From Parietichytrium sp. I65-24A (Eukaryota; Sar; Bigyra; Thraustochytrida; Thraustochytriidae), in the NCBI GenBank assembly GCA_012862575.1, contig BLSF01000005.1, positions 372,001 through 436,000 of the forward strand: 64,000 nt of DNA, read 5' to 3'. Shown here piece after piece: positions 1 through 64,000 of the stretch. The notes beneath the pieces were generated by a model that saw nothing but the letters and a program-made list of their open reading frames with translations, had not been told where the DNA came from and made no database searches. Both the position numbers and the translations under genes were made by a program. Position 1 is the stretch's first letter. The number at the start of each line of letters is the position of its first letter.

Positions 1-512
1 AGGTTCAGGAAGAAGACGTAGAGTGACACGAAGAGAGCAAGGATCAAGAGCATAGGTGGGGATTTGACGCACGAGTACGTGATAGTCAAAATGACCCCTG
101 GCAGTGCTTCATCACCATCATCATCTTCAGCAACATCCACCACCATTTCGGTATCAAAGCCGTTGTTCGGGTTCGTCAACCACGACAGGAGCCAATAGCC
201 CTCCGCAGTGGTCTCCACCAACAAGTCGTACTCTGCGCTGTCCAGCGCTTCTGACCCGATCTCCACATCCACGTCCACCACTGCCACATCATCCACGTCC
301 ACCACCAAGTCCGCGCCTTCTGCGAGCTCCAGCTCCACCACGTCCAATGTCACAGTGTCATCAGACCCTGCCTCTCCGCCCACGAAAGCCACTTCAATGT
401 AGTCTATGAGCTCGCTCAGCCCGTCGCCAACGCCTGCATCAGCGACCCCAGCGCAGCTCCCCGCCACTGCGGCCACGCCCAGGGCAACCTTCAGACACCT
501 TCCTCCGAACAT
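1..512 (-). CDS. Small secretory-pathway membrane protein, 5' part (runs off left edge)
   Basis: An uninterrupted minus-strand frame runs from an ATG at 512-510 to the window edge (170 codons plus two bases, no stop reached). The first ~25 residues form a signal-peptide-like segment (short basic start, then an Ala/Val/Gly-rich hydrophobic core). A very acidic Val/Asp/Glu-rich lumenal part follows, then near residues 150-170 a hydrophobic stretch ending in FVSLYVFFLNL that looks like a membrane segment. The topology (signal peptide, acidic ectodomain, C-terminal helix) resembles the gene at 2897-3316, so the two may be distant paralogues, although I cannot align them convincingly. I recognise no family. 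The plus-strand frames here are antisense to this better frame. The 3' end lies outside the window. Confidence 0.6.
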   Translation of the reverse strand, partial: MFGGRCLKVALGVAAVAGSCAGVADAGVGDGLSELIDYIEVAFVGGEAGSDDTVTLDVVELELAEGADLVVDVDDVAVVDVDVEIGSEALDSAEYDLLVETTAEGYWLLSWLTNPNNGFDTEMVVDVAEDDDGDEALPGVILTITYSCVKSPPMLLILALFVSLYVFFLN

Positions 513-2896
513 TTCTCCACTACGACAAAGCGGACGCGACCTGCGCGAGCTTTGGCTAGCACTGGGACGGACGTGCGCGGGGACTCCTCAGGTTCAGCAG
601 AATCAGCGTTGGGACGCGCCAGCTTTGCTTCTTGCTTCTCTGCTTCTCTGCTTCTCTGCTTAGGCGTTCGAGGGACGAATCGTTCTGGGACTGCTCTGCC
701 AAGCTCTCTGTATCACAATGTGTTTGGTTGGTTTGTTTGTTTGTTTCCTTCTTTTCGACTAACTACTCTGACTACTCGCTGCCCTACTCATAATTGCGTG
801 TATTCTCTAGGACGCCTCCTCTGTCTCTCGAGCCAGCTCTGAAATAAATTTATTCTGATTCTGAATTCTGTGAGTGAGTATGAGTGAGTCCATCTTCTCC
901 ATCCGGACGGCGGTAGCAGTAGCTATGAGTTGGTGTAGCACAACGGAGAGCATATGTGGCCGAACAAGATGTGGCGGACGTAAGGGGTGGTCAAGGAATT
1001 TCTTAAGAGCGTTCGCGCGCCGGCTGGCTGGTGGGAGCGGCTACGCGGATGGTAGGACTCCACCTCTGCGACGTACGAGGCCATGAACAGCAGATTTTAG
1101 ATTTCAGTACTGCCTAACAGCTAGTATCGCTTAACAAATTATATGATCATCAGATAAGTACCTCAAAGCGGATGTAAGTTCATGATATGTTGTGAGACGA
1201 TGTGAGGGAGGCCAATCCGTAGGAGAGTTACAACAGCGAATCCTTTTCTTTGGAGAGAGAATGCAAATGACAGCAGATGACACCAGAAAGAGAGAGACAG
1301 AGAGGGAAAGGGAGTGTGGCTGAATCAAGGTCGACTCTTCTTCATTCTTATTTCTTAGTTCCCCCTAGGTACGCATCTTCTAAGCTTCATGTAATCCCTG
1401 AACCTTATGTGCACTCAGGCAGTTCGCCTAGCGTGGTTTCATCGACTCGCTCTCGCTCGTATGATATCTATGATGCAGAACGTCAGGGAGGTTTGAGTTG
1501 GACAGAGAGAGTTTTTTTCGTTCTTCCTTTCAGACATTTTCTCTCTTTTCACTTTTGTTTCTTTCCTCTTTTTCTCTGACAGGCGCTGAGGAAGAAGGGC
1601 GCTAGAATTAGAATAATCAATCAGAAACAGAGTTGCTTTACGTGACATGTTCTTTCACGTCGCGCGATTCCACAAAGCCAAATGACCCAAATGAGCCAAA
1701 AACAATGCAGCAGCAAGGCACTCACTCGCTCTCTGTGAATGCTGGGTACCAGGTACCCTGATTCCTGATGCATCCTGGGCATCGCGGCTGTCCACATCTG
1801 TCCACCTCGCAGTTGATGGGCGTGCATGCACTTGCTTGGTGCTTGACGTGGCTGCAAAGATCGCAACTGACGTGCGTGCGTGGTGTCCGAGTTATGGTTG
1901 GTTAGGTGCTAGATAGCGAGCGGGTGGATCCAAGATCATCATGATCATGATCATGATCAACACTCGTTTGGGTGGCTGACTCGGACTCACAGTCAGAATT
2001 CTCAGAATGGCTGAACAACTAGTAGCTTCTGAACAAGTACCGGTGGTACCAGCGTGCTCAGTTCCGTACCAGGTGCTCGTGATGCATGTGGGTGATTGTG
2101 GGTGTACCGGTACTCCAATATATATAGCAGTAAGTAGCTTAAGCCTGAAAGCCTGAAGAGCGCTCGGACAGCGAAACATAACTTAGCGAAACACTGAGTC
2201 GCTCAAGTCGCTCATGGCGCGGCGGCTGGGCAAGTGCCGGTACTCAGTACTCCAATACCAAAATCTGCGAGTGGTTTGTGCCAAGGAGCCGCGAATTCCG
2301 GAAATAAATCGTGAGTGAGTGAGTGATGGCAGTCGTGATGCTGCACACTGGCGCCACAGCCGGAAGCTGCTCAGTGCTCCATGTGCATAGCGCGTGCATG
2401 GCGCACACTGCCTAACAAGGGATATATCAGCGCTTACTTGTAAATGAAGGCAAAGGTGCGAGCGAGCTACTGACACTGCGTGTGTACAATGCGCCACGAT
2501 CTTTTCATTCTGCGATCTTTCATTGAATGGTTCTGCTGGCTGCGACTGAGCGAGCCTGTGACTCACTCTTCATTTCAAGACATAACAAGTGGCGGACGGG
2601 CCAGGGCTCTGTGGTACGAGTACTGTGGTTTTGTGGAACTGTGCTCACAGCATTCACAGCATTTACACATCACAGTTATCACAGTGAGTGGCCTTGCATG
2701 AAAAGTGAATACCCAGTACTTGTAGTCGGCCTTTCCCGGTGCCACTGCTGGCACCATGTCTTGGAGCTCGAAGAGTCAGGGAGAACTTGTTTCGTTTACG
2801 TTTATCTTCACGATGTTACAGGAGAATAGATCGCAGTCTGGTGATGGCGCTCGAAAAGCAGAGAGTTGGAGCTGAGCTGCCGCTGTTGCAAGACCT
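513..2896. other. Spacer, no supported gene
   Basis: About 2.4 kb with only short, mutually overlapping frames of poor composition. It holds a CTGAATTCTG word at 861-870, a related CAGAATTCTCAG at 1994-2005, an imperfect TGATCA/CATGAT tandem at 1934-1959, and several GTACC/GGTAC palindromes, including TACCGGTACT at 2105-2114. It presumably contains the promoter of the left-edge gene and the 3' flank of the 2897-3316 gene. I cannot place either precisely. Confidence 0.5.
1934..1959. repeat. Short ATGATC/TGATCA tandem
   Basis: About four imperfect hexamer copies, each containing the self-complementary TGATCA word, so the tract can fold on itself. It lies in a non-coding spacer. It is a simple microsatellite and no function is visible. 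Confidence 0.7.
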
Positions 2897-3316
2897 TTAC
2901 TTGGCGCAGAGTGGCTCGCTCAGAGGGTCTGACGCGATTGGGACGAATTCGCTGTGCGCCTCCTCGCGCTCCTCGTCGTCCTCGTCCTCAGTGCGTTCGG
3001 CGAGGACGATTGCGATCGGGACAAGGATGCTGAGGATTACGCACAAGGTCATGAACGAGTTGGAGTACCTCTTGAAGGTGACGTAAAAGTGCATTTCCCC
3101 AGTGCCTTCATGGAACTCACCTGATTCCTCGTCGTAGACCAAGTCCAATGGAACCTCCTTCGAGCCGCGTAGCTCGTACGTGTCGATGAGCTCGTCATTC
3201 TCATATGTCTCGACGATGGTCTCGTAGGTCACCAACACCTGCTCAGGATCCGCGACAGCGAAGCTGCATAACCCGCAGAGCACCAAAACAACAAGTGCAG
3301 ATACAACTCCCTTCAT
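2897..3316 (-). CDS. Small type I membrane protein, 139 aa
   Basis: A complete minus-strand ORF. Residues 1-22 form a clear signal peptide (MKGVV, hydrophobic Leu/Val core, then SFAVADPEQ as a plausible cleavage region). An acidic ectodomain of ~75 residues follows, rich in Glu, Tyr and Thr. A single membrane helix lies near residues 88-106 (MTLCVILSILVPIAIVL), and a strongly acidic ~33-residue tail (EDEDDEER...) would face the cytosol. This is the layout of a small type I protein of the ER or later secretory pathway. I do not recognise the family. The composition and the ordered signal/ectodomain/helix/tail plan argue that it is real despite its small size. Confidence 0.7.
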   Translation of the reverse strand: MKGVVSALVVLVLCGLCSFAVADPEQVLVTYETIVETYENDELIDTYELRGSKEVPLDLVYDEESGEFHEGTGEMHFYVTFKRYSNSFMTLCVILSILVPIAIVLAERTEDEDDEEREEAHSEFVPIASDPLSEPLCAK

Positions 3317-4760
3317 GGTTCCGACGTTCTACCCCTGACGACGCTCGCACGCACAATCTCGTGTTGATTTCCAAGCCCAGATACAGATCTGCTTCCGGTC
3401 AAAGGCCAATATGGCGGCGCTCGTGCTCTGGTGGTGCTTTCTGGCAACAGGGAATGATGGATGCCTCGGCTAGGTGGGTTTCACAAACGGTCTCTGGACG
3501 CTCAAGTTGGCCTGTGAGTCTGCTTTGCTTTGTCGCACCCTTGTCTCTGTCAACACTCGTTGCCAAGACGGTTTTGCCCGTTGGCTGTGTTGGAGGCCAT
3601 GTGATAGCAATACTTTGTCCACGCCCAACACGCCCTATCTCATGAGTCAATATACGGATGCATAGGATATTTGCAGTCCAGGACAAGACGTTCAAGATAA
3701 TTTTCTGGGCACGAAGAAAAGGAGGGGTGGAATAAGCAATCTCCTTCTACACAGCCCCCGATGCCGCAAAGTTACAGGAAAGGCATTGCAAAGAACATCA
3801 AACTCAGTTCACGGGGGTCTATCATCCTGTGCAAAGAGGTGCATTCAGTCTCGTTCACCTCATCTGGAGCTTTGCTGGAGTAGGACTATTTCGTCGGTCA
3901 AATCAGACACTCGTCACTTTCGATGCTAGACATTTCGAGAAGGATTTTCACTGTCAGTTCAGAGTTTCCTTTCTGCAATTTCGTGATTCTGTACACACTT
4001 TCATCAGGTCAGCCCGCTGTGAGTTTGATTGTAGATTTTGCACCTCCCATGCATGATCAATGATGAGTACCCATGACCGCCTCCAGTCATTCGCTACTGT
4101 AAGAATGGAGATTTCTTTTGAGACCGTTGGATTTGCTTTGCCTTGAGCGAAGGTGTGTTCAATTGTACAGACTTTTTCCAGAGCGGTTTGTACGCAACAG
4201 CTATGCCTTGTCCGTTGACTTGTATCCATGCAATTGCTGCATTTCAAACCCTCGCACTTCAGAATGTAATCCAGATTCACAGTCAAGGACTTTCCTGTTT
4301 CCATGTTTTCGAACCTTTCAGAATCCTCTCCCAAGTTACGCTGTGCATAGCACCCTAATAGCCTCGCACACAAATCCACAGCTTTCTATCAGCCACTAGT
4401 CCCCATCCATAACTACAAAGAACATCAGGAATACATGCACAGAACCCAACGATCAGTTCTCTATTCTTCCAACGGATCTGCAGGCGCTACACCTCACATA
4501 CGACCAAGTGTAGGCCCACACCGAACCTTCCTTCATTCGTTGGCGAAAAGTGCGGGTCCGCGCACATGCGAGGTGTACGCGAGAAGGCCAGCAGTCCTTT
4601 AAAGAGCGACGAGTTCCAACTAGTTGTCTCATAACGGACATTATACGTGCTACTTTCGCTCTATCTGCACGCGGGAAGAAGGAGACAAATCAACCATCCA
4701 ACCAACCCAGCGGGGCGGTGGAAGAGTGGGCTAAAGAAAGCAGGCAATGCGTGAGACCAA
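3317..4760. other. Spacer, no supported gene
   Basis: About 1.4 kb between a minus-strand and a plus-strand gene, so it should hold two divergent promoters. Both strands have frames of up to ~140 codons near 3954-4399, but they overlap each other, have Cys/Ser/Arg-rich composition and resemble no protein I know. I leave them unannotated. Confidence 0.5.
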
Positions 4761-6548
4761 ATGGCAGATGCGCTGGCGAAGGATGTGGTAAATGGATGCG
4801 TGGAAGCTGCATTTGGCGAACTACAAGACGCGGACGAATGTGATTGGAATGGAAGTGCTGCGGCGGACCTGCCGGAAGCGGGTGTGGGGTTTGCTGCTGG
4901 AAATGCACATGACGGTCAAGAGCACGAATTGGAAGCTGAGAGGATGGCGGTGAAAGAATGCAATGAAGATGACAGAGAGAAGGAAGTAGATGCCGAGGCG
5001 AGCGAGCAAGCTATGGGCAGCCAGGAGCGAGGAACTGAATCCCTTTCATCGGCGGATGGAGCAGTGATAGACCCCGAGAGCCCTGGTCATGGTCTTGATC
5101 CTGATCCTGATCCTGATCCTGATCCTGATCCTGATCCTGATCCTGATCCTGATCCTGATCCTGATCCTGATCCTGATCCTGATCCTGATCCTGCGCTTGG
5201 GGACGGCTTTGCAGTCGGCGACGTTCATCAGAGCGAAACGGGAGCACAGGCGCAAGCTGTTGACGCGGGCCTAAAGCAGGTCGTTTCCGACGTATCGGAG
5301 GTTGACGAGGTCCAATGTGGGCAGAATACGGGCTCACAAAGGGAGGGAACTTCTGTGCTGGGTGACCATCAAGATCTGGCCGATCTTGATCTTTCAAACG
5401 AAAGAGAGAGTTTCCCGGATTTTACAGACGAAGCGGCAATTGACGAAGCGCTCAATGGGTTTTGGGGCCCCGGAACTGAAAATGTCGAGGAAACTTCCAT
5501 TCTTGATGAAGAACAGGTAAACACAGATCAGAGCGAGGCTGTTGAGCGATTGATGGGTTTGGATGCCGTAAATAGTGAACCTCTTCTGGCTGAGGCTGCT
5601 AAAGATGATGAAAATGAAAATGAAAATGGTTGCCGGCCGGAGGCAGTCGAGCGGCCTATCATGCTCGAAACTCTCGAAACTATGGCAAACGAAGCACCTC
5701 CAGATGGGAAAATAAGCGACATCATGGGCGGTCATCCGGACAGTGCTTCCATAATCTCGGAAAGTAGCCTATCATCCGCGTCCTCCTCCGATGGAGAACA
5801 AGAAGCAAGTTTCTTTCAGTCAGACGCTTTCAATGAGATAGCAAATGCCAAGGGCACGCATGCTTCTTTTGATTCTGCAGTACCAAGACCGGAGGCTGTG
5901 GAACGGCCCATGATGACCACTCAAGATGTATTCCCGCAGAGACAAGAGCTTGGAGCGTTTGTGTTTGGCGGACTTCCCGACGAGGGCGACAATTCCTCTG
6001 ACGAAGAAACCTTTGAGAGCAAGATTCCACGGATCAAGAAACCGTCCAAACCCAAAGCGCAGCTCACAAAGCGCCCCGACGCTGTAGAGCGACCTATTGT
6101 TGTTGCCAATAGTAGCGTGTTTCCTGCCAAAGGCGAGGTCGCGTCCAAGCACTTTGGCTCCATTGTCCCTTTGCCCGACTCCCGAGAGACTCGCAGCAGC
6201 AGTAGTGTTTCGTCATCTTTTGGAATCGTTCAAAGATCGAAAGATAGCCCCGCGGGGGTCAATCATGAGCACAAATCAGCAAAAGTTAAGAAGAACTCTC
6301 CAAAGCAAACCAAGCTCTCCCCCAAAGGACAAAAGTCGAAGCTTCCCTCGCTGATCCCTGTTCCACGCTATTTACCTGCTCACGAGCTCAAGGGTATTAG
6401 GTCGCCGAAAACCAAATTCACTTTCCTACCCGATATCTCGCCGGGGTCGAAGCAGTACACAACTAGCGAAGAGGAAGCCGAGTTTGACCTTATATTGAAA
6501 AAAGAGGTAGCTTTGCACGGCCGCTCGAATCGAAAAGCTTTCCGTTGA
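4761..6548 (+). CDS. Acidic, probably disordered protein with Asp-Pro tract and four AVERP motifs, 595 aa
   Basis: A single-exon ORF of 595 residues with no recognisable folded domain. The N-terminal three quarters is very rich in Glu, Asp and Ala. Residues 113-144 are 16 Asp-Pro pairs encoded by a (GATCCT) repeat. A short motif, consensus (R/Q)(P/S)(E/D)AVER(P/L)(I/L)(M/V), appears four times: residues 257-265, 292-301, 376-385 and 438-447. The copies use different codons for the same residues. The last ~110 residues change character to basic and Pro/Ser/Lys-rich and end in an acidic patch (TSEEEAEFDLILKKE). This suggests a scaffold or cytoskeleton-associated protein that displays a repeated binding motif, but the function is not known. 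The start is the first ATG of the frame, and MADALAKDVV reads as a plausible N-terminus. Confidence 0.65.
   Translation: MADALAKDVVNGCVEAAFGELQDADECDWNGSAAADLPEAGVGFAAGNAHDGQEHELEAERMAVKECNEDDREKEVDAEASEQAMGSQERGTESLSSADGAVIDPESPGHGLDPDPDPDPDPDPDPDPDPDPDPDPDPDPDPDPALGDGFAVGDVHQSETGAQAQAVDAGLKQVVSDVSEVDEVQCGQNTGSQREGTSVLGDHQDLADLDLSNERESFPDFTDEAAIDEALNGFWGPGTENVEETSILDEEQVNTDQSEAVERLMGLDAVNSEPLLAEAAKDDENENENGCRPEAVERPIMLETLETMANEAPPDGKISDIMGGHPDSASIISESSLSSASSSDGEQEASFFQSDAFNEIANAKGTHASFDSAVPRPEAVERPMMTTQDVFPQRQELGAFVFGGLPDEGDNSSDEETFESKIPRIKKPSKPKAQLTKRPDAVERPIVVANSSVFPAKGEVASKHFGSIVPLPDSRETRSSSSVSSSFGIVQRSKDSPAGVNHEHKSAKVKKNSPKQTKLSPKGQKSKLPSLIPVPRYLPAHELKGIRSPKTKFTFLPDISPGSKQYTTSEEEAEFDLILKKEVALHGRSNRKAFR
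5097..5192 (+). repeat. Coding hexanucleotide repeat (GATCCT)16
   Basis: Sixteen perfect tandem copies of GATCCT, encoding (Asp-Pro)16 inside the acidic protein. Hexamer slippage keeps the frame, so length variation between strains would change only the number of Asp-Pro pairs. Confidence 0.95.
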
Positions 6549-6871
6549 ACGGCGTTTCGCAATTGTTTTGATTACTAATTTGTAGGTGTATCTTTCGATC
6601 AGAAATAGCATATTCTTGTGTTCTTGACAACAATTATTTGACTGCATACGGCCAAACAAAATGAACTTCTTCTGCGTGAGATTTACAGTTACGCGACAGA
6701 CAAGCCTTTTTGAGGATGCAAAAGCCTTAAAAAAAAGTAAAAATTCGATGAAAGTCCTTTGCATTTTTATCTGTTTTTTTAATCATGGGTATAAGTTGAG
6801 GGGTCCAAACAGGCCGAGTTGAACAACAATGTGTGTCACAAGATGTTACACCAATTACAGCACATTGCAAA
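6549..6871. other. Convergent 3' spacer, AT-rich
   Basis: About 320 bp between two converging genes. It is clearly more AT-rich than its surroundings, with runs of A and T, as expected for 3' UTRs and polyadenylation regions. No gene is visible. Confidence 0.5.
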
Positions 6872-8773
6872 TCACTTTTTGTTGAAGAGCGTCTTTGGGC
6901 GGCCAAGAGAATCCCAAGGGGCGTCTGCAGCAAGGCCCTTATCCAATTCAGGCAATTTGCTTGCGGCCCCGGTCGAACCTAATGGCTTCAAATGATGAGG
7001 TGCGCGAACTGCAGGACCCTGCATCTTCTGTTCCAACGAGCCACGCGATAGGGCACTTGACTGACGTTCGATTCCTGGCCTGGACGAAGACTGGGCAGTG
7101 TCCTCGCCTGTGCCATCTTCGACTCCTGGCTGGATCGCTGTGGATTTTGCTTTGGAGCTCTCCAAAGACGATTTCGATTCCCGAGAGGACTTCGTTTCTG
7201 AATGGCGCTCCTCCTCGGCATCCTCCTCGTCTTCCTGGGCTGGCTTGTCCTGTGCAACCTGTTGCTCGCGTTGGCGCTTGATAGCCGCCTGCCGACGCTG
7301 CTCGAGAACAGCTCGGTTTGCTGTTTCCCACACACTCCGGTTAGATTGCCACAAGATGAGCTTTTTGAACTCGGTGTGCTGATAAGTTGCCAATTGAAGC
7401 GCGCGACCTTTGCTCTCTACGTCCGGGAAACTCATATCAAGTAGCGGCTGATCATCCACACTTGGGCTCAAGGTGACGTAAAAGGACCCTTCAAAGTACA
7501 GCGTGATTACAACCACTTCCTTGTAGTAGGTCTTCGAAGCCATCAACTCCACTTCTTGATAGTGCCTCTGGTCGTGAGAGGTCTCAAGCTCAAAGAATTG
7601 ACACCCGTTCTCTTCGTCAATCCAAGTGGGCATGCCCTGTGACTTGTGATACTCGGTGATCTGGCTGAGGCTCTCCTCTGAGCGGGTAAGCTCCTGTTCC
7701 AGAAATGCAGTCGCCATTGCGAAGTTTTTCATCGGCGCAGAGAATGGTAAACCTTCTGGTAAGGACTGGACCTCAAACCAGTACGCAAGTTTGCCTTGCT
7801 GGCGCTGAAATTTGCGCAAGACCTGCGGAATGTCGTGCAACGTGACTTTTTGATCCATGTCGACATACCCGCCATAGCACCAGTTGCCATATCGGAACAG
7901 AGCGCGACGCTGCTCTGTTTGATCTTCCGGCTTGAGCATGAGATAGGTCTGCGTGTAGCTTCCCCCATATGCCTCTTTACTCTTGCCCCAAAGATAGTCT
8001 TCGTCCATGTGACTAATGTCTCTGAAACCTTCGCCAATGTCATCTTCACTCACACCTGCGGATCGCGAAGACCCAGATTTCTCCTCCTTGCCTTCGCCTC
8101 TTGCTCTCTCGCGCAGTATGTTGCGCATGTTGAGCGCGTGCTCATCGAGAAGCTGCCACAGGGCGAGCTGCTGAAACTCAAGCCCCTGTGGGTACAGCTT
8201 AACTTGGAAGCCCGCGCCGCGGCTCGAGATGTCCGGAAAGTCTTGCTCCTCTAGACTTTGCTCGGAGGAGTCCACGTCCACAAGGGTCACATAATAAGAC
8301 TGGCCAATGTATATCAGGTGCAGCTTCAGTGTACCGATAAAGACCTTTGCGCAAGCAAGCTCAACATCCGGAAGATGATCTTTGACAGTTCGCAGCTCAA
8401 AGTATGATTTGTTCTCTGCCCCGTCAATCCAGGCGGTCATTCCATACTGCGCCATTTCCTCCAAGATTTCCTGGGCATCAAAGATCTCGTCTCTAACAAA
8501 CGTGCACGTATCATCGAGTGTGTTTACTACTTCATTGAATGGTGCGTCTTTCGGAAGATCCTCGCGGGCGCACCAAAGCGCCATGCTCGAGAGCTTCTTG
8601 TTGAGCCTTCGCAGTGTCGAGTTTACATCGCCGACCGTCAAATCATCTTGAGCAAATTTGACGAGGCCCGAGAAAACGTCGCCGTGGCTTTGAATCACCA
8701 CGCGGCGCTCCGTCTCGGAAGCGCCTTTGCGCTTGAAAACGCAGTAGTAGTCGTTCATTCCGCTGCGCTTCAC
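6872..8773 (-). CDS. Protein with a tandemly duplicated unrecognised domain, 633 aa
   Basis: A single-exon ORF. Residues ~9-206 and ~276-476 are two diverged copies of one ~200-residue unit. Each contains, in order, a Trp-Ile-Asp turn, FEL, a VEL...K strand, (Y/F)YVTL, FPD(I/V)xS(R/K)G and finally EFxxLxLWQ. The second copy is preceded by a Ser/Glu/Gly linker. Residues ~480-633 are Gln/Glu/Lys/Ser-rich, start with a short coiled-coil-like stretch (RRQAAIKRQREQQ) and look disordered. There is no signal peptide or membrane helix, so it is probably cytosolic. The alternating hydrophobic pattern suggests a mixed alpha/beta fold. I do not recognise the domain. A start six codons downstream (MNDYYCVF) is also possible. 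Confidence 0.7.
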   Translation of the reverse strand: MKRSGMNDYYCVFKRKGASETERRVVIQSHGDVFSGLVKFAQDDLTVGDVNSTLRRLNKKLSSMALWCAREDLPKDAPFNEVVNTLDDTCTFVRDEIFDAQEILEEMAQYGMTAWIDGAENKSYFELRTVKDHLPDVELACAKVFIGTLKLHLIYIGQSYYVTLVDVDSSEQSLEEQDFPDISSRGAGFQVKLYPQGLEFQQLALWQLLDEHALNMRNILRERARGEGKEEKSGSSRSAGVSEDDIGEGFRDISHMDEDYLWGKSKEAYGGSYTQTYLMLKPEDQTEQRRALFRYGNWCYGGYVDMDQKVTLHDIPQVLRKFQRQQGKLAYWFEVQSLPEGLPFSAPMKNFAMATAFLEQELTRSEESLSQITEYHKSQGMPTWIDEENGCQFFELETSHDQRHYQEVELMASKTYYKEVVVITLYFEGSFYVTLSPSVDDQPLLDMSFPDVESKGRALQLATYQHTEFKKLILWQSNRSVWETANRAVLEQRRQAAIKRQREQQVAQDKPAQEDEEDAEEERHSETKSSRESKSSLESSKAKSTAIQPGVEDGTGEDTAQSSSRPGIERQSSALSRGSLEQKMQGPAVRAPHHLKPLGSTGAASKLPELDKGLAADAPWDSLGRPKTLFNKK

Positions 8774-10193
8774 AGTCGCCGGGATACTGCCACCACAACT
8801 CTTCGCGACGCTGCTTCGACGCCACCAAATCTAGCTAGCTCCTCTGAATGCCAGCAAACGCCGTCTGCTGATCCTCGCGCCACCTGCCTCCGATAAACGC
8901 ACGCCCTTTCCTTTGCTCGTTGACCTTCGCTTTCACTGTGGCTTTGTCAGTCTCGGTTTAGTGAGTGCTGTTGCATTTATGCTACCGGTACTCTCCGTCA
9001 GCACTGACTGCTCTTGCCCTCTTCTACCTTCAAGGCGCTTTGACTGTGAGTCCCTGCCAGAACTTGCTCTAGTCTCTAGAGCTAGACCATCCAGCCCTGC
9101 TGGCATTGCTGGCAATGCTGGCATGCCGGAAAAGGCAGCTCACCGGTCAGCACGGCCAGCATCTTGGCTTCTTGCATCTTCTTGCGCAAGAAAAGAAGGA
9201 CGTTGTCAACTCACTACTCGTTTCGACGACTTTCCATCTGGATGAAAGAAACCTGACTGTGAATTCTGAATTTTAACTCCTGAATTCTGGATGCCGAATT
9301 ATGTGCTCAAACTCTGAAAGGAGGTCTCAGGCACGGATACTGTTGATGGAATCCCGAAGCATTTTCGATCAGCGTTGCTGACTGTTGATCGTTTCTCGCC
9401 GATCCCATTGCAAAGTTTCCTGGCACCGGCGCGAGGCGTGCTTTCTCATGTTGACCGCGACATTCTTGCGCCTCACTCGTCCTTTTCACCTTTCAGTAGC
9501 GCTATCGCAGGTACTTTTTCCTGCCCTCTATCTACTCTTGCTGCTACCGGGCTTCCAAGAAATACGTTGGATAGCGACGATCTGAGTCTGAGTCCGAGCG
9601 TCTCGGTCAGGAGCGGCTTTTCCAATGGACGGGCATCTTGCTTGTTGAGGTTTTGTTCACTTGTGAAAACTGCTCCAGTTTATTGCTCGCACTGCAAGTG
9701 TCTGAGACACACTCGCTCACTGTCAATGAAAATGAGAATTGACAGTGAAAAACAATGAAAGATGAGAAAAAGTTACCGTTAGCTTTCGCGAACAATTCAC
9801 GATCAAAATGAATTCATGTACAATTCTTCATTCTGTATCCGGCAAGGCTGATGATGCTGCGGCAGTGCATGAAACTTGAATGACGGTAGAGTCCGAGGCA
9901 ACACGTTGCCAAGTGCCAATTTGCGAAAAGCAAGTGAAGCTCCGAGTTCAAGAATGTTCATTGTTGGATGCTGCAGAAATTTTTTAATGCAGACAAGGGC
10001 AATCCTCCATCCTCCTTCCAGTCCGGGCAACAGTTTCCGAGTCCGATAGTAGAACTCTAAAATACGCAGCAGACTCGCTTGAGGGTTTTGGGACCGTGAA
10101 CAAGTTCGAACGCTAGAAAAATAAGCGAACAAGGGAACGGAGATATATATTTTAGAACAGGAAACGGACGATGTTTAGCAGAGTCAGCGTGCC
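8774..10193. other. Divergent promoter region, no supported gene
   Basis: About 1.4 kb between head-to-head genes. It contains TACCGGTACT at 8983-8992 and CTGAATTCTG at 9280-9289, with a second GAATTC at 9261-9266. Frames on both strands are short and overlapping. Regulatory content is likely from position alone. Confidence 0.5.
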
Positions 10194-11321
10194 GTGAATG
10201 TTGACTCTTTCTGTGACCACCCAAGTCGTCTTGATTCGAGCGCGGCGGCTGCCCAGACAGTGAGGCAGAGGGGCACGAGGATGGAGAATCTTCTCCCGGA
10301 ATTCAAGCCAGCGGCAGCGCAACCCAAAAAAACTGGTGTCAAACGACCCACCGCCAGAAGGGACGATGCTGGACCGAGTTGTGGACGTCCTCAGACGGAG
10401 ATCAGTGCGAAAACTGGACCCAAGCTTTTGGCCGGCGGGTATGCTCGGCACCAGAGGATGGGACACAGTCCCTCGATGGAAGCCCTCGGAGAGCCCAATT
10501 TGGAGTGGTATCACACAGCGCAAGAGATGCAGGTTGCAAAGCTTCGTAATAACGTGCTATTCCAATCGTTTCAGGAGAGCGAAAGCAAGGCGGATTTGGC
10601 CGCATCAACGGCCATGGTCTGTCTCGGTACCGGGAGGAAGCTTGTGGCAGCTTCCGAAACAGACGACGCACCGAAACGCAAGAGCAAAGGAGATGTACAG
10701 ATAGTAAATGCGTCTAGAAAGCCATCTCAAGCTCTTCAGGTTTTCAAGTCCTCCGGAGGGAGCCACCCGACAATGACTTTTATTACACTGGAAGGCGGAA
10801 TGGCACTTTTGGAAAATGAAATTGGCTTGGAGCCACTGTTCGCCAGCGACATTCTCACAATTGTTGGCCATCCAAGAGAACCGACCCTGGAAGGTCAGGA
10901 CCAAAAGGAGTGGAGCGAATTAGTCGGAAAAGGAGTTGCGTCACGCGACGATAGTGAAGAGGTTCATGTCGAATTTCGAAATTGCTCAACTGAAAGGGAA
11001 GCTTCGGTGTTTTGGATTGATTACTCTGGCGATTTTCATTTTCGGCAAAAGCTGAATCCCCAAAGCGCTTATGTTGAAAAAACCTTCTCAACACACCCTT
11101 GGCTAATCATATTCGGGAAAGAGAAAAGGAAGTCAACTCGAAACGAGATTCTTGTTGTATTCTGTAAACGCACCAACAATTTCACACAAAAGAGACGCTC
11201 GACGGACACTCAAACCATACTTTGGAACCCTAAGAAAGACACATTTTCCATGTCATCGTCAGCTGCTCAAATGGAAGGGCAAATTAGAATCGACGCATCC
11301 ATAATTATATCGCCAACTTGA
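10194..11321 (+). CDS. VHL beta-like domain protein, 375 aa
   Basis: A single-exon ORF. Residues ~256-325 read like the beta domain of the von Hippel-Lindau protein: EVHVEFRN, then SVFWIDYSGD (compare PVWLNFDGE in human pVHL), then the strand ending THPWLIIF (compare RGHLWLF). His301 and Trp303 fall at the places of human His115 and Trp117, and Thr297 at Ser111, all hydroxyproline-contact positions. The equivalent of Tyr98 is not clear. The N-terminal ~170 residues are basic, low-complexity and probably disordered, and residues ~180-250 may form another small domain. No alpha (elongin-C binding) domain is evident, so an E3-ligase role should not be assumed. A second ATG at 10281 (MENLLPEF) is an alternative start. 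The family call is by eye, from motif order. Confidence 0.65.
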   Translation: MNVDSFCDHPSRLDSSAAAAQTVRQRGTRMENLLPEFKPAAAQPKKTGVKRPTARRDDAGPSCGRPQTEISAKTGPKLLAGGYARHQRMGHSPSMEALGEPNLEWYHTAQEMQVAKLRNNVLFQSFQESESKADLAASTAMVCLGTGRKLVAASETDDAPKRKSKGDVQIVNASRKPSQALQVFKSSGGSHPTMTFITLEGGMALLENEIGLEPLFASDILTIVGHPREPTLEGQDQKEWSELVGKGVASRDDSEEVHVEFRNCSTEREASVFWIDYSGDFHFRQKLNPQSAYVEKTFSTHPWLIIFGKEKRKSTRNEILVVFCKRTNNFTQKRRSTDTQTILWNPKKDTFSMSSSAAQMEGQIRIDASIIISPT

Positions 11322-11375
11322 AGCAATACACCACCATACCTGCCTTTCCATTTGTTACATATGCTCTGACAATCC

Positions 11376-11515
11376 TGAGTAGTTAGAAGCATAGGAGGAC
11401 GGTTCAAAGCAAAGGAAATGCAATTTACCCGCGACTATTCATGCATGAGTAGTTTGAAGCATAGGAGGACGGTTCAAAGCAAAAAAAACGCACTTTACAC
11501 GCGACTGTTCATGCA
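11376..11515. repeat. Two-copy 70-bp direct tandem repeat
   Basis: Copy 1 is 11376-11445 and copy 2 is 11446-11515. They abut exactly and differ at a handful of positions. They lie in the ~220-bp gap between two converging genes, so they belong to one or both 3' UTRs or polyadenylation regions. The small number of differences indicates a fairly recent duplication. Confidence 0.9.
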
Positions 11516-11541
11516 TCACAATTGTTTTCTTATTTAAAAAG

Positions 11542-14500
11542 TCAATGAAACTCGGTGTTTCGTCTCTCACGAGGCTTCGGCGACAGCAACTCCATCGTCT
11601 CAATTCCTTCACGGTCGCATCCTGCCGAAGAAGTACGCTTTGCACGCAGTGATGTAAGATGCTCTTGCACATCTTCAAAGGTCACGCTTCCTCGAACCGT
11701 TCTCCTGGAGAAGCCCTTATTGGTTACAATGGATTTGAACACTCTAGATCCAGCTCGGTCTCGAGACCCCTTAGTAGAAGGGCCTTTCAAAAGTGTGCTT
11801 AACCCGTCACCACTGCCGCTTTCATCCTCGTCTTCTTCGTCGCCCCGTTTGCCTGCCATCTCAAAGTTAAGATTCTCCGAAAGTAGGGCGCCTTTCATGG
11901 ATTGTACAGCAATACTTGATCGCCGCCGCTTTGTGCTACCTTCATCCGACGTCTCCGTAGCGACTGACTTGGCGTCAAAAGAGGAATCTACTGATTCGTC
12001 CACTGGCCCCGGAAGAGAGAGAAGGCTTGAGCCCATCTCTTCGGTAGTTTTTTCCAAGGCATTCATCCTGAAACTCGGTTTAGGGCTCAAGATGTCAAGA
12101 TTTGCAGATGTTCGCATCCTGATCGCTTGGCGTGCCTTCTCAATCAGACTCTCTGTTCCATCGTCCATGATTCTGCTGAGGCGAAAGGTTTCAAGCTCTC
12201 CAGCCGAAGATTTTATGACTGGTGCAGATTTATCAAACTTGCTGGACACAAAAGAAGTGTCCACAGAACCAAGGATATTGTCAATATGCTTGGATGAGAA
12301 TTTCGCAAGCGGAGAATCTTTCACGTTGCCAGAAATCTCGGCGACTTGTTTGTGTAGCTCTTTACTCTCTCTGACTGTCCTCTTGTCGCGTTGTACGATT
12401 TCTGAAAAGATTCCGATGTTGCGGTGCTCGGGAAACTCTAGCATGATTTTTTCAAAGTCGTCTTTCAAGATATAGTACAGCTCGCAATCCGTCACGCACT
12501 CGACGGTCTCTAAGCGCTCTCCATTCACCGAGTAAACGGTTTCCCCACCAAAGTGCTGTCCTGCACGAAGACGCTTCTTATTTCCCTTCTGAGATTTGCT
12601 TGTGATCATCACTTCGCCGGACAAGATGAAGTATATCTCCGTCCCGATTTCGCCTTCGCGATACACGTACTCCCCCTCGCTGGTGATCTGCGCGACCATT
12701 TTGCGCGTTATGTGGCGTTGAACGTGCACGTGGCATTTTCGCAGCCCGCGCACCTTTTGCACAATGTCGCCATGGATACAAAACGCTAGCTCAAGCTGCA
12801 ACGGAAGCGGGAGGTCAGATATGACTTCGCAAAGGTCTATTCCCTCAAAACGCTCCCAGCCATTCGTAAAGAAGTTGATGATCTCTCTTTGCAGATCAGA
12901 AGGAAGCTCTCGAAATTGCATGTAATCGATGAGCTTGCGGAGGCGATTCTTGAAGGAAATATTCCCCTTCGAGTCCATGTGGAGGTAGACGACTGCAATT
13001 GAACCGATTAACGCAGCAAGCATGCACGCACCAGTGAAGATCACCACCAATTCGAGGATACTTTCAAGCGGATTGTATGGGCGAATGTCGCCAAACCCGA
13101 CTGAACTCATTGTAGTGACAGTGAAATACAGTGCCCGAAGATAGCAGAACCATGGACTGACGTTGTCGTCTAAAATATTGTGCTGCCCGATAGTCGCATT
13201 GTAGGTCGCAAGCCCGTCCACGATTGCCCATGTACTGTGTGAAGTGGGCTCAACGTATCTATGAACAAAGAACCACATGCATGCAAATCCGTGATTCAGG
13301 AAGAAGGTCATAATGAAAAGTTTCACAGTCTGCGTCACAGCAGAGCTCAAGCGCGGAAAGATTTCATTAATGACTCGGTCGGTGACCCGAAAGTAGTAGT
13401 TCAACTTCAACATTCGGACGAGTCGGATGCATCGAAAGTAGGACAGCACCTCAATCTTTGTCCCACTGGAGCTCATGAAAGGAATGACAATGTCAAGCGG
13501 AAGAGAAGCCACAACATCTACCCAAAACCATGTCTCGAGATAATTTTGCATCAGCAAGCTTCGCTCGGTAATAAGACGACCAAATTTGTTGATCGCAAAA
13601 TATCTCATCCTTAGGACGATGTCCACAATAAAGAAAACGTCCATGAGGTACTCCGCAACAAACCAAAGCCACACCTGGGCAGGAATCTTTCCTTCGTGGA
13701 AAGGAAACTTTCCATCCACAAAGTACGAAATCCGGAACGGGATGCTGTAGACATAGAACAGAGTAAACACCAATGATAGAACCGACCATGTGCGATAAAA
13801 CTTGCTGTGTGGATTGAAAACGTGCCGGCGCGACCTTTTTGATCGGTTCTGCTGGGCACCAAAGTCGGAGAGGAGATTCTGTTCGGAATTTCTGCGCAAG
13901 TTCGGGTCCTTCATCGACAGCCGCGAGACAAGCTTCGATCCTGTCGCCCCTTTTGGCGAACCTGGGGCTGGTAATCCAACTCCCATGCTTGAGCCTCTCG
14001 AGGCGTGACCATTTCCAGTCGGAGAAATTGGGTTTACTTTGTACGCACTGCCTTTCGCGCTGCCTTTTAAGGATGTTGTCAGCACCGAGTCTTGGGGATC
14101 CAGTTTAGCCACTGTCGACCTCCTGCGAAAGGGAAAGTAGAATATAGACCCGAAGTTGCTCGAGCCAGTTTTCGAAAGTGCTTTTGGGAAGAACTTGAGT
14201 AGTTTCGATCCTTCCAATACAACCTCCATGTTGGTCTTGACGTTCTCGTTGCGCAAGAAGTTGTTGTCGCGAATCTCTTTAACGACCTTAAACATCATTT
14301 CACTCTCATGCGGAAAGCGCAAGAGCAACTCGTCAAGGTCGTCTTTAGAAAGAGAATACACCTCGGTAAACTCGATCGCCCGAACAGAGCAACTTCGGCG
14401 CTCGTTAAAGAAAATGGCCGTCTCTCCAAAGTACGACCCCGCGTCGAGGGTAGCAAGGACAATAACTTCTTCCTCTTGGCTCTTCTCCTTTCCTCTCATG

Positions 14501-17500
14501 ACCATGCTGGCACGCGTTGTGGAGCTCGAGCGTCTTGAAAAGTTGCTTTCACGAACGGTTCCCATACGGTGCAGATTGGGCTTGTACTTTCCAGGCGACG
14601 ATGCGGTAGACTGAACTGATTTAAGGCTTGCGTACAAATCGCCATCCTCCTCAACACTCTGGCGGCGTTCATGGCGCCACTCGCCGCGGAAAGCGACCAT
14701 CTGTACCCTGCCCTCCTCCAAAAAGTACATTTGAGTTCCCACGTCACCTTCGTATATAATGTAGTCCAGTGGGGAATAAACTTCCTGATGCAACTTCGAG
14801 GCGATTCCCTTTTGAAGAGCTTTATCGCAAAACTCGAAAAATGGCGTTCTTTCCACGAATCGTAGCTTGAGAAAATTGGACACCTCCGCGCGTAGAGTAG
14901 AGGGCATGTCTTCAACCAAGTGCGAATGCAACTCGCCCTTTTCCGTTTCCCAAAGATACTCCAAGTAATTGCGTGTGCGCTGCTGCAATTTGGGAGGGAT
15001 TCTATACATGTACAAAAACCGCTCAAATCGATCCATCTTTTCTCTGAATTTGGCAACACTGCCCTCCAGATTTGCTACCAAGTTTGCGATGTTTCCAATC
15101 ACCGCCGAATTGATAGTTACCCCGATGATGATTCCGACAAGAACGTACACGGTTCCAGCAAAGGTGACCGGAATGGTGTCGCCAATCACCACCGCCACGA
15201 GAGTAGGAAGCGCCCAGTTAAGAGCACGGAGGTAGCGATTGAACACAGTTCCGGCGTCCTGAGGCAGGAGGCCTACCTTTTGCTGGTGCTCTACCCACGT
15301 CCCGTTCCACATCGCCGTAACGTTTGCTGTGGTGCCACAACTTAGTTCAGAAGGCGAAAAGTTTGAACCCGGCTCGTAATAGAGATTGGAGAGCGGGCAG
15401 CTGTCGTTAAAGTAGAACACGTAGTCGTTCGTGACGCTATTCGGAAACGCGTTGCTGTAGTCGAGCTCCGATTCAATACGAGTGCCTCGTGCAATGAGGT
15501 AGAAAAAGCATGCGGCCCAGTGCGAAATGAGCATCACAGTGATAAACAGTTTGAATAGGCGATATGCCACGTCGTGGTCCTGAAACCGAGACACCTCAAA
15601 GAAGTTGTCCAAATTGCCCACGAGTCTGCCTAGCCTGGCAAGCAAAAGCATCTTTGTTATTCTCAGACATGCAGAAATCTCAAAAAGTAGAAAGTTGCCG
15701 GTCGCAAGGTATGCTGCGAAGAACAAAAGGTCAAATGGCATGCAGATGAGAGTGTCGCGCAATCTTCGGCCAGTTTTGTGGTAGTTTTCCCGAATATCCT
15801 CTCGGTCAGTGAAAACTTCACCTTCGTGAACAAAGCCAAAGTAGTTCATTCGAAGGTACACGTCCAACGTGACTACTCCATCAAAAATTAAGTCGAAAAC
15901 AAACAGTGTGAGCTCTGTGCTTCGACTCATTTCATCTCGTTCCAACACTCCGAAACGGAACGGAATGTTGAGAATGTTGTAGAAGATGATAATGAGATTT
16001 AAGAAGTCCCACGCCCGCCTTCGAGAGGAGTCTGGGTGTCTCCACGAGCTTTCAGCGATCGTTGACCGAACCGCGTAGTCATAACTTGTGATGCTGCTAA
16101 GCTTTGGATGCGCCTCCATATTAGAGGTGACAGCCATGTTTTTCTGCTTTTTCTGCTCCAGGGTCTGTTTAAGCTTGGACACTACCAGCTTTCTCTGCTG
16201 TGGAAATCCTTTGGTGACACGATCAAAGTCGTCTTTATTCAACACAAAGCAATCACAGTAGCCGATGGCAACCACGTTTGCGGTTCGCTTCTCCGCACCA
16301 AGAAGGCTTCCTTCGCCAAAGTAATCTCCTGGTGTGAGCACAGCATAGGTCATCTTTCCGTCCCTCGAGGTAACCCTAGTGGCACCACGTTCCAACAGGA
16401 ACATGTCCTGTCCGAGTTCGCCAGCAATAATGATATTGTCGTTTGGCAAGAATACTGACGGCTTGAGAACACTGAATAGATGGCGAAGCAGCTCGTCATC
16501 CACGCCTTGCAAGAATGTAATGTTGCGCATGATTTCTCCATTGATGTACGCTTGGACCTCCATACGTAGAGGGGCAGGCAAATCGTTTAAAATTCTTTGC
16601 TCGTCCACACCACGCTGACGCGACCATAAGTAGTCGTAATAACGGCGAATCCGCACTTGCAGGGCTCGGGGGAATTGTTTGGTGACCATGTACTGATTAA
16701 GCACGGTCAGCTTACGCTTAAAATCGGCCCTAGCAGTATTGAGACTTGAGATCAACGCTGCAATGGCACCAACGACCGCAGGATATCCGAGCCCACCAAA
16801 CAAGGTCACAAACGCGACATATCCCGACTCTCGAGTATTAATAGGTACAATGTCACCATATCCCACCGTTGTGACATCCACCAACACGAAATAAACAGCG
16901 CGGATATATGACCGAAACACAACCCCATCGCCATCCTCTGAGTACACATGTGGCCAGTTCTTTTCATCCATGCAAATCCAATCAAAGTCAGTACCCTTGC
17001 AATCTGCGTCTTGCGTCTTTTGATATTTAGAGACCTCTGCCATGAGAACCCATCCGCAGCCTACAAAATGCACGAAGATGATGACACCTGCAAAGATCTT
17101 GAAGATGCGATGAAGCGCATTACTTGCTGTGAATCGTCTGGTCGCAAGGTAGGTCTGCGCGACATTGTAATATCGCAAGAGGTAGCTCATGAGCAGCAAT
17201 TTGGGAAGGCGCAAAATGGGCAAAAGAGAAGGGTTTAAAGTGAAAGCTGCAACCAGGTCAAATGGGAAGAGGATCGCAATGTCGTAAATCCATGGTTCGC
17301 TACTTCGATAGTTGCGAAAAATGGCCACCCTGTCTCGAACTATAATGCCTTCCTGCACAAAGGCGAAGGAGGTGGCTCTGAAGATGACGTCGAGAAAGAA
17401 GAGAAAGTCAAGAATCCAGTCAAACGCAAAAAGAGAAACCTCCGCGTCGGCAGCTCTATTGAAAGTCAGAGACGCAAGGCGATAAGGGATCACGAATGTC

Positions 17501-19134
17501 ATGTACACAGCATGGACCAGCTGGATCAAGTTCCATATTTCTCTTGACCGCGACATTGGTTCAAACATCTCGCGCCAGCCCAGGTTCGCAGTATTGCTCG
17601 CATCAAGCCCAAAGAATTTCTTCACCTTCGCGCTACGCTTCGCGGCAGCATCTGCTGCGGTCTCCATCTCTACAAACTCTTCTTGCGACACGGTGTCTGA
17701 GAGGATCTCGATGAACTTTTCCTTTCGGAGCAGGAAAAATTCACAGTACGACTTTGCTCTCACCTCCGTTTCAGACGGCATGGAGAAAAAGAGGGAGCTC
17801 TCGCCAAAGAAACTCCTAGACTTGCCACTGTACGTCTGCTGAACGGCGCCAGTTGCTCCGATTACCTCTGCCTCTCCTCTTCTGAGCCAGAAGCACCCCT
17901 CTAAATTCTGGCCAGCGCGAACAACCGCATCCCCTGGAGACACGATGATCTGCTCCAGGGCCACGCAAATCGCGTTGACAATAGGCTCTCTTGCCTTCCT
18001 GAGGAAAGAGACTTGCGTTACGAGTTCCTTAGACTGGAGTCCAGCGACTTGCAGGCGGAGGGTCACGGGCAAGTCCCGGAGAAATTCGTTCTCGTCAACT
18101 CCCTTCAAACTAGCCCACATATACGAATAATACGCTCTGATGCGCTCTCTTAGGCTGCTGGAGAGGTGGCGGTACGCCATATACTTATTGAGGTTGTCCA
18201 TCTTCGAGTGGAACTCGTCTTCTGCTTGGTCCAGGTTGGTGACCATGTTTGTTAAATTTCCAATGACGCAGCAAGTCAGGTACATACCTGTGTACATCGT
18301 AAAGAGCGAGAACAGGGTCTCGTCAAATGACCCCTTCTTCGCCACGATGTCGCCAAAGCCGACGGTCACCATTGTTGTGATCGACCAATAGATTCCCCTG
18401 ATATAGATATGAGTGCTTCTCCGAAGCTCTTCGTCGGGGATGCTATCATTGTAGGACGAGAACTCTTTCATTTTATCGATCTGATCGTTCACCCAGCCGT
18501 CCGAACCGAGCTCAACAAAGCCGCACGCGAACCAGTGCGCTAATATGGTAAAAAGGGTCCAAAGGAAGATCATCCTGTGGAAACCTGCGTTCACGACGAG
18601 TCTCCGCCTCTCCAAACTGAGGAAGATTATGCGAAACTGCTGATTTAGCCGTACTAGCCGCAAGAGTTTAATTATACGGACCTTGTTCGCAACCACTCGC
18701 CCCGCCACCAACAATACCACGAGGTCAATTGGCAGCGCCGACATCACGTCCGTTAGCACCAGAAACCATCTCGACAACTTGGCCGCTGACGCCCTCGACT
18801 TGAGCTCCAGTAGGTCTCGCTTCTCCTTCGCCCTAATGGCGGGAGCGGACGGTTCCAACGCAAATTTGGCTTCGGGCATCACCAGCGCCGCCACGCGCGG
18901 TTCCTGGAACCTTCCGAATTTGTGCCTTACCGCTAGGTCCACCAAATACGCCGCGTCAAATACCACGTCCAGCAAGAAAAGCACAATGCTGGACCCTTCC
19001 ACGCTCTTGAGGTCGCTGGCCGAGCTGAAGAAGAGGCGGTATGGGATGATCACCGCGTTCCATAGCAGCACGCACAGCTGGAACGCCTCCCACGTCGTGC
19101 GTGTCAGCACCCTGGCCCACTTGGGGCGCCCCAT
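11542..19134 (-). CDS. Four-repeat cyclic-nucleotide-gated cation channel (CNGK-like), 2530 aa
   Basis: One intronless ORF carries four complete channel units in a single chain, each with six membrane segments, a pore loop, a C-linker and a cyclic-nucleotide-binding domain (CNBD). Pore filters: TVGFGD at 257-262, TVGYGD at 756-761, AVVIGD at 1314-1319 and SVGFGD at 2011-2016. The first, second and fourth fit K+ channels; the third has lost the usual signature. CNBDs lie at about 370-475, 875-980, 1430-1605 and 2125-2235. CNBD2 keeps FGE plus KRTANV and CNBD3 keeps FGE plus RRSCSV, so both retain the phosphate-binding Arg. CNBD1 (PSETEV) and CNBD4 (FGGE, ERLETV) are degenerate. CNBD3 also has a ~70-residue Ser/Arg-rich insert at about 1485-1555. 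S4 segments have spaced Arg/Lys (for example 151-180 and 1900-1920). The plan equals the CNGK channels of animal sperm. The protein should act in the plasma or flagellar membrane. The C-terminal ~290 residues are Ser/Lys-rich and disordered. Confidence 0.92.
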   Translation of the reverse strand: MGRPKWARVLTRTTWEAFQLCVLLWNAVIIPYRLFFSSASDLKSVEGSSIVLFLLDVVFDAAYLVDLAVRHKFGRFQEPRVAALVMPEAKFALEPSAPAIRAKEKRDLLELKSRASAAKLSRWFLVLTDVMSALPIDLVVLLVAGRVVANKVRIIKLLRLVRLNQQFRIIFLSLERRRLVVNAGFHRMIFLWTLFTILAHWFACGFVELGSDGWVNDQIDKMKEFSSYNDSIPDEELRRSTHIYIRGIYWSITTMVTVGFGDIVAKKGSFDETLFSLFTMYTGMYLTCCVIGNLTNMVTNLDQAEDEFHSKMDNLNKYMAYRHLSSSLRERIRAYYSYMWASLKGVDENEFLRDLPVTLRLQVAGLQSKELVTQVSFLRKAREPIVNAICVALEQIIVSPGDAVVRAGQNLEGCFWLRRGEAEVIGATGAVQQTYSGKSRSFFGESSLFFSMPSETEVRAKSYCEFFLLRKEKFIEILSDTVSQEEFVEMETAADAAAKRSAKVKKFFGLDASNTANLGWREMFEPMSRSREIWNLIQLVHAVYMTFVIPYRLASLTFNRAADAEVSLFAFDWILDFLFFLDVIFRATSFAFVQEGIIVRDRVAIFRNYRSSEPWIYDIAILFPFDLVAAFTLNPSLLPILRLPKLLLMSYLLRYYNVAQTYLATRRFTASNALHRIFKIFAGVIIFVHFVGCGWVLMAEVSKYQKTQDADCKGTDFDWICMDEKNWPHVYSEDGDGVVFRSYIRAVYFVLVDVTTVGYGDIVPINTRESGYVAFVTLFGGLGYPAVVGAIAALISSLNTARADFKRKLTVLNQYMVTKQFPRALQVRIRRYYDYLWSRQRGVDEQRILNDLPAPLRMEVQAYINGEIMRNITFLQGVDDELLRHLFSVLKPSVFLPNDNIIIAGELGQDMFLLERGATRVTSRDGKMTYAVLTPGDYFGEGSLLGAEKRTANVVAIGYCDCFVLNKDDFDRVTKGFPQQRKLVVSKLKQTLEQKKQKNMAVTSNMEAHPKLSSITSYDYAVRSTIAESSWRHPDSSRRRAWDFLNLIIIFYNILNIPFRFGVLERDEMSRSTELTLFVFDLIFDGVVTLDVYLRMNYFGFVHEGEVFTDREDIRENYHKTGRRLRDTLICMPFDLLFFAAYLATGNFLLFEISACLRITKMLLLARLGRLVGNLDNFFEVSRFQDHDVAYRLFKLFITVMLISHWAACFFYLIARGTRIESELDYSNAFPNSVTNDYVFYFNDSCPLSNLYYEPGSNFSPSELSCGTTANVTAMWNGTWVEHQQKVGLLPQDAGTVFNRYLRALNWALPTLVAVVIGDTIPVTFAGTVYVLVGIIIGVTINSAVIGNIANLVANLEGSVAKFREKMDRFERFLYMYRIPPKLQQRTRNYLEYLWETEKGELHSHLVEDMPSTLRAEVSNFLKLRFVERTPFFEFCDKALQKGIASKLHQEVYSPLDYIIYEGDVGTQMYFLEEGRVQMVAFRGEWRHERRQSVEEDGDLYASLKSVQSTASSPGKYKPNLHRMGTVRESNFSRRSSSTTRASMVMRGKEKSQEEEVIVLATLDAGSYFGETAIFFNERRSCSVRAIEFTEVYSLSKDDLDELLLRFPHESEMMFKVVKEIRDNNFLRNENVKTNMEVVLEGSKLLKFFPKALSKTGSSNFGSIFYFPFRRRSTVAKLDPQDSVLTTSLKGSAKGSAYKVNPISPTGNGHASRGSSMGVGLPAPGSPKGATGSKLVSRLSMKDPNLRRNSEQNLLSDFGAQQNRSKRSRRHVFNPHSKFYRTWSVLSLVFTLFYVYSIPFRISYFVDGKFPFHEGKIPAQVWLWFVAEYLMDVFFIVDIVLRMRYFAINKFGRLITERSLLMQNYLETWFWVDVVASLPLDIVIPFMSSSGTKIEVLSYFRCIRLVRMLKLNYYFRVTDRVINEIFPRLSSAVTQTVKLFIMTFFLNHGFACMWFFVHRYVEPTSHSTWAIVDGLATYNATIGQHNILDDNVSPWFCYLRALYFTVTTMSSVGFGDIRPYNPLESILELVVIFTGACMLAALIGSIAVVYLHMDSKGNISFKNRLRKLIDYMQFRELPSDLQREIINFFTNGWERFEGIDLCEVISDLPLPLQLELAFCIHGDIVQKVRGLRKCHVHVQRHITRKMVAQITSEGEYVYREGEIGTEIYFILSGEVMITSKSQKGNKKRLRAGQHFGGETVYSVNGERLETVECVTDCELYYILKDDFEKIMLEFPEHRNIGIFSEIVQRDKRTVRESKELHKQVAEISGNVKDSPLAKFSSKHIDNILGSVDTSFVSSKFDKSAPVIKSSAGELETFRLSRIMDDGTESLIEKARQAIRMRTSANLDILSPKPSFRMNALEKTTEEMGSSLLSLPGPVDESVDSSFDAKSVATETSDEGSTKRRRSSIAVQSMKGALLSENLNFEMAGKRGDEEDEDESGSGDGLSTLLKGPSTKGSRDRAGSRVFKSIVTNKGFSRRTVRGSVTFEDVQEHLTSLRAKRTSSAGCDREGIETMELLSPKPRERRNTEFH

Positions 19135-21327
19135 GCCCCCCAGCGCCTACCCGCACCTATCCGCTGGCCCACCCCCGTCGTCCTCGCTCACTGCGCGCTC
19201 GCTCACAGCCTCCCAGCGCCGCTGTCCTCCGGCATTCAAGGGGTCCCCGTTGCCCTCCCTCCCTCCCTCTCTCTTTCTCTCTCTCTCTCTCTGCGCCACT
19301 GCACAGCCTGGTGCTCCACCGAGGTCCTCCTATCTCCTATCTCCTGTCTTGTCTATTGTCTATTGTCAATTGTGAATTGTGAATTGTCTTGTCTGTTGCG
19401 TGCCGTGGCTGCTGTCCTCAGTCCTCAGCACCGCCTTGCTTCTGTCTCTCTTTCGCTCTGCTCCGGGCTCTTCTTCCCTTCCCTCTCGCGAGGTTTATCT
19501 TTTACGTTCCCCCTTTTCCTCTTCTCCTCTTTTCCCTTTTCCTTCGCCCTCCTCCGCCACCTGTCGCTCCTCCGTTCGTTCGCGCTGCCCTCTCTCTGTT
19601 TCTTTCTCCCTTTCTGTCTCTCTCTCTCTCTCTGTGTGTGTCTCCTGGTCCCTCTTACGGACGCGGTAAGAGCGGTTATTGATTAGAGTAGTCCAATGGA
19701 GGGATAGAAGTGACTAGGCGGAGGGGTGAGCGTGCGCGTAGGAGGCGCGATAGGGCACTGGTTTTTCGTGAAAAAACATTGTTTGTTTGGCCATTTGGCG
19801 CGCTAGCGAGGGCGGCCCTACAGATTGCGGTAATAGGAATAGGCTCGTGCGGTGGATTGGATGACTGTTCGCGTTGGTTTTTAGCGGTAACAGAACATTC
19901 ATGAACACATAGCACCGGCTGATGTGCGCTAGAAGCCAACCAGTTCCGGTGCTAGGGCATCGGATAGATCACCGTATAATGCTCACTGGCTAGGTAGTAG
20001 CACTGTTGAGTGGGGGGCACAAGATGACACAAGTCCTCATGGCACAGGTCGTAAGACCTCAGCTGTAGGAAACGATAGGCGGAGAGGTAGAGTGGCTAGG
20101 GAAATTGTGGTGCATGCATATGCATGCATAGATCACCTCAGTGGAAGTGAAGACCGTTAGCGGACAGTCGTGCAGTGCCAGTGGCACAGTTGGCACAGTT
20201 GGCACAGTGATCAGAGGGTCAAGATCAAGATGGAGGGAGACTGTTCTGAATTCTGAAAAAAGGAGGCAAAACAGCCATCCAATCTGGCAGGTCACGAAAG
20301 GCCATCGGCAATCAATGCGACTCGAAGGATTGGGTGTGCTAGATTGCTGGTGGTGCTTGTGTGCTGGTGCGGAAGGTGAGGACCTGTTTATTCCGGTCCT
20401 GAAAGCTCAAGTTCCATAGTTCGGGAAGTTGGTGCATTTTTTTTTTAAATTTTATTATAATAAAAAAAAACACTGTAAATCAGAATCGGGTGAGTGTGCT
20501 GCTGTGTTCGAAACGAAGGACGGAGTTTGACAGTCACAAAGACATGAATGTGTGTTGCAAGGAATCCTCCCACTTCTTACGCCTTCTGCCATTAGCATCT
20601 AGCACGGATGTGATGGATGGACCGAGTCGGTGCGATTGAGGAAACCAAACCTGAGGAGTAGGGGAGTACCGTTAGTCGGAGTGTCTTGCCAAGTTCTGAA
20701 CGGGGGCCCATGAATCAACCCACACCATGGTCGTTTGGGCAGTCTGGCCATGACGAGCTCGTATTCGATATCACCTTTCGACGTTCTTGATCCAGCTAGA
20801 ACCTATGCTTATACCTCCTCAGGTTTATTTCTGTCGTTCTTTGTTTTTGTTTTTCTAAAACCCTCTATTATTAAGGCTCTCCGAGATTATAATTGGTTGA
20901 TGGGCAAGCGAGAAAGGAATCTGAGTTAACGAAAGCCAAATGAGCAGAATAGTAATCCCGTTTCGTCTGTTCGAGCATAAATGTCGCATACTGTGTTCTC
21001 CGTCCAGCCCTCGATTTATGATCGGCGAGCAGGAATGCCCGTGAGGTACCTCTCTAATGAACCGTCGCCACGCAAATTTCGAGGGAGGCAGTGTTTCTGA
21101 ATCTTCACTGCGAATAACCAATCGCCAAACCCTTCTTGACGTCAACATGTGTGAAGAAAGAAAATTCGCTTGGTTAGTATGTAACGACACAGGCAAGCCA
21201 GGCGACTTCCAAAATACTAACGGCGAATGAGGTGCACGGCGCAAAAACTGGACTAAAAAATACGATTTTTTTCTCTCTTTTATTATAGGAACACGCTAAA
21301 ATTCACATTCAAAGGCATGCAATGTAA
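19135..21327. other. Spacer with CT-rich tracts, no supported gene
   Basis: About 2.2 kb. It has a CCCT/CT tract at 19253-19293 (GA-rich in the sense of the channel gene, ~120 bp upstream of its start), another at 19612-19633, CTGAATTCTG at 20246-20255, and a very AT-rich run at 20436-20471. Frames are short and low-complexity. I see no gene. Confidence 0.5.
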
Positions 21328-22659
21328 TTATCTTGGCCGGGATTGGTAAGCCGGTGGCATTGCATCGAGAGGTGCTTGTTGCCGAGACTGCATCTCAACT
21401 TTTTGCTGATGTTTCTGAATTTTCTGCCCTAAGGCTTTTGCAAAGAATTGTTTGCGAGAGAGCTTGCGAACTTCCTTGAGGAACGTGGCCAAATCGATCA
21501 CGTCATTTGTGAGCGCCCGGTCAAGATAGAATAGGAGGTCTTCAATTGCACTGGTCTCCGAAACACAGTCAAACAACTGCCTCGAGGCAGAATCTGCCGG
21601 CACGATAGCTTCGTCTAAATTTATCTGTGCGAGAGCGGCCGACTCTTCCATCGACCCGTTGCCAGTATTCTGCTTGTCGTATTCCGCCAACCATGTTTCT
21701 AACTGAGTGGACTTTGTTTTCAGCTCCAATATTACATGTTCAAACTCGTCCTTTTGCTTTTTCAAACGATCAAGCCCCTCCTCAAGCGCTTTGTGTCCTT
21801 CTTCGAGCTTCTTTTGCGTTAATATTTCCCCGTTGAGCTCAGCTTTCATTTCCTCCCGAAATCGCTGAAACTCGCTTTGCAACTTGATCTCCACAGCTTG
21901 CTTTGCTGTTTTGAGATCTCGCTCTTTCCTGGCCGACGCTTGCGCCATTTCGTCTTCGCTGGTTCTGCGCACCGATGCTGAAGGAGGCAGCATTGGCGAA
22001 GGTGTAGAGGCGTTCCCGCCCAAGCTAGGGGACTGGGACGGGTATGGTGGGGGGGGCGGCGTTCCTCCCATCGGAGGATACGAACTCCGTTGACCAGGGT
22101 ACATACTACTTGACGAACCGCCGCCAGAGAACGAGCTGTAGGGTGGCGGCGGAGGCTGCGATGGCGGCGGTTGCAAAGGCCTACTGGAGTCCGCTGCCCG
22201 GGCGTGCACAGGAGGAAAGCTACTAAATACTGCCTTGCATGTGCTGATGAGACCATGCATATTCGACCGTGAGGGATTCCACTGGTTTAGATATGGCAAA
22301 TAAACTGTCCCGTCCGGCGACACGCTGTCATGATTGCGAGCCACCTGCATGGTGGACGTGGGTGTCACATAGACGAGCGGCGGGGATAGCGGATAGTTTT
22401 CAGACATCCAAAACGTCATTGGGATGTTATACTGCGTTCCGTTGTAAAATATTGGCACCGTTCCTTTCAGTAAAATCAGCGTTTTCGACGTTCCATCATT
22501 GCTATAATGCACGTCCACTTCCGCCCGTAGGGAGACCCATTGTGCCAAGACCTCATTTAGCTCCTTGGCAATTCTTGGTCTGAACTCGTGCTTGTAGGTA
22601 TCGCACCCCTGTAACAGATAGTCCACCGAGGTTATGCTCGTCCGCTGTCCCGGATACAT
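21328..22659 (-). CDS. TSG101: TSG101/Vps23, ESCRT-I subunit, 443 aa
   Basis: A single exon with the full TSG101 domain order. The UEV (inactive E2-like) domain spans residues ~5-150, with WMSENYPLSPPLVYVTPT and YLPYLNQW, the latter near the human YLPYLHEW. The E2 catalytic Cys is absent, as expected. A Pro/Ser/Gly-rich linker covers ~155-230, a coiled coil ~240-325, and the C-terminal steadiness box ~345-420 (ASRQLFDCVSETSAIEDLLF...KQFFAKALGQK). The protein binds ubiquitinated cargo and late-domain-type motifs and nucleates ESCRT-I at endosomes for multivesicular body sorting. Size is close to the usual ~390-440 residues. The opening MYPGQR hexamer recurs at 186-191 in the linker. The start is the first ATG of the frame and lies immediately before the UEV. 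Confidence 0.95.
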   Translation of the reverse strand: MYPGQRTSITSVDYLLQGCDTYKHEFRPRIAKELNEVLAQWVSLRAEVDVHYSNDGTSKTLILLKGTVPIFYNGTQYNIPMTFWMSENYPLSPPLVYVTPTSTMQVARNHDSVSPDGTVYLPYLNQWNPSRSNMHGLISTCKAVFSSFPPVHARAADSSRPLQPPPSQPPPPPYSSFSGGGSSSSMYPGQRSSYPPMGGTPPPPPYPSQSPSLGGNASTPSPMLPPSASVRRTSEDEMAQASARKERDLKTAKQAVEIKLQSEFQRFREEMKAELNGEILTQKKLEEGHKALEEGLDRLKKQKDEFEHVILELKTKSTQLETWLAEYDKQNTGNGSMEESAALAQINLDEAIVPADSASRQLFDCVSETSAIEDLLFYLDRALTNDVIDLATFLKEVRKLSRKQFFAKALGQKIQKHQQKVEMQSRQQAPLDAMPPAYQSRPR

Positions 22660-23461
22660 TTTCCGTCGTGTCTAAACCACCCCCTCGTCAGCCACTCTCT
22701 CCGCCCCAAGAGGCCTCCTTCCGACCGTGCCAGCGAGCCTTCTCTGCTAGGTCTCGGAGAACGAGCCCGGATGCCACTCTGATTCCGCTTCGTCTGGTGT
22801 TCTCTCGACGGATCACTCCTCCTTCTCCGCTGCCCGACCCCTCTCTATCCTACTATCTCACAATCTCACAATCCCACTGCCCTACTGCCCGACTGCCCCG
22901 CTCTGGCGCAAAGGTCAACGAGTCCACGGGTCCACGGGTCCACGTTGGAAAAGTTACTCGAGTCCTCAGTACCTGGTACCTGATCTGTCTGTCCCTCTGC
23001 GCGTCCCGGAACAATCAATCTTTCCCACGTTCTTCTTCATTCACTCTATTGACTCTATTCAGAAAACTGAAAACTCTCACAAACAACAAGTCAATCCATG
23101 ATGGTCGAATTTACTCCGATTTTTCCAGAGAGTTTCGCCTCATTTTTCTTATTCTTTTCCACCGATTTATCTTTACTCTACTAAATTAGATTGCTAGAGT
23201 AGATGGTAGCCGTCGTGAGAGGCACAGTCACAGTACTCACGCTCGATCCTAAGTTTTCTGTTAGCCATGGACTGGTGCAATGGATTTGATGAGCTTTGGA
23301 TTGCTTTGGTTGATGCTGAGTGTGCATTTGAGAGATGAAACAAGCAAGTGGAGAGACAAGGTCATCGATTCTTAAATTATTGATGAGCAAGAATGCGCCA
23401 ATCTTCTTCTTCGAGAAACGCTGAAAGTTCTACAACCTCCAGTGTTTTCTGAACACTTCGG
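22660..23461. other. Spacer, no supported gene
   Basis: About 800 bp upstream of TSG101 and downstream of MIOS (both minus strand). It holds TCCACGGG tandems near 22923-22942 and an AT-rich part near 23040-23180. No gene is evident. Confidence 0.5.
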
Positions 23462-26400
23462 TCAGCCAAGGGTGGTGCAAGGGCAAGTGCAGTCTGACAC
23501 CGGGCAGTGGCTATGCGATGAGAACCATTCCATCAAACAAGCAGAGTGCCCTCCGTGGCGACACCGCAGGCACCAAGAGAACCACCGTCCGAAAGGCTGC
23601 GCCGTGCTATCCGGGAGTCCCACGAGAGAAGGAGGGTCTCCACCTTGCCTATTTTCTTGATGTTTTCTATGGCTGCTGGCATGCTCTGATCCGCCAGGCT
23701 TCCAGTGCTCAGTGTCGGTATTAATCATCCGAGTGATTCGGTCTCTATCTCGCTGAGACAGCCCTGCCATTTGGGCATACGGGTTGATGCAGTTCATAGG
23801 CAGCACACAGACAGCGCAGGAGGACAATCGCTTTTTGCATCTAGGGCAGCAGGGGAGGGTCAGCTTGCGACGATTTATCTTCCCCATAGACCCCATGACC
23901 TGCGTGTCCCCGAGTAACGTGGATAAGAGCAGCGATTCCTTGCAATGTGTACACACGACATACAGCTGAGGATTATCAGCTAATCGGCCAGTCAGATCTT
24001 CCAGTTCTGCTGCACGAGTGCCGCCCTGTGCGGCGGCGCCTTTGCCAGAAGTTCCGTTCCCCGCTCCGCTGTCCCTTTCAGTCGCTGCTGGCTGCGAAGA
24101 GACTTGTTTTGAGCCTTCTCTTGCGCGCTGAAGTCCAGCGTAGTCAACGTCGAAGCGAGCTCGCTCCTGCCACAGCTGCCAGTTATTTAGTAGCTCGCGG
24201 TACTGAGCAATCCATCTCTGCTGCTTCAGACCATCTGCCGGAGGCAGAGCTTGTAGGATGCTGTGACACGAAGCTAAGGCAGCTGTTTGAACATCTCCGG
24301 TGTGGTCGACATAAGTCTGTAGGATTCGAAACCCATGCTCACCTAGTCCTGTCAGAATGATCCCGTCGAGGTGGCCGTCTTGGGTAGCATTCTCGCAGCA
24401 TCGAAGCAAGAAGCTGAAGAGCTGGTCATCAGGGAGAAACCTGCACGCAAATGCTATCCTATCAACAAGGGCGATCGCTGGCTCATCCGTCACGCAAGAG
24501 TAGTCCACCGTCATGTCCGCTCTTCCCTCGACTTCGAGGTCGGTTTCCTCATCCGATCCAATCTTTATTTGTGAGTGATTTCCTCCTAGACCTTGCGTCA
24601 AATCATTGGTTCCCTTCCGCTGGCCAAGCATGACGTCCTTGAGGGCCGCACTAGCGCTTTGACCAGGGGATCCATCCTTCCCGTCCAGTGAGCCAGACTT
24701 TTCGATCTCGCGAACGACCTTCATGCCATCCTCAGGCGAGGAGGTAGATGCATGGAGCTGGCCGGTGGTTGAATGCTTTCCTCGGAGCTGTCTGCGGACA
24801 AAATTTTTCATCAAAAACGCAAGCGCTGCTCGAAGCACAGGGAAATCTTTTAGGCGCTTCAAAAGGGAGCGGCATGTGGAATACCACAGCATACTGCCGT
24901 CGCTTGATGTAGCCGAGTCTGGGAACCCAGCCATGGCCATGGCCACAAGTTGAAGCAGGTCAGCTACAGACTCGTCGTCTGGAATCCTTCCCGCCCTCGA
25001 GGAGTGGTGCGGGCTCGACTTGGAGTTGGCAGAAACATACCGGCTTAGCTTAGTGTTGATTTGCTTGTATAGGCGTTTTTGTGAAGGCTTCAGGTGCGCA
25101 CCATGAGCGACTTGATCCCGCTTGGCTATCGACTGCCGATGCTGTTTCCGGATACGATCCGCTGCTTCCTGAAGAATTCGAACGGCGCTTTGGAGATCGC
25201 AGTAAAAGACAGCCAGAGAGGCCATTCGCTGATAGTCCCAATCGTCTCCCGAACTTGTCGAACTAAAGAAATTGGCATCAGTAGCTTGTCTTCGGAAAGA
25301 GTCAGAGGCTGTCATATCCCCGCTCGCAAGAAGCTGTTTTTGTTGTTTCTGTTGCAGAAGATACGCCTGCCTCTCCGCAGAATCTTGAGCGGAGGCCCGA
25401 TTGTCTCCTCCGCCGGCGCCGTCAATCTGATCACCGCCAGGGCCGGCCCCGGGCGAACTCCCCGCATTTCCCGCAGCCTGCCCTGTAGATATGTCCTCAA
25501 AGTCTACCCAACCGCAGAGCGCGAGAGCAAACGTTCTTTGCCGACTTCGGTACAGTTCGAACCTTGGGCGTAGGGTTTCGTCAAGACGCACTTCGTCCTG
25601 TGCCGAGCTTCGCCGAGACAAGATCGAGAGGAGGCCAGCATCAGCTAGACCTTTGGAAACTTGGGCGTCAAGTAACTGCGTCGCCCGGTTAATCCAGCGC
25701 CACATGTCGCGTAGCCGTATGAGACTGGATAGATCTGCGTGCAAATCGCTTGAGTCCACCATGTTGGAGATGTTAAGGATTTGCTCCGGACTCAAATCTT
25801 CGATAAGCGCAGTGAAGTCAGACAACTTTTTAACTTTGTCGTTCTCAAGAGCAAAATTCGCAATTTTGATGGCTGTTGAGAGCAGGTCGATGTTCTGTTT
25901 CGCATTCATCGCGTAGCCCATCTTTGTCCGAGTAGAGAGTACGGCGGAAGGGTCGAGATCGTTGAAGTCAAATTTGAACAATCCTTTGTTCAGCCCGAAG
26001 CAGATCTCCGAGCGAGGGGACAGGGATAGTGGCAGCGGATCTTGCAAAGAGACATCATCGAGGATACCTGTCCATGACGCAAACAGAACACGGTTCGATC
26101 CTTGAATAAATAGAGAAGGGTCGCTGTTGAAATCGAAGTGGTTCAGGTCTCCGCGATTATTTTTAGCGAGCAGAGCGGCGTGAGTGGGGATCCAGCAAAA
26201 GCTGGCCGGGGTCCTTGATGTGTACCGCCGCATATCACACTTTGTGAGAACCACCGTGGCTCGACCCAGAGTACCTGTGTCTTCGGCATCGGTAGGAACC
26301 GGCGAATCGGGAACGTTTTGACCAGGCGCAGTATCATCCAATGATCCTTGACCGGGCATGGCACTCTGGCCCGCACTTCCAGTGCCTATGGCTTCATCTC

Positions 26401-27532
26401 CGGCATTCGATGCGGACCCGTCGCCAGTAGTGGACGACGTATCGAAATTTGCATCAGCAGCAAACCAGTCTGTGCTTGTTCTTCGCACATCCCAGATACT
26501 GATGCAGCGCTCATCCATCGTAATACCTGCGAGTATCCCTGGTCGCACAGGTGACCACGAGATTTCAGTAATATTTTTCGAAGAGCAAGAAATGGCTGCA
26601 ATGGCATTACTAAGTTTGCGAATGTCCCAAATCTTGATTTGCCCTTCTTCTGAGAACGTGGCAAGACATTCCGGCCTGCTGGGATCAAAGCACACCCCGC
26701 GGACAGATTTTGAGTGTGCCACCACTGAGAGCGGAGCTGTGCGGCTTGGCCCGCTTCGAACATCGTACACTCTCAGCCATTTGAAGCTCGTTCCAGCCGC
26801 GATACACATGGGTTGTTCGGGCACCCAAGAGATCGCGACCGTACCCTCCGACATTGCAGTCTCGAAGAAAGTCTTCTTGGACGCTGATGCCTGAGGGTAT
26901 CGGCTGTACTGCTGCACGGTAGAGAGACCACTTGCTCGCTTCACCTCCGAGGAGCTATCCTGGAAAGAATTTGCATGGAGCTCCGGCATACTTTGGCCCA
27001 CGTCCCACACCAATATGCTGTTGTCGTTTCGGAGTTTGTCCAGTCCGCAAACGAGCAGATTTGGGCTGCTCGGATTCCAAGAGACTGCATTGCACTGCCG
27101 GCCATAAGACGGGGCAAACGCCTGTACTACCCCGGAGGAGTCCAAATGCTTGTTGTCCTGGAAGCTCACGAGCTGAATCGAACCAGAAATGTCACCAGAC
27201 GCAATGAGTTTGCGGTCCGCCGAGCCGGGGAACCAGTCGATGCATCTTATCACACGTTTCATCGATCTCACCATGACAAGATTGTTCCGCAACCGGGTTC
27301 GCTCGTCCCCGCCGCCGACGTCCGTGGACTCGAACCCATCTGTCGGGCTATCATGGGTGGACTCCAGTAGTTTGATGTCTGTTGAGAAAGCCACAACAAA
27401 CTCATTCTGCCCATGCGGTGACCATTGTACCACGGGTCTCGAGCGTTTCATCATTCCCGCTTGCTGCTTCTTTCCTTCTTTCCAAGCGTAGTTACTATCA
27501 ACACAGCCCGGGCCAAACTCCGCCACACGCAA
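23462..27532 (-). CDS. MIOS: MIOS/Sea4, GATOR2 subunit, 1356 aa
   Basis: A single exon. The N-terminal ~460 residues contain WD40 repeats (for example VIRCIDWFPGSADRKLIASG, GVCFDPSRPECLATFSEEGQ and DERCISIWDVRR). A helical solenoid follows, with long Ser/Gly/Gln-rich inserts. The last ~170 residues hold the diagnostic zinc-binding region: CTHCKESLL, CCPRCKKRL, CAVC, WCLRCRHGGHSACLMEWF and CPVSDCTC, which matches MIOS/Sea4 very closely. MIOS is part of the GATOR2 complex, which acts through GATOR1 on Rag GTPases and TORC1 at the lysosome or vacuole. At 1356 residues it is longer than the human protein (875), mostly because of low-complexity inserts. The start is the first ATG. An alternative at residue 27 or 28 (MMKRSRPVVQWSP), just before the first WD40 blade, is about equally plausible. 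Confidence 0.93.
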   Translation of the reverse strand: MRVAEFGPGCVDSNYAWKEGKKQQAGMMKRSRPVVQWSPHGQNEFVVAFSTDIKLLESTHDSPTDGFESTDVGGGDERTRLRNNLVMVRSMKRVIRCIDWFPGSADRKLIASGDISGSIQLVSFQDNKHLDSSGVVQAFAPSYGRQCNAVSWNPSSPNLLVCGLDKLRNDNSILVWDVGQSMPELHANSFQDSSSEVKRASGLSTVQQYSRYPQASASKKTFFETAMSEGTVAISWVPEQPMCIAAGTSFKWLRVYDVRSGPSRTAPLSVVAHSKSVRGVCFDPSRPECLATFSEEGQIKIWDIRKLSNAIAAISCSSKNITEISWSPVRPGILAGITMDERCISIWDVRRTSTDWFAADANFDTSSTTGDGSASNAGDEAIGTGSAGQSAMPGQGSLDDTAPGQNVPDSPVPTDAEDTGTLGRATVVLTKCDMRRYTSRTPASFCWIPTHAALLAKNNRGDLNHFDFNSDPSLFIQGSNRVLFASWTGILDDVSLQDPLPLSLSPRSEICFGLNKGLFKFDFNDLDPSAVLSTRTKMGYAMNAKQNIDLLSTAIKIANFALENDKVKKLSDFTALIEDLSPEQILNISNMVDSSDLHADLSSLIRLRDMWRWINRATQLLDAQVSKGLADAGLLSILSRRSSAQDEVRLDETLRPRFELYRSRQRTFALALCGWVDFEDISTGQAAGNAGSSPGAGPGGDQIDGAGGGDNRASAQDSAERQAYLLQQKQQKQLLASGDMTASDSFRRQATDANFFSSTSSGDDWDYQRMASLAVFYCDLQSAVRILQEAADRIRKQHRQSIAKRDQVAHGAHLKPSQKRLYKQINTKLSRYVSANSKSSPHHSSRAGRIPDDESVADLLQLVAMAMAGFPDSATSSDGSMLWYSTCRSLLKRLKDFPVLRAALAFLMKNFVRRQLRGKHSTTGQLHASTSSPEDGMKVVREIEKSGSLDGKDGSPGQSASAALKDVMLGQRKGTNDLTQGLGGNHSQIKIGSDEETDLEVEGRADMTVDYSCVTDEPAIALVDRIAFACRFLPDDQLFSFLLRCCENATQDGHLDGIILTGLGEHGFRILQTYVDHTGDVQTAALASCHSILQALPPADGLKQQRWIAQYRELLNNWQLWQERARFDVDYAGLQRAREGSKQVSSQPAATERDSGAGNGTSGKGAAAQGGTRAAELEDLTGRLADNPQLYVVCTHCKESLLLSTLLGDTQVMGSMGKINRRKLTLPCCPRCKKRLSSCAVCVLPMNCINPYAQMAGLSQRDRDRITRMINTDTEHWKPGGSEHASSHRKHQENRQGGDPPSLVGLPDSTAQPFGRWFSWCLRCRHGGHSACLMEWFSSHSHCPVSDCTCPCTTLG

Positions 27533-28774
27533 GACACGTCAAGCTGGCCGGCTTGCGAGCCACTTTCCTTTAAGGTTAGACTGTGAATTCTAGACTTTCA
27601 AATGAAGATACTGAACTTCAAACCCAGGAATCTGAGCCTAACGCGCCTCGCTTCACCTCCGGCCGTGCGCATGCTCCTCCAAGGCACCAACTTTCGTATC
27701 AAGATCGACCCGCCTGACGCCGGTTTCTATTCAATGCTCTTCTTCACCTTTTCTTTGCACCCTCGGTCGCTTTAAGCACTCCGACAACTCCGACTGCTCT
27801 CACAGCACTTGGGCCCCACCGACCTTCGTGTCTGTGCTCTCTCTCTCTCTCTCTCTCTCTCTCACAGCCCATCTGTTCACTCCTCAATCTTTGTTTTACA
27901 GAATTCAGTTAGTTAGTAACTGATTAACAGTGAAGCGAAGTGCTATACGAAGTGCTCTTATCCAGACTTGCTAAGGAGACGCCATCCGACTTCTACCATC
28001 TACTTCAAATCACTGTTAAGGGCAAGGGTACCGCCATAGTTAATGCTAAGAATAAGAGTTCTATCCACTGCGTATCAGAGTACGTCCTCGTATCCAAACA
28101 GGGTGTACTCTAACACTGTACAAGATCCTATGGCAACGGTAAGAGCAGTAAGGGTGTGAAAGATACTTATCTGGTGTGGGTTCTACTGTTGTGATAGCCA
28201 ATTCTTACGCGATAGCTGAAATTTTTATTTGGGTTCTAAGAGACGAGCGAAAATGAGGGCGAAAAGTGTTGGAAAAAAGCGAAGCAAAATTCCTGGAAAA
28301 GAAGACCTGCTCCTACTCGTTCTGCTAGCCGATCCTACGGAAACCGGAAACCGGCAAGCAAGGAGGGAAGCATGGAAGGAAGGAAGGGTAAGGAGGAGAG
28401 AAGGAAAGAAGGAAAGAAGCGCACCACCCGCAGCGTGCGCGCATTAGCGGACCGCGTGCGCGAGGACCCCTGGCAGCCGTTGCGTTACCTGTCCTGCGGG
28501 GACTACGGGCCACTCGATTGACGGCGGGAGGGACGTCCGTGCGCTGATTTCGAACGGCGCATCACGACTCGGCGAGGTTGACTGCCGCTAACCGTCAAAA
28601 GTCCGGGAAAAGGAAAATCGACGCAGGTCGCTGCGAAAAGGAGTGGAGATTAGAGGAGCGTTTGGCGGGCGAACAAGTGGCAGAATGGAGCTGCAAAGAG
28701 GAGGTAAGCGTTGCGTGAAATATGGGAGGACACACTGGGTCGCCTTTTGAGGGAATGGTTCCGGTGGTCTTGGT
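27533..28774. other. Divergent promoter region, no supported gene
   Basis: About 1.24 kb between head-to-head genes. It contains a (CT)n tract at 27837-27863, CAGAATTCAG (reverse of CTGAATTCTG) at 27899-27908, and a GGAAGGAAGG/GAAAGAAGG purine tract at 28361-28420, GA-rich in the sense of the downstream plus-strand gene. No gene is seen. Confidence 0.5.
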
Positions 28775-31700
28775 TTGACTTGGTGGTCTTGGTGGGCTGC
28801 CCACAGTGTCATGTTCCAGTGTCATGTTCTGACGTTAAGGTGTTGTGAATTTATGTGGGTTTTGTGGAGAGTAGGGCCCGGAGCGGCTCTGGTAGCGCAG
28901 TGCGCTGCTTCACTAGGTGTGGAGCGGGATGATGTGGTCGGGTTTGAGTGGAATGGAGTCACGTTCCCAGTCGGTCTGGTGGTGAGGGCTGGCGCGCAAC
29001 TGTTCCAGGGAGGAAATGCCAAAGTACTGCTGAAAAAGCGCGCTCGGGAGGCGATCACTAAGGTACGGTCGTTTGATCTCGACGCCGAGCCCGAACGACG
29101 CCGCAGTGTAAAGTTTTACTTGGTCGGGAATCAGACTATCCTCATCACGAAGAAGGATCTCGGCGGCATTTTTCTTCTTATGCAGCTTTTTTCTACATTG
29201 GGGCTGACTCCTGCGGCTTTGATCAGGGCCATTGCCGGAGTCAAAGACGGAGAGGCAATTCACGAGGAAGACTTTCTCTCGGTAGTGGACACTAAGTTCT
29301 GCCTGCAAAAATTCGCCACGCCAAAACAGCAAGAGCTTCTCCGCGACCTCTTTGTCCGAATCTTTTTTTCGTTTGACCGTGCTGGATGCAATACCGTCAA
29401 CTGGAAAGATCTTACTGGCGGACTCCTAATGCTTTCTGCGTGCGGTGTGAAAGAGAAATTGCGTGCCATGTTTCATCTCTTCGACGCTAACAGAGATGGG
29501 TATCTCTCGATTCGACAGCTGATGAGGTTTTTTGGAAGTCAGCTTACCATGGCCCTTGCGCTGAATAAGGGTATGTCGATGTTGCCGTCGCGATATGTGT
29601 ACAGCCTAATAGAGGAGACCACGGAGGCGCTTACCAAAAGCGCTGCTGAAGAAGGTTCACGTAACGGGACGCGCATCAATGCGGATGAGTTTATGCAGTG
29701 GTATGATGGCCACGGTCACATCATGATGCCATGGGCCGAAGTTCTCTGCGTACGTGAAAGCGTGGAAGGGCTTTTGAGTTGGATGCAAAACCCCAGCGCG
29801 GAGAACTCCAGTCGGATCGAGCACCTACTCATGGACACATTGGACAACCGCTCAAGTTCATTGCCAGCCTCTCCGCGGGGAAGAGTTGGCAGCGATTTTG
29901 AAGAAGAAGAAGAAGACGACGAAGCCACGGATGATGAGCTGGAAGCGACATCTTTGAAAGGCGATACGGCTAGAGCAAGCGCAAAGGTGGCGAGTGGATC
30001 TCCCGGAGACTCAGAAGATGATGCTCCACTCTTTTGCTTCCAGCTCGCAAACGGGAAGCAGTTTATACTTCGCACAATTGACGCAGAGCTCATCGACCTG
30101 GTGGTGTCCATAACGCGTCTTTGCGAGATGGAGACGGAAACTGTGCACACATACTTTCTCGAACGCTTGGCAAAGGAAGGCCAGGGCGTTGAAATGTCCA
30201 AGGAATTTTTCGATAAATGCCTCCGTGGACTTATCCCTGCCAGCCGCTTAGGGAAAGCGGAGCAGCGGTATCTCTCATACACGTTTTCCACGTTCTTTTA
30301 CGCTTTTGACAGAGAGAAGAGGAGTCGCGTCGCAGTGGATGAGTTTTTGAGCGGATTCAGTCTGTTGACCAAAGGAACAAAATCATCAAAGTTGTTGCTT
30401 GCATGGAGTCTCTTTGACGTGGACCAGAAGGGCGTCTTGAGCGGGATCTCTTTGGTAAGATATGTGCGGTCCTTTCTGACAACCCTTTTTGCGCTCCAGA
30501 AAGACGCAGCAAAGCTCAGCGCTGTAGAGACATACTCAGTAATAGACGCAACCTCCGTGGAAATCGCTCGCGAGATCATCGAGTCGACAGGCAGCTCGGA
30601 GCAAATCTCTTTTGAGGACTTTGGGAATTGGTATAATCAAGTCGGCCAGGAGAAGGCTTCTTGGTTGGAGCTTCTGGATTTGTCAAAGTGGGCGACGCAC
30701 ACGGCTACAGATGAGGCACCGTGGAGTGAGCCAAGGAGAGCAGATGAAGAGGCCGAAGACGAAGATGAAGCGCAAGATGACTTTGATGAAGATGCCGGAG
30801 ATGGGTATGGGCCGGAGGAGGTGGTGTTCCAGATCCCGCTTGGCACAGACGAAGGCGACGACGTCCTTGTTTTCAAAGGCGAGGACGTTTCGTACCTGGA
30901 GGAGTTGCTTGGACTCAGCGACCTTGCACAGCTCGAGCCAGACGAAATTCATGCCGCGCTTTTGCGAGACTCGGCATCGGACATCATGATAAGTCTCTCA
31001 TCATTCACAAACTGTTTGAGGAGCCTTCTTGGATTCGACGAGCTTGATGACGAGGATTGGGAGCCTCTTGAGGCGGCTCTAAGCCTATTTTTCGCGCTCT
31101 ACGACCAGAAAGGCTCAGCTCGCGCCGCGACGGACGAGCTCGCTTGCGGTATGAGCTTTCTTGCTGGCGGAAAGAAGAGCGACAAACTAGCGCTTGGTTT
31201 CGGCCTCATTGACCGGGATAGAGATGGGAAGCTCACTGAACCTGAATTGGAGCGATTTCTACGGGCACTTTTGCTTGGTCTTTACGGCTTTACCGACCTC
31301 GTGAAGCGAATGAAGAAAGAAGAAATTTGGGCTGTGGTTCAGTTTGCAGCCAAAAAAGCTGCGAGCATGATCATCGACGGTGTTTCGCTCTCCTCTTCCA
31401 GTCCGCGAGTAGTCGCCGAGTCTTCAAACCGAATCGTGTCCTTTGACGACTTTGCAGAGTGGTATGTCGATGGAGGGTTTGAAATTATCCCATGGATCGA
31501 GCTTTATGATCTACAGAAATGGCCGCTACAGCTTGCCGGTTTGGACGACAGCGATCTGAACGCTGATGATGACGACGACGAAGACGCGAGAGCTTCAAAC
31601 CCAGGAAGGATCTTGCCCTCTTCGCCAACCGACGAGGATCCCGAGAGCCAGACTGCATCTTCTCTACAGCCTAGTGCAGTCGCCGCGGAGTATCGTGGCA

Positions 31701-33286
31701 ATGCCACTCCATATAAAAACATTGTGCTAAGTTTCTCGCTGAGCGAGACCGAGGATGTGAAGCTGGAAATTTCAGAGAATGATGTCCTTTGCGTACAAGA
31801 GATGGCCGAGTATTCGGGTCTGTCAACTCTCACTTCCAAGGAACTGGAAGGCCGCCTGGCGAGGTACGCTGGGAAAGGCGGTTCAATAACCATCGGCGAC
31901 TTTCAGTCGCTTTTAAAGGAGCAGCTTGGCCGAATGGACACTGTGCCAACCGCCGCAAAGCAGCAGCAATTCACGCGGTTTTCGTCACTGTTCCACATGT
32001 ACAGCCAGGTGGAAGCAGGGCCGGTGAAATCTAATAAGCTGTTCTGCGGACTGCTACTGTTTGCTACTGGGAAGAAGAGCGACAAGCTGAGCCGCGCTTT
32101 CTCGGCTTTTGACGACGACCAAGACGGATTTTTAACGCGCACACAGATGTACGATTTCTTCATGTCCTTTCTCGTTGGTCTTTATGCGTCACACGTCTGC
32201 AGTGGCGAGCAGTCTCTGCCCACGCAAAACGAAAAAGTGAGCTTCCAAGCTTTTTCTGCGTGCGTTTTGGACTTGACGGTGAACATCTTCAAGCAAACCC
32301 CGACCAGAAAGCACGAAGGGCTCATTGAGTTCTCGAACTTTGCCGAGTGGTACACCTCGCGTGGAGGATACGCCTTGATCCCTTGGTTAGAGCTGCTGGA
32401 CCTTCGCAAGTGGAAGATGGCCCTGGAGTATCAGAGCGGAGATACGCAAAGCAAGCCAGCGCCGGCACCTCGTCGGGCTCAAGAGCTCGGGTTTGGGACA
32501 CATTCTGCCAAGCAGGCTTCAGGCCGGGTTAGCGGATCGAGTGCAGGTGTTCCTCGGAGCCAGGATCCGATTTTCTCGTTTGACATGGCACGTGGCCAAA
32601 AGCTTGTGTATGTTCGCGCGGATCTCGAGCGCTTGCAGCGTCTTGTCTCGTTGACAAAATTCGATGAGAACACCCCGGAAAAGGTATTTACCACGTTTTC
32701 GAGCGCAGAAGTCGAACAATTGCGCGAAGGCGACGAGCTTCACATCAGCAAGCAAAAGTTTGACAGCGTGATGAGAGAGCTTGTCGACGGCACGAAGCTA
32801 TCGGACGACGAGAAGCAATTTCTACAGGTTGTTCTGTCGAGCATTTTCTCCGCCTACGACCGCAAAAACGAGAAACGCGTCCCATGGGTGGAGTTTTGCA
32901 CCGGATTTTTGGTGCTGTGCAAGGGTGAGAAGAGCGAGAAGTTGGCTGCAGCATTTGACATTTTTGAAGAGGACGACGTTCGCTCGCTTTCACGCACGCA
33001 ATTCGAGCGCTTTTTGTCCTCTTTCCTGACTGTTTTGCTCGCTCTCAACGAAGAGTCTTGCAACCGCTCAGCCGAAGAAGCCTGGGTACTTGTGGATTTG
33101 ACGATTGAGGAGCTTGTCGAAAATATCTACAAACAGCTCAAGCTTGACAAATCTCGCGATCGTGTCACTTTCCGTGACTTTGCCAACTGGTACGGCGAGG
33201 TTGGCCACGATGTGATTCCGTGGTTGGAACTCATCAATCTGGACAAGTTCTTGAATGCCTTGGGCCCTAAAAGTGCGAAGCTCTGA
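28775..33286 (+). CDS. Five-module EF-hand protein, up to 1503 aa
   Basis: A single exon built from five diverged copies of a ~220-residue module at about 112-326, 419-640, 685-917, 983-1215 and 1265-1494, separated by acidic/Ser-rich linkers. Each module starts with a beta-hairpin-like stretch, continues through two EF-hand-like pairs and ends with a signature close to F(x)DFAxWYxxxGxxxIPWxELxxLxKW. The main loops are DANRDGYLSIRQ, DVDQKGVLSGIS, DRDRDGKLTEPE, DDDQDGFLTRTQ and EEDDVRSLSRTQ. Only the third has the canonical acidic residue at position 12, and the fifth is degenerate. The protein is probably a cytosolic calcium-responsive scaffold. I do not recognise the family. The first 26 codons (Trp/His/Cys-rich, from a repetitive stretch) look like 5' UTR, and an ATG at 28853 (MWVLWRVGPG) is the better start. 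Confidence 0.85.
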   Translation: MTWWSWWAAHSVMFQCHVLTLRCCEFMWVLWRVGPGAALVAQCAASLGVERDDVVGFEWNGVTFPVGLVVRAGAQLFQGGNAKVLLKKRAREAITKVRSFDLDAEPERRRSVKFYLVGNQTILITKKDLGGIFLLMQLFSTLGLTPAALIRAIAGVKDGEAIHEEDFLSVVDTKFCLQKFATPKQQELLRDLFVRIFFSFDRAGCNTVNWKDLTGGLLMLSACGVKEKLRAMFHLFDANRDGYLSIRQLMRFFGSQLTMALALNKGMSMLPSRYVYSLIEETTEALTKSAAEEGSRNGTRINADEFMQWYDGHGHIMMPWAEVLCVRESVEGLLSWMQNPSAENSSRIEHLLMDTLDNRSSSLPASPRGRVGSDFEEEEEDDEATDDELEATSLKGDTARASAKVASGSPGDSEDDAPLFCFQLANGKQFILRTIDAELIDLVVSITRLCEMETETVHTYFLERLAKEGQGVEMSKEFFDKCLRGLIPASRLGKAEQRYLSYTFSTFFYAFDREKRSRVAVDEFLSGFSLLTKGTKSSKLLLAWSLFDVDQKGVLSGISLVRYVRSFLTTLFALQKDAAKLSAVETYSVIDATSVEIAREIIESTGSSEQISFEDFGNWYNQVGQEKASWLELLDLSKWATHTATDEAPWSEPRRADEEAEDEDEAQDDFDEDAGDGYGPEEVVFQIPLGTDEGDDVLVFKGEDVSYLEELLGLSDLAQLEPDEIHAALLRDSASDIMISLSSFTNCLRSLLGFDELDDEDWEPLEAALSLFFALYDQKGSARAATDELACGMSFLAGGKKSDKLALGFGLIDRDRDGKLTEPELERFLRALLLGLYGFTDLVKRMKKEEIWAVVQFAAKKAASMIIDGVSLSSSSPRVVAESSNRIVSFDDFAEWYVDGGFEIIPWIELYDLQKWPLQLAGLDDSDLNADDDDDEDARASNPGRILPSSPTDEDPESQTASSLQPSAVAAEYRGNATPYKNIVLSFSLSETEDVKLEISENDVLCVQEMAEYSGLSTLTSKELEGRLARYAGKGGSITIGDFQSLLKEQLGRMDTVPTAAKQQQFTRFSSLFHMYSQVEAGPVKSNKLFCGLLLFATGKKSDKLSRAFSAFDDDQDGFLTRTQMYDFFMSFLVGLYASHVCSGEQSLPTQNEKVSFQAFSACVLDLTVNIFKQTPTRKHEGLIEFSNFAEWYTSRGGYALIPWLELLDLRKWKMALEYQSGDTQSKPAPAPRRAQELGFGTHSAKQASGRVSGSSAGVPRSQDPIFSFDMARGQKLVYVRADLERLQRLVSLTKFDENTPEKVFTTFSSAEVEQLREGDELHISKQKFDSVMRELVDGTKLSDDEKQFLQVVLSSIFSAYDRKNEKRVPWVEFCTGFLVLCKGEKSEKLAAAFDIFEEDDVRSLSRTQFERFLSSFLTVLLALNEESCNRSAEEAWVLVDLTIEELVENIYKQLKLDKSRDRVTFRDFANWYGEVGHDVIPWLELINLDKFLNALGPKSAKL

Positions 33287-33652
33287 TAGCCAGTTTTGTT
33301 TTCTTTTTTCCTTTTTGCTTTGTGCCTGATTATTCCTGACCGTGAATTCTGCGGATCGGAATAAACAGCTTTTCTTTTTCCTTATTATCATCGTGTCGTT
33401 TGCGTGAAAATGTTTTCCATTTTTGTCACAAAAGTTCTTCAACAAAGAACAGAAGGATACCAAGACATGATATATTGTTTCTTTTCTTGACAGTATAAGA
33501 GCAAAAGTAACCTGGCATTGGGGCGGTCAAAGTGAACAAAACGCGGGAGAAAAGAGGAGGTCGTCCAGCGAATGCAAGGAGATAATAGGGGATATGAATT
33601 CGTTGGTTCTCAATCAGGAAGGTTTATATCAAGGCAAGTGAAGTCAGGTCGT
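33287..33652. other. Convergent 3' spacer
   Basis: About 370 bp between the stops of two converging genes. It is T-rich near 33295-33320 and 33370-33425, consistent with 3' UTRs. No gene is seen. Confidence 0.5.
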
Positions 33653-35428
33653 TCAAGCAATGGTACTCCTCTCAGTCTCCCATTCAAGTTTTTGCACATG
33701 TTGAGAAAGGCTGTCTTCAAGGACGCGGTCAAAGAGGGCAGCGGTGAGCGTGCAGTTATCGGTTCCGTAGGCTGCAGCTTGCCAGCCGATTGCAAGCTTG
33801 GCAATCTCACGGCCAGAGTAGCCCTTGGTGTGCGCAGCAACCTTGTCGATCATGTCCTGTTCTACACCCTCGATGGTGATACGAGTTGGGCCGGAGAACA
33901 TTCCACCAGTGTTTTCGTGAGCATTGACGACGTACTTGTTGAAGTAGTGGCGGAGCATGTGCTTGCGCTCGTCCTCGCCTGGAAGGTCGAACTTGACGAG
34001 CTCATCGGTACGATCATTGATTGCCCAATCCAACTGGCCAGGCTCATTAGTGGCATACACAAGCATAAAGTTGCTGCTCTCCGTTCCGGTGCGGTACAAG
34101 AATGCGTTGAGGGCGTTGCGCTGGTCTTCACTGATGTTCTGGTTGGTGCGCTTGCGCAAGAAGGCGTCCGCCTCATCCACAAAAACGAGGAGACCCCTCT
34201 TGCTAGTGCTTGCCCAGTCGAAGAGCTTGTGAATCTCAGTGACAGCGTCGCGGCCGAGCGGAGCGACATCACCACCGGTCATGATGGCAAAGTCCATGCC
34301 GGAGGATGCAGCCAGCTTTTTGGCGAAGAGAGTCTTACCGGTTCCAGGAGGTCCGTAAAAGAGCGCGTGGCGGTAAGGCGCCTTGTTCTTCTTGGTGTTT
34401 TTGGTCGATACGGCAAGGGTGGAAAGGCGGTCGCGGAGCTTGTTCTCCACGAAAACGCCGGAGAGAGCGCCATCGGTGGAGGTCATCATGCTCTTGAGCG
34501 ACTTGATGGGGCTGGTGAGCGCAATGCGAGAGGTCTCGCGAACGAGAGGTGGCTTACCGAGGCGGGACTCCACAAAGCGGCCGACAACGCCGGTGGAGAC
34601 GCGCGCTCCGTACACGCCCAGTGCGAGGGCGGTGAGAAGTCCGACTGTGGTGCCGAGCTTCTGCTTGTCCTCGAGGAACCCGTTGACGCCGTTACCGATC
34701 ATGGCGCCGGCCTCCTTGACGCTCTGCAGGACGGTGGTGCGGAGCTCGCGGGCCTCCATCTGGCTGCGCTGCATGCGAAGGTCCCAGTTCTTACGCTCCT
34801 GGTCAGCTTTGCCTTCCATCTCAGCCTGAACGCGGGACCGCTCCACGTCCTTGCGAAGCTTGGCCTCGTACTCTGCGGTTTGGCGCTTCATGGACTCTAC
34901 GCGCAGCTGAAAGTCCTCCTCGCGCTTGAGCTGCTGCTCCTGCATCTGACGCTGCGCATTGAGCTGCTCCTGGTGCTTCTTGCGAGACAGCTGGTCAGCG
35001 TAGTACGCCTGCTCCTGCTTGAGCTTGTGGTCCTGCTGCAGAGTCGTGCGACGCTCAGCTTCGATGGCGCGCGCGCGCTCCACGTCCATGGCCTTCTGCC
35101 GCACCTTGTTCTCCTCGATCTCCGCCATGGCTTGCTTGCTCCTGCGATCCTCCTTGAGCTTGGCAATGTTGATCGCCTCGGCAGCGTACTGCAGACCCTC
35201 CAGCTCCTTGGCGGCTGCCGCTGCGCGCTCCAGGGCCTTGGCATCAAAGCCGAACACATTGCCCTTCTCCGGCTCGCGGGCCTCGTCCTTGGGGTCGTCC
35301 TTGAACACCTTCTCTGCAGCGCCTTCCGCCCCACCCAGTCCGCCTAGCACAGGCACTGCGCTCGGCGCAGACCCTGACCCATCCTGCTTGTTCTCGGCGT
35401 CCTCCGCCTTCTTTCCGAACGGCCACAT
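33653..35428 (-). CDS. ATAD3: ATAD3 mitochondrial AAA+ ATPase, 591 aa
   Basis: A single exon with the complete ATAD3 plan: an N-terminal low-complexity stretch with FGFDAKALERAAAAAKEL at 59-76, a long charged coiled coil at ~65-225, a weak membrane segment near 258-280 (GTTVGLLTALALGVYG), then the AAA+ module. Walker A is GPPGTGKT at 359-366 and Walker B LLVFVDEADAF at 413-423, followed by a sensor region (VYATNEPGQLDWAINDR) and an arginine-rich sensor 2. In animals ATAD3 sits in the mitochondrial inner membrane with the ATPase facing the matrix and shapes cristae, nucleoids and contact sites. Length matches the family (~590). The opposite strand also has a long frame over the same bases, but it is an antisense shadow. 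Confidence 0.95.
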   Translation of the reverse strand: MWPFGKKAEDAENKQDGSGSAPSAVPVLGGLGGAEGAAEKVFKDDPKDEAREPEKGNVFGFDAKALERAAAAAKELEGLQYAAEAINIAKLKEDRRSKQAMAEIEENKVRQKAMDVERARAIEAERRTTLQQDHKLKQEQAYYADQLSRKKHQEQLNAQRQMQEQQLKREEDFQLRVESMKRQTAEYEAKLRKDVERSRVQAEMEGKADQERKNWDLRMQRSQMEARELRTTVLQSVKEAGAMIGNGVNGFLEDKQKLGTTVGLLTALALGVYGARVSTGVVGRFVESRLGKPPLVRETSRIALTSPIKSLKSMMTSTDGALSGVFVENKLRDRLSTLAVSTKNTKKNKAPYRHALFYGPPGTGKTLFAKKLAASSGMDFAIMTGGDVAPLGRDAVTEIHKLFDWASTSKRGLLVFVDEADAFLRKRTNQNISEDQRNALNAFLYRTGTESSNFMLVYATNEPGQLDWAINDRTDELVKFDLPGEDERKHMLRHYFNKYVVNAHENTGGMFSGPTRITIEGVEQDMIDKVAAHTKGYSGREIAKLAIGWQAAAYGTDNCTLTAALFDRVLEDSLSQHVQKLEWETERSTIA

Positions 35429-37667
35429 CCTCTTGCTCCAAGATACGCAAACGTGAACGTAAACGTGAACGTGAACGTAAACGCAATATCAATCTCCACT
35501 CTCGCGTACACGATGCGGGTTTGGTTCCCCCTTTCTTTCTCTCTTTCGCTCTTTCGCTCTTTCCTCGCACTGGCCCCTCTGCGTCGCTGACTGCTTGTGC
35601 TTGCTTGCCTCACTCACTCACTCACTCACTCACTCAGTCTCACTGACCTGACGCCAGGTCGTATGTTGGGCTATGTGCTTATGTGTGCTTGTGTTCCAGA
35701 CTCCTTCCCCCTCTCTCTGTCTGTCTCTCTGTCTCTCTCTCTATCTCTCTGTCTGTCTCTGTATCTATCTATCTCTCTGTCTGTCTGTCTGTCTGTCTGT
35801 GGATGTCTGCGGTCTCTCTCATCCAGACCTCTTTTTGTCTTTTTTGTCTTTTTTGTCTTTCTTCTCTGTCTCTCTCCCACAACCAATTGTTGCTATCCAC
35901 TCACTCTCTCACTCACACGAACGACTGACTGAGTAGACTGAGTTGACTGAGTGGATGGGCGAAAGACTACCCCGCCGGGCTATCCATTCGGTAGTGAGAG
36001 ACATAGAGTATGCTAGCAGCGCTACGCTGGCTGACTTGGGGAGGAAGGCTAAGGATACGGGTATGCGGGATGGTAGCGCAGAGATGAGCAAGATGGATGG
36101 ATGAATGGATCTTCCTCTGGTGGATTCATAGGAGTGCTAGTGCGCGGTCTGTCTTTCCGCTAGAGGCAATTACTGGCAGCGTAGGAATAGGCCGCGCATA
36201 GGCATGGGAATGACCTGTGTCTGTCTTCTGGGGTCTTATTCAAGAGATAAGTGGCCTTATGGCGCGAGTGCTGGTAAACCATTTTTTGAAATGTTTTGGG
36301 AAATTTGTATTCTTTTTCTTCCTTGTTACATTTTGGATTTTTCACAAAGTTTTGATTTTGATGCTCTTGACTGATTGTTGCTCTTTCGCCATTTCTTTCT
36401 CGTCCGTCTTTCAGTTTTTCAGGACATTGAGAGATAAATTTACATTGTGGAGAGCCAAAATGCACTACGAAGTCCAGCAACATAGTACTCAGAATACTCT
36501 AGTCTGGTTAGTCTGGTTAGTCTGGTTGCGTTTTCACTGTCGTCAGTGTCGTCAGAATAGCTTTTTGTGCACCGCGTCTCCGACTCCCTGAGCTACATTG
36601 AGCTACACACCGACTGACCTGAGTTTCATCATGAAGGACATCATTTGACATCATGGACCGAGCCCGCAGCCTGCCAAGCCTGCCCCGATTTCGGAAGCGA
36701 TGAGCTTGACTTAAAAAGTTAAAATAAAAAGAGCTTGTAGATGGGCTTTCGCTTTTACACTGACTCGCTCAGTCTTATCACACAGTCACCCACTACACGA
36801 GCTTTTCGCCGTTTGACATTTTGGACAATGAGAGGTTCTTGCACGCTCCCCAAGCCCTGGAGTATGAAACGTCTGAGAGGTCCCTGCTCGCTGCGGCGCC
36901 CGAAACGGTGACTGACCATGCACGTGCAATCCGACCGGCATCTGACTGAGATGACTGAGTCACCAAAGCTTACTTGTTTCCCATTCCGGAATTTCCGGAA
37001 AGCGGGAGTTGTCATCTGGCGCTTTCCGGGACTCGGACAACTCAAATCATCGTGACTGAGAACAGCATCCAGAAACCATAGTAGTTCGTAGTACATGGCC
37101 AGTGTCAGCCAGACTGAGAACCACTCATTCTAGTAAGAGTGTATAGCGTCCCAATAACAAGGTTCTTCTCGAACGTTTCCCCCCAAGACCTACCTTTGGG
37201 TTCCAAGTAGGTTTCGACATGGGTTCTGGGGAGGTTCTTCGTAGGAGAACCCGCGCATGGGTCGGGCCAGGTTCCTTGGCGCTTAGCGCCGGTTCACGCG
37301 CGATGCCAGTATCGACCATGCTGCTTTTCTAAAGCGATTGCCTAGTAGAAACATACGCCTCCTTGAACGGAATTCAGGATCAGATTCAGAATTCAGAATT
37401 CTGAATGTGGCACCCTACCTTCCAATAAGGTTTGTTTCCGCTGCACTTTATGGCTGCACTTAAATACTTAAATCGTGATGAGTGAAGCCACGAAGTGACA
37501 GCGTAAACAAACCCTATCGGAAGGTGGGGTGAATCGTGGACGGCTTCACTTAAATCGTGAATCGTGGTGTGATGCGCGAAACGCAATTTCAAGAACAATG
37601 AACTCGCCGCCAGAAAAAATCGAATTTCCAAGAATGGGGTCTTAGCGATTATTCATAATACATCATT
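35429..37667. other. Divergent spacer rich in simple repeats, no supported gene
   Basis: About 2.2 kb. Just upstream of ATAD3 is an ACGTGA/ACGTAA hexamer run (35450-35482). There are (CTCA)n at 35609-35636, a CT/GTCT tract at 35709-35800, and a TTTTTGTCTT triplication at 35832-35860. CAGAATTCAG lies at 37387-37396, directly followed by a second overlapping GAATTC palindrome. Near 37160-37310 several GGTTC words recur. No convincing gene is present. Confidence 0.5.
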
Positions 37668-38283
37668 GAGAATCCTATTAGGCACTCTTCAGGGCTCAAG
37701 ACACGGTCTTAAGAGTCTTAAGACCAGAGTACACTTTCGAACATTTTCGAACTCTTTCGCGTGGGCATATTTCTAATTAACCAAAACCATAGCAGTCTAC
37801 GACATAATATTGACCCCTTACACCTCCACCGTGCTCGTTTAGTCACACTATAAGCTAAACACTATTTCTATACGCCTATTTTATCTGCTAAGCTTATTAC
37901 GAGAACAGTATCTCATGTTAAGACTCCATTAGAGAGGAGGTCATTATAGCAAGTCATAAGTGCGACGTAGACCTCCGTAATAGTTGTAAGACCCATCGCA
38001 ACACACGCACTATTGTACACTAGTACTCCCTTTCCCTCTGGGAAGGAACGAATACACGCAATCTAGCAGCGCTAGTCTCGCGCGTAGTAACTCCCCTTGT
38101 CCTGCGGCCCGTTAAGGTTCTCGGTAGGGCACCCCTACGGCCCGAGTAGGGCAGAGGTGCAAGCAAAGGAAAGGAAAGAAAGGTAAGCTGCAAAGCAAGC
38201 GCGTGCCCTCTCCCAACGAGACCAACAAGACCAACGGGACGAACGAGACTGTCGTAGTCGCAGTCAAAGTCGAAGGTCGCGCT

Positions 38284-38355
38284 CTCACAGTACTCACAGT
38301 ACTCACAGTACTCACAGTACTCACAGTACTCACAGTACTCACAGTACTCACAGTG
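38284..38355 (+). repeat. 9-bp minisatellite CTCACAGTA, eight units
   Basis: Seven perfect CTCACAGTA units plus one ending CTCACAGTG. The second copy of the duplicated segment has only three units, near 39492-39518, so this tract is the most variable part of the duplication. It lies ~230 bp upstream of the FAD synthase start in each copy. The spacer-free tandem units exclude a CRISPR array. Confidence 0.9.
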
Positions 38356-38585
38356 CCGCGTTTGAGCAACTGTGCAGCTGCGGGGTAGCTGTGGGTGGGC
38401 GCCAAGCCTCTTGGCGGGCAACTAAGGAGCGGCGAAGAAAGCGGCGAACGGGGAGACCTGGTGCTGTGCACACAAGTCGTCGTTTGTCATTGTTTTTGTC
38501 GTTGTCGTTGTCGTTGGGGCGCTGAACGGCGGTGGACAGTCGGCGCGGTGAAAGGCGGGAGGAGAAGGAGGCGAAGGAATCTCGC

Positions 38586-38907
38586 ATGGCCACGCTGGTC
38601 CAAGCGGCGAGTGGGGATGTGGCCCGGAAGCTGGAAGAGCTCATAGAGGTGGCGGACAGCACCACAGTGCAAGAAATCTTGGAAGCGCTGGAGGTGATCG
38701 AAACGGCGTTCTGCAAGTATGAGTTTGGCGAACTAGCGCTGAGCTTTAATGGCGGCAAGGACTGCACCGTTGTTCTGCACCTGCTGCGGGTGGCTCTGCA
38801 GCGGAAGTTTCCACTGGACGAGAGTAAACGTGTGTGTAATCTTAAGGTTGTATATTTTCAGAAGGACGATGAGTTCGAGGAGATGAAGATGTTTGTGGAA
38901 GACGTCA
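38586..38907 (+). pseudogene. Truncated FAD synthase first copy
   Basis: The reading frame from the MATLVQAASG start is the same as the intact gene at 39752 for 107 codons, past the SFNGGKDCTVVLHL nucleotide-binding loop, up to EMKMFVEDV. There the duplicated segment ends at an ambiguous base and the frame runs into the non-coding start of the next copy, stopping within ~20 codons. The product would lack the C-terminal two thirds of the fold and should be inactive. If the tandem arrangement is an assembly artefact, this piece is simply the other allele. Confidence 0.8.
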
Positions 38908-39751
38908 NCGAGAATCCTATTAGGCACTCTTCAGGGCTCAAGACACGGTCCTAAGAGTCGTAAGACCAGTTCACACTTTCAAACTCTTTCGCGTGGGCAT
39001 ATTTCTAATTAGCCAAAACCATAGCAGTCCACGACATAATATTGACCCCGTACACCTCCACCGTGCTCGTTTAGTCACACTATAAGCTAAACACTATTTC
39101 TATACGCCTCTTTTATCTGCTAAGCTTATTACGAGAACAGTAGCTCATGCTAAGACTCCATTAGAGAGGAGGTCATTATAGCAAGTCATAAGTGCGACGT
39201 AGACCTCCTTAATAGCTGTAAGACCCATCGCAATACACGCACTATTGTACACTAGTACTCCCTTTCCCTCTGGGAAGGAACGAATACACGCAATCTAGCC
39301 TCGCTAGTCTCGCGCGTAGTAACTCCCCTTGTCCTGCGGCCCATTAAGGTTCTCGGTAGGGCACCCCTACGGCCCGAGTAGGGCAGAGGTGCAAGCAAAG
39401 GAAAGGAAAGAAAGGTAAGCTGCAAAGCAAGCGCGTGCCCTCTCCCAACGAGACCAACAAGACCAACAAGACCAACGGGACGAACGAGACTGTCACAGTA
39501 CTCACAGTGCTCACAGTGCCGCGTTTGAGCAACAGTGCAGCTGCGGGGTAGCTGTGGGTGGGCGCCAAGCCTCTTGGCGGGCAACTAAGGAGCGGCGAAG
39601 AAAGCGGCGAACGGGGAGACCTGGTGCTGTGCACACAAGTCGTCGTTTGTCATTGTTTTTGTCGTTGTCTTTGTTGTCGTTAGGGCGCTGAACGGCGGTG
39701 GACAGTCGGCGCGGTGAAAGGCGGGAGGAGAAGGAGGCGAAGGAATCTCGC

Positions 39752-40492
39752 ATGGCCACGCTGGTCCAAGCGGCGAGTGGGGATGTGGCCCGGAAGCTGG
39801 AAGAGCTCATAGAGGTGGCGGACAGCACCACAGTGCAAGAAATCTTGGAAGCGCTGGAGGTGATCGAAACGGCGTTCTGCAAGTATGAGTTTGGCGAACT
39901 AGCGCTGAGCTTTAATGGCGGCAAGGACTGCACCGTTGTTCTGCACCTGCTGCGGGTAGCTCTGCAGCGGAAGTTTCCACTGGACGAGAGTAAACGTGTG
40001 TGTAATCTTAAGGTTGTATATTTTCAGAAGGACGATGAGTTCGAGGAGATGAAGATGTTTGTGGAAGACGTCAAGGCTAAATACGGCATCTGCGTCGATA
40101 TGCTCCCGAGCTCGTACAAAGAGGGGCTCAGACTTATGGAGGAGCAGGGCTATAAAGCTGTCTTCATGGGACAGAGAAAGACTGATCCTTATGGTGCCCA
40201 GCTGGAACATTTCACGCACTGCACTGCGGGTTGGCCAGATATCGTGCGCGTAAACCCGATTTTGAACTGGTCTTATTCTACGATCTGGAAGTTTCTGCGC
40301 GGCTGCGAGCTGGAGTATTGCAAGCTCTACGATGATGGCTATACCAGCTTGGGTTCTGTAAAAACAACAACTCGCAATCCGCTTCTTGTCGCTTCTCTTG
40401 ACGGTAGGCTGGCTTCCAGGCCAGCTTATGAGCTAGAAGATGGCGACCAGTTTGAGCGCGTGAGTCGCGAGAACAGCCTTGAGTCTCGCTAG
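39752..40492 (+). CDS. FAD1: FAD synthase (FMN adenylyltransferase), PAPS-reductase-type, 246 aa
   Basis: Catalyses ATP + FMN to FAD + pyrophosphate. The protein is a single PAPS-reductase/adenine-nucleotide alpha hydrolase domain, as in yeast Fad1 and the C-terminal half of human FLAD1. Seen are the SFNGGKDCTVVLHLL nucleotide loop, VYFQKDDEFEEM, KAVFMGQRKTDP, RVNPILNWSYSTIWKFLR, and the C-terminal YCKLYDDGYTSLGS...TTRNP motif that binds the flavin side. A start 18 codons upstream (39698, MDSRRGERR) is open, but the shorter MATLVQ start gives a more normal N-terminus. There is no molybdopterin-binding domain, unlike FLAD1, and no targeting signal, so it is probably cytosolic. The 5' third and the promoter are duplicated directly upstream. 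The last ~35 residues are acidic and lack family features. Confidence 0.93.
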   Translation: MATLVQAASGDVARKLEELIEVADSTTVQEILEALEVIETAFCKYEFGELALSFNGGKDCTVVLHLLRVALQRKFPLDESKRVCNLKVVYFQKDDEFEEMKMFVEDVKAKYGICVDMLPSSYKEGLRLMEEQGYKAVFMGQRKTDPYGAQLEHFTHCTAGWPDIVRVNPILNWSYSTIWKFLRGCELEYCKLYDDGYTSLGSVKTTTRNPLLVASLDGRLASRPAYELEDGDQFERVSRENSLESR

Positions 40493-41398
40493 TTTGTGCG
40501 TTACAAGCTAGCTAGCGACTTTGTGTGTATGTGTAGAAAATGATATAGATTCTTCTCGGTCGTCACCCTGTTTTCCGCAAATCTTTTGCTAGTTGTTGTT
40601 TTTCATGTATCACTTTCCCTGCTAATTTTTAAATAAAAAAAGTAAAAATAATTGACATAATGATCACGAGTCAAAGAACCACACCAAGTACCCTCTCTAG
40701 TTGCTACAGCTAGTCTCCTTTGCCGAGATGGAGAAATCGAGACTTCCTCGACCTCATAAGAGCCCGAAGCCTCTGTCTGCCCTGGGCTATGATAGTCACG
40801 ATGGAATGATGAAATTTGATCAATTGAAATGACATCGGAATGAAACAGATGAAACGGCATGTAGTAATTATTAGCGATTCTCCTGGGACGCAAGGGTCGT
40901 AAACGTTCCGCAGATGGATAGCACCTCCTAACACTATCTACCCCGGTCGCCTTTGCTCCGGTTCCTGCTAGCCACCTCCTAATGACTTCCTATCCGGAGA
41001 AAAGTTCCCCAGCAGGAAGGCAGCACGAGGAAAAGACGTGGACGCAGACTCCTACCACTTGGCTACCCAAACCTCTAGGCCTTGCAGTCCTTGCGCTCTT
41101 TCCCGTTCGCCATTCATCACCGTGACTACCGTTCACGATAGTCGAATGGTAGCAGAATTGCGTTCCCTCTCACCACTGCGTCGACCAAAAAAGTGTCACG
41201 AAACCGGCGCGGGACATCTCTCTCTTAAATTCGCCACACCCCACACCCCACACCACACACCACACACCACACACCCCACACCAAACACCCCACACCCCAC
41301 ACCGCGGAGGAGCGTAGAAGCGTGCGCGGTCCCCGCGAGCTCAGCGCGCGAAGATAAAGAGCGAGCAGACATAAAAAAAGAGAAGAACGCCCACCAAG
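40493..41398. other. Spacer with CA-rich tract
   Basis: About 900 bp between two plus-strand genes. It is AT-rich just after FAD synthase (40610-40655, 3' UTR-like), and has a CACCCCACAC/CACACACC tract at 41227-41302, ~100 bp before the next start. The 60 bp before that start are purine-rich. No gene is seen. Confidence 0.5.
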
Positions 41399-41512
41399 AT
41401 GGTGACGGTGTCAGGTCGCGTGACGGCGGTTGTGCTAGCCGGGGCGCTAGCCGCGGGCGTAGGCGTGGCGCTGGTGCTGAGGAGCAGGCAGCGTAAAGCA
41501 GCGCAGCGGCAG

Positions 41513-41545
<33 letters not shown>

Positions 41546-43553
41546 TCCGTGGTGGCAGCAGGCGGGGAGCCCACGCAGCAGCGGGCGGTCAAGGTGCCGA
41601 TCCCGAAAGGCGTGACGGAGCCAACGTCGTTCTCCAACTTTCACGAGTGCGAGGCGCAGCACATTGCGCTGGACTGGAATGTGGACTTTGCGAGGAAGGT
41701 TATCTCCGGGTCGGCCACCGTAACGGCCAAGGTGAAGAAGGAGGGGCTGACGCACCTCATCTTGGACACCTCCGACCTCTCCGTGGCCAGCGTTCGCGTC
41801 GCCGGACAACCTGCAGTGTATAACTTTGGGCCCAAGCACGCCGCGTTTGGAACCAGCTTGAAGGTAGCGCTCCCGAGCACGACTGTGGGCTCGCTCATCT
41901 CCGTGGAGATCGTGTACGAGACCTCCACAGGGGCCTCTGCCATGCAGTGGCTGTCGCCAGAGCAAACGGTGGGAAAAGTACACCCGTACCTACTGACGCA
42001 GTGCCAAAGTATCCACGCCCGATCTATGATCCCTTGCCAGGATGCCCCCTGCGTGAAAACCACCTTTGACGCTCGTGTAACTGTCCCTGCTCCGCTTGTG
42101 GCTCTCATGAGCGGTGTCTCCGCTGGCAGCGAGAGTTCGGGGGCTTACACCACCTTCAAGTTCAAGCAGGATATTCCAATCCCAAGTTACCTGATTGCTG
42201 TCGCTGTCGGAAACCTAGAGTCTCGGGACATTGGACCGCGTTCAAGGGTCTGGTCGGAGCCGTCCGTAGTCGATATGGGAGCCTCCGAATTCGTGGACAC
42301 GGAGATGTACCTCAAAGCAGCAGAGGAACTGTGTGGAAAATACGTCTGGGGCCGCTATGATCTTCTTATTCTCCCGCCAAGCTTTCCTTACGGAGGTATG
42401 GAGAATCCTGTAAGTTTGTTTGTCGCAATTTGCTTTCTTGTCTTTTGCTCTTGAGAGGTTGATGTCTAACCATTCCCCTGTACTGTTTCGCCCCCCTTCT
42501 CAACAGTGCTTGACGTTCATTACACCTACCCTCTTGGCCGGTGACCGCTCTCTTTCCAACGTCGTCGCCCACGAAATCGCACACAGCTGGAGTGGCAACT
42601 TGGCCACCAATTCCACTTGGTCTGGCTTCTGGATTAATGAAGGTTTCACCGTCTTTATCGAGCGACGCATCATTGCAAAGATTTTTGGAGAGCCGTATGC
42701 CGCTCTTAAGCAGCGCGCTGGCTGGGCTGGTTTGATGGCTGCTATCAATCGCTTCGGCCACGAACACAACTTCACTCGCCTTCACGTAGACATGGAGGGT
42801 GTCGACCCTGACGATTCCTTTTCCTCGGTTGCGTACGAGAAGGGCTGTGCCTTTGCGTTTTACCTTGAACACGTTGTTGGCGGGCCAAAAGAGTTCGAGC
42901 CATGGCTTCGGGCATACTTCCTTCGCTTCCAATACGGTGTGGTAAGTTGGGACCAGCTCCGTGTCTTCTTCAACGAATACTTTCTGGGACGCGGGTTCTC
43001 CCAAGAAACCCTGAACCAGATTGACTGGGACTCATGGATGCACAAGCCTGGCGTGCCTCCTTACTGCCCTCAGCTGGACTCTCGCTTGATCGACGTCGTC
43101 ACGCAGGTATCCGAGGAGTGGACCGAGAAGGGAGAGGTGGCTGGTAACTCAGATACGGCGTGGAGCTCAGACCAAAAGGTTGTGTTCCTTGAGCTCTTGT
43201 TGGAGAAGATTTCCATGGGCAAGACGTTCTCGACCGAGGTAATCGATAAGATGGACGAAAGGTACGACTTCTCCAAAACACGAAACTCTGAGGTACTCGT
43301 CAAGTGGTGCCTGTTTGTCACTGCTGCCGGCGACTCCGAGAGGAAATTCGATATGATCGTGCGCTTCCTCTCCGACCAGGGCAGAATGAAGTTTGTGCGC
43401 CCAGTCTATCGCGCTCTCATTGGGGCATCTGACACCGCTCGGGAGGTAGCTCGCCAAACCTTTGAGCAAAATAAGGATACTTACCACGCCATCGCTCGCA
43501 AAATGATTGCAAAAGACTTGATGGATGCCGGAATCGCGGTAGAGAGTGCTTGA
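41399..43553 (+). CDS. M1 aminopeptidase of leukotriene A4 hydrolase/aminopeptidase B type, two exons, 685 aa
   Basis: Exons 41399-42409 and 42507-43553. The 97-bp intron (GTAAGT...CAACAG, phase 0) is placed exactly because joining restores GGMENP|CLTFITPTLLAGDRS, a hallmark of this family. The exopeptidase motif is GGMEN at 332-336. The zinc site is HEIAH 359-363 plus Glu382 (HEXXH-X18-E). AYEKG supplies the family catalytic Tyr, and the C-terminal part is the ARM-like domain with GRMKFVRPVYRAL near the end. Bifunctional LTA4H cannot be told from a plain aminopeptidase by sequence alone. Unlike the cytosolic animal enzymes, it starts with a hydrophobic helix (~residues 8-27) followed by RSRQRK and a poly-Gln run, suggesting an N-terminal membrane anchor or signal with the enzyme on one face of a membrane. 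Confidence 0.93.
41508..41545 (+). repeat. CAG/CAA poly-glutamine tract
   Basis: Twelve Gln codons, CAG interrupted by two CAA, directly after the N-terminal hydrophobic segment of the aminopeptidase. The interruptions suggest moderate slippage stability. Confidence 0.9.
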
Positions 43554-44374
43554 AGTGCTCAATATATTGATGCCATGTGTGAATCGTGGGGCAGTTACAC
43601 TGTGTCTGGTGTGGTGGTTGATTTTGTTGTTAGGTCTTGCTCCCCTTCCTTGCTAGCCACGCTGCGTTTTCGTGGGTTACGATGCGCTGTCTCTGCGGCC
43701 CCTGATTCGTTCTCACGTCGTCCTGAACTAGATTCCGGCCGGGCCAATCGCAGTTTGCGACCAGCACTTGTTTTGCTTTGCCTCTTCCGTTTCTGTAGGA
43801 CAGAGTCAAAAATGCTCTTCTGGGAGTGCATCTGTGGTGTGCTCTGCGGCTCTCAAAGTCATAAAAAAAATAATACATCCAAGATTCATGCTTTGCTTTT
43901 CTTTTTTGATGAACAATACAAGGGAGATCCTATCTGAGGAGAGAAAAGTCGTTTGTTGTCTGTGCTTGGTTGGATTGCTTTGAAGGCAATTCATGTTCAT
44001 TGGAAAAAACGAAAGGCAAAAGTAAACCTCACACTTTAGACTACACCTTGTGCTCTCTAGCTATTAGTCTAGAAGAATTAAAACAAAATCCAGCGATGCG
44101 TGAAAGGCAAATCTTGCCACACAAGCTTCTGTCGTCATCCTGGTATTGCTCACAACAACTAAAACATACATATAGTCATGCCTCGAAGAAATTGAGTGCC
44201 CAGACTCGCTTTTCTTGAGCGGCGAGACTAGGCTTGCAAGTGAAGCTATCCAAGCTCGCCAAAAGCCCGTCGGCCTCCGTGCTTAGTGATGGAAACGTTT
44301 CCAGCGCTCGGTCTGTCGCGCCAAACAAAGTTGCTTCCTTGAACAATCCACTGCACAGCTCAATGGGGGCAGCG
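43554..44374. other. Convergent 3' spacer
   Basis: About 820 bp between two converging genes. It has AT-rich parts near 43860-43925 and 44010-44090. Short overlapping frames only, no gene supported. Confidence 0.5.
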
Positions 44375-47300
44375 TCATTCTGACCACGCCGGTGGCCGCG
44401 GAGGGGCAACATCCGGAGGTAATGCTGGTGGTGCAACTGGAGGCGGACTCGGAACTGCTCCAGCAAAGCTTGTCTCCCCACTCCATTTCTGCGGGGCTAA
44501 TTCGCTATCTCCGTACCGGTCTGTAGGAAATGCGCATGCCAGGGCATGATTCGGGTCGTTTTCAGAAAAAATGCCGCTATTTGACGTCCGATTAAGAGCG
44601 GGTGATGAATCCGGCGTAAAGTGAAAACCCCCTTGGAACGTGTCGTAGGGAAGAGTCTCCTCACTCAATTCAGTGGCAGTTTGGGAGGTGTACCCCTCGC
44701 GCTCTGTTGGAAGGGTTCCACTGGTTGGGGACCAGCCGGGGCTGTCCAGGTTGCTCTTTGGTGTATCGATTTGCAAGAGCTGAGCTGGGACGGGGGCGTA
44801 GTCGGAGGAGGCCACAGAATGGCCCGAGCCTTGCGAGGAGACAGATCGCCCCGAACGTCCACTTCCCGCTGTACTCTCGTCGAGCGCGTCGTGTTGATGT
44901 CTCGAGCCATAAGAAGGGCAAGTTCTACTCATGTCGCTCTCATTGTCTTGTGCGCGCAAATTCGGAGATTTGGAACTTGATGGCTCTTTCGGCATAAGCG
45001 CTGTCACTGCATTGTACCATATGGTGTACTCTTTCAACGTTGGCGCAGCGCAGAGACATATCGTCCGAAGATCTTTGCGTACCAGTTCGAATGGAAATGC
45101 CCCCACCGCAAGCGCAGCATGGTCAGTGGAAGGAATGGCGATTCGAAGCTCACTGAGGTCGGCAATGGTGCTCTGATCAACCCTCGAAGGGTCCTCAGCA
45201 AGATACAAGGTCTTGCCAATTAAAGTACAATACCGCAGACCAAAGCCTTCCGGAGTCGCTGACTTTGGGAGACCGAGCTCGCCCAAAGCGCTCCATACGG
45301 CTTTCCACGCTGCAGACTCTTGGCTTGCAGAGTTGATGCGCTTCCCTTTCGGCAGCGTATCGCCCCTGCTTCGCGCGTCCGACTCCTTCACAAAAAGGAT
45401 GCCTGTTATGGGCTTTGGTTGCTGGTCTGACAGAAGCTGCTCCACCAGTTCGTCCTCTTCCTGGTCACGATCTGGTGTGGAGGTGCTCTTGCTATCAGTA
45501 AACTTTGCTGTTTGTTTGAACTTTTTGCGGGCGATGATCCGTGAAAACTGGACGCTGGCATCTGCGCTGACAGTCTTGCGCGCGTTCATGAGCTGATGAT
45601 ACCATCGCTCGGCTTCCTCCGGGGTTTGAGCGAGTAGCCTCAAGTCTTTTAGGTGCAAAAGAGTGTCAGGGGGGCGAGAGCTTTTACTCGCGGAGCGGCG
45701 CAAGACGCTCTTGAGCATGTTTCTTCTGGCGGGGGGCAAGTCTTCATCGTTGCTTCTTGTGGCCTCGTAACCGCAGCTCATCTTCAGCGATCCAACAAGC
45801 TGAATCGAACAAAACTGCAAAAGCGGCTGCACATTCCCTAGTGGAATAACAAACAGCAAGGGGCCAAATTCCTAGGCGATCGACACAAAGCCATTAGATC
45901 CGCGTTGTTGACCCATTTGCATAACGTTGTGAACGCGCTGGCGCGTTTCATATAAATAAAGAAAGAAATATATATATACTTACAGGAAAGAAAGGCTCAC
46001 CAAACCCATACAGAACCCAGTCTTCGAAAATAACCCAGATTCGTTTCGTCAGCGCCTCTGGAACTTGCGGTGAGCGAACGTTGCCCTGCGTTTGAATAGC
46101 ATCCGGCAAATTTTCTAGCCAGCAAATCCCGTCGAATGTGGGGAAGGCGCCATTCACAAAGAATTGGGAAGCTTGCACCGGAGTAGCATCCAGTTCCAAG
46201 GTGTCCAAACGAGCTTTCGAATAGGTGTCCGGCGCCAGTGGCTCGGACAGAACTCTATCAAACATTGCAAACAACAATGCGGTGTGCAATCGCCTCCCAG
46301 CCAATGAGTACACCACGTCTTGACAAGCTGCGTGAAACGATGGCCACTCTGCCTCCTTGATCGCTTGCAGCTGCTTTCGCGTCCTTCTGCTGTCGCGCTT
46401 GGCGCCTGCATAAAAGGCGGCAGCCCTTTGAAATAGATTGTACAGCTGCAGCACCAACGCGAATATGACCTGGCTTGAGCTGTACACGGGACCGACTAAT
46501 TCACTGTTGAGTTCCCAGTAATGGTCAGCAAAGACTTTGAGCGCCACACGACTTCCGTCGTATTCGCCGCGCGCCCCACCAAGAGGGGAGCTCCCCGAAG
46601 GCGCCCCAACTCTAGAAGGCGCCTGCGAGAACGAGTCCCCGCTGTGCGCGCTGTGCCAGTCCCATTCGGAGGCGTCCGCGAACGACCCCGCTGTGTCCGA
46701 CCCGAACCCGCCCAGCTCCTGTTCCTGTCCAACGCCTTGTAGCTCCTCCTCCCACCACGGCCCGCGGTCCGACCGAGACTCCCACCCTTCCTGCGACGAT
46801 GACCCGTTCGCCGACTCGAAGGACCTGTCCCTGTCCCTGTCCCTGGCGCGGGGCCTCAGCAGCCTCGTCAATTTGTCTACCGACGACAGGCGCCTCCTGC
46901 CCAGCCTTGTGCCTCCCGACGCAGTAGACGCCGACGACGACCACGAGGGCTTGCTGTTCACCTTGCTCTTGCTCTTGCTCTTGCTCTCCTTCTCCGCCTC
47001 CCTGGGTCTCCCGCCGCGGCCATCCGCGTCCTTGCCCTCGCCAGTCCTCGCTGCCGCCTCGCCGTTCTCGGAGCCCGGCGACCTTGGCGACCTTGGCGAC
47101 CTTGGAGCGCGCCAGCGGCTCGTCCTGCTGCGTGTCCGCTCGACGCCGGGGAGGCGAATCCTGCGCAGCAAGTCCCTGAGCGCCTCGTCCAGCGGGCGGT
47201 GCGAGACGTCCAAGCAGCGCACCACGCTCGCGAGCAGGCCTGCCTGCGCCGGCTCCGTGCACAGCGCGCGCCCCACCTGCGCGCCGTCCAGCGCCACTCG

Positions 47301-47735
47301 CAGCGCCGGCGCCGCGCGCAGCAGCAGCGTCTGCAGCGCCAGCACCAGCCCGCGCTCCCCGCCTTCCCCGCCGCCCTCCTGCGCCTCCAGCGCCTCCAGC
47401 GCCAGCGCCAAGCCCTCGAAGTGCTGCCCGTGGTTGAACCTCTCGGCGCCCAGCCGCAGCCGCCCCACGCTCACCGTCTGCGCGCCCCTCGCGCTGTCTG
47501 CGCTGTCTGCGTTCGACGTCTGCGCGCCGGCGCCATCGGAGGACCGCCGCGCCGCCGGCCGGCACAGCAGCTGGGCCATCCCCTCGCGAATCCGCGCGGA
47601 GACGTCGCGCCGCGGGTCGCACGCTTCCCCTCCTCCCTGTTCCCTGTTCCCTGTTCCCTGTTCCCTGTTCCCTGTTCCCTCTCTCGTCGCTGTCGCCGCC
47701 GCTGTCCTCGCGCGAGTGGGGTCCGCGCAGCCCAA
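44375..47735 (-). CDS. PH-like-domain protein, two exons, 1063 aa
   Basis: Exon 1 is 45984-47735 and exon 2 is 44375-45814. The 169-bp intron (GTAAGT...TTGCAG, phase 0) joins GFGEPFFP to FCSIQLVG. Around the join (residues ~560-663) the protein reads like a PH domain that ends in PEEAERWYHQLMNAR, and a second PH-like region covers ~721-859, ending in EYTIWYNAVTAL. Both lie within a chain whose N-terminal part is Arg/Ser/Ala-rich and whose middle (~400-560) is helical (VIFALVLQLYNLFQRAAAFY, LHTALLFAMFDRVL). The C-terminal ~190 residues are Ser/Pro-rich and end in a run of Pro. It probably binds membrane phosphoinositides or acts as a cytosolic adaptor. I do not recognise the helical region. 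The first ~30 residues come from a heptamer repeat, so MAQLLCRPAARR downstream may be the true start. Confidence 0.7.
47632..47681. repeat. 7-bp tandem repeat CCCTGTT
   Basis: About six units of the heptamer, at the 5' end of the PH-like gene. If translated they give a GTGNREQ heptapeptide repeat, which looks more like 5' UTR than protein. Confidence 0.85.
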
Positions 47736-48127
47736 CCAAGCAGTTGCCGACGGCGGAGTGGACGACCAAAGGAGACAAAGGAGACAGAGGACAGTGAGAC
47801 AGTGAGAGAGGCGGATGGGAGGTCGAGAGAGAAGAGAGAAGACACAAACAAATGTGGAGAGAAGGAGAAGGGGAGAGAGGGAGAGAGGGAGAAGGGGGAG
47901 TGGGTTAGTAGCGCCAGACAGGTTCCGGTCACAGAAGGGACTGACTGACTGACTGACTGACTGTCTGTCTGAGTGAGTGAGTTGCGGTTATATTGAAGGT
48001 CGGCCCGACGTTGGGTGGGGTGGGTGGGGCCTTGGAGGAGCGAAAAGGGTTCTCAGCGGAGGAAGGCGAGGGATGCGGGATCGGGACGAAGGAGGTACAA
48101 AAGGAACCAGATGGTCGCGGCAGCTAG
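47736..48127. other. Spacer with GACT and GA-rich repeats
   Basis: About 390 bp between the start of the PH-like gene and the stop of the TPR gene, both minus strand. It holds GAGAGAGG/GGAGAAGG tracts (47826-47900) and (GACT)n/(GTCT)n at 47939-47970 running into GAGT units. No gene. Confidence 0.5.
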
Positions 48128-50187
48128 TCAGACGTTGGAAAGCATGGTCTGGCCAGCGCACGCGCAGCTCTGCGTGATATCCGCGTCGCTCAGCTCCATG
48201 GCCTTCGAAAGGCTTTTCTCCAATTCCAAAATTTCCGGGTCATCGGCCGGGCGAGTCTTCTTCAGGCAGTCCAGCAGACCTCTCAAGGACCATGGGTTGT
48301 TGGGGTAGCGCTTTAGGTCACGGCGAAAGACGGCTTCAGCCTCCTTTAGCTCGTTCTGCTCCAAAAGCAAAGCTCCGAGGGCGTGACGGATCTGCTCGAG
48401 CCGACATTTGCTCGTTAGGGTTCGTCCTCTCCCCTGCACCACACACTCTACTAGAAATGAGAAATGAGAAAGATTTCAACTTACCGGCTGCATCTGACCC
48501 CACGGCTCGTCATATGGCAAGTTATCCTCCAACACCACAGCCTCGCGAAGATGCTGGAACGCGACTTCAAAGTTTCCCTCTCGGTATTCGATCTCTCCGG
48601 CAAGCATCTTTGAGCTCACAGCAAAGAGCTCGGTGCCATTATTGTTGTGCAAAATTCGCCTGTAGACCTTTTCCACCTGTCTCTCCGCCTCGAATACCGT
48701 CTGCTCGGCCCTGGCTTTCTGCACCTGGCCCAACGCTGCGAATGCAACGCCCCTTGCATATCTTAAAACCGTGTTGCTCGCGCAGTATTGCTCATCGTCT
48801 TCAAAGAATGGATATTCCAAAATTTTGTGCCAACGTCCAAAACGAATGTACACGTGGAAGAGCGTTGCGTGATACAAGTCCAAGTCAATCGCGCGGGCGG
48901 GATACCTGGCTACAGAAGCCTGTACAAACTCCATCAACTCCTGCGCAGCAGCCGTGGCCGTGGATTCTACGGCACCGAGTATTGCCGCATAGCAAAGCAT
49001 GTGCAGGTCGTGACTGATGTATCCAATATACAGCTTGTACTCCTGTTGAAAATATGTCATTTCAAGCATAAGAAAAAAAAAATTAAAGGTAAGAAGGCGA
49101 TAGAAAGTCAGTGACGACCTGATTAACAAGACAATTTGTAAACTTACATCGCCTGTCTTCTTGGCATACTCCACGTACTTTCTGTTTGCCGTCACCGCCT
49201 TTTCACTTGTTTTTATTCCGCTCTCGTACGCCCCGATCTCTACTCACGAGACCAAGGAAACAGCATGATATTAGAGTCTCCTCTCGACTGCGCACCCATT
49301 ACGGCTGGCTGTGTGTACAACTTACGAACATCTAAATGTGACGGCATGTGTAGCAGATGGCCCGCGTCTGGCACGATGCCAGCTCGCAAAACATCAGCTT
49401 GCGGAAGCGCGAAGGATTTTCTCGGAGACATTTCGTACAGATGAATTGCAAGATGGCAGAGCCCAGGATGCATTGGAGACTGAGCAAGGGCTCGCTCAAG
49501 AACACGTTCAATCTCTTCCACGTGCGGCTCAGGAACCCCTGTGACCTGGTCAAATAGGTGCCACGGATTCAACTGCATGAGAGACTCGACGAAGAGGCAG
49601 GCCACGTCCGTGTCATTTGGGAAAGCGACGTGCACAAGGCGAAGAGCGTCTGCGTACGGTTGAAGGAGCAAATGGGCAAAGTCGTTTGTGGGCCAAAAAC
49701 ATCTCATGCGCTGAGCTTCGATAAGAGCCCGTCCAGCTTCGTTCGCATGGTGCTTGTATCTAAATGCGCTCTGAATAGCATCGTACGCCGACTTTTGCGA
49801 AGGAAATCCGGTCTCTTTGTCACTGATTTGGTAGTAGCCATTGAATTGATTGACGTTGTAGTTCGGACTGTGACAGTGACTGATCCCCCACTTTTAGTGA
49901 CATAAGAACGATTGGACACAAGGTTAGTCGAGCAAACACACCCCGCCTGATCCGGGCCACAAACTTACGTATGCCATTGCAAAGTCAGGCTCGTGACTGA
50001 TCGCCCGCTCAAAGCATCGAATCGCCTCCTCGTGATGAAACGCAAACATCCACTTGAGCCCCATGTTAAACCACACAGCCGCTTCCGGGTCCCGTGTTCG
50101 CACATCCTGCCTCGAGAAGCTGCCGAGCTCGAAAGGGTAATCCGCGAGGTCCATGCACGCCTCATCCAGCCCGCCAAGAAGCTCCAT
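48128..50187 (-). CDS. TPR-repeat protein, five exons, 565 aa
   Basis: Exons in transcript order: 49969-50187, 49326-49890, 49148-49239, 48485-49042, 48128-48391, totalling 566 codons with stop. All introns are GTAAGT at the donor. Joins read MAY|WGISHCHSPNYN, DV|QIGAYESG (C+AG), KTGD|EYKLYIGYISHDLH and GQMQP|IRHALGALLLEQ. Residues early on show a TPR (AAVWFNMGLKWMFAFHHEEAIRCFERA), followed by HMPSHLDVQIGAYE and, at the end, LKEAEAVFRRDLKRYPNNPWSL. This order is that of a TPR family common in bacteria and also found in protists, near 550 residues. The biochemical role is unknown; these are generally protein-binding helical solenoids. No signal peptide is seen. An ATG 18 codons upstream (50241, MRKGKGKEERRRRRR) comes from a purine tract and is less likely. 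The third junction, at 49239/49326, is the least certain. Confidence 0.85.
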
Positions 50188-50986
50188 TCCTCCTCCTCTT
50201 CTTCTTCTTCTTCTTTCCTCTTTCCCCTTTCCTTTTCGCACTCTCTGTCAGTCCGACGCTCTTCCCTCAATGCCACCTCACTGGCGCACTCTCCGCGCTG
50301 AGATCGCGCTCGCGAAGCTCGTGTGCAGCCAACCCGCTCGCCGATTTGCTCGCTGCAGTTGTCGCTGTATTTCTGTTGGCACCGTACCTTATAAGCGCGG
50401 ACTGAAGACACGCAAAGAAGGGACAGATCCGTCGCTTGCTTCCTTGCTTCCTTGCCTCCACTCGCCACACGCCACAGACCACAGACCACAGACCACACGC
50501 AGGTTCCGAGTCGGACGTGGAGCCAACCTTTCTTAGGTCTTTTCCTGTCTCAACTGTACGCCTATCCGGCCTTCTCCCGAGGACCGTTTCCTGAGCACTG
50601 CGATGTATTGCGTGTACTGCGTGCAGTGGCAAATTGTTTTGCGTCAAGTCGTGAGCCACACTACTCAGCTATACTCAGCTTCTTTCACAGGTATGAGTGC
50701 TAGTACCGGGACAGTAGATTCTGAATTCTGAACTGTATAAATTCTACGTGCCCCAAACCTCCCTCGATCTGATGGAGACTGACGGAAACATCGGAGACGC
50801 CTTCTGTTAAAAAAAATGCGTGGTATTTACATTTGCGAGAATGAGTGAGCTCAAGTTTATATTTTTATTCTTTAACCACTCAACGGGCGCACCAGATTGG
50901 GTTCATGAAAACTCCAAATTGGTTTTGAAGGAAGAGCATGTTGTGCTGAATGAATACACTTCTTCCGCGAGAACGCAGTGCGAAAG
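50188..50986. other. Promoter of the TPR gene and 3' flank of the LRR gene
   Basis: About 800 bp. A CT/CTT tract at 50191-50240 (GA-rich in the sense of the TPR gene) sits directly before its start. CTGAATTCTG occurs at 50721-50730. The part near 50810-50880 is AT-rich and suits the 3' UTR of the LRR gene. No gene. Confidence 0.5.
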
Positions 50987-53900
50987 TCACAGATCTCTTA
51001 AGGAAGCAAGCTCATTGTTTCGCCCCAACGCGCGAGCGATCGCGGATTCTCCTTCATCCCCAATGTTATTCGATTCAAGCCTATCTTATGAAGCCACGAA
51101 CAAGTCGACCACAAAGCACAGAAAAGTTTAGCAAGTCCATAAATTTTCAAAGAAGGTTTTCATGGACAAAGGTACACGCACGTCAACGAGGTCATCGCAG
51201 GGTTAATTTCTAGCGCGCGACGGATCGCCGATGCTCCTTCGTCGCCAATTTTATTCTCTTGAAGACTATTTCGGAAATGTATAGCATGGCATCGTCAGCA
51301 ATAGAAGTGAAACACTCAACGTTGTCGAGAAACCAGTGATTACGGTGAACTTACGCCAACGACGTCAGCACAGCATTCTTCTCCAGTGTGCGACCGATAG
51401 CTAACGCTCCTTCATTGCTGATTTCATTCTCGTAAAGACTATTTCAACGTAATACGAGGTTGTCAGCACCAGAGCACATGAGTGCCTGACGGAGAAGTGA
51501 ACAGTTTAACGAAGCCTCTCCCATGTTCACACGTACTCCAAAGAAGTCAACGCAGTGCTTTTCTTCAGCGCACGGCCGATTGCCGATGCTCCTTCATCGC
51601 CAATTGCATTATTGCCGAGACTGTTTGGAGAAATAGTGAAGATACAGCTTTCGTGAGGCACCAGAAGTTTGTAAAAGCAAATATCAAAGTTACACGTACT
51701 TCAAAGAAGTCAACGTAGTGTTCCCTTCTAACGCGCAAATTACTGCCGATGCTCCCTTATTGCGAATTTCGTTCAAAGAAAGACTATTTTGAGAAAACAC
51801 ACGCCAATGTCAGCCAAATAGTACGAGAGTTTAGCTAAATACTAAAGTCTAAAGCGTACTCCACGACAGTCAACACCGTGTTTCTCTCCAACATGCGACC
51901 AATCGCCGTTGCTCCTCCATCGCCAATTGCATTTTTGCTTAGACTGTTCCATGAAGACCTGAGATCGTCAGTGGCAAATCTATAGTTTTCTTGACAATAT
52001 GAAGTGTCTTGATCAAGCCCGTGTCAGAGTGATACGTACTTCAAAAATGTGAGCGCCGTGTTCTTCTCCAATGGAAAACCAATTGCTGATACTCCTTCAT
52101 CACTAATACTATTCTGATGAAGACTATTCAATCAAGAAATCAATAGTACATCGAAGCGTGAGTATTCAACGGGCGAGAAAGTTTAGCGAGGAACTGATCT
52201 CGTCCTCTACAGCGGACGCACTCTAAATAACTCAGGGCAACATTCTTTTCTAACGCACGACCGATTGCTGACGCCCCATCAGAGCCAATGTTGTTGCACG
52301 AAAGACTGTTGCAAAAGACACGAACTAGTTAGGCAAAAAGCACAAGTTTGACTTCTTTGCGAAACCAGTGTCAAAGGCGTACGTACTTCAAGGAGGTAAG
52401 AGCATGATTCTTGTGCAGCATGCGGCCGATTGCTGATGCACCTTCAGCGCCAATCTCAGTGTATCGAAGGCTGTTTTTCGAAGACATCAAGTCAGCCAAC
52501 GAGCACAATGACTAACTTGGTAGGGTACAAACAATTTCGAGAAATCGGTGTTAAAGGCACACTTACTCCAGACATTTTAGCAAAGTGTTCTCCTCCAACG
52601 CTTGGCCGAGTGCTGATGCACCTTCCGCACCGATTCGACTCCAACAAAGACTACATTAAACAAACATAAAACCTTCAGCAATCAAATTCAAAAAAGGTGG
52701 CAAGTTTTAATGGTACGAAACCTGAATCAAAGTCTCACCTACTCCAACGAAGACAAAGTGCTCTTCTTCAACGCGTGACCAATCGCTGACGCTCCTTCAG
52801 CGCCAATCTTATTTGTTTGGAGACTGTTTGCACGACACAAAGAAATATCAGCAAACGAATACTTGTGGGTTGCAAATGTCCTGTGCCTTTTCACGTAGCC
52901 AGTCTCAAAACCAAACGCACTTTAAAGACGTCAGAGTAGTGTTCGTCTCCAACGCGCGACCAATTGCTGATGCTCCTTCGGCGCCAATTTCATTCACTTG
53001 AAGACTGAAAAAAGTCGCATCTGTCAACAAAAAGGTGTGACAAGCTGAAAACCATCTTCACAGAACCGGCCAAGAAGTCTCACTTACTTTAAAAGAGTAA
53101 GCGTGTTGTTCGTCTCAAATGCACGCCCAATTGATGTTGCCCCTTCGTCTCGAATCTCATTCCCGCAAAGACTGTTTCGAAAAAACATGATATTTAGCCA
53201 TAAAGTCAGAGAGCAAGGCACAAAATTCGTTGACTCAATCAATGCCAAAATCCCACGCACTTCAACCAAGTCATCACAGAGTTCTTTGCCAATGCGTGGC
53301 CAATCGCTGCTGCTCCTCCGTTACCAATTCGGTTCATACTAAGACTATCTCAAATGAAATGCGACATTGTCAGCCGGTAAGCACGAAAAAGTAATAGCTT
53401 AACCTGTGTCTAATGGCGCGTACTCTAAGAATGTCAACGCAGAGTTCTTCTCCAAGGCGCGGCCGATCGCTGACGCTCCATCTGCTCCAATCGCGTTAGA
53501 TTGAAGACTTTCCTCAGAGGTTTCAGAACATAGCAAACAGGCACGATACGGATTAGACAAAGGTACCAAATGTTTTCACATAGCAAGTTTAAAAGGCGCA
53601 CGTACTTCAAGAAAGTCAGCAAACTATTCTTCTCTAGCGCAAGACCAATCGCTGAAGCTCCCTCGGCGGCCATCGCATTGTAGCGAAGACTATTCGAAAA
53701 GAAAAGGAATCGTCAGCCACGAACAAGAGATGCAATACTCTGCAATCGCACAAATTAGTCGAACGTACTCCAACAGGGTTAGAGCCGTATTCTTTTCCAG
53801 CATCTGACCTATTGCTGATGCTCCTTTCGGGCCAATATTGTTACTTTGAAGACTGTTTCAAGAAGACATGAAATCTCAGTTAGAGAAACGAAAACGTTCG

Positions 53901-54613
53901 GTGAGGCGATGAAGTAAATATTTCAACGAGACCGACGTCAACCTGGCACGCACTTCAACGAAGTCAGCACAGTGTTCTTTTCTAACACGCAACCGATGGC
54001 TGACGCTCCTTCAGGGCCAATTGCATTACCCTCAAGACTGAAGAAAAAATTACACGAAATCGTCAGCCACATCGCAGGAGAAGATTTGGCAAGGAACTTG
54101 TGTTGGATCAATGTTAGACGGACTTTAAGAGGGTCAGCGCAGTGTTTTTCTCCAGTGCGCGACCAATCGTCAGTGCTCCTTCAGCTTTAATTTGATTATC
54201 GGGAAGACTAATTCAAAAAAGTACACAAGATCGTCAGCGCTAAAGTATGAGAGTTCAGCAATTTCCTTGTATATCTTCACGGCATCCAAGCTCTCCGAGC
54301 TCGAACACCTCTACAAATGCTCACAATATGCACGACTCACCCAAATTGTCGAAGATTTTTGTTTCCATTAAGCGCCACAGCAACCTTTCTCGCTCCTTTC
54401 TCCCTCAGCCTGCAGCCCCATTCGAACCTGGTTATGCACTAAACGGTCAGTCTCCACAGAAACACGCTGCGATTCATCACCAGCAGCTCACAAGCAGCTA
54501 ACTCACCACACGGCCTCTTCTTGGGCCATCGCCTTGAGCCCTTCCTCCAGCGACTTGACGCACCAAAACCTCTTCCTCACGCCAAATACCTCCTGCGCCT
54601 CGTACTTGGCCAT
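50987..54613 (-). CDS. LRR (ribonuclease-inhibitor/NLRC3 type) protein, 21 exons with one repeat per exon, 598 aa
   Basis: Exons in transcript order: 54507-54613, 54341-54427, 54124-54207, 53954-54037, 53769-53852, 53606-53689, 53424-53507, 53261-53344, 53088-53171, 52921-53004, 52743-52823, 52567-52650, 52387-52470, 52222-52305, 52040-52123, 51860-51943, 51700-51783, 51537-51620, 51355-51438, 51182-51265, 50987-51080 (stop TGA). They total 1797 nt, exactly 599 codons with stop. Seventeen are 84 nt and one is 81. All 20 introns are GT-AG, 76-133 bp and phase 2. Each 84-nt exon encodes one 28-residue repeat close to LxxNxIGxEGASAIGRALEKNTALTxLx. The start MAKYEAQEVFGV leads into a ~60-residue N-terminus with no recognised domain; there is no NACHT, kinase or membrane segment. 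The fold should be a horseshoe for protein binding, cytosolic. A receptor role is only inference. Confidence 0.88.
51182..54207 (-). repeat. Array of 18 single-repeat exons (84/81 nt) with ~90-bp introns
   Basis: The repeat period is ~165-185 bp: an 84-nt exon plus an intron of 76-101 bp. Exons are conserved in sequence while introns are not, apart from the GTACGT/GTGCGT-like donors and a CTGAC word (branch-point-like) ~23-33 nt before the acceptor, which I see in more than half of the introns. This is a gene-internal array, not a CRISPR array: the conserved parts are coding and diverged, and the intervening parts have variable length. Confidence 0.88.
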
Positions 54614-55311
54614 CTCCTATTATTCTTCGTGCCACCCTCCGGAACCCTTTGCGCGCCCTGCTTTCTCCACCTGCAGTCCTCTCTCTCTCTCTCTCTTTAT
54701 GTACCGGTACTGTTCTTTATTGCTGTGAAACGGGCTGTTGGATTTCAATCCCATAACTCAACGTTCTGTAAGCGGTTGTCTTAAGGATACACTACTACTA
54801 AGAGTAAGAGTATCCAGTCGCACACCTCAAAATAAATTCCGCGTACGGGTGGGACTACGACCGCCACCTGAAGATACGGGTAATTCTTGTAGTTGTCAAT
54901 AAGTATTCATTGACCACAGGATGTTGTTGTTTTTGTGCTAGTCTAGGTACCGGTACTGCTATCCAACTCTAGCCTAGTAGAGAGGATGAAGTGCCGAGCA
55001 GCTCTTGATCAGAGTCCGATTCTTTGAGTCAACGGAGAATTTGAACTCTGAGACTTGCAGATTTTTTGACAAGTTGCTCCGTTATTTTATCTCCCCCCCT
55101 CCTCCTCAAGAAAAAGAAATGATAAGAGTTGTCTCGACAGTTGTTTGGACCGTGAAAGAGTGGAATAAGATGCTTTGCTGTGAAGTCGCCTTGGAAAGCA
55201 GGCTGTCAAACGTTGACACTGAATAGGAGATTCGGTTGGCAATGTTCAAGCTATTTACGTTCAGAGAATAACATTTTAAAGTTGAGGGCTATCCAAAAAG
55301 TAGCCACCGCT
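54614..55311. other. Promoter of the LRR gene and 3' flank of MON2
   Basis: About 700 bp. TACCGGTACT occurs twice, at 54702-54711 and 54948-54957, that is ~90 and ~335 bp upstream of the LRR start, and a (CT)n tract (54680-54697) lies beside the first. The MON2 side is AT-rich. No gene is supported. Confidence 0.5.
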
Positions 55312-58300
55312 TTATAAATCCAAGGACGGAACAGACTTTGAGTTACCTACGCCGTCACCTGCGACTAACAAAGCGTTCGCGACTTCTGAAAACAGATCTT
55401 GCAACGAGGAACGGACAAGCAAGCTTTTCGCCGTGACTAACTGATTCAAGACTGGAAAAAGTAGCACAAGATGCACTTTGGAGCCTGCTGCGCTAGGCAC
55501 CCCTTCCCGGAGCATCGAGGCGTACGTGCGCGTTGAGCCTCGGAGTTCGACATCTCGCAGCTTGTTCAGCAAAGCCACTATGCTCTCACTGTCCTTTTCA
55601 CTGGGCTCATCCTTTGTGACGTAAGACTCTACTAGACTCTCCACACCGCTAAGGAGGGTGTGCAATACACGCTCCATCACCTCTTCAGATTCTGAGCTCG
55701 ACACACTAGAAAGCGTCAGCAAGTGCTCGAGACAAGCACGAGAAAGTAGTACAGAGTCTTCTGAGCCCGTCTTTTCCCCTTCGTGCAGGGTCTCCATAGC
55801 GCAGCCATCATGTAAAAGCTCGAACAAACTATTTTGCACGCCAAGCGGAATGCAATTTGCTCTCACAAGCAGCCTCACCTCCTCCATCACGATTCCCAAG
55901 AGGACGAGGCCATCTTGGAGGTTCATCTCAAGCTGTGGGCCGGACTTTCCTTTCCCAGCTGTCGCCAGTGAGCCTTGACTCGATGCGTCAGGAATATCTA
56001 CCTCTGACACTCCGTTCGCCCGATGGGAAGTGGAATGGGCGAGAATGAGGCGCAGAACCGTCAGGAGATTCATCCACACATCCTCGATACGAGAAGTTAG
56101 CCACCCACAATGTGACAAAGATCGCAGGCCAAACTTGAAAATCGGCAGCAATGAGTTGATGTCCCACACAGTTCCAACACGGCTCGTCGACCGCAGCCCA
56201 GATAATTCCGCAGTATCGGCGTCCATCAGCACGATTAAGCCTGCTATCGTGTCCTCGAACGCAAGTGCCCGAGCACCAGAAGGGGCGTGCTTTTCGTAAA
56301 GGCTCACAAACAAGCTTTGTGCTTTCTCAGAAAAAGCTTGCGAGCTGCCGCTTGTTGCTGGGGAACGAATGTAGTAACGAAGCTCGTCGAGAACTAGCGG
56401 CCACACCACGTCGGGGATCGGAGGAAAGGCCTCGACGCAAGAAAGTACGCTGCGTTCCAAGTTGGTTATGTGCTTCGAGTTGGCTGGGAATGCGTCCAAA
56501 AGACGGCGAATCAAGCTAAGCCACATCTGTATCTGGTCGGAGGTACGCAGGATGTGATTTGCAGAAGTGCTAGTATAAAGTTCCCCAATCCCCGTGATTA
56601 GGTCGGTTGCTACTTCAGTTGTGCCGACGCCACGCAGCACTACGGAATTTCCCTGCTCGGCGCCAGGCGTCGGTGAAATTAGCCCTATATACACGCCCGT
56701 CACAAGCTCCCACAGCTTGAGGATCGGCGTTCCTTTAGGAATTTGGACTCCATCGTCATGATGATTCGGGATTGAAGGAGGAACCGCAGCGTGCGTGTTG
56801 CTATCGACGCGCACTAATGCGCCATTTACAACTTGCATGCCGACTGCGGCAAACCGAGCTTTAGATCCTCCAGTCACCAATGCAGCGAGATCCTGCAAAG
56901 CTCTCGTCGCTGCCAATGCGACCTTGTTCTGAGGCTTGCGGAACAGCGTCGACCGTATCGTGTCGAGCATGATTTCCCACGTTTTCACTGACCACTCCAT
57001 ATGCCCCGCAAACTGGATGGTAGCTCGAACAACTCGATTGGCTCCGAGGATTGTGGTGACAATGGTTTCTCTCCATTGTTTCTCCAAGGTGTCCAGGCTG
57101 TGGTGCACTCTAGCGCGCTCGCCGCTCAGACGTCCCAACACCTCTCCATGAACCTGATCCGTGGGAGCCTTGGAGCCCCGCGTAATGATTTCGTCAAGAA
57201 GCGGAAAGAGGATTCCCATGTTGCACACTCGCCAAGAGTCCATCGTCAATTTTGGTGCGCAAGCTACGATCACCGAACAGAGAGTTCGGACAGCGCAGTT
57301 GCGCACCTCTGGCCGCGGGTTCAGGCAGAGGTGGTTTAGTTGCTCAAACACAAAAAGCAGCAGCGCGTTGCACTTCTCTACCTTTTTGCCGTCGGCAGCT
57401 GACAAGGCTGTTCCTTGGCGGTTCCCGCTGTCAAAGCACTCTTTCTGGATATGATCGCACATGTTCCACATAAGCGTGATGGAGGTGAGACTGATGTTTA
57501 CATGCGGCTCTTGATCACCAAAAGCGCGGATGGACCTGGCCAGGTCCTTGATGCGCTCCTCATCCAGCGCTGGAAGAAAATCATCAACGATTAGCTGTAT
57601 TACCTTGAAAGCCATTGGAACAAGCTTAGCAACCTCTTTTGGGGTGTACTCTGGTACGCACAGAGGCTCTGGCTGCTTGGACACGTCGATGGTTCCAGTC
57701 ATGATGCTCAGCTCCTTGATGATCAACATCCACCCATCGTGCAAAACATGTCCGCATGTTCCAACAATACGGTGCAAGGACTGCACGGCAGCCTCCCTGG
57801 CGTCAAAGTGATGCGACTTGAAGAGGTGCGAAAACCCTTCGATCAAATCGCGCTGCATATCCTTTGGAGCACAGCTTTGCTTCTTGACCTTTGCTGGTCT
57901 ACCGGAGCCATGGCCGTCAGACAAAACCCTATCTGCCGTAGCTGTGCCAGTCAGACTGGTTGCATCGTCAAGTTTTACTCTCGAATCAATTTGTGGGACA
58001 AAGTCGGCGGACCCAGAGTCCTCGAAAAGCAGTGCCGAAGTTACCAAGTCTTCAAGCGCTTGTACGCCATAGCTACGCAATTTCGGGTCTGACTTGCTTG
58101 CCACGGTGGAGAGCACATTTTGAGTCATTTCCCACAACAGACCAATCCTGAATGTATTGAGCTTGGTCGTTTCCACAAGCTTTTCGATAGCAAATGGCGG
58201 GCTTCGGTAGGTTGCCCGAGCAATAACGTTGTCGTGGCTGGTTGGCGAGGTGGCTGAGGAGGACAGCTCAGACGTTCCATAGCGAGATGCTAAAGACTTT

Positions 58301-61185
58301 CCTTTGTTGCCAGCGCCACTGGACGGCGCACTTGAACCACCACCGTTGGAGCCTCCAGAGGTGGGGGAAAAAGCGCTGACGGGCTTGTACTGGTCCGCAG
58401 TATGCGCGGGCCTGATCTCCACGTCAATCTCGGGCATTTCATCCTCAGAATTTGCGTCTTGCGATCCATTGGAAGATTCGTACGCCACAGCATTCACCGC
58501 CTCCGCAAGTGAATTGGTGAAATTGTAGACTGTAGATGATATCCATCCGTCTGTTCTCGATGGCGTGGAAGAAGCGTTCGACGCGCGGGATGATGGACGT
58601 GGGGGTGTGCTCGAAGAATCCGAACGAGATAATGCGTTCGGCGGTCCACCCTCCATCAAAGATTCCTGCCGAGAGAAGGACCGCATGGTTTCAGTGTGAG
58701 CTAGCACTGTAAAGCTAAGTTGTGTAAGTGCCGTTTGCATGTCCACGAGAGCGTCTTCGTCGAGGTATTTGGTGCTACTGAAGAGGAACCTCAGCATGGA
58801 TTCCACGATCGCCATTTCGTCATCGACTAAATGCCAGTCGGACCCCTCATTCTTACCTTCGGCGGAGTGATTTGCCGATTGAGAAGGACCGAGACCGGTG
58901 ACGTGTACGGTCCCAGAGGTGGTCAGCTTCTTCTCGAGAGCAGCTCTAAACATTATGTGATCCAGTTGCTCGAATGTTTCCAGAACGATGTGCCAAGCGC
59001 TTCCCAAGATCGAGCCAAGACCATGAGCAATGTTGAAGAGAGCTTTCAAGGATTGCAAATGCTTGGGCTCCAACTCGTTCGAGCCTCTCACAGGTGACGC
59101 CTGCAGTTGTTGGGGCATGATTGCAGCAGATGAATGCCAATTCGGGAGAGAAAACGTGCACAGCGACAAGATGTAGGCGTTTCTCGCTTCAACAAGCTCC
59201 AAAATTCCGCACGTGTTCGTCATAGACATGTAGGCTTTCAAGATGAACTGCACAACATTTTCGTTATTGCAATGCTGCAAGAGAAGCTCTAACGCTTGGA
59301 GCATTGGTTTCCAGCAGTTTTCCATCATCTCACGGATTACGTCTCTGTGAACCCGCCCTCCCTCTCGGCCGCCTGGACCTGACGCCCCGGATGACGATAG
59401 GGATTCACTTCGCGAGCGACTTGACTTTTCAAGCATAGCGAGCTCGGGGCTATCTTGGCTCATCACGGTTGCAGCTGTAGATTGCTTTTTCAACAGCGGT
59501 GGGGGCGAAAGTTCTGACCGAGATTGCACGCGACCGATTTGCACGACTGGAGAGAATCGCTGATTACTGTCAGTACTTGAGAGGCCCTGCGACAAGGCCA
59601 TACTATCTGCGATGGACGCCAAACACTCAGCTGCTAGCAAAGCTACCAACGACTCATTCAGGTTATTTGGCGGCTCCTCTTCACTGAGCAGGTCTAGCCC
59701 TTTTGTTGGACGGGCCGCGATCTCGTCAATCCCAGCAGCAACCTTGGGCTGCTGAACAACATCTCCAACAAGCTTGCACAGGACTTCAACAACTTGAACG
59801 AATGCAGACCTCTCCGCGGCTTGCCGCTGAATGTGATCCGTGGCGCCCTGACCTTGACTGGAAAGTAGGCGTGGGCGATTGGAATCGATAAACTTGCGCT
59901 GCAGTTCGCTTAGTAGCTCTTGGTGCGAGCACAAAATATTCAAAGTTTCCAGGGTCAATACTCTGTGCCACAGCGGAGTCACGTATTTGACTGCGCTCAG
60001 CCCATGGTCGAGCGAAGGGGCGTTGTCGTCGAGCATATCGAGCAGAAGGCTGAGAAGGTTTTTCACATCGGTAGGTACAAGAATCGCCCTCAGATCACAA
60101 AGTAAAACGACAATAGTTCTCATCATTCGAACCATGAGCCTCCAGTCGCACTTTCCCCCAAAAGCCTTGATCAAGACCGGGCAAACCTTTTCCCGAACGT
60201 ATGCTCCATAAGTGTCTTGGCACTGCGGTAGATTGAAGAGACGAGAGTGGCTGGACAATATATTTTCTACTAGCTCGAGTGCGAGGCTTTTTGGCATAGC
60301 TTTAAAAGCCTGCTTGATGTTGCCGTTTCCATTCCCCGCGCCGGCAACCTTGTCAGCCGACGAGGTGCCGCCTCCTAAGGACGACGAATTCGTCGAGCTC
60401 GACGAGGAAGAGGAGCTTGTACGAAAGAAAGGCGATAAGCGGCCAGATCCACCAGAACTGCTCGTGGATTGCAATGTATTTCCAACGCGAGCTCCTCCCG
60501 AAGGAGGCTGGCCCGCTGGCGTACTAGACGAGATTAGAAGCGCCAGCTCTTCCAGGAGCCTCAAAGCGGAATGGGTGTTGACACGAGCGTTTTCTATTTC
60601 ATGTGGCGTCAGTTCTTCTTCGGGAGCACAAGCGTCAAACTCAATTTTGTCAAATAATCCAGTCAATATTTGGGTGAGGGCGGCTGAGGCCAGGCCAGGA
60701 TCGTGGCTATAAAATTTGCAGCATAGCGAGACCCCGTCGAAGAGTATATCTTCATTAACCGCATGCAACCGAGGCATGAGCAATAAAGGAAGCGTCTGCA
60801 AAATCTTCACCTCCACATCCTTGAGCGGCTTTTCTCTTTGCGACTGAATCATCAAGACATGCATGACATGCATTCTCTCTTCCGGGTCAAGCACATCTGC
60901 ATTCAAAAGCCTCTGCACAGAGCTCAGCGCAACCACGATGAGCTTGGCGGTAGCCGTCTTATGATTGCACGCCAATAAAAACGGCCGAAACACATCCTCC
61001 AACTTGGCCTCCGTGTTCATCTTCCCCTGGCTCGCCGCAATCGCCACCCCGACGTAGGCCTCACGCATTGAACTCAGCCTCGAAATTGCAATCGAGGCCG
61101 CTTCCTTCACCGCTGGCAGCGACCTTCCCGCTTCGTACGCCAGGCTCTTCAGGTCCAGCTCTAGTGTGTCAATTGCCGCCGCCAT
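55312..61185 (-). CDS. MON2: MON2, trans-Golgi ARF-GEF-like trafficking protein, 1957 aa
   Basis: A single-exon gene. The N-terminus (LELDLKSLAYEAGRSLPAVKEAASIAI and later RPFLLACNHKTATAKLIVVALSSVQRLL) is the DCB domain of the BIG/Mon2 family. The HUS region lies near residues 400-560, and the rest is an ARM-like helical solenoid with MON2 C-terminal features such as RDLIEGFSHLFKSHHFDAREAAVQSLHRI and RNCAVRTLCSVIVACAPKLTMDSWRVC. There is no Sec7 catalytic domain, as expected for MON2, which distinguishes it from BIG/Sec7. MON2 works with DOPEY and flippases at the trans-Golgi and endosomes. Ser/Gly-rich inserts make it a little longer than the human protein (~1717). The frame is open to 61296, but MAAAIDTLELDL at 61185 is the better start: a TATATA sequence lies ~50 bp upstream and the first 37 codons look like UTR. 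Confidence 0.93.
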   Translation of the reverse strand: MAAAIDTLELDLKSLAYEAGRSLPAVKEAASIAISRLSSMREAYVGVAIAASQGKMNTEAKLEDVFRPFLLACNHKTATAKLIVVALSSVQRLLNADVLDPEERMHVMHVLMIQSQREKPLKDVEVKILQTLPLLLMPRLHAVNEDILFDGVSLCCKFYSHDPGLASAALTQILTGLFDKIEFDACAPEEELTPHEIENARVNTHSALRLLEELALLISSSTPAGQPPSGGARVGNTLQSTSSSGGSGRLSPFFRTSSSSSSSSTNSSSLGGGTSSADKVAGAGNGNGNIKQAFKAMPKSLALELVENILSSHSRLFNLPQCQDTYGAYVREKVCPVLIKAFGGKCDWRLMVRMMRTIVVLLCDLRAILVPTDVKNLLSLLLDMLDDNAPSLDHGLSAVKYVTPLWHRVLTLETLNILCSHQELLSELQRKFIDSNRPRLLSSQGQGATDHIQRQAAERSAFVQVVEVLCKLVGDVVQQPKVAAGIDEIAARPTKGLDLLSEEEPPNNLNESLVALLAAECLASIADSMALSQGLSSTDSNQRFSPVVQIGRVQSRSELSPPPLLKKQSTAATVMSQDSPELAMLEKSSRSRSESLSSSGASGPGGREGGRVHRDVIREMMENCWKPMLQALELLLQHCNNENVVQFILKAYMSMTNTCGILELVEARNAYILSLCTFSLPNWHSSAAIMPQQLQASPVRGSNELEPKHLQSLKALFNIAHGLGSILGSAWHIVLETFEQLDHIMFRAALEKKLTTSGTVHVTGLGPSQSANHSAEGKNEGSDWHLVDDEMAIVESMLRFLFSSTKYLDEDALVDMQTALTQLSFTVLAHTETMRSFSRQESLMEGGPPNALSRSDSSSTPPRPSSRASNASSTPSRTDGWISSTVYNFTNSLAEAVNAVAYESSNGSQDANSEDEMPEIDVEIRPAHTADQYKPVSAFSPTSGGSNGGGSSAPSSGAGNKGKSLASRYGTSELSSSATSPTSHDNVIARATYRSPPFAIEKLVETTKLNTFRIGLLWEMTQNVLSTVASKSDPKLRSYGVQALEDLVTSALLFEDSGSADFVPQIDSRVKLDDATSLTGTATADRVLSDGHGSGRPAKVKKQSCAPKDMQRDLIEGFSHLFKSHHFDAREAAVQSLHRIVGTCGHVLHDGWMLIIKELSIMTGTIDVSKQPEPLCVPEYTPKEVAKLVPMAFKVIQLIVDDFLPALDEERIKDLARSIRAFGDQEPHVNISLTSITLMWNMCDHIQKECFDSGNRQGTALSAADGKKVEKCNALLLFVFEQLNHLCLNPRPEVRNCAVRTLCSVIVACAPKLTMDSWRVCNMGILFPLLDEIITRGSKAPTDQVHGEVLGRLSGERARVHHSLDTLEKQWRETIVTTILGANRVVRATIQFAGHMEWSVKTWEIMLDTIRSTLFRKPQNKVALAATRALQDLAALVTGGSKARFAAVGMQVVNGALVRVDSNTHAAVPPSIPNHHDDGVQIPKGTPILKLWELVTGVYIGLISPTPGAEQGNSVVLRGVGTTEVATDLITGIGELYTSTSANHILRTSDQIQMWLSLIRRLLDAFPANSKHITNLERSVLSCVEAFPPIPDVVWPLVLDELRYYIRSPATSGSSQAFSEKAQSLFVSLYEKHAPSGARALAFEDTIAGLIVLMDADTAELSGLRSTSRVGTVWDINSLLPIFKFGLRSLSHCGWLTSRIEDVWMNLLTVLRLILAHSTSHRANGVSEVDIPDASSQGSLATAGKGKSGPQLEMNLQDGLVLLGIVMEEVRLLVRANCIPLGVQNSLFELLHDGCAMETLHEGEKTGSEDSVLLSRACLEHLLTLSSVSSSESEEVMERVLHTLLSGVESLVESYVTKDEPSEKDSESIVALLNKLRDVELRGSTRTYASMLREGVPSAAGSKVHLVLLFPVLNQLVTAKSLLVRSSLQDLFSEVANALLVAGDGVGNSKSVPSLDL

Positions 61186-61233
61186 CTCTCCGCCGCTTTG
61201 CTTGCACCACTTCTTCGTCGTCGTCTCTCTCTC

Positions 61234-61240
61234 TATATAT
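61234..61240 (-). promoter_or_regulatory. Possible TATA box of MON2
   Basis: TATATA lies about 50 bp upstream of the preferred MON2 ATG (61185), within a CT-rich tract. A transcription start ~30 bp downstream would leave a very short 5' UTR. It supports the shorter start, but a short AT word like this can occur by chance. Confidence 0.35.
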
Positions 61241-61296
61241 CTCACCCTCTCTGCGCCCAGACAGTGTGGCACTGTGGGGCCAAGGGGAGCGGACAA

Positions 61297-62248
61297 AGGA
61301 CAAAGGACAAAGCTAGCTCTCAGAGAGGACCAAACGAGCCAAATGTCCCAGCCCTTTCTTTTTAATTTTTAACACAGCGGACAACGGAGCTGGGCTGGGC
61401 GACGCCGCCAGTGCTTGCGCTGTCCCTGGCGGACGGAGCTGTGAGCTGTGAGGGACCTTGCTGAAAGTGCGGGAGGACGAGGTCGCCCTGGCGTACGCGC
61501 CCGCGGACCTTGTGGGGCTGTACTCGAGTACTCCGTTACTCAGTTACTCCGTAGAGCGAGGATCCGGCCGCTATTGGAATTCAAGACTCAATGGATTAGC
61601 CAGCGGGCTAACTTTTCCGCTATCGTTGTTCAACCAAGTTGTCCACGTGGTGATCAATAAATAGATGGGTTCTAAGGAAAGATCCCTAGTCTTTCCTATG
61701 TGAACCGGTTACATCAAAAGTGCGCTCAATGTGTTACGAGAGAGGGGTATCTGTGACGTGATGTGAACGGAGAAACTACTTCCAGACCAGTCGCTAATTT
61801 ACCCCCGAGACGCAGTAGCCTACAGAGAACATTCACGAGCTCGCGAGCACTTCGTCAGCGATCCGGTAACGGATCTCTGCTTGGAATTGATCTCACGGCA
61901 GGTTTGACTAGCCTGTTGACTCACACGAGCATGCATCATGACTGGCTTTGGGCCAACGTATCATTGCTCGCCATTGGGAACTGTAGAGCCCCTGGGAAGT
62001 GGACTCGGACTTTTGCATTAGCTGGCACTGTATGAGATCCAGGCACGGCTTCCTAGCAGATTGCAAGTCCCGTGCAGCGCGGTGTAGAGAGAGTAGAGAG
62101 AGTGGAGAGGCAGGGAAGCGAGGGCAGTGCGCCAGTTCGAAGAAGACCAGAAACTCAAGAGAGACGCAAGGGCTTGTTGGGTGCTTGGTTGTGTACGTAG
62201 CTGCGCACGCGTGTGACAAGTGGGTTTCGCGGATCGACGAGGGGAACG
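61297..62248. other. Divergent promoter region
   Basis: About 950 bp between the head-to-head MON2 and CFAP21 genes. It has a purine tract at 62083-62125 (GAGAGAGTAGAGAGAG...), GA-rich in the sense of CFAP21 and ~130 bp before its start. No gene is supported. Confidence 0.5.
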
Positions 62249-63508
62249 ATGGGGGAGCGCAAGAACGGAGCGGCCATGTGCCTCAAGTTTGACGAGCGGC
62301 CGAGCACGCCGACAAAGATTAAAAAGTACAGAAAGTCATATTTTGAGGAGCCGGGCTCCCGCGTGACGCATCCCGGCCTTATCGAAGACGCCGAAATGCT
62401 TCGGGAAAAGCTCGCAAACACGCGACTTGGATCTTGCAGCGACAGGTCCAGCAGCCACGTAAACGACATGTTTCAATACGGCTATTCTGGTTCGCTGTCA
62501 GATATGGTACAAGAGAGAAAGGAGTCCGTGTACAAGACTGTGCAGCGGGAGCCGCTTGGAAAACCTTACGTCAGGGGGCACAAGTTTGATAATCTTCGCG
62601 AAGAGAAGAGCAGCCTTGAAGGAAGCCAGACTGCAAAGGAGCTCATTTACAGCGTCGGGGAGGAGAAGGAGCAGGACCGCGACTTGCAGCGCAAATTCCA
62701 CGAGCAGTACAAAATCAGCCACAACTCTTATGAGCCCGGCGAGCAGCGTAGGCGTCAATACAACTGGCATGGGATTGATCCTGACGCACACCGTTTTGGA
62801 GGGCTGGAGGGCAAGAGAGACGAAGGGGTCACCTACTGTCTGCAGCCAGAGACATATAATCCTTCTCCCGCTATTACCAACAAATCTGTTGCCAATCACC
62901 GGTTGATGACGGAAGATAGACTAGGGCAATCCAAATTCCGAGGTAACCTTGACCCTGAGAATGTTGCTCGGCTGGACCAGCGTATGCATGAAAGAATGAC
63001 GAGCAGCAAAGATCGTTACTCGGCACAGGACTGTATCGAAGGTGATTATACACTGGAACAGCAGATGCCTGATCCTGATCTGGGCAAAGCAACTCGGCCA
63101 AACTGGAGAAATAACGACACAACTCGTGTCTTTGGTGCACCAACTGTGCGCACTGACATCCCGCCCCCAAAGACGAGGTCCGTCAGCGATAGCCAGAATT
63201 ACGGCGACGACGCAACTGCAGGCAGTTTGCTCTTTCCGTCGAAGTGGGTAGCGCTTGGACTTGACGAAGCCGACGTGAGCGGCGCCCGCAGGAAGGAGGA
63301 CATCTTTTATTTAGTGCGGAAGCTCGGGAACGACGTGACCGAAGAAGATCTAGAGATTATGTACAGCAAAGCGTGCTTCGACGTTTCTGGCAGCGAATTC
63401 GACAATGGAAGGCAGGTCGTGTCCTTGCAGGTCTACCTCTCAGTCCTGAATGATAGATTAAATTGCTTGGATCTCGGCCATGAACCGTCGTGGTGGCCGT
63501 ACCAATAG
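62249..63508 (+). CDS. CFAP21: CFAP21/EFHB, axonemal doublet microtubule inner protein, 419 aa
   Basis: A single exon. The C-terminal third is typical of EFHB: RVFGAPTVRTDIPPPKTR followed by SVSDSQNYGDD and a short EF-hand-like helical part (EDIFYLVRKLGNDVTEEDLEIMY). Repeated short motifs such as YKTVQREPLGKPYVRGHKF and RLMTEDRLGQSKFRG in the middle suit a fibrous protein that lies along the lumen of doublet microtubules, where EFHB/CFAP21 is located. Canonical calcium loops are not obvious. The frame is open 12 codons further (62213), but MGERKNGAAM is the better start. The gene indicates that the organism builds a motile flagellum at some stage. Annotation is by motif reading, so a related cilium protein cannot be fully excluded. 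Confidence 0.8.
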   Translation: MGERKNGAAMCLKFDERPSTPTKIKKYRKSYFEEPGSRVTHPGLIEDAEMLREKLANTRLGSCSDRSSSHVNDMFQYGYSGSLSDMVQERKESVYKTVQREPLGKPYVRGHKFDNLREEKSSLEGSQTAKELIYSVGEEKEQDRDLQRKFHEQYKISHNSYEPGEQRRRQYNWHGIDPDAHRFGGLEGKRDEGVTYCLQPETYNPSPAITNKSVANHRLMTEDRLGQSKFRGNLDPENVARLDQRMHERMTSSKDRYSAQDCIEGDYTLEQQMPDPDLGKATRPNWRNNDTTRVFGAPTVRTDIPPPKTRSVSDSQNYGDDATAGSLLFPSKWVALGLDEADVSGARRKEDIFYLVRKLGNDVTEEDLEIMYSKACFDVSGSEFDNGRQVVSLQVYLSVLNDRLNCLDLGHEPSWWPYQ

Positions 63509-64000
63509 TAGTTGCGCGTAGATTAGCCAAAATATATGTTCTTGCTGTACTCTTTATCTATTTTACAGAAACCTCTTCCATTGCTTTGCTCGCTATGATA
63601 ATGCGAAATCGCTAGCTGATTCCCGCGAGCTCTCGTCTGTTCCAGCAATTCTTGATGTGCGCCGACAAGACCACGCCGACGCGTTTCATTCATAACATAC
63701 TTTTCGTTTTATTCATAACATACTTTTAGTTTTATTTTGATTGAGATGATGCCTTCTACAAGCTCTATGTAACCTCTTTAGCAGTCTGCTACACACCATC
63801 TACCTCTGCTTCCACGCTACTCGTGTTTTAGTAGCATGAGATTAACTTTAAGCTTATGCTCTTTCAATTCTTCAGTAATCAGTCGTACGATGGGTTAGGC
63901 GAGTGATCTGCGGAACCAAAGTGAAGGGCCTGCGGAACCAAAGTGACAGGCCCTTCCACCGCAAAGAGGAAAACATAGGAAAACTAGGAAAACATAGGGA
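63509..64000. other. 3' flank with short direct repeats, right edge
   Basis: About 490 bp with no gene seen. TTCATAACATACTTTT occurs twice in tandem (63690-63705 and 63711-63726), and GCGGAACCAAAGTGA occurs twice (63910-63924 and 63931-63945). The last bases carry repeated AAAACATAGG words. These look like simple local duplications. Confidence 0.6.

Follow-up and report, generated by a model that had tools for sequence, protein, structure and literature searches.

Leucine-rich repeat (LRR) genes with single repeats on single exons have been described from brown algae and from Tetrahymena. According to the part of the account cited here (PMC11378527, which refers to Zambounis et al. 2012 on these genes), brown algal LRR-ROCO genes carry tandem units of 72-bp phase-2 exons, each encoding one 23-aa LRR, with positive selection on the concave residues; the same kind of exon occurs in additional LRR-only genes. 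The same portion of that text gives LRR-ROC-COR as the sole ROCO form in brown algae; a TPR-ROCO-TIR is mentioned for the red alga Chondrus and an ANK-ROCO for oomycetes, and the other SAR species searched had no more than four ROCO copies. Single-repeat exons have been proposed to feed receptor diversity in brown algae, where alternative splicing of the LRR exons is a further feature of the system. As far as the cited portion of PMC6564038 goes, Tetrahymena has a large family of LRR exons of exactly 90 bp, also in phase 2, which are copied as exon/intron units; the arrays form older and younger groups, and a LINE-like element adjoins the young ones. For human NLRP3, an extract of PMC6642158 describes frame-keeping 171-bp exons with two repeats each, of the 28-29 aa ribonuclease inhibitor (RI) type.

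We analysed a 64,000-nt stretch of DNA of Parietichytrium sp. I65-24A (the window), in which one LRR gene shows a comparable organization. As in brown algal LRR-ROCO genes, one LRR is encoded per exon in phase 2, both in this gene and in its sister units elsewhere in the genome, but the repeat is of the 28-aa RI type and occupies 84 nt, as against 23 aa and 72 nt. The Tetrahymena arrays likewise have phase-2 LRR exons of exact length, fall into older and younger groups and are copied as exon/intron units; the present units differ from them in length (84 vs 90 bp) and in occurring also upstream of ROC-COR-TIR domains. The features in common with vertebrate NLR LRR exons, to the extent that the NLRP3 extract covers them, are the RI-type repeats, frame-keeping exons and an exon border at one beta-strand position; here, however, each exon holds a single repeat in place of the 171-bp two-repeat exon, and a Pfam scan of the window protein revealed no NACHT domain, which is present in NLRs.

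Structure of the window gene

The gene comprises the following elements (E3 to E20 as given by the exon readout):

50987..54613, minus strand: complete LRR-only gene, 21 exons, 598 aa, defined by exon readout, repeat search and Pfam; old member of an exon-per-repeat family
54507..54613, minus strand: E1, 107 nt, first half of the conserved head (MAKYEAQEVFGVRKRFWCVKSLEEGLKAMAQEEAVW), whose consensus matches 79 genome sites
54341..54427, minus strand: E2, second half of the head / capping repeat; 87 nt from the acceptor that paralogues support, 69 nt from the downstream one
54124..54207, minus strand: E3, LRR 1, 84 nt
53954..54037, minus strand: E4, LRR 2, 84 nt
53769..53852, minus strand: E5, LRR 3, 84 nt
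53606..53689, minus strand: E6, LRR 4, 84 nt
53424..53507, minus strand: E7, LRR 5, 84 nt
53261..53344, minus strand: E8, LRR 6, 84 nt
53088..53171, minus strand: E9, LRR 7, 84 nt
52921..53004, minus strand: E10, LRR 8, 84 nt
52743..52823, minus strand: E11, LRR 9, 81 nt, one codon fewer
52567..52650, minus strand: E12, LRR 10, 84 nt
52387..52470, minus strand: E13, LRR 11, 84 nt
52222..52305, minus strand: E14, LRR 12, 84 nt
52040..52123, minus strand: E15, LRR 13, 84 nt
51860..51943, minus strand: E16, LRR 14, 84 nt
51700..51783, minus strand: E17, LRR 15, 84 nt
51537..51620, minus strand: E18, LRR 16, 84 nt
51355..51438, minus strand: E19, LRR 17, 84 nt
51182..51265, minus strand: E20, LRR 18, 84 nt
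50987..51080, minus strand: E21, 94 nt, final LRR and stop codon; a stop-ended last unit is also found in several sister genes

The splicing pattern was deduced from splice sites, reading frame and paralogue conservation. All 20 introns are predicted to be of the GT-AG type, in phase 2 and 76-133 nt long, and the retention of any of 19 of them would introduce an in-frame stop. The first-pass annotation had described 18 consecutive single-repeat exons of 84 nt (one of 81 nt) in a gene of 21 exons with 20 phase-2 introns. The exon readout agrees: E3-E20 have these lengths (E11 is the 81-nt exon), and the exon number and phases also hold after a correction of E2. In the sister genes (compared partly by eye), the acceptor of E2 lies 18 nt upstream of the one that would give the window gene its alternative 69-nt E2 and that precedes 54409. 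It is therefore likely that E2 spans 54341-54427, with an intron 1 of 79 nt, a protein of 598 aa and all phases equal to 2.

The gene contains 18 copies of a 94-nt unit, 17 of which show 63-78% identity to the reference copy, and this array is far above chance expectation. The repeat consensus, LxxNxIGxEGASAIGRALEKNTxLTxLN (28 residues, from 17 repeats of the gene), is of the RI type, and RI chains are among the solved relatives. Pfam assigned LRR_6 (PF13516; E=2.9e-97, 12 stretches) and otherwise other LRR models; the scan revealed neither ROC-COR nor TIR. The most similar pair of exons shares 76% identity and the introns average 58%, compared with 55% for shuffled introns. By its sequence, the window gene belongs to the old LRR-only members of its family and shows no recent exon turnover.

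The neighbours of the gene in the window include long single-ORF genes. The intronless 7.6-kb gene reported in the first pass is real (ORF 11542-19134, minus strand, 2530 aa) and contains four ion-channel and four cyclic-nucleotide-binding stretches, as in a fused multi-unit channel. Two ORFs of 591 aa, 33572-35347 (plus strand) and 33653-35428 (minus strand), are almost exactly antisense to each other; the plus-strand ORF gave no Pfam match.

Sister arrays in the genome

A search of the assembly (42.5 Mb, 172 contigs) with the whole protein gave 137 matches, including the window's own exons, and these comprised both uninterrupted LRR genes and interrupted arrays. Sister arrays, the presence of which had been named beforehand as a test of the diversification proposal, proved numerous. 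The consensus of the first head exon matched 79 genome sites (68 at E<=0.001) and that of E2 matched 46, while an AG-exon-GT scan of 21 stretches (20 with interrupted arrays, plus the window) detected 315 repeat units. The share of exactly 84-nt units (304/315) is biased toward this length, since the scan admitted only frame-keeping lengths of 78-90 nt, penalized those other than 84 and used a profile built from the window's repeats; the phase 2 of the sister units was likewise read by the scan itself. Introns of 60-130 nt account for 269 of 286 in the 21 stretches, and the donor GTACGT occurs at 212/315 units.

At 18 of the 29 array starts, a complete head of two exons could be parsed, as in the window gene. 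Further heads are visible by eye at some starts (e.g. L044, L050, L051), and other starts are headless or cut off (e.g. L043, L058.0, L052.0). The heads were read from upstream sequence after a tblastn search of the fetched loci with E1, E2 and E21 had given no match. Reading the array heads by eye revealed no hydrophobic run like a signal peptide. A search for elicitin as an oomycete marker gave no match, nor did any of its controls, so that it carries no information.

At least 19 of the 79 head matches face a contig end less than 2 kb away, vs 0.64 expected, and three within this distance face away from the end (again 0.64 expected); both tallies were made by hand from contigs of known length. 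The assembly thus tends to break within arrays, as expected of long near-repetitive ones, and the array lengths are therefore underestimates.

Some units are atypical or damaged (unit 1 of L041; units 3, 4 and 6 of L054, which corresponds to C12), the L048 ROCO, compared with that of L054, is out of frame at its P-loop, and the COR match on C4 contains a stop. Because of these lesions, part of the family appears to be decaying. Single introns of 328-344 nt, compared with the usual ~90-100 nt, were observed in L052.2, L053.0 and L053.1 after unit 4 and in L056 after unit 6; they contain no recognisable decayed exon.

Uninterrupted LRR_6 genes are present on C99, C1, C35, C50, C56 and C59; several show 28-aa spacing, and they are clustered on C99. 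We considered such intronless genes as processed copies or ancestors of the arrays and rejected both possibilities: 9 of 18 loci were scorable (two of them forming one ORF), with mean unit scores of 22-32, the other nine had no repeats at the thresholds used, and the printed N-termini are, by eye, unlike the array head. They apparently constitute a separate family.

Duplication of exon-intron units

Exon identity is 0.9 or higher in 93 unit pairs; in 78 of these the introns are at least 0.8 identical and in none are they below 0.6, against a mean of 0.55 for alignments of shuffled introns. At the sequence level, the duplicating unit in the young arrays is shown to be an exon together with its intron. 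Since the two are copied together, repeats would be gained with the frame intact, and the doubling of repeat exons without frame breakage that had been anticipated for the window gene is found in the young sister arrays.

Exact exon repeats, not always adjacent, occur inside single arrays at L039, L042, L043, L046, L049 and L056. In L042, L046 and L056 an identical exon is accompanied by an identical intron; the introns of the L039 pair are only 0.71 identical. Two tandem genes on C40, L052.1 and L052.2, share 93-98% identity over their first four units and have 13 and 16 detected units, respectively. Between stretches, 27 unit pairs at or above 0.9 have a similar neighbour in line (many of these are relatives on C40, C125 and C47) and 10 are isolated. 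From such patterns, block copying seems to dominate array growth, and single-unit exchange between arrays is possible. Copying of short tracts from other units was rejected: 6 of 30 differing patches recur in another unit, five of these at the same locus.

One 102-nt array intron has 183 matches in the genome, and among the matches listed every one except C36:170 belongs to a series or adjoins a unit or head. When the short flanks of the 21 stretches were compared, a ROC-COR frame was found to be common to L048 and L054, and shorter pieces, which partly adjoin or overlap other head copies, are common to related loci (L045, L052, L053 and L056; also L042, L046 and L055). As regards mobile elements in the flanks, nothing is common to most loci among the matches listed. 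Where Tetrahymena has its LINE-like element, these short flanks give, among the matches listed, pieces common to related loci only.

Diversification of the concave face

Repeat positions 2, 3, 5 and 26 show the greatest amino acid variety, and 8 and 28 come next. We defined the concave codons as 2, 3, 5 and 26 (first and second positions), a choice that follows the LRR consensus and was made after seeing the alignment. As a control for bias, unit pairs were picked on the basis of one flanking intron, and the other served for the comparison. At the 10% threshold, the concave codons differed by 0.308 vs 0.125 for the intron (39 pairs, p=1e-15), and in the reverse design by 0.362 vs 0.127 (38 pairs, p=7e-23); as pairs share genes, these p-values overstate the certainty. 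The concave/intron ratio was 2.3-2.8 over six settings. Core codons differed by 0.038 and 0.034 in the two designs and by 0.015-0.050 over the six settings. Synonymous third positions near the fast codons showed no clear rise over distant ones (p 0.17-1, six settings).

Earlier concave ratios of 5-6 were discarded as inflated, the pairs having been picked on the same intron that served as the yardstick. Local hypermutation of the fast codons was also rejected: in biased pairs pS had seemed raised, and third positions stood at 48/395 near the fast codons vs 65/743 far from them, but the unbiased design showed no difference between near and far (p 0.17-1). The change on the binding face is, as judged from these comparisons, amino-acid-directed rather than a product of local hypermutation. 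The rapid change at exposed positions that the first pass had named as a test is therefore present in young sister units, as in the brown algal genes, but is not measurable in the window gene itself.

Association with ROC-COR-TIR domains

The genome contains 11 COR-A matches, 10 of them over the cut-off. A TIR match lies shortly downstream on the same strand at nine of the 11 (none at C21 and C2), and at seven loci the listed Roc, COR and TIR matches share one open frame length. Array units, Roc, COR and TIR follow one another in this order on one strand at five loci: C12, C35 (279689), C107, C75 and C4. Of these, C107 and C75 were assigned by the order of their domains alone, and C4 has a single array unit listed upstream. 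Additional COR and TIR loci, on C81 (at the contig start), C73, C10 and C35 (near 278058), had no array units in these searches.

The best-read ROCO locus, C12, contains (i) a head, (ii) 14 detected units, of which three are atypical, and (iii) a final 844-aa exon with the last repeat followed by an intact-looking P-loop, ROC, COR, TIR and a stop; these parts were read as separate pieces. The TIR domain of C12 includes a 'CKELKEAL' stretch with a conserved, putatively catalytic glutamate. Its downstream frame (L054) is common to L048 on C35, where it corresponds to ROC-COR. Heads like the array heads were read at both of these fetched ROCO loci. The mean identity between ROCO and LRR-only heads is 37%, and that among LRR-only heads 51% (18 heads), so the ROCO heads form a separate branch. 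Among solved structures, LRRK2 chains match the L048 ROC-COR best, followed by chains named Rab family protein, which we take to be bacterial Roco. The L048 TIR has its best solved matches in bacterial TIR proteins (E 5.6e-5 to 0.12), of which one is named NAD(+) hydrolase.

LRR-only genes thus exist beside ROC-COR ones, as in brown algae; the differences are the TIR after ROC-COR and the lack of ROC-COR in the window gene as opposed to the five sister loci. Because ROC-COR and TIR domains are preceded by array units at these five loci, the brown algal link is, on present sequence evidence, stronger than the first-pass annotation had guessed. The suggested similarity to the brown algal diversifying system holds for the family, but not for the window gene, which is without recent exon duplication, ROC-COR or TIR. 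Among the titles and abstract openings listed from open-licence literature, none reports 84-nt LRR exon arrays or an LRR-ROC-COR-TIR with repeat exons. The family departs from these known relatives in the type of its repeat, in the length of its exons and in having a TIR end after repeat exons; TIR-ROCO as such is already known.

Function and origin of the family

The explanation that we favour, and consider probable, is that of a germline-diversifying, immune-receptor-like family, with the window gene as one of its old LRR-only members. An immune role is suggested by the TIR and ROC-COR parts and the fast-changing binding face. The family plan consists of a conserved two-exon head and an array of single-repeat 84-nt phase-2 exons, with no obvious signal peptide. 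In young members, as shown above, exon-intron units duplicate, after which the concave codons outpace the intron while the structural core is kept. Such proteins would recognise changing partners, most likely non-self. The TIR-ROCO members may be signalling receptors, and the LRR-only members, including the window gene, may serve as soluble binders, decoys or a repeat store. The function may also be a non-immune one that likewise drives fast surface change. A bolder version, which has a small but appreciable chance of being correct, is a protist immune repertoire of ~70-80 genes with a common head and interchangeable exons, a handful of them with ROC-COR-TIR; here germline exon copying and strong selection would be widened by RNA exon skipping or combining, giving more receptors than genes.

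Several other explanations were weighed against this one. The array introns are alike, and the 183 matches to one of them might point to parallel insertions of a mobile intron (introner) into an ancestral repeat gene that had no introns; but the listed matches lie (with the one exception, C36:170) in array-like series or beside units and heads, exon and intron identity rise together (78/93 pairs), and those intronless LRR genes whose repeats could be scored are distant (mean unit score 22-32), which makes this origin very improbable. Neutral copying of exons by unequal crossing-over, with most copies drifting or dying and no need for a recognition role, would account for the damaged units and out-of-frame copies, and the excess of contig ends within 2 kb of facing heads (at least 19/79, 0.64 expected) fits unstable repeats. 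Drift, however, predicts neither a core at 0.034-0.038 vs 0.125-0.127 for the intron nor concave codons changing 2.3-2.8 times as fast as the intron; neutral copying appears already disfavoured by this comparison, and we regard it as unlikely.

A fast concave face fits any arms race, and bacterial GALA LRR proteins are among the distant solved relatives, so that the family could instead serve attack, its LRR binders targeting host or prey proteins. The lack, by eye, of a signal-peptide-like hydrophobic run in the heads speaks against this, as does the presence of the same unit type upstream of ROC-COR-TIR, which resembles an intracellular signalling receptor; on balance attack is unlikely. Recognition of self and non-self, or of mating partners, among individuals of one species would likewise be served by many diverse members with a fast binding face, and non-self recognition by NLR-like proteins in fungi, to go by abstracts, offers a parallel; we give this alternative a modest chance.

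The favoured explanation, a germline-diversifying and probably immune-receptor-like family, would add a third single-repeat-exon LRR system, built on a different repeat, to those of brown algae and Tetrahymena. One genome here joins the copying of exon and intron, selection gauged against the intron of the same unit, and linkage to ROC-COR-TIR. Since the copied introns provide a built-in yardstick, the diversification of the repeats may be tested by sequencing a few strains.
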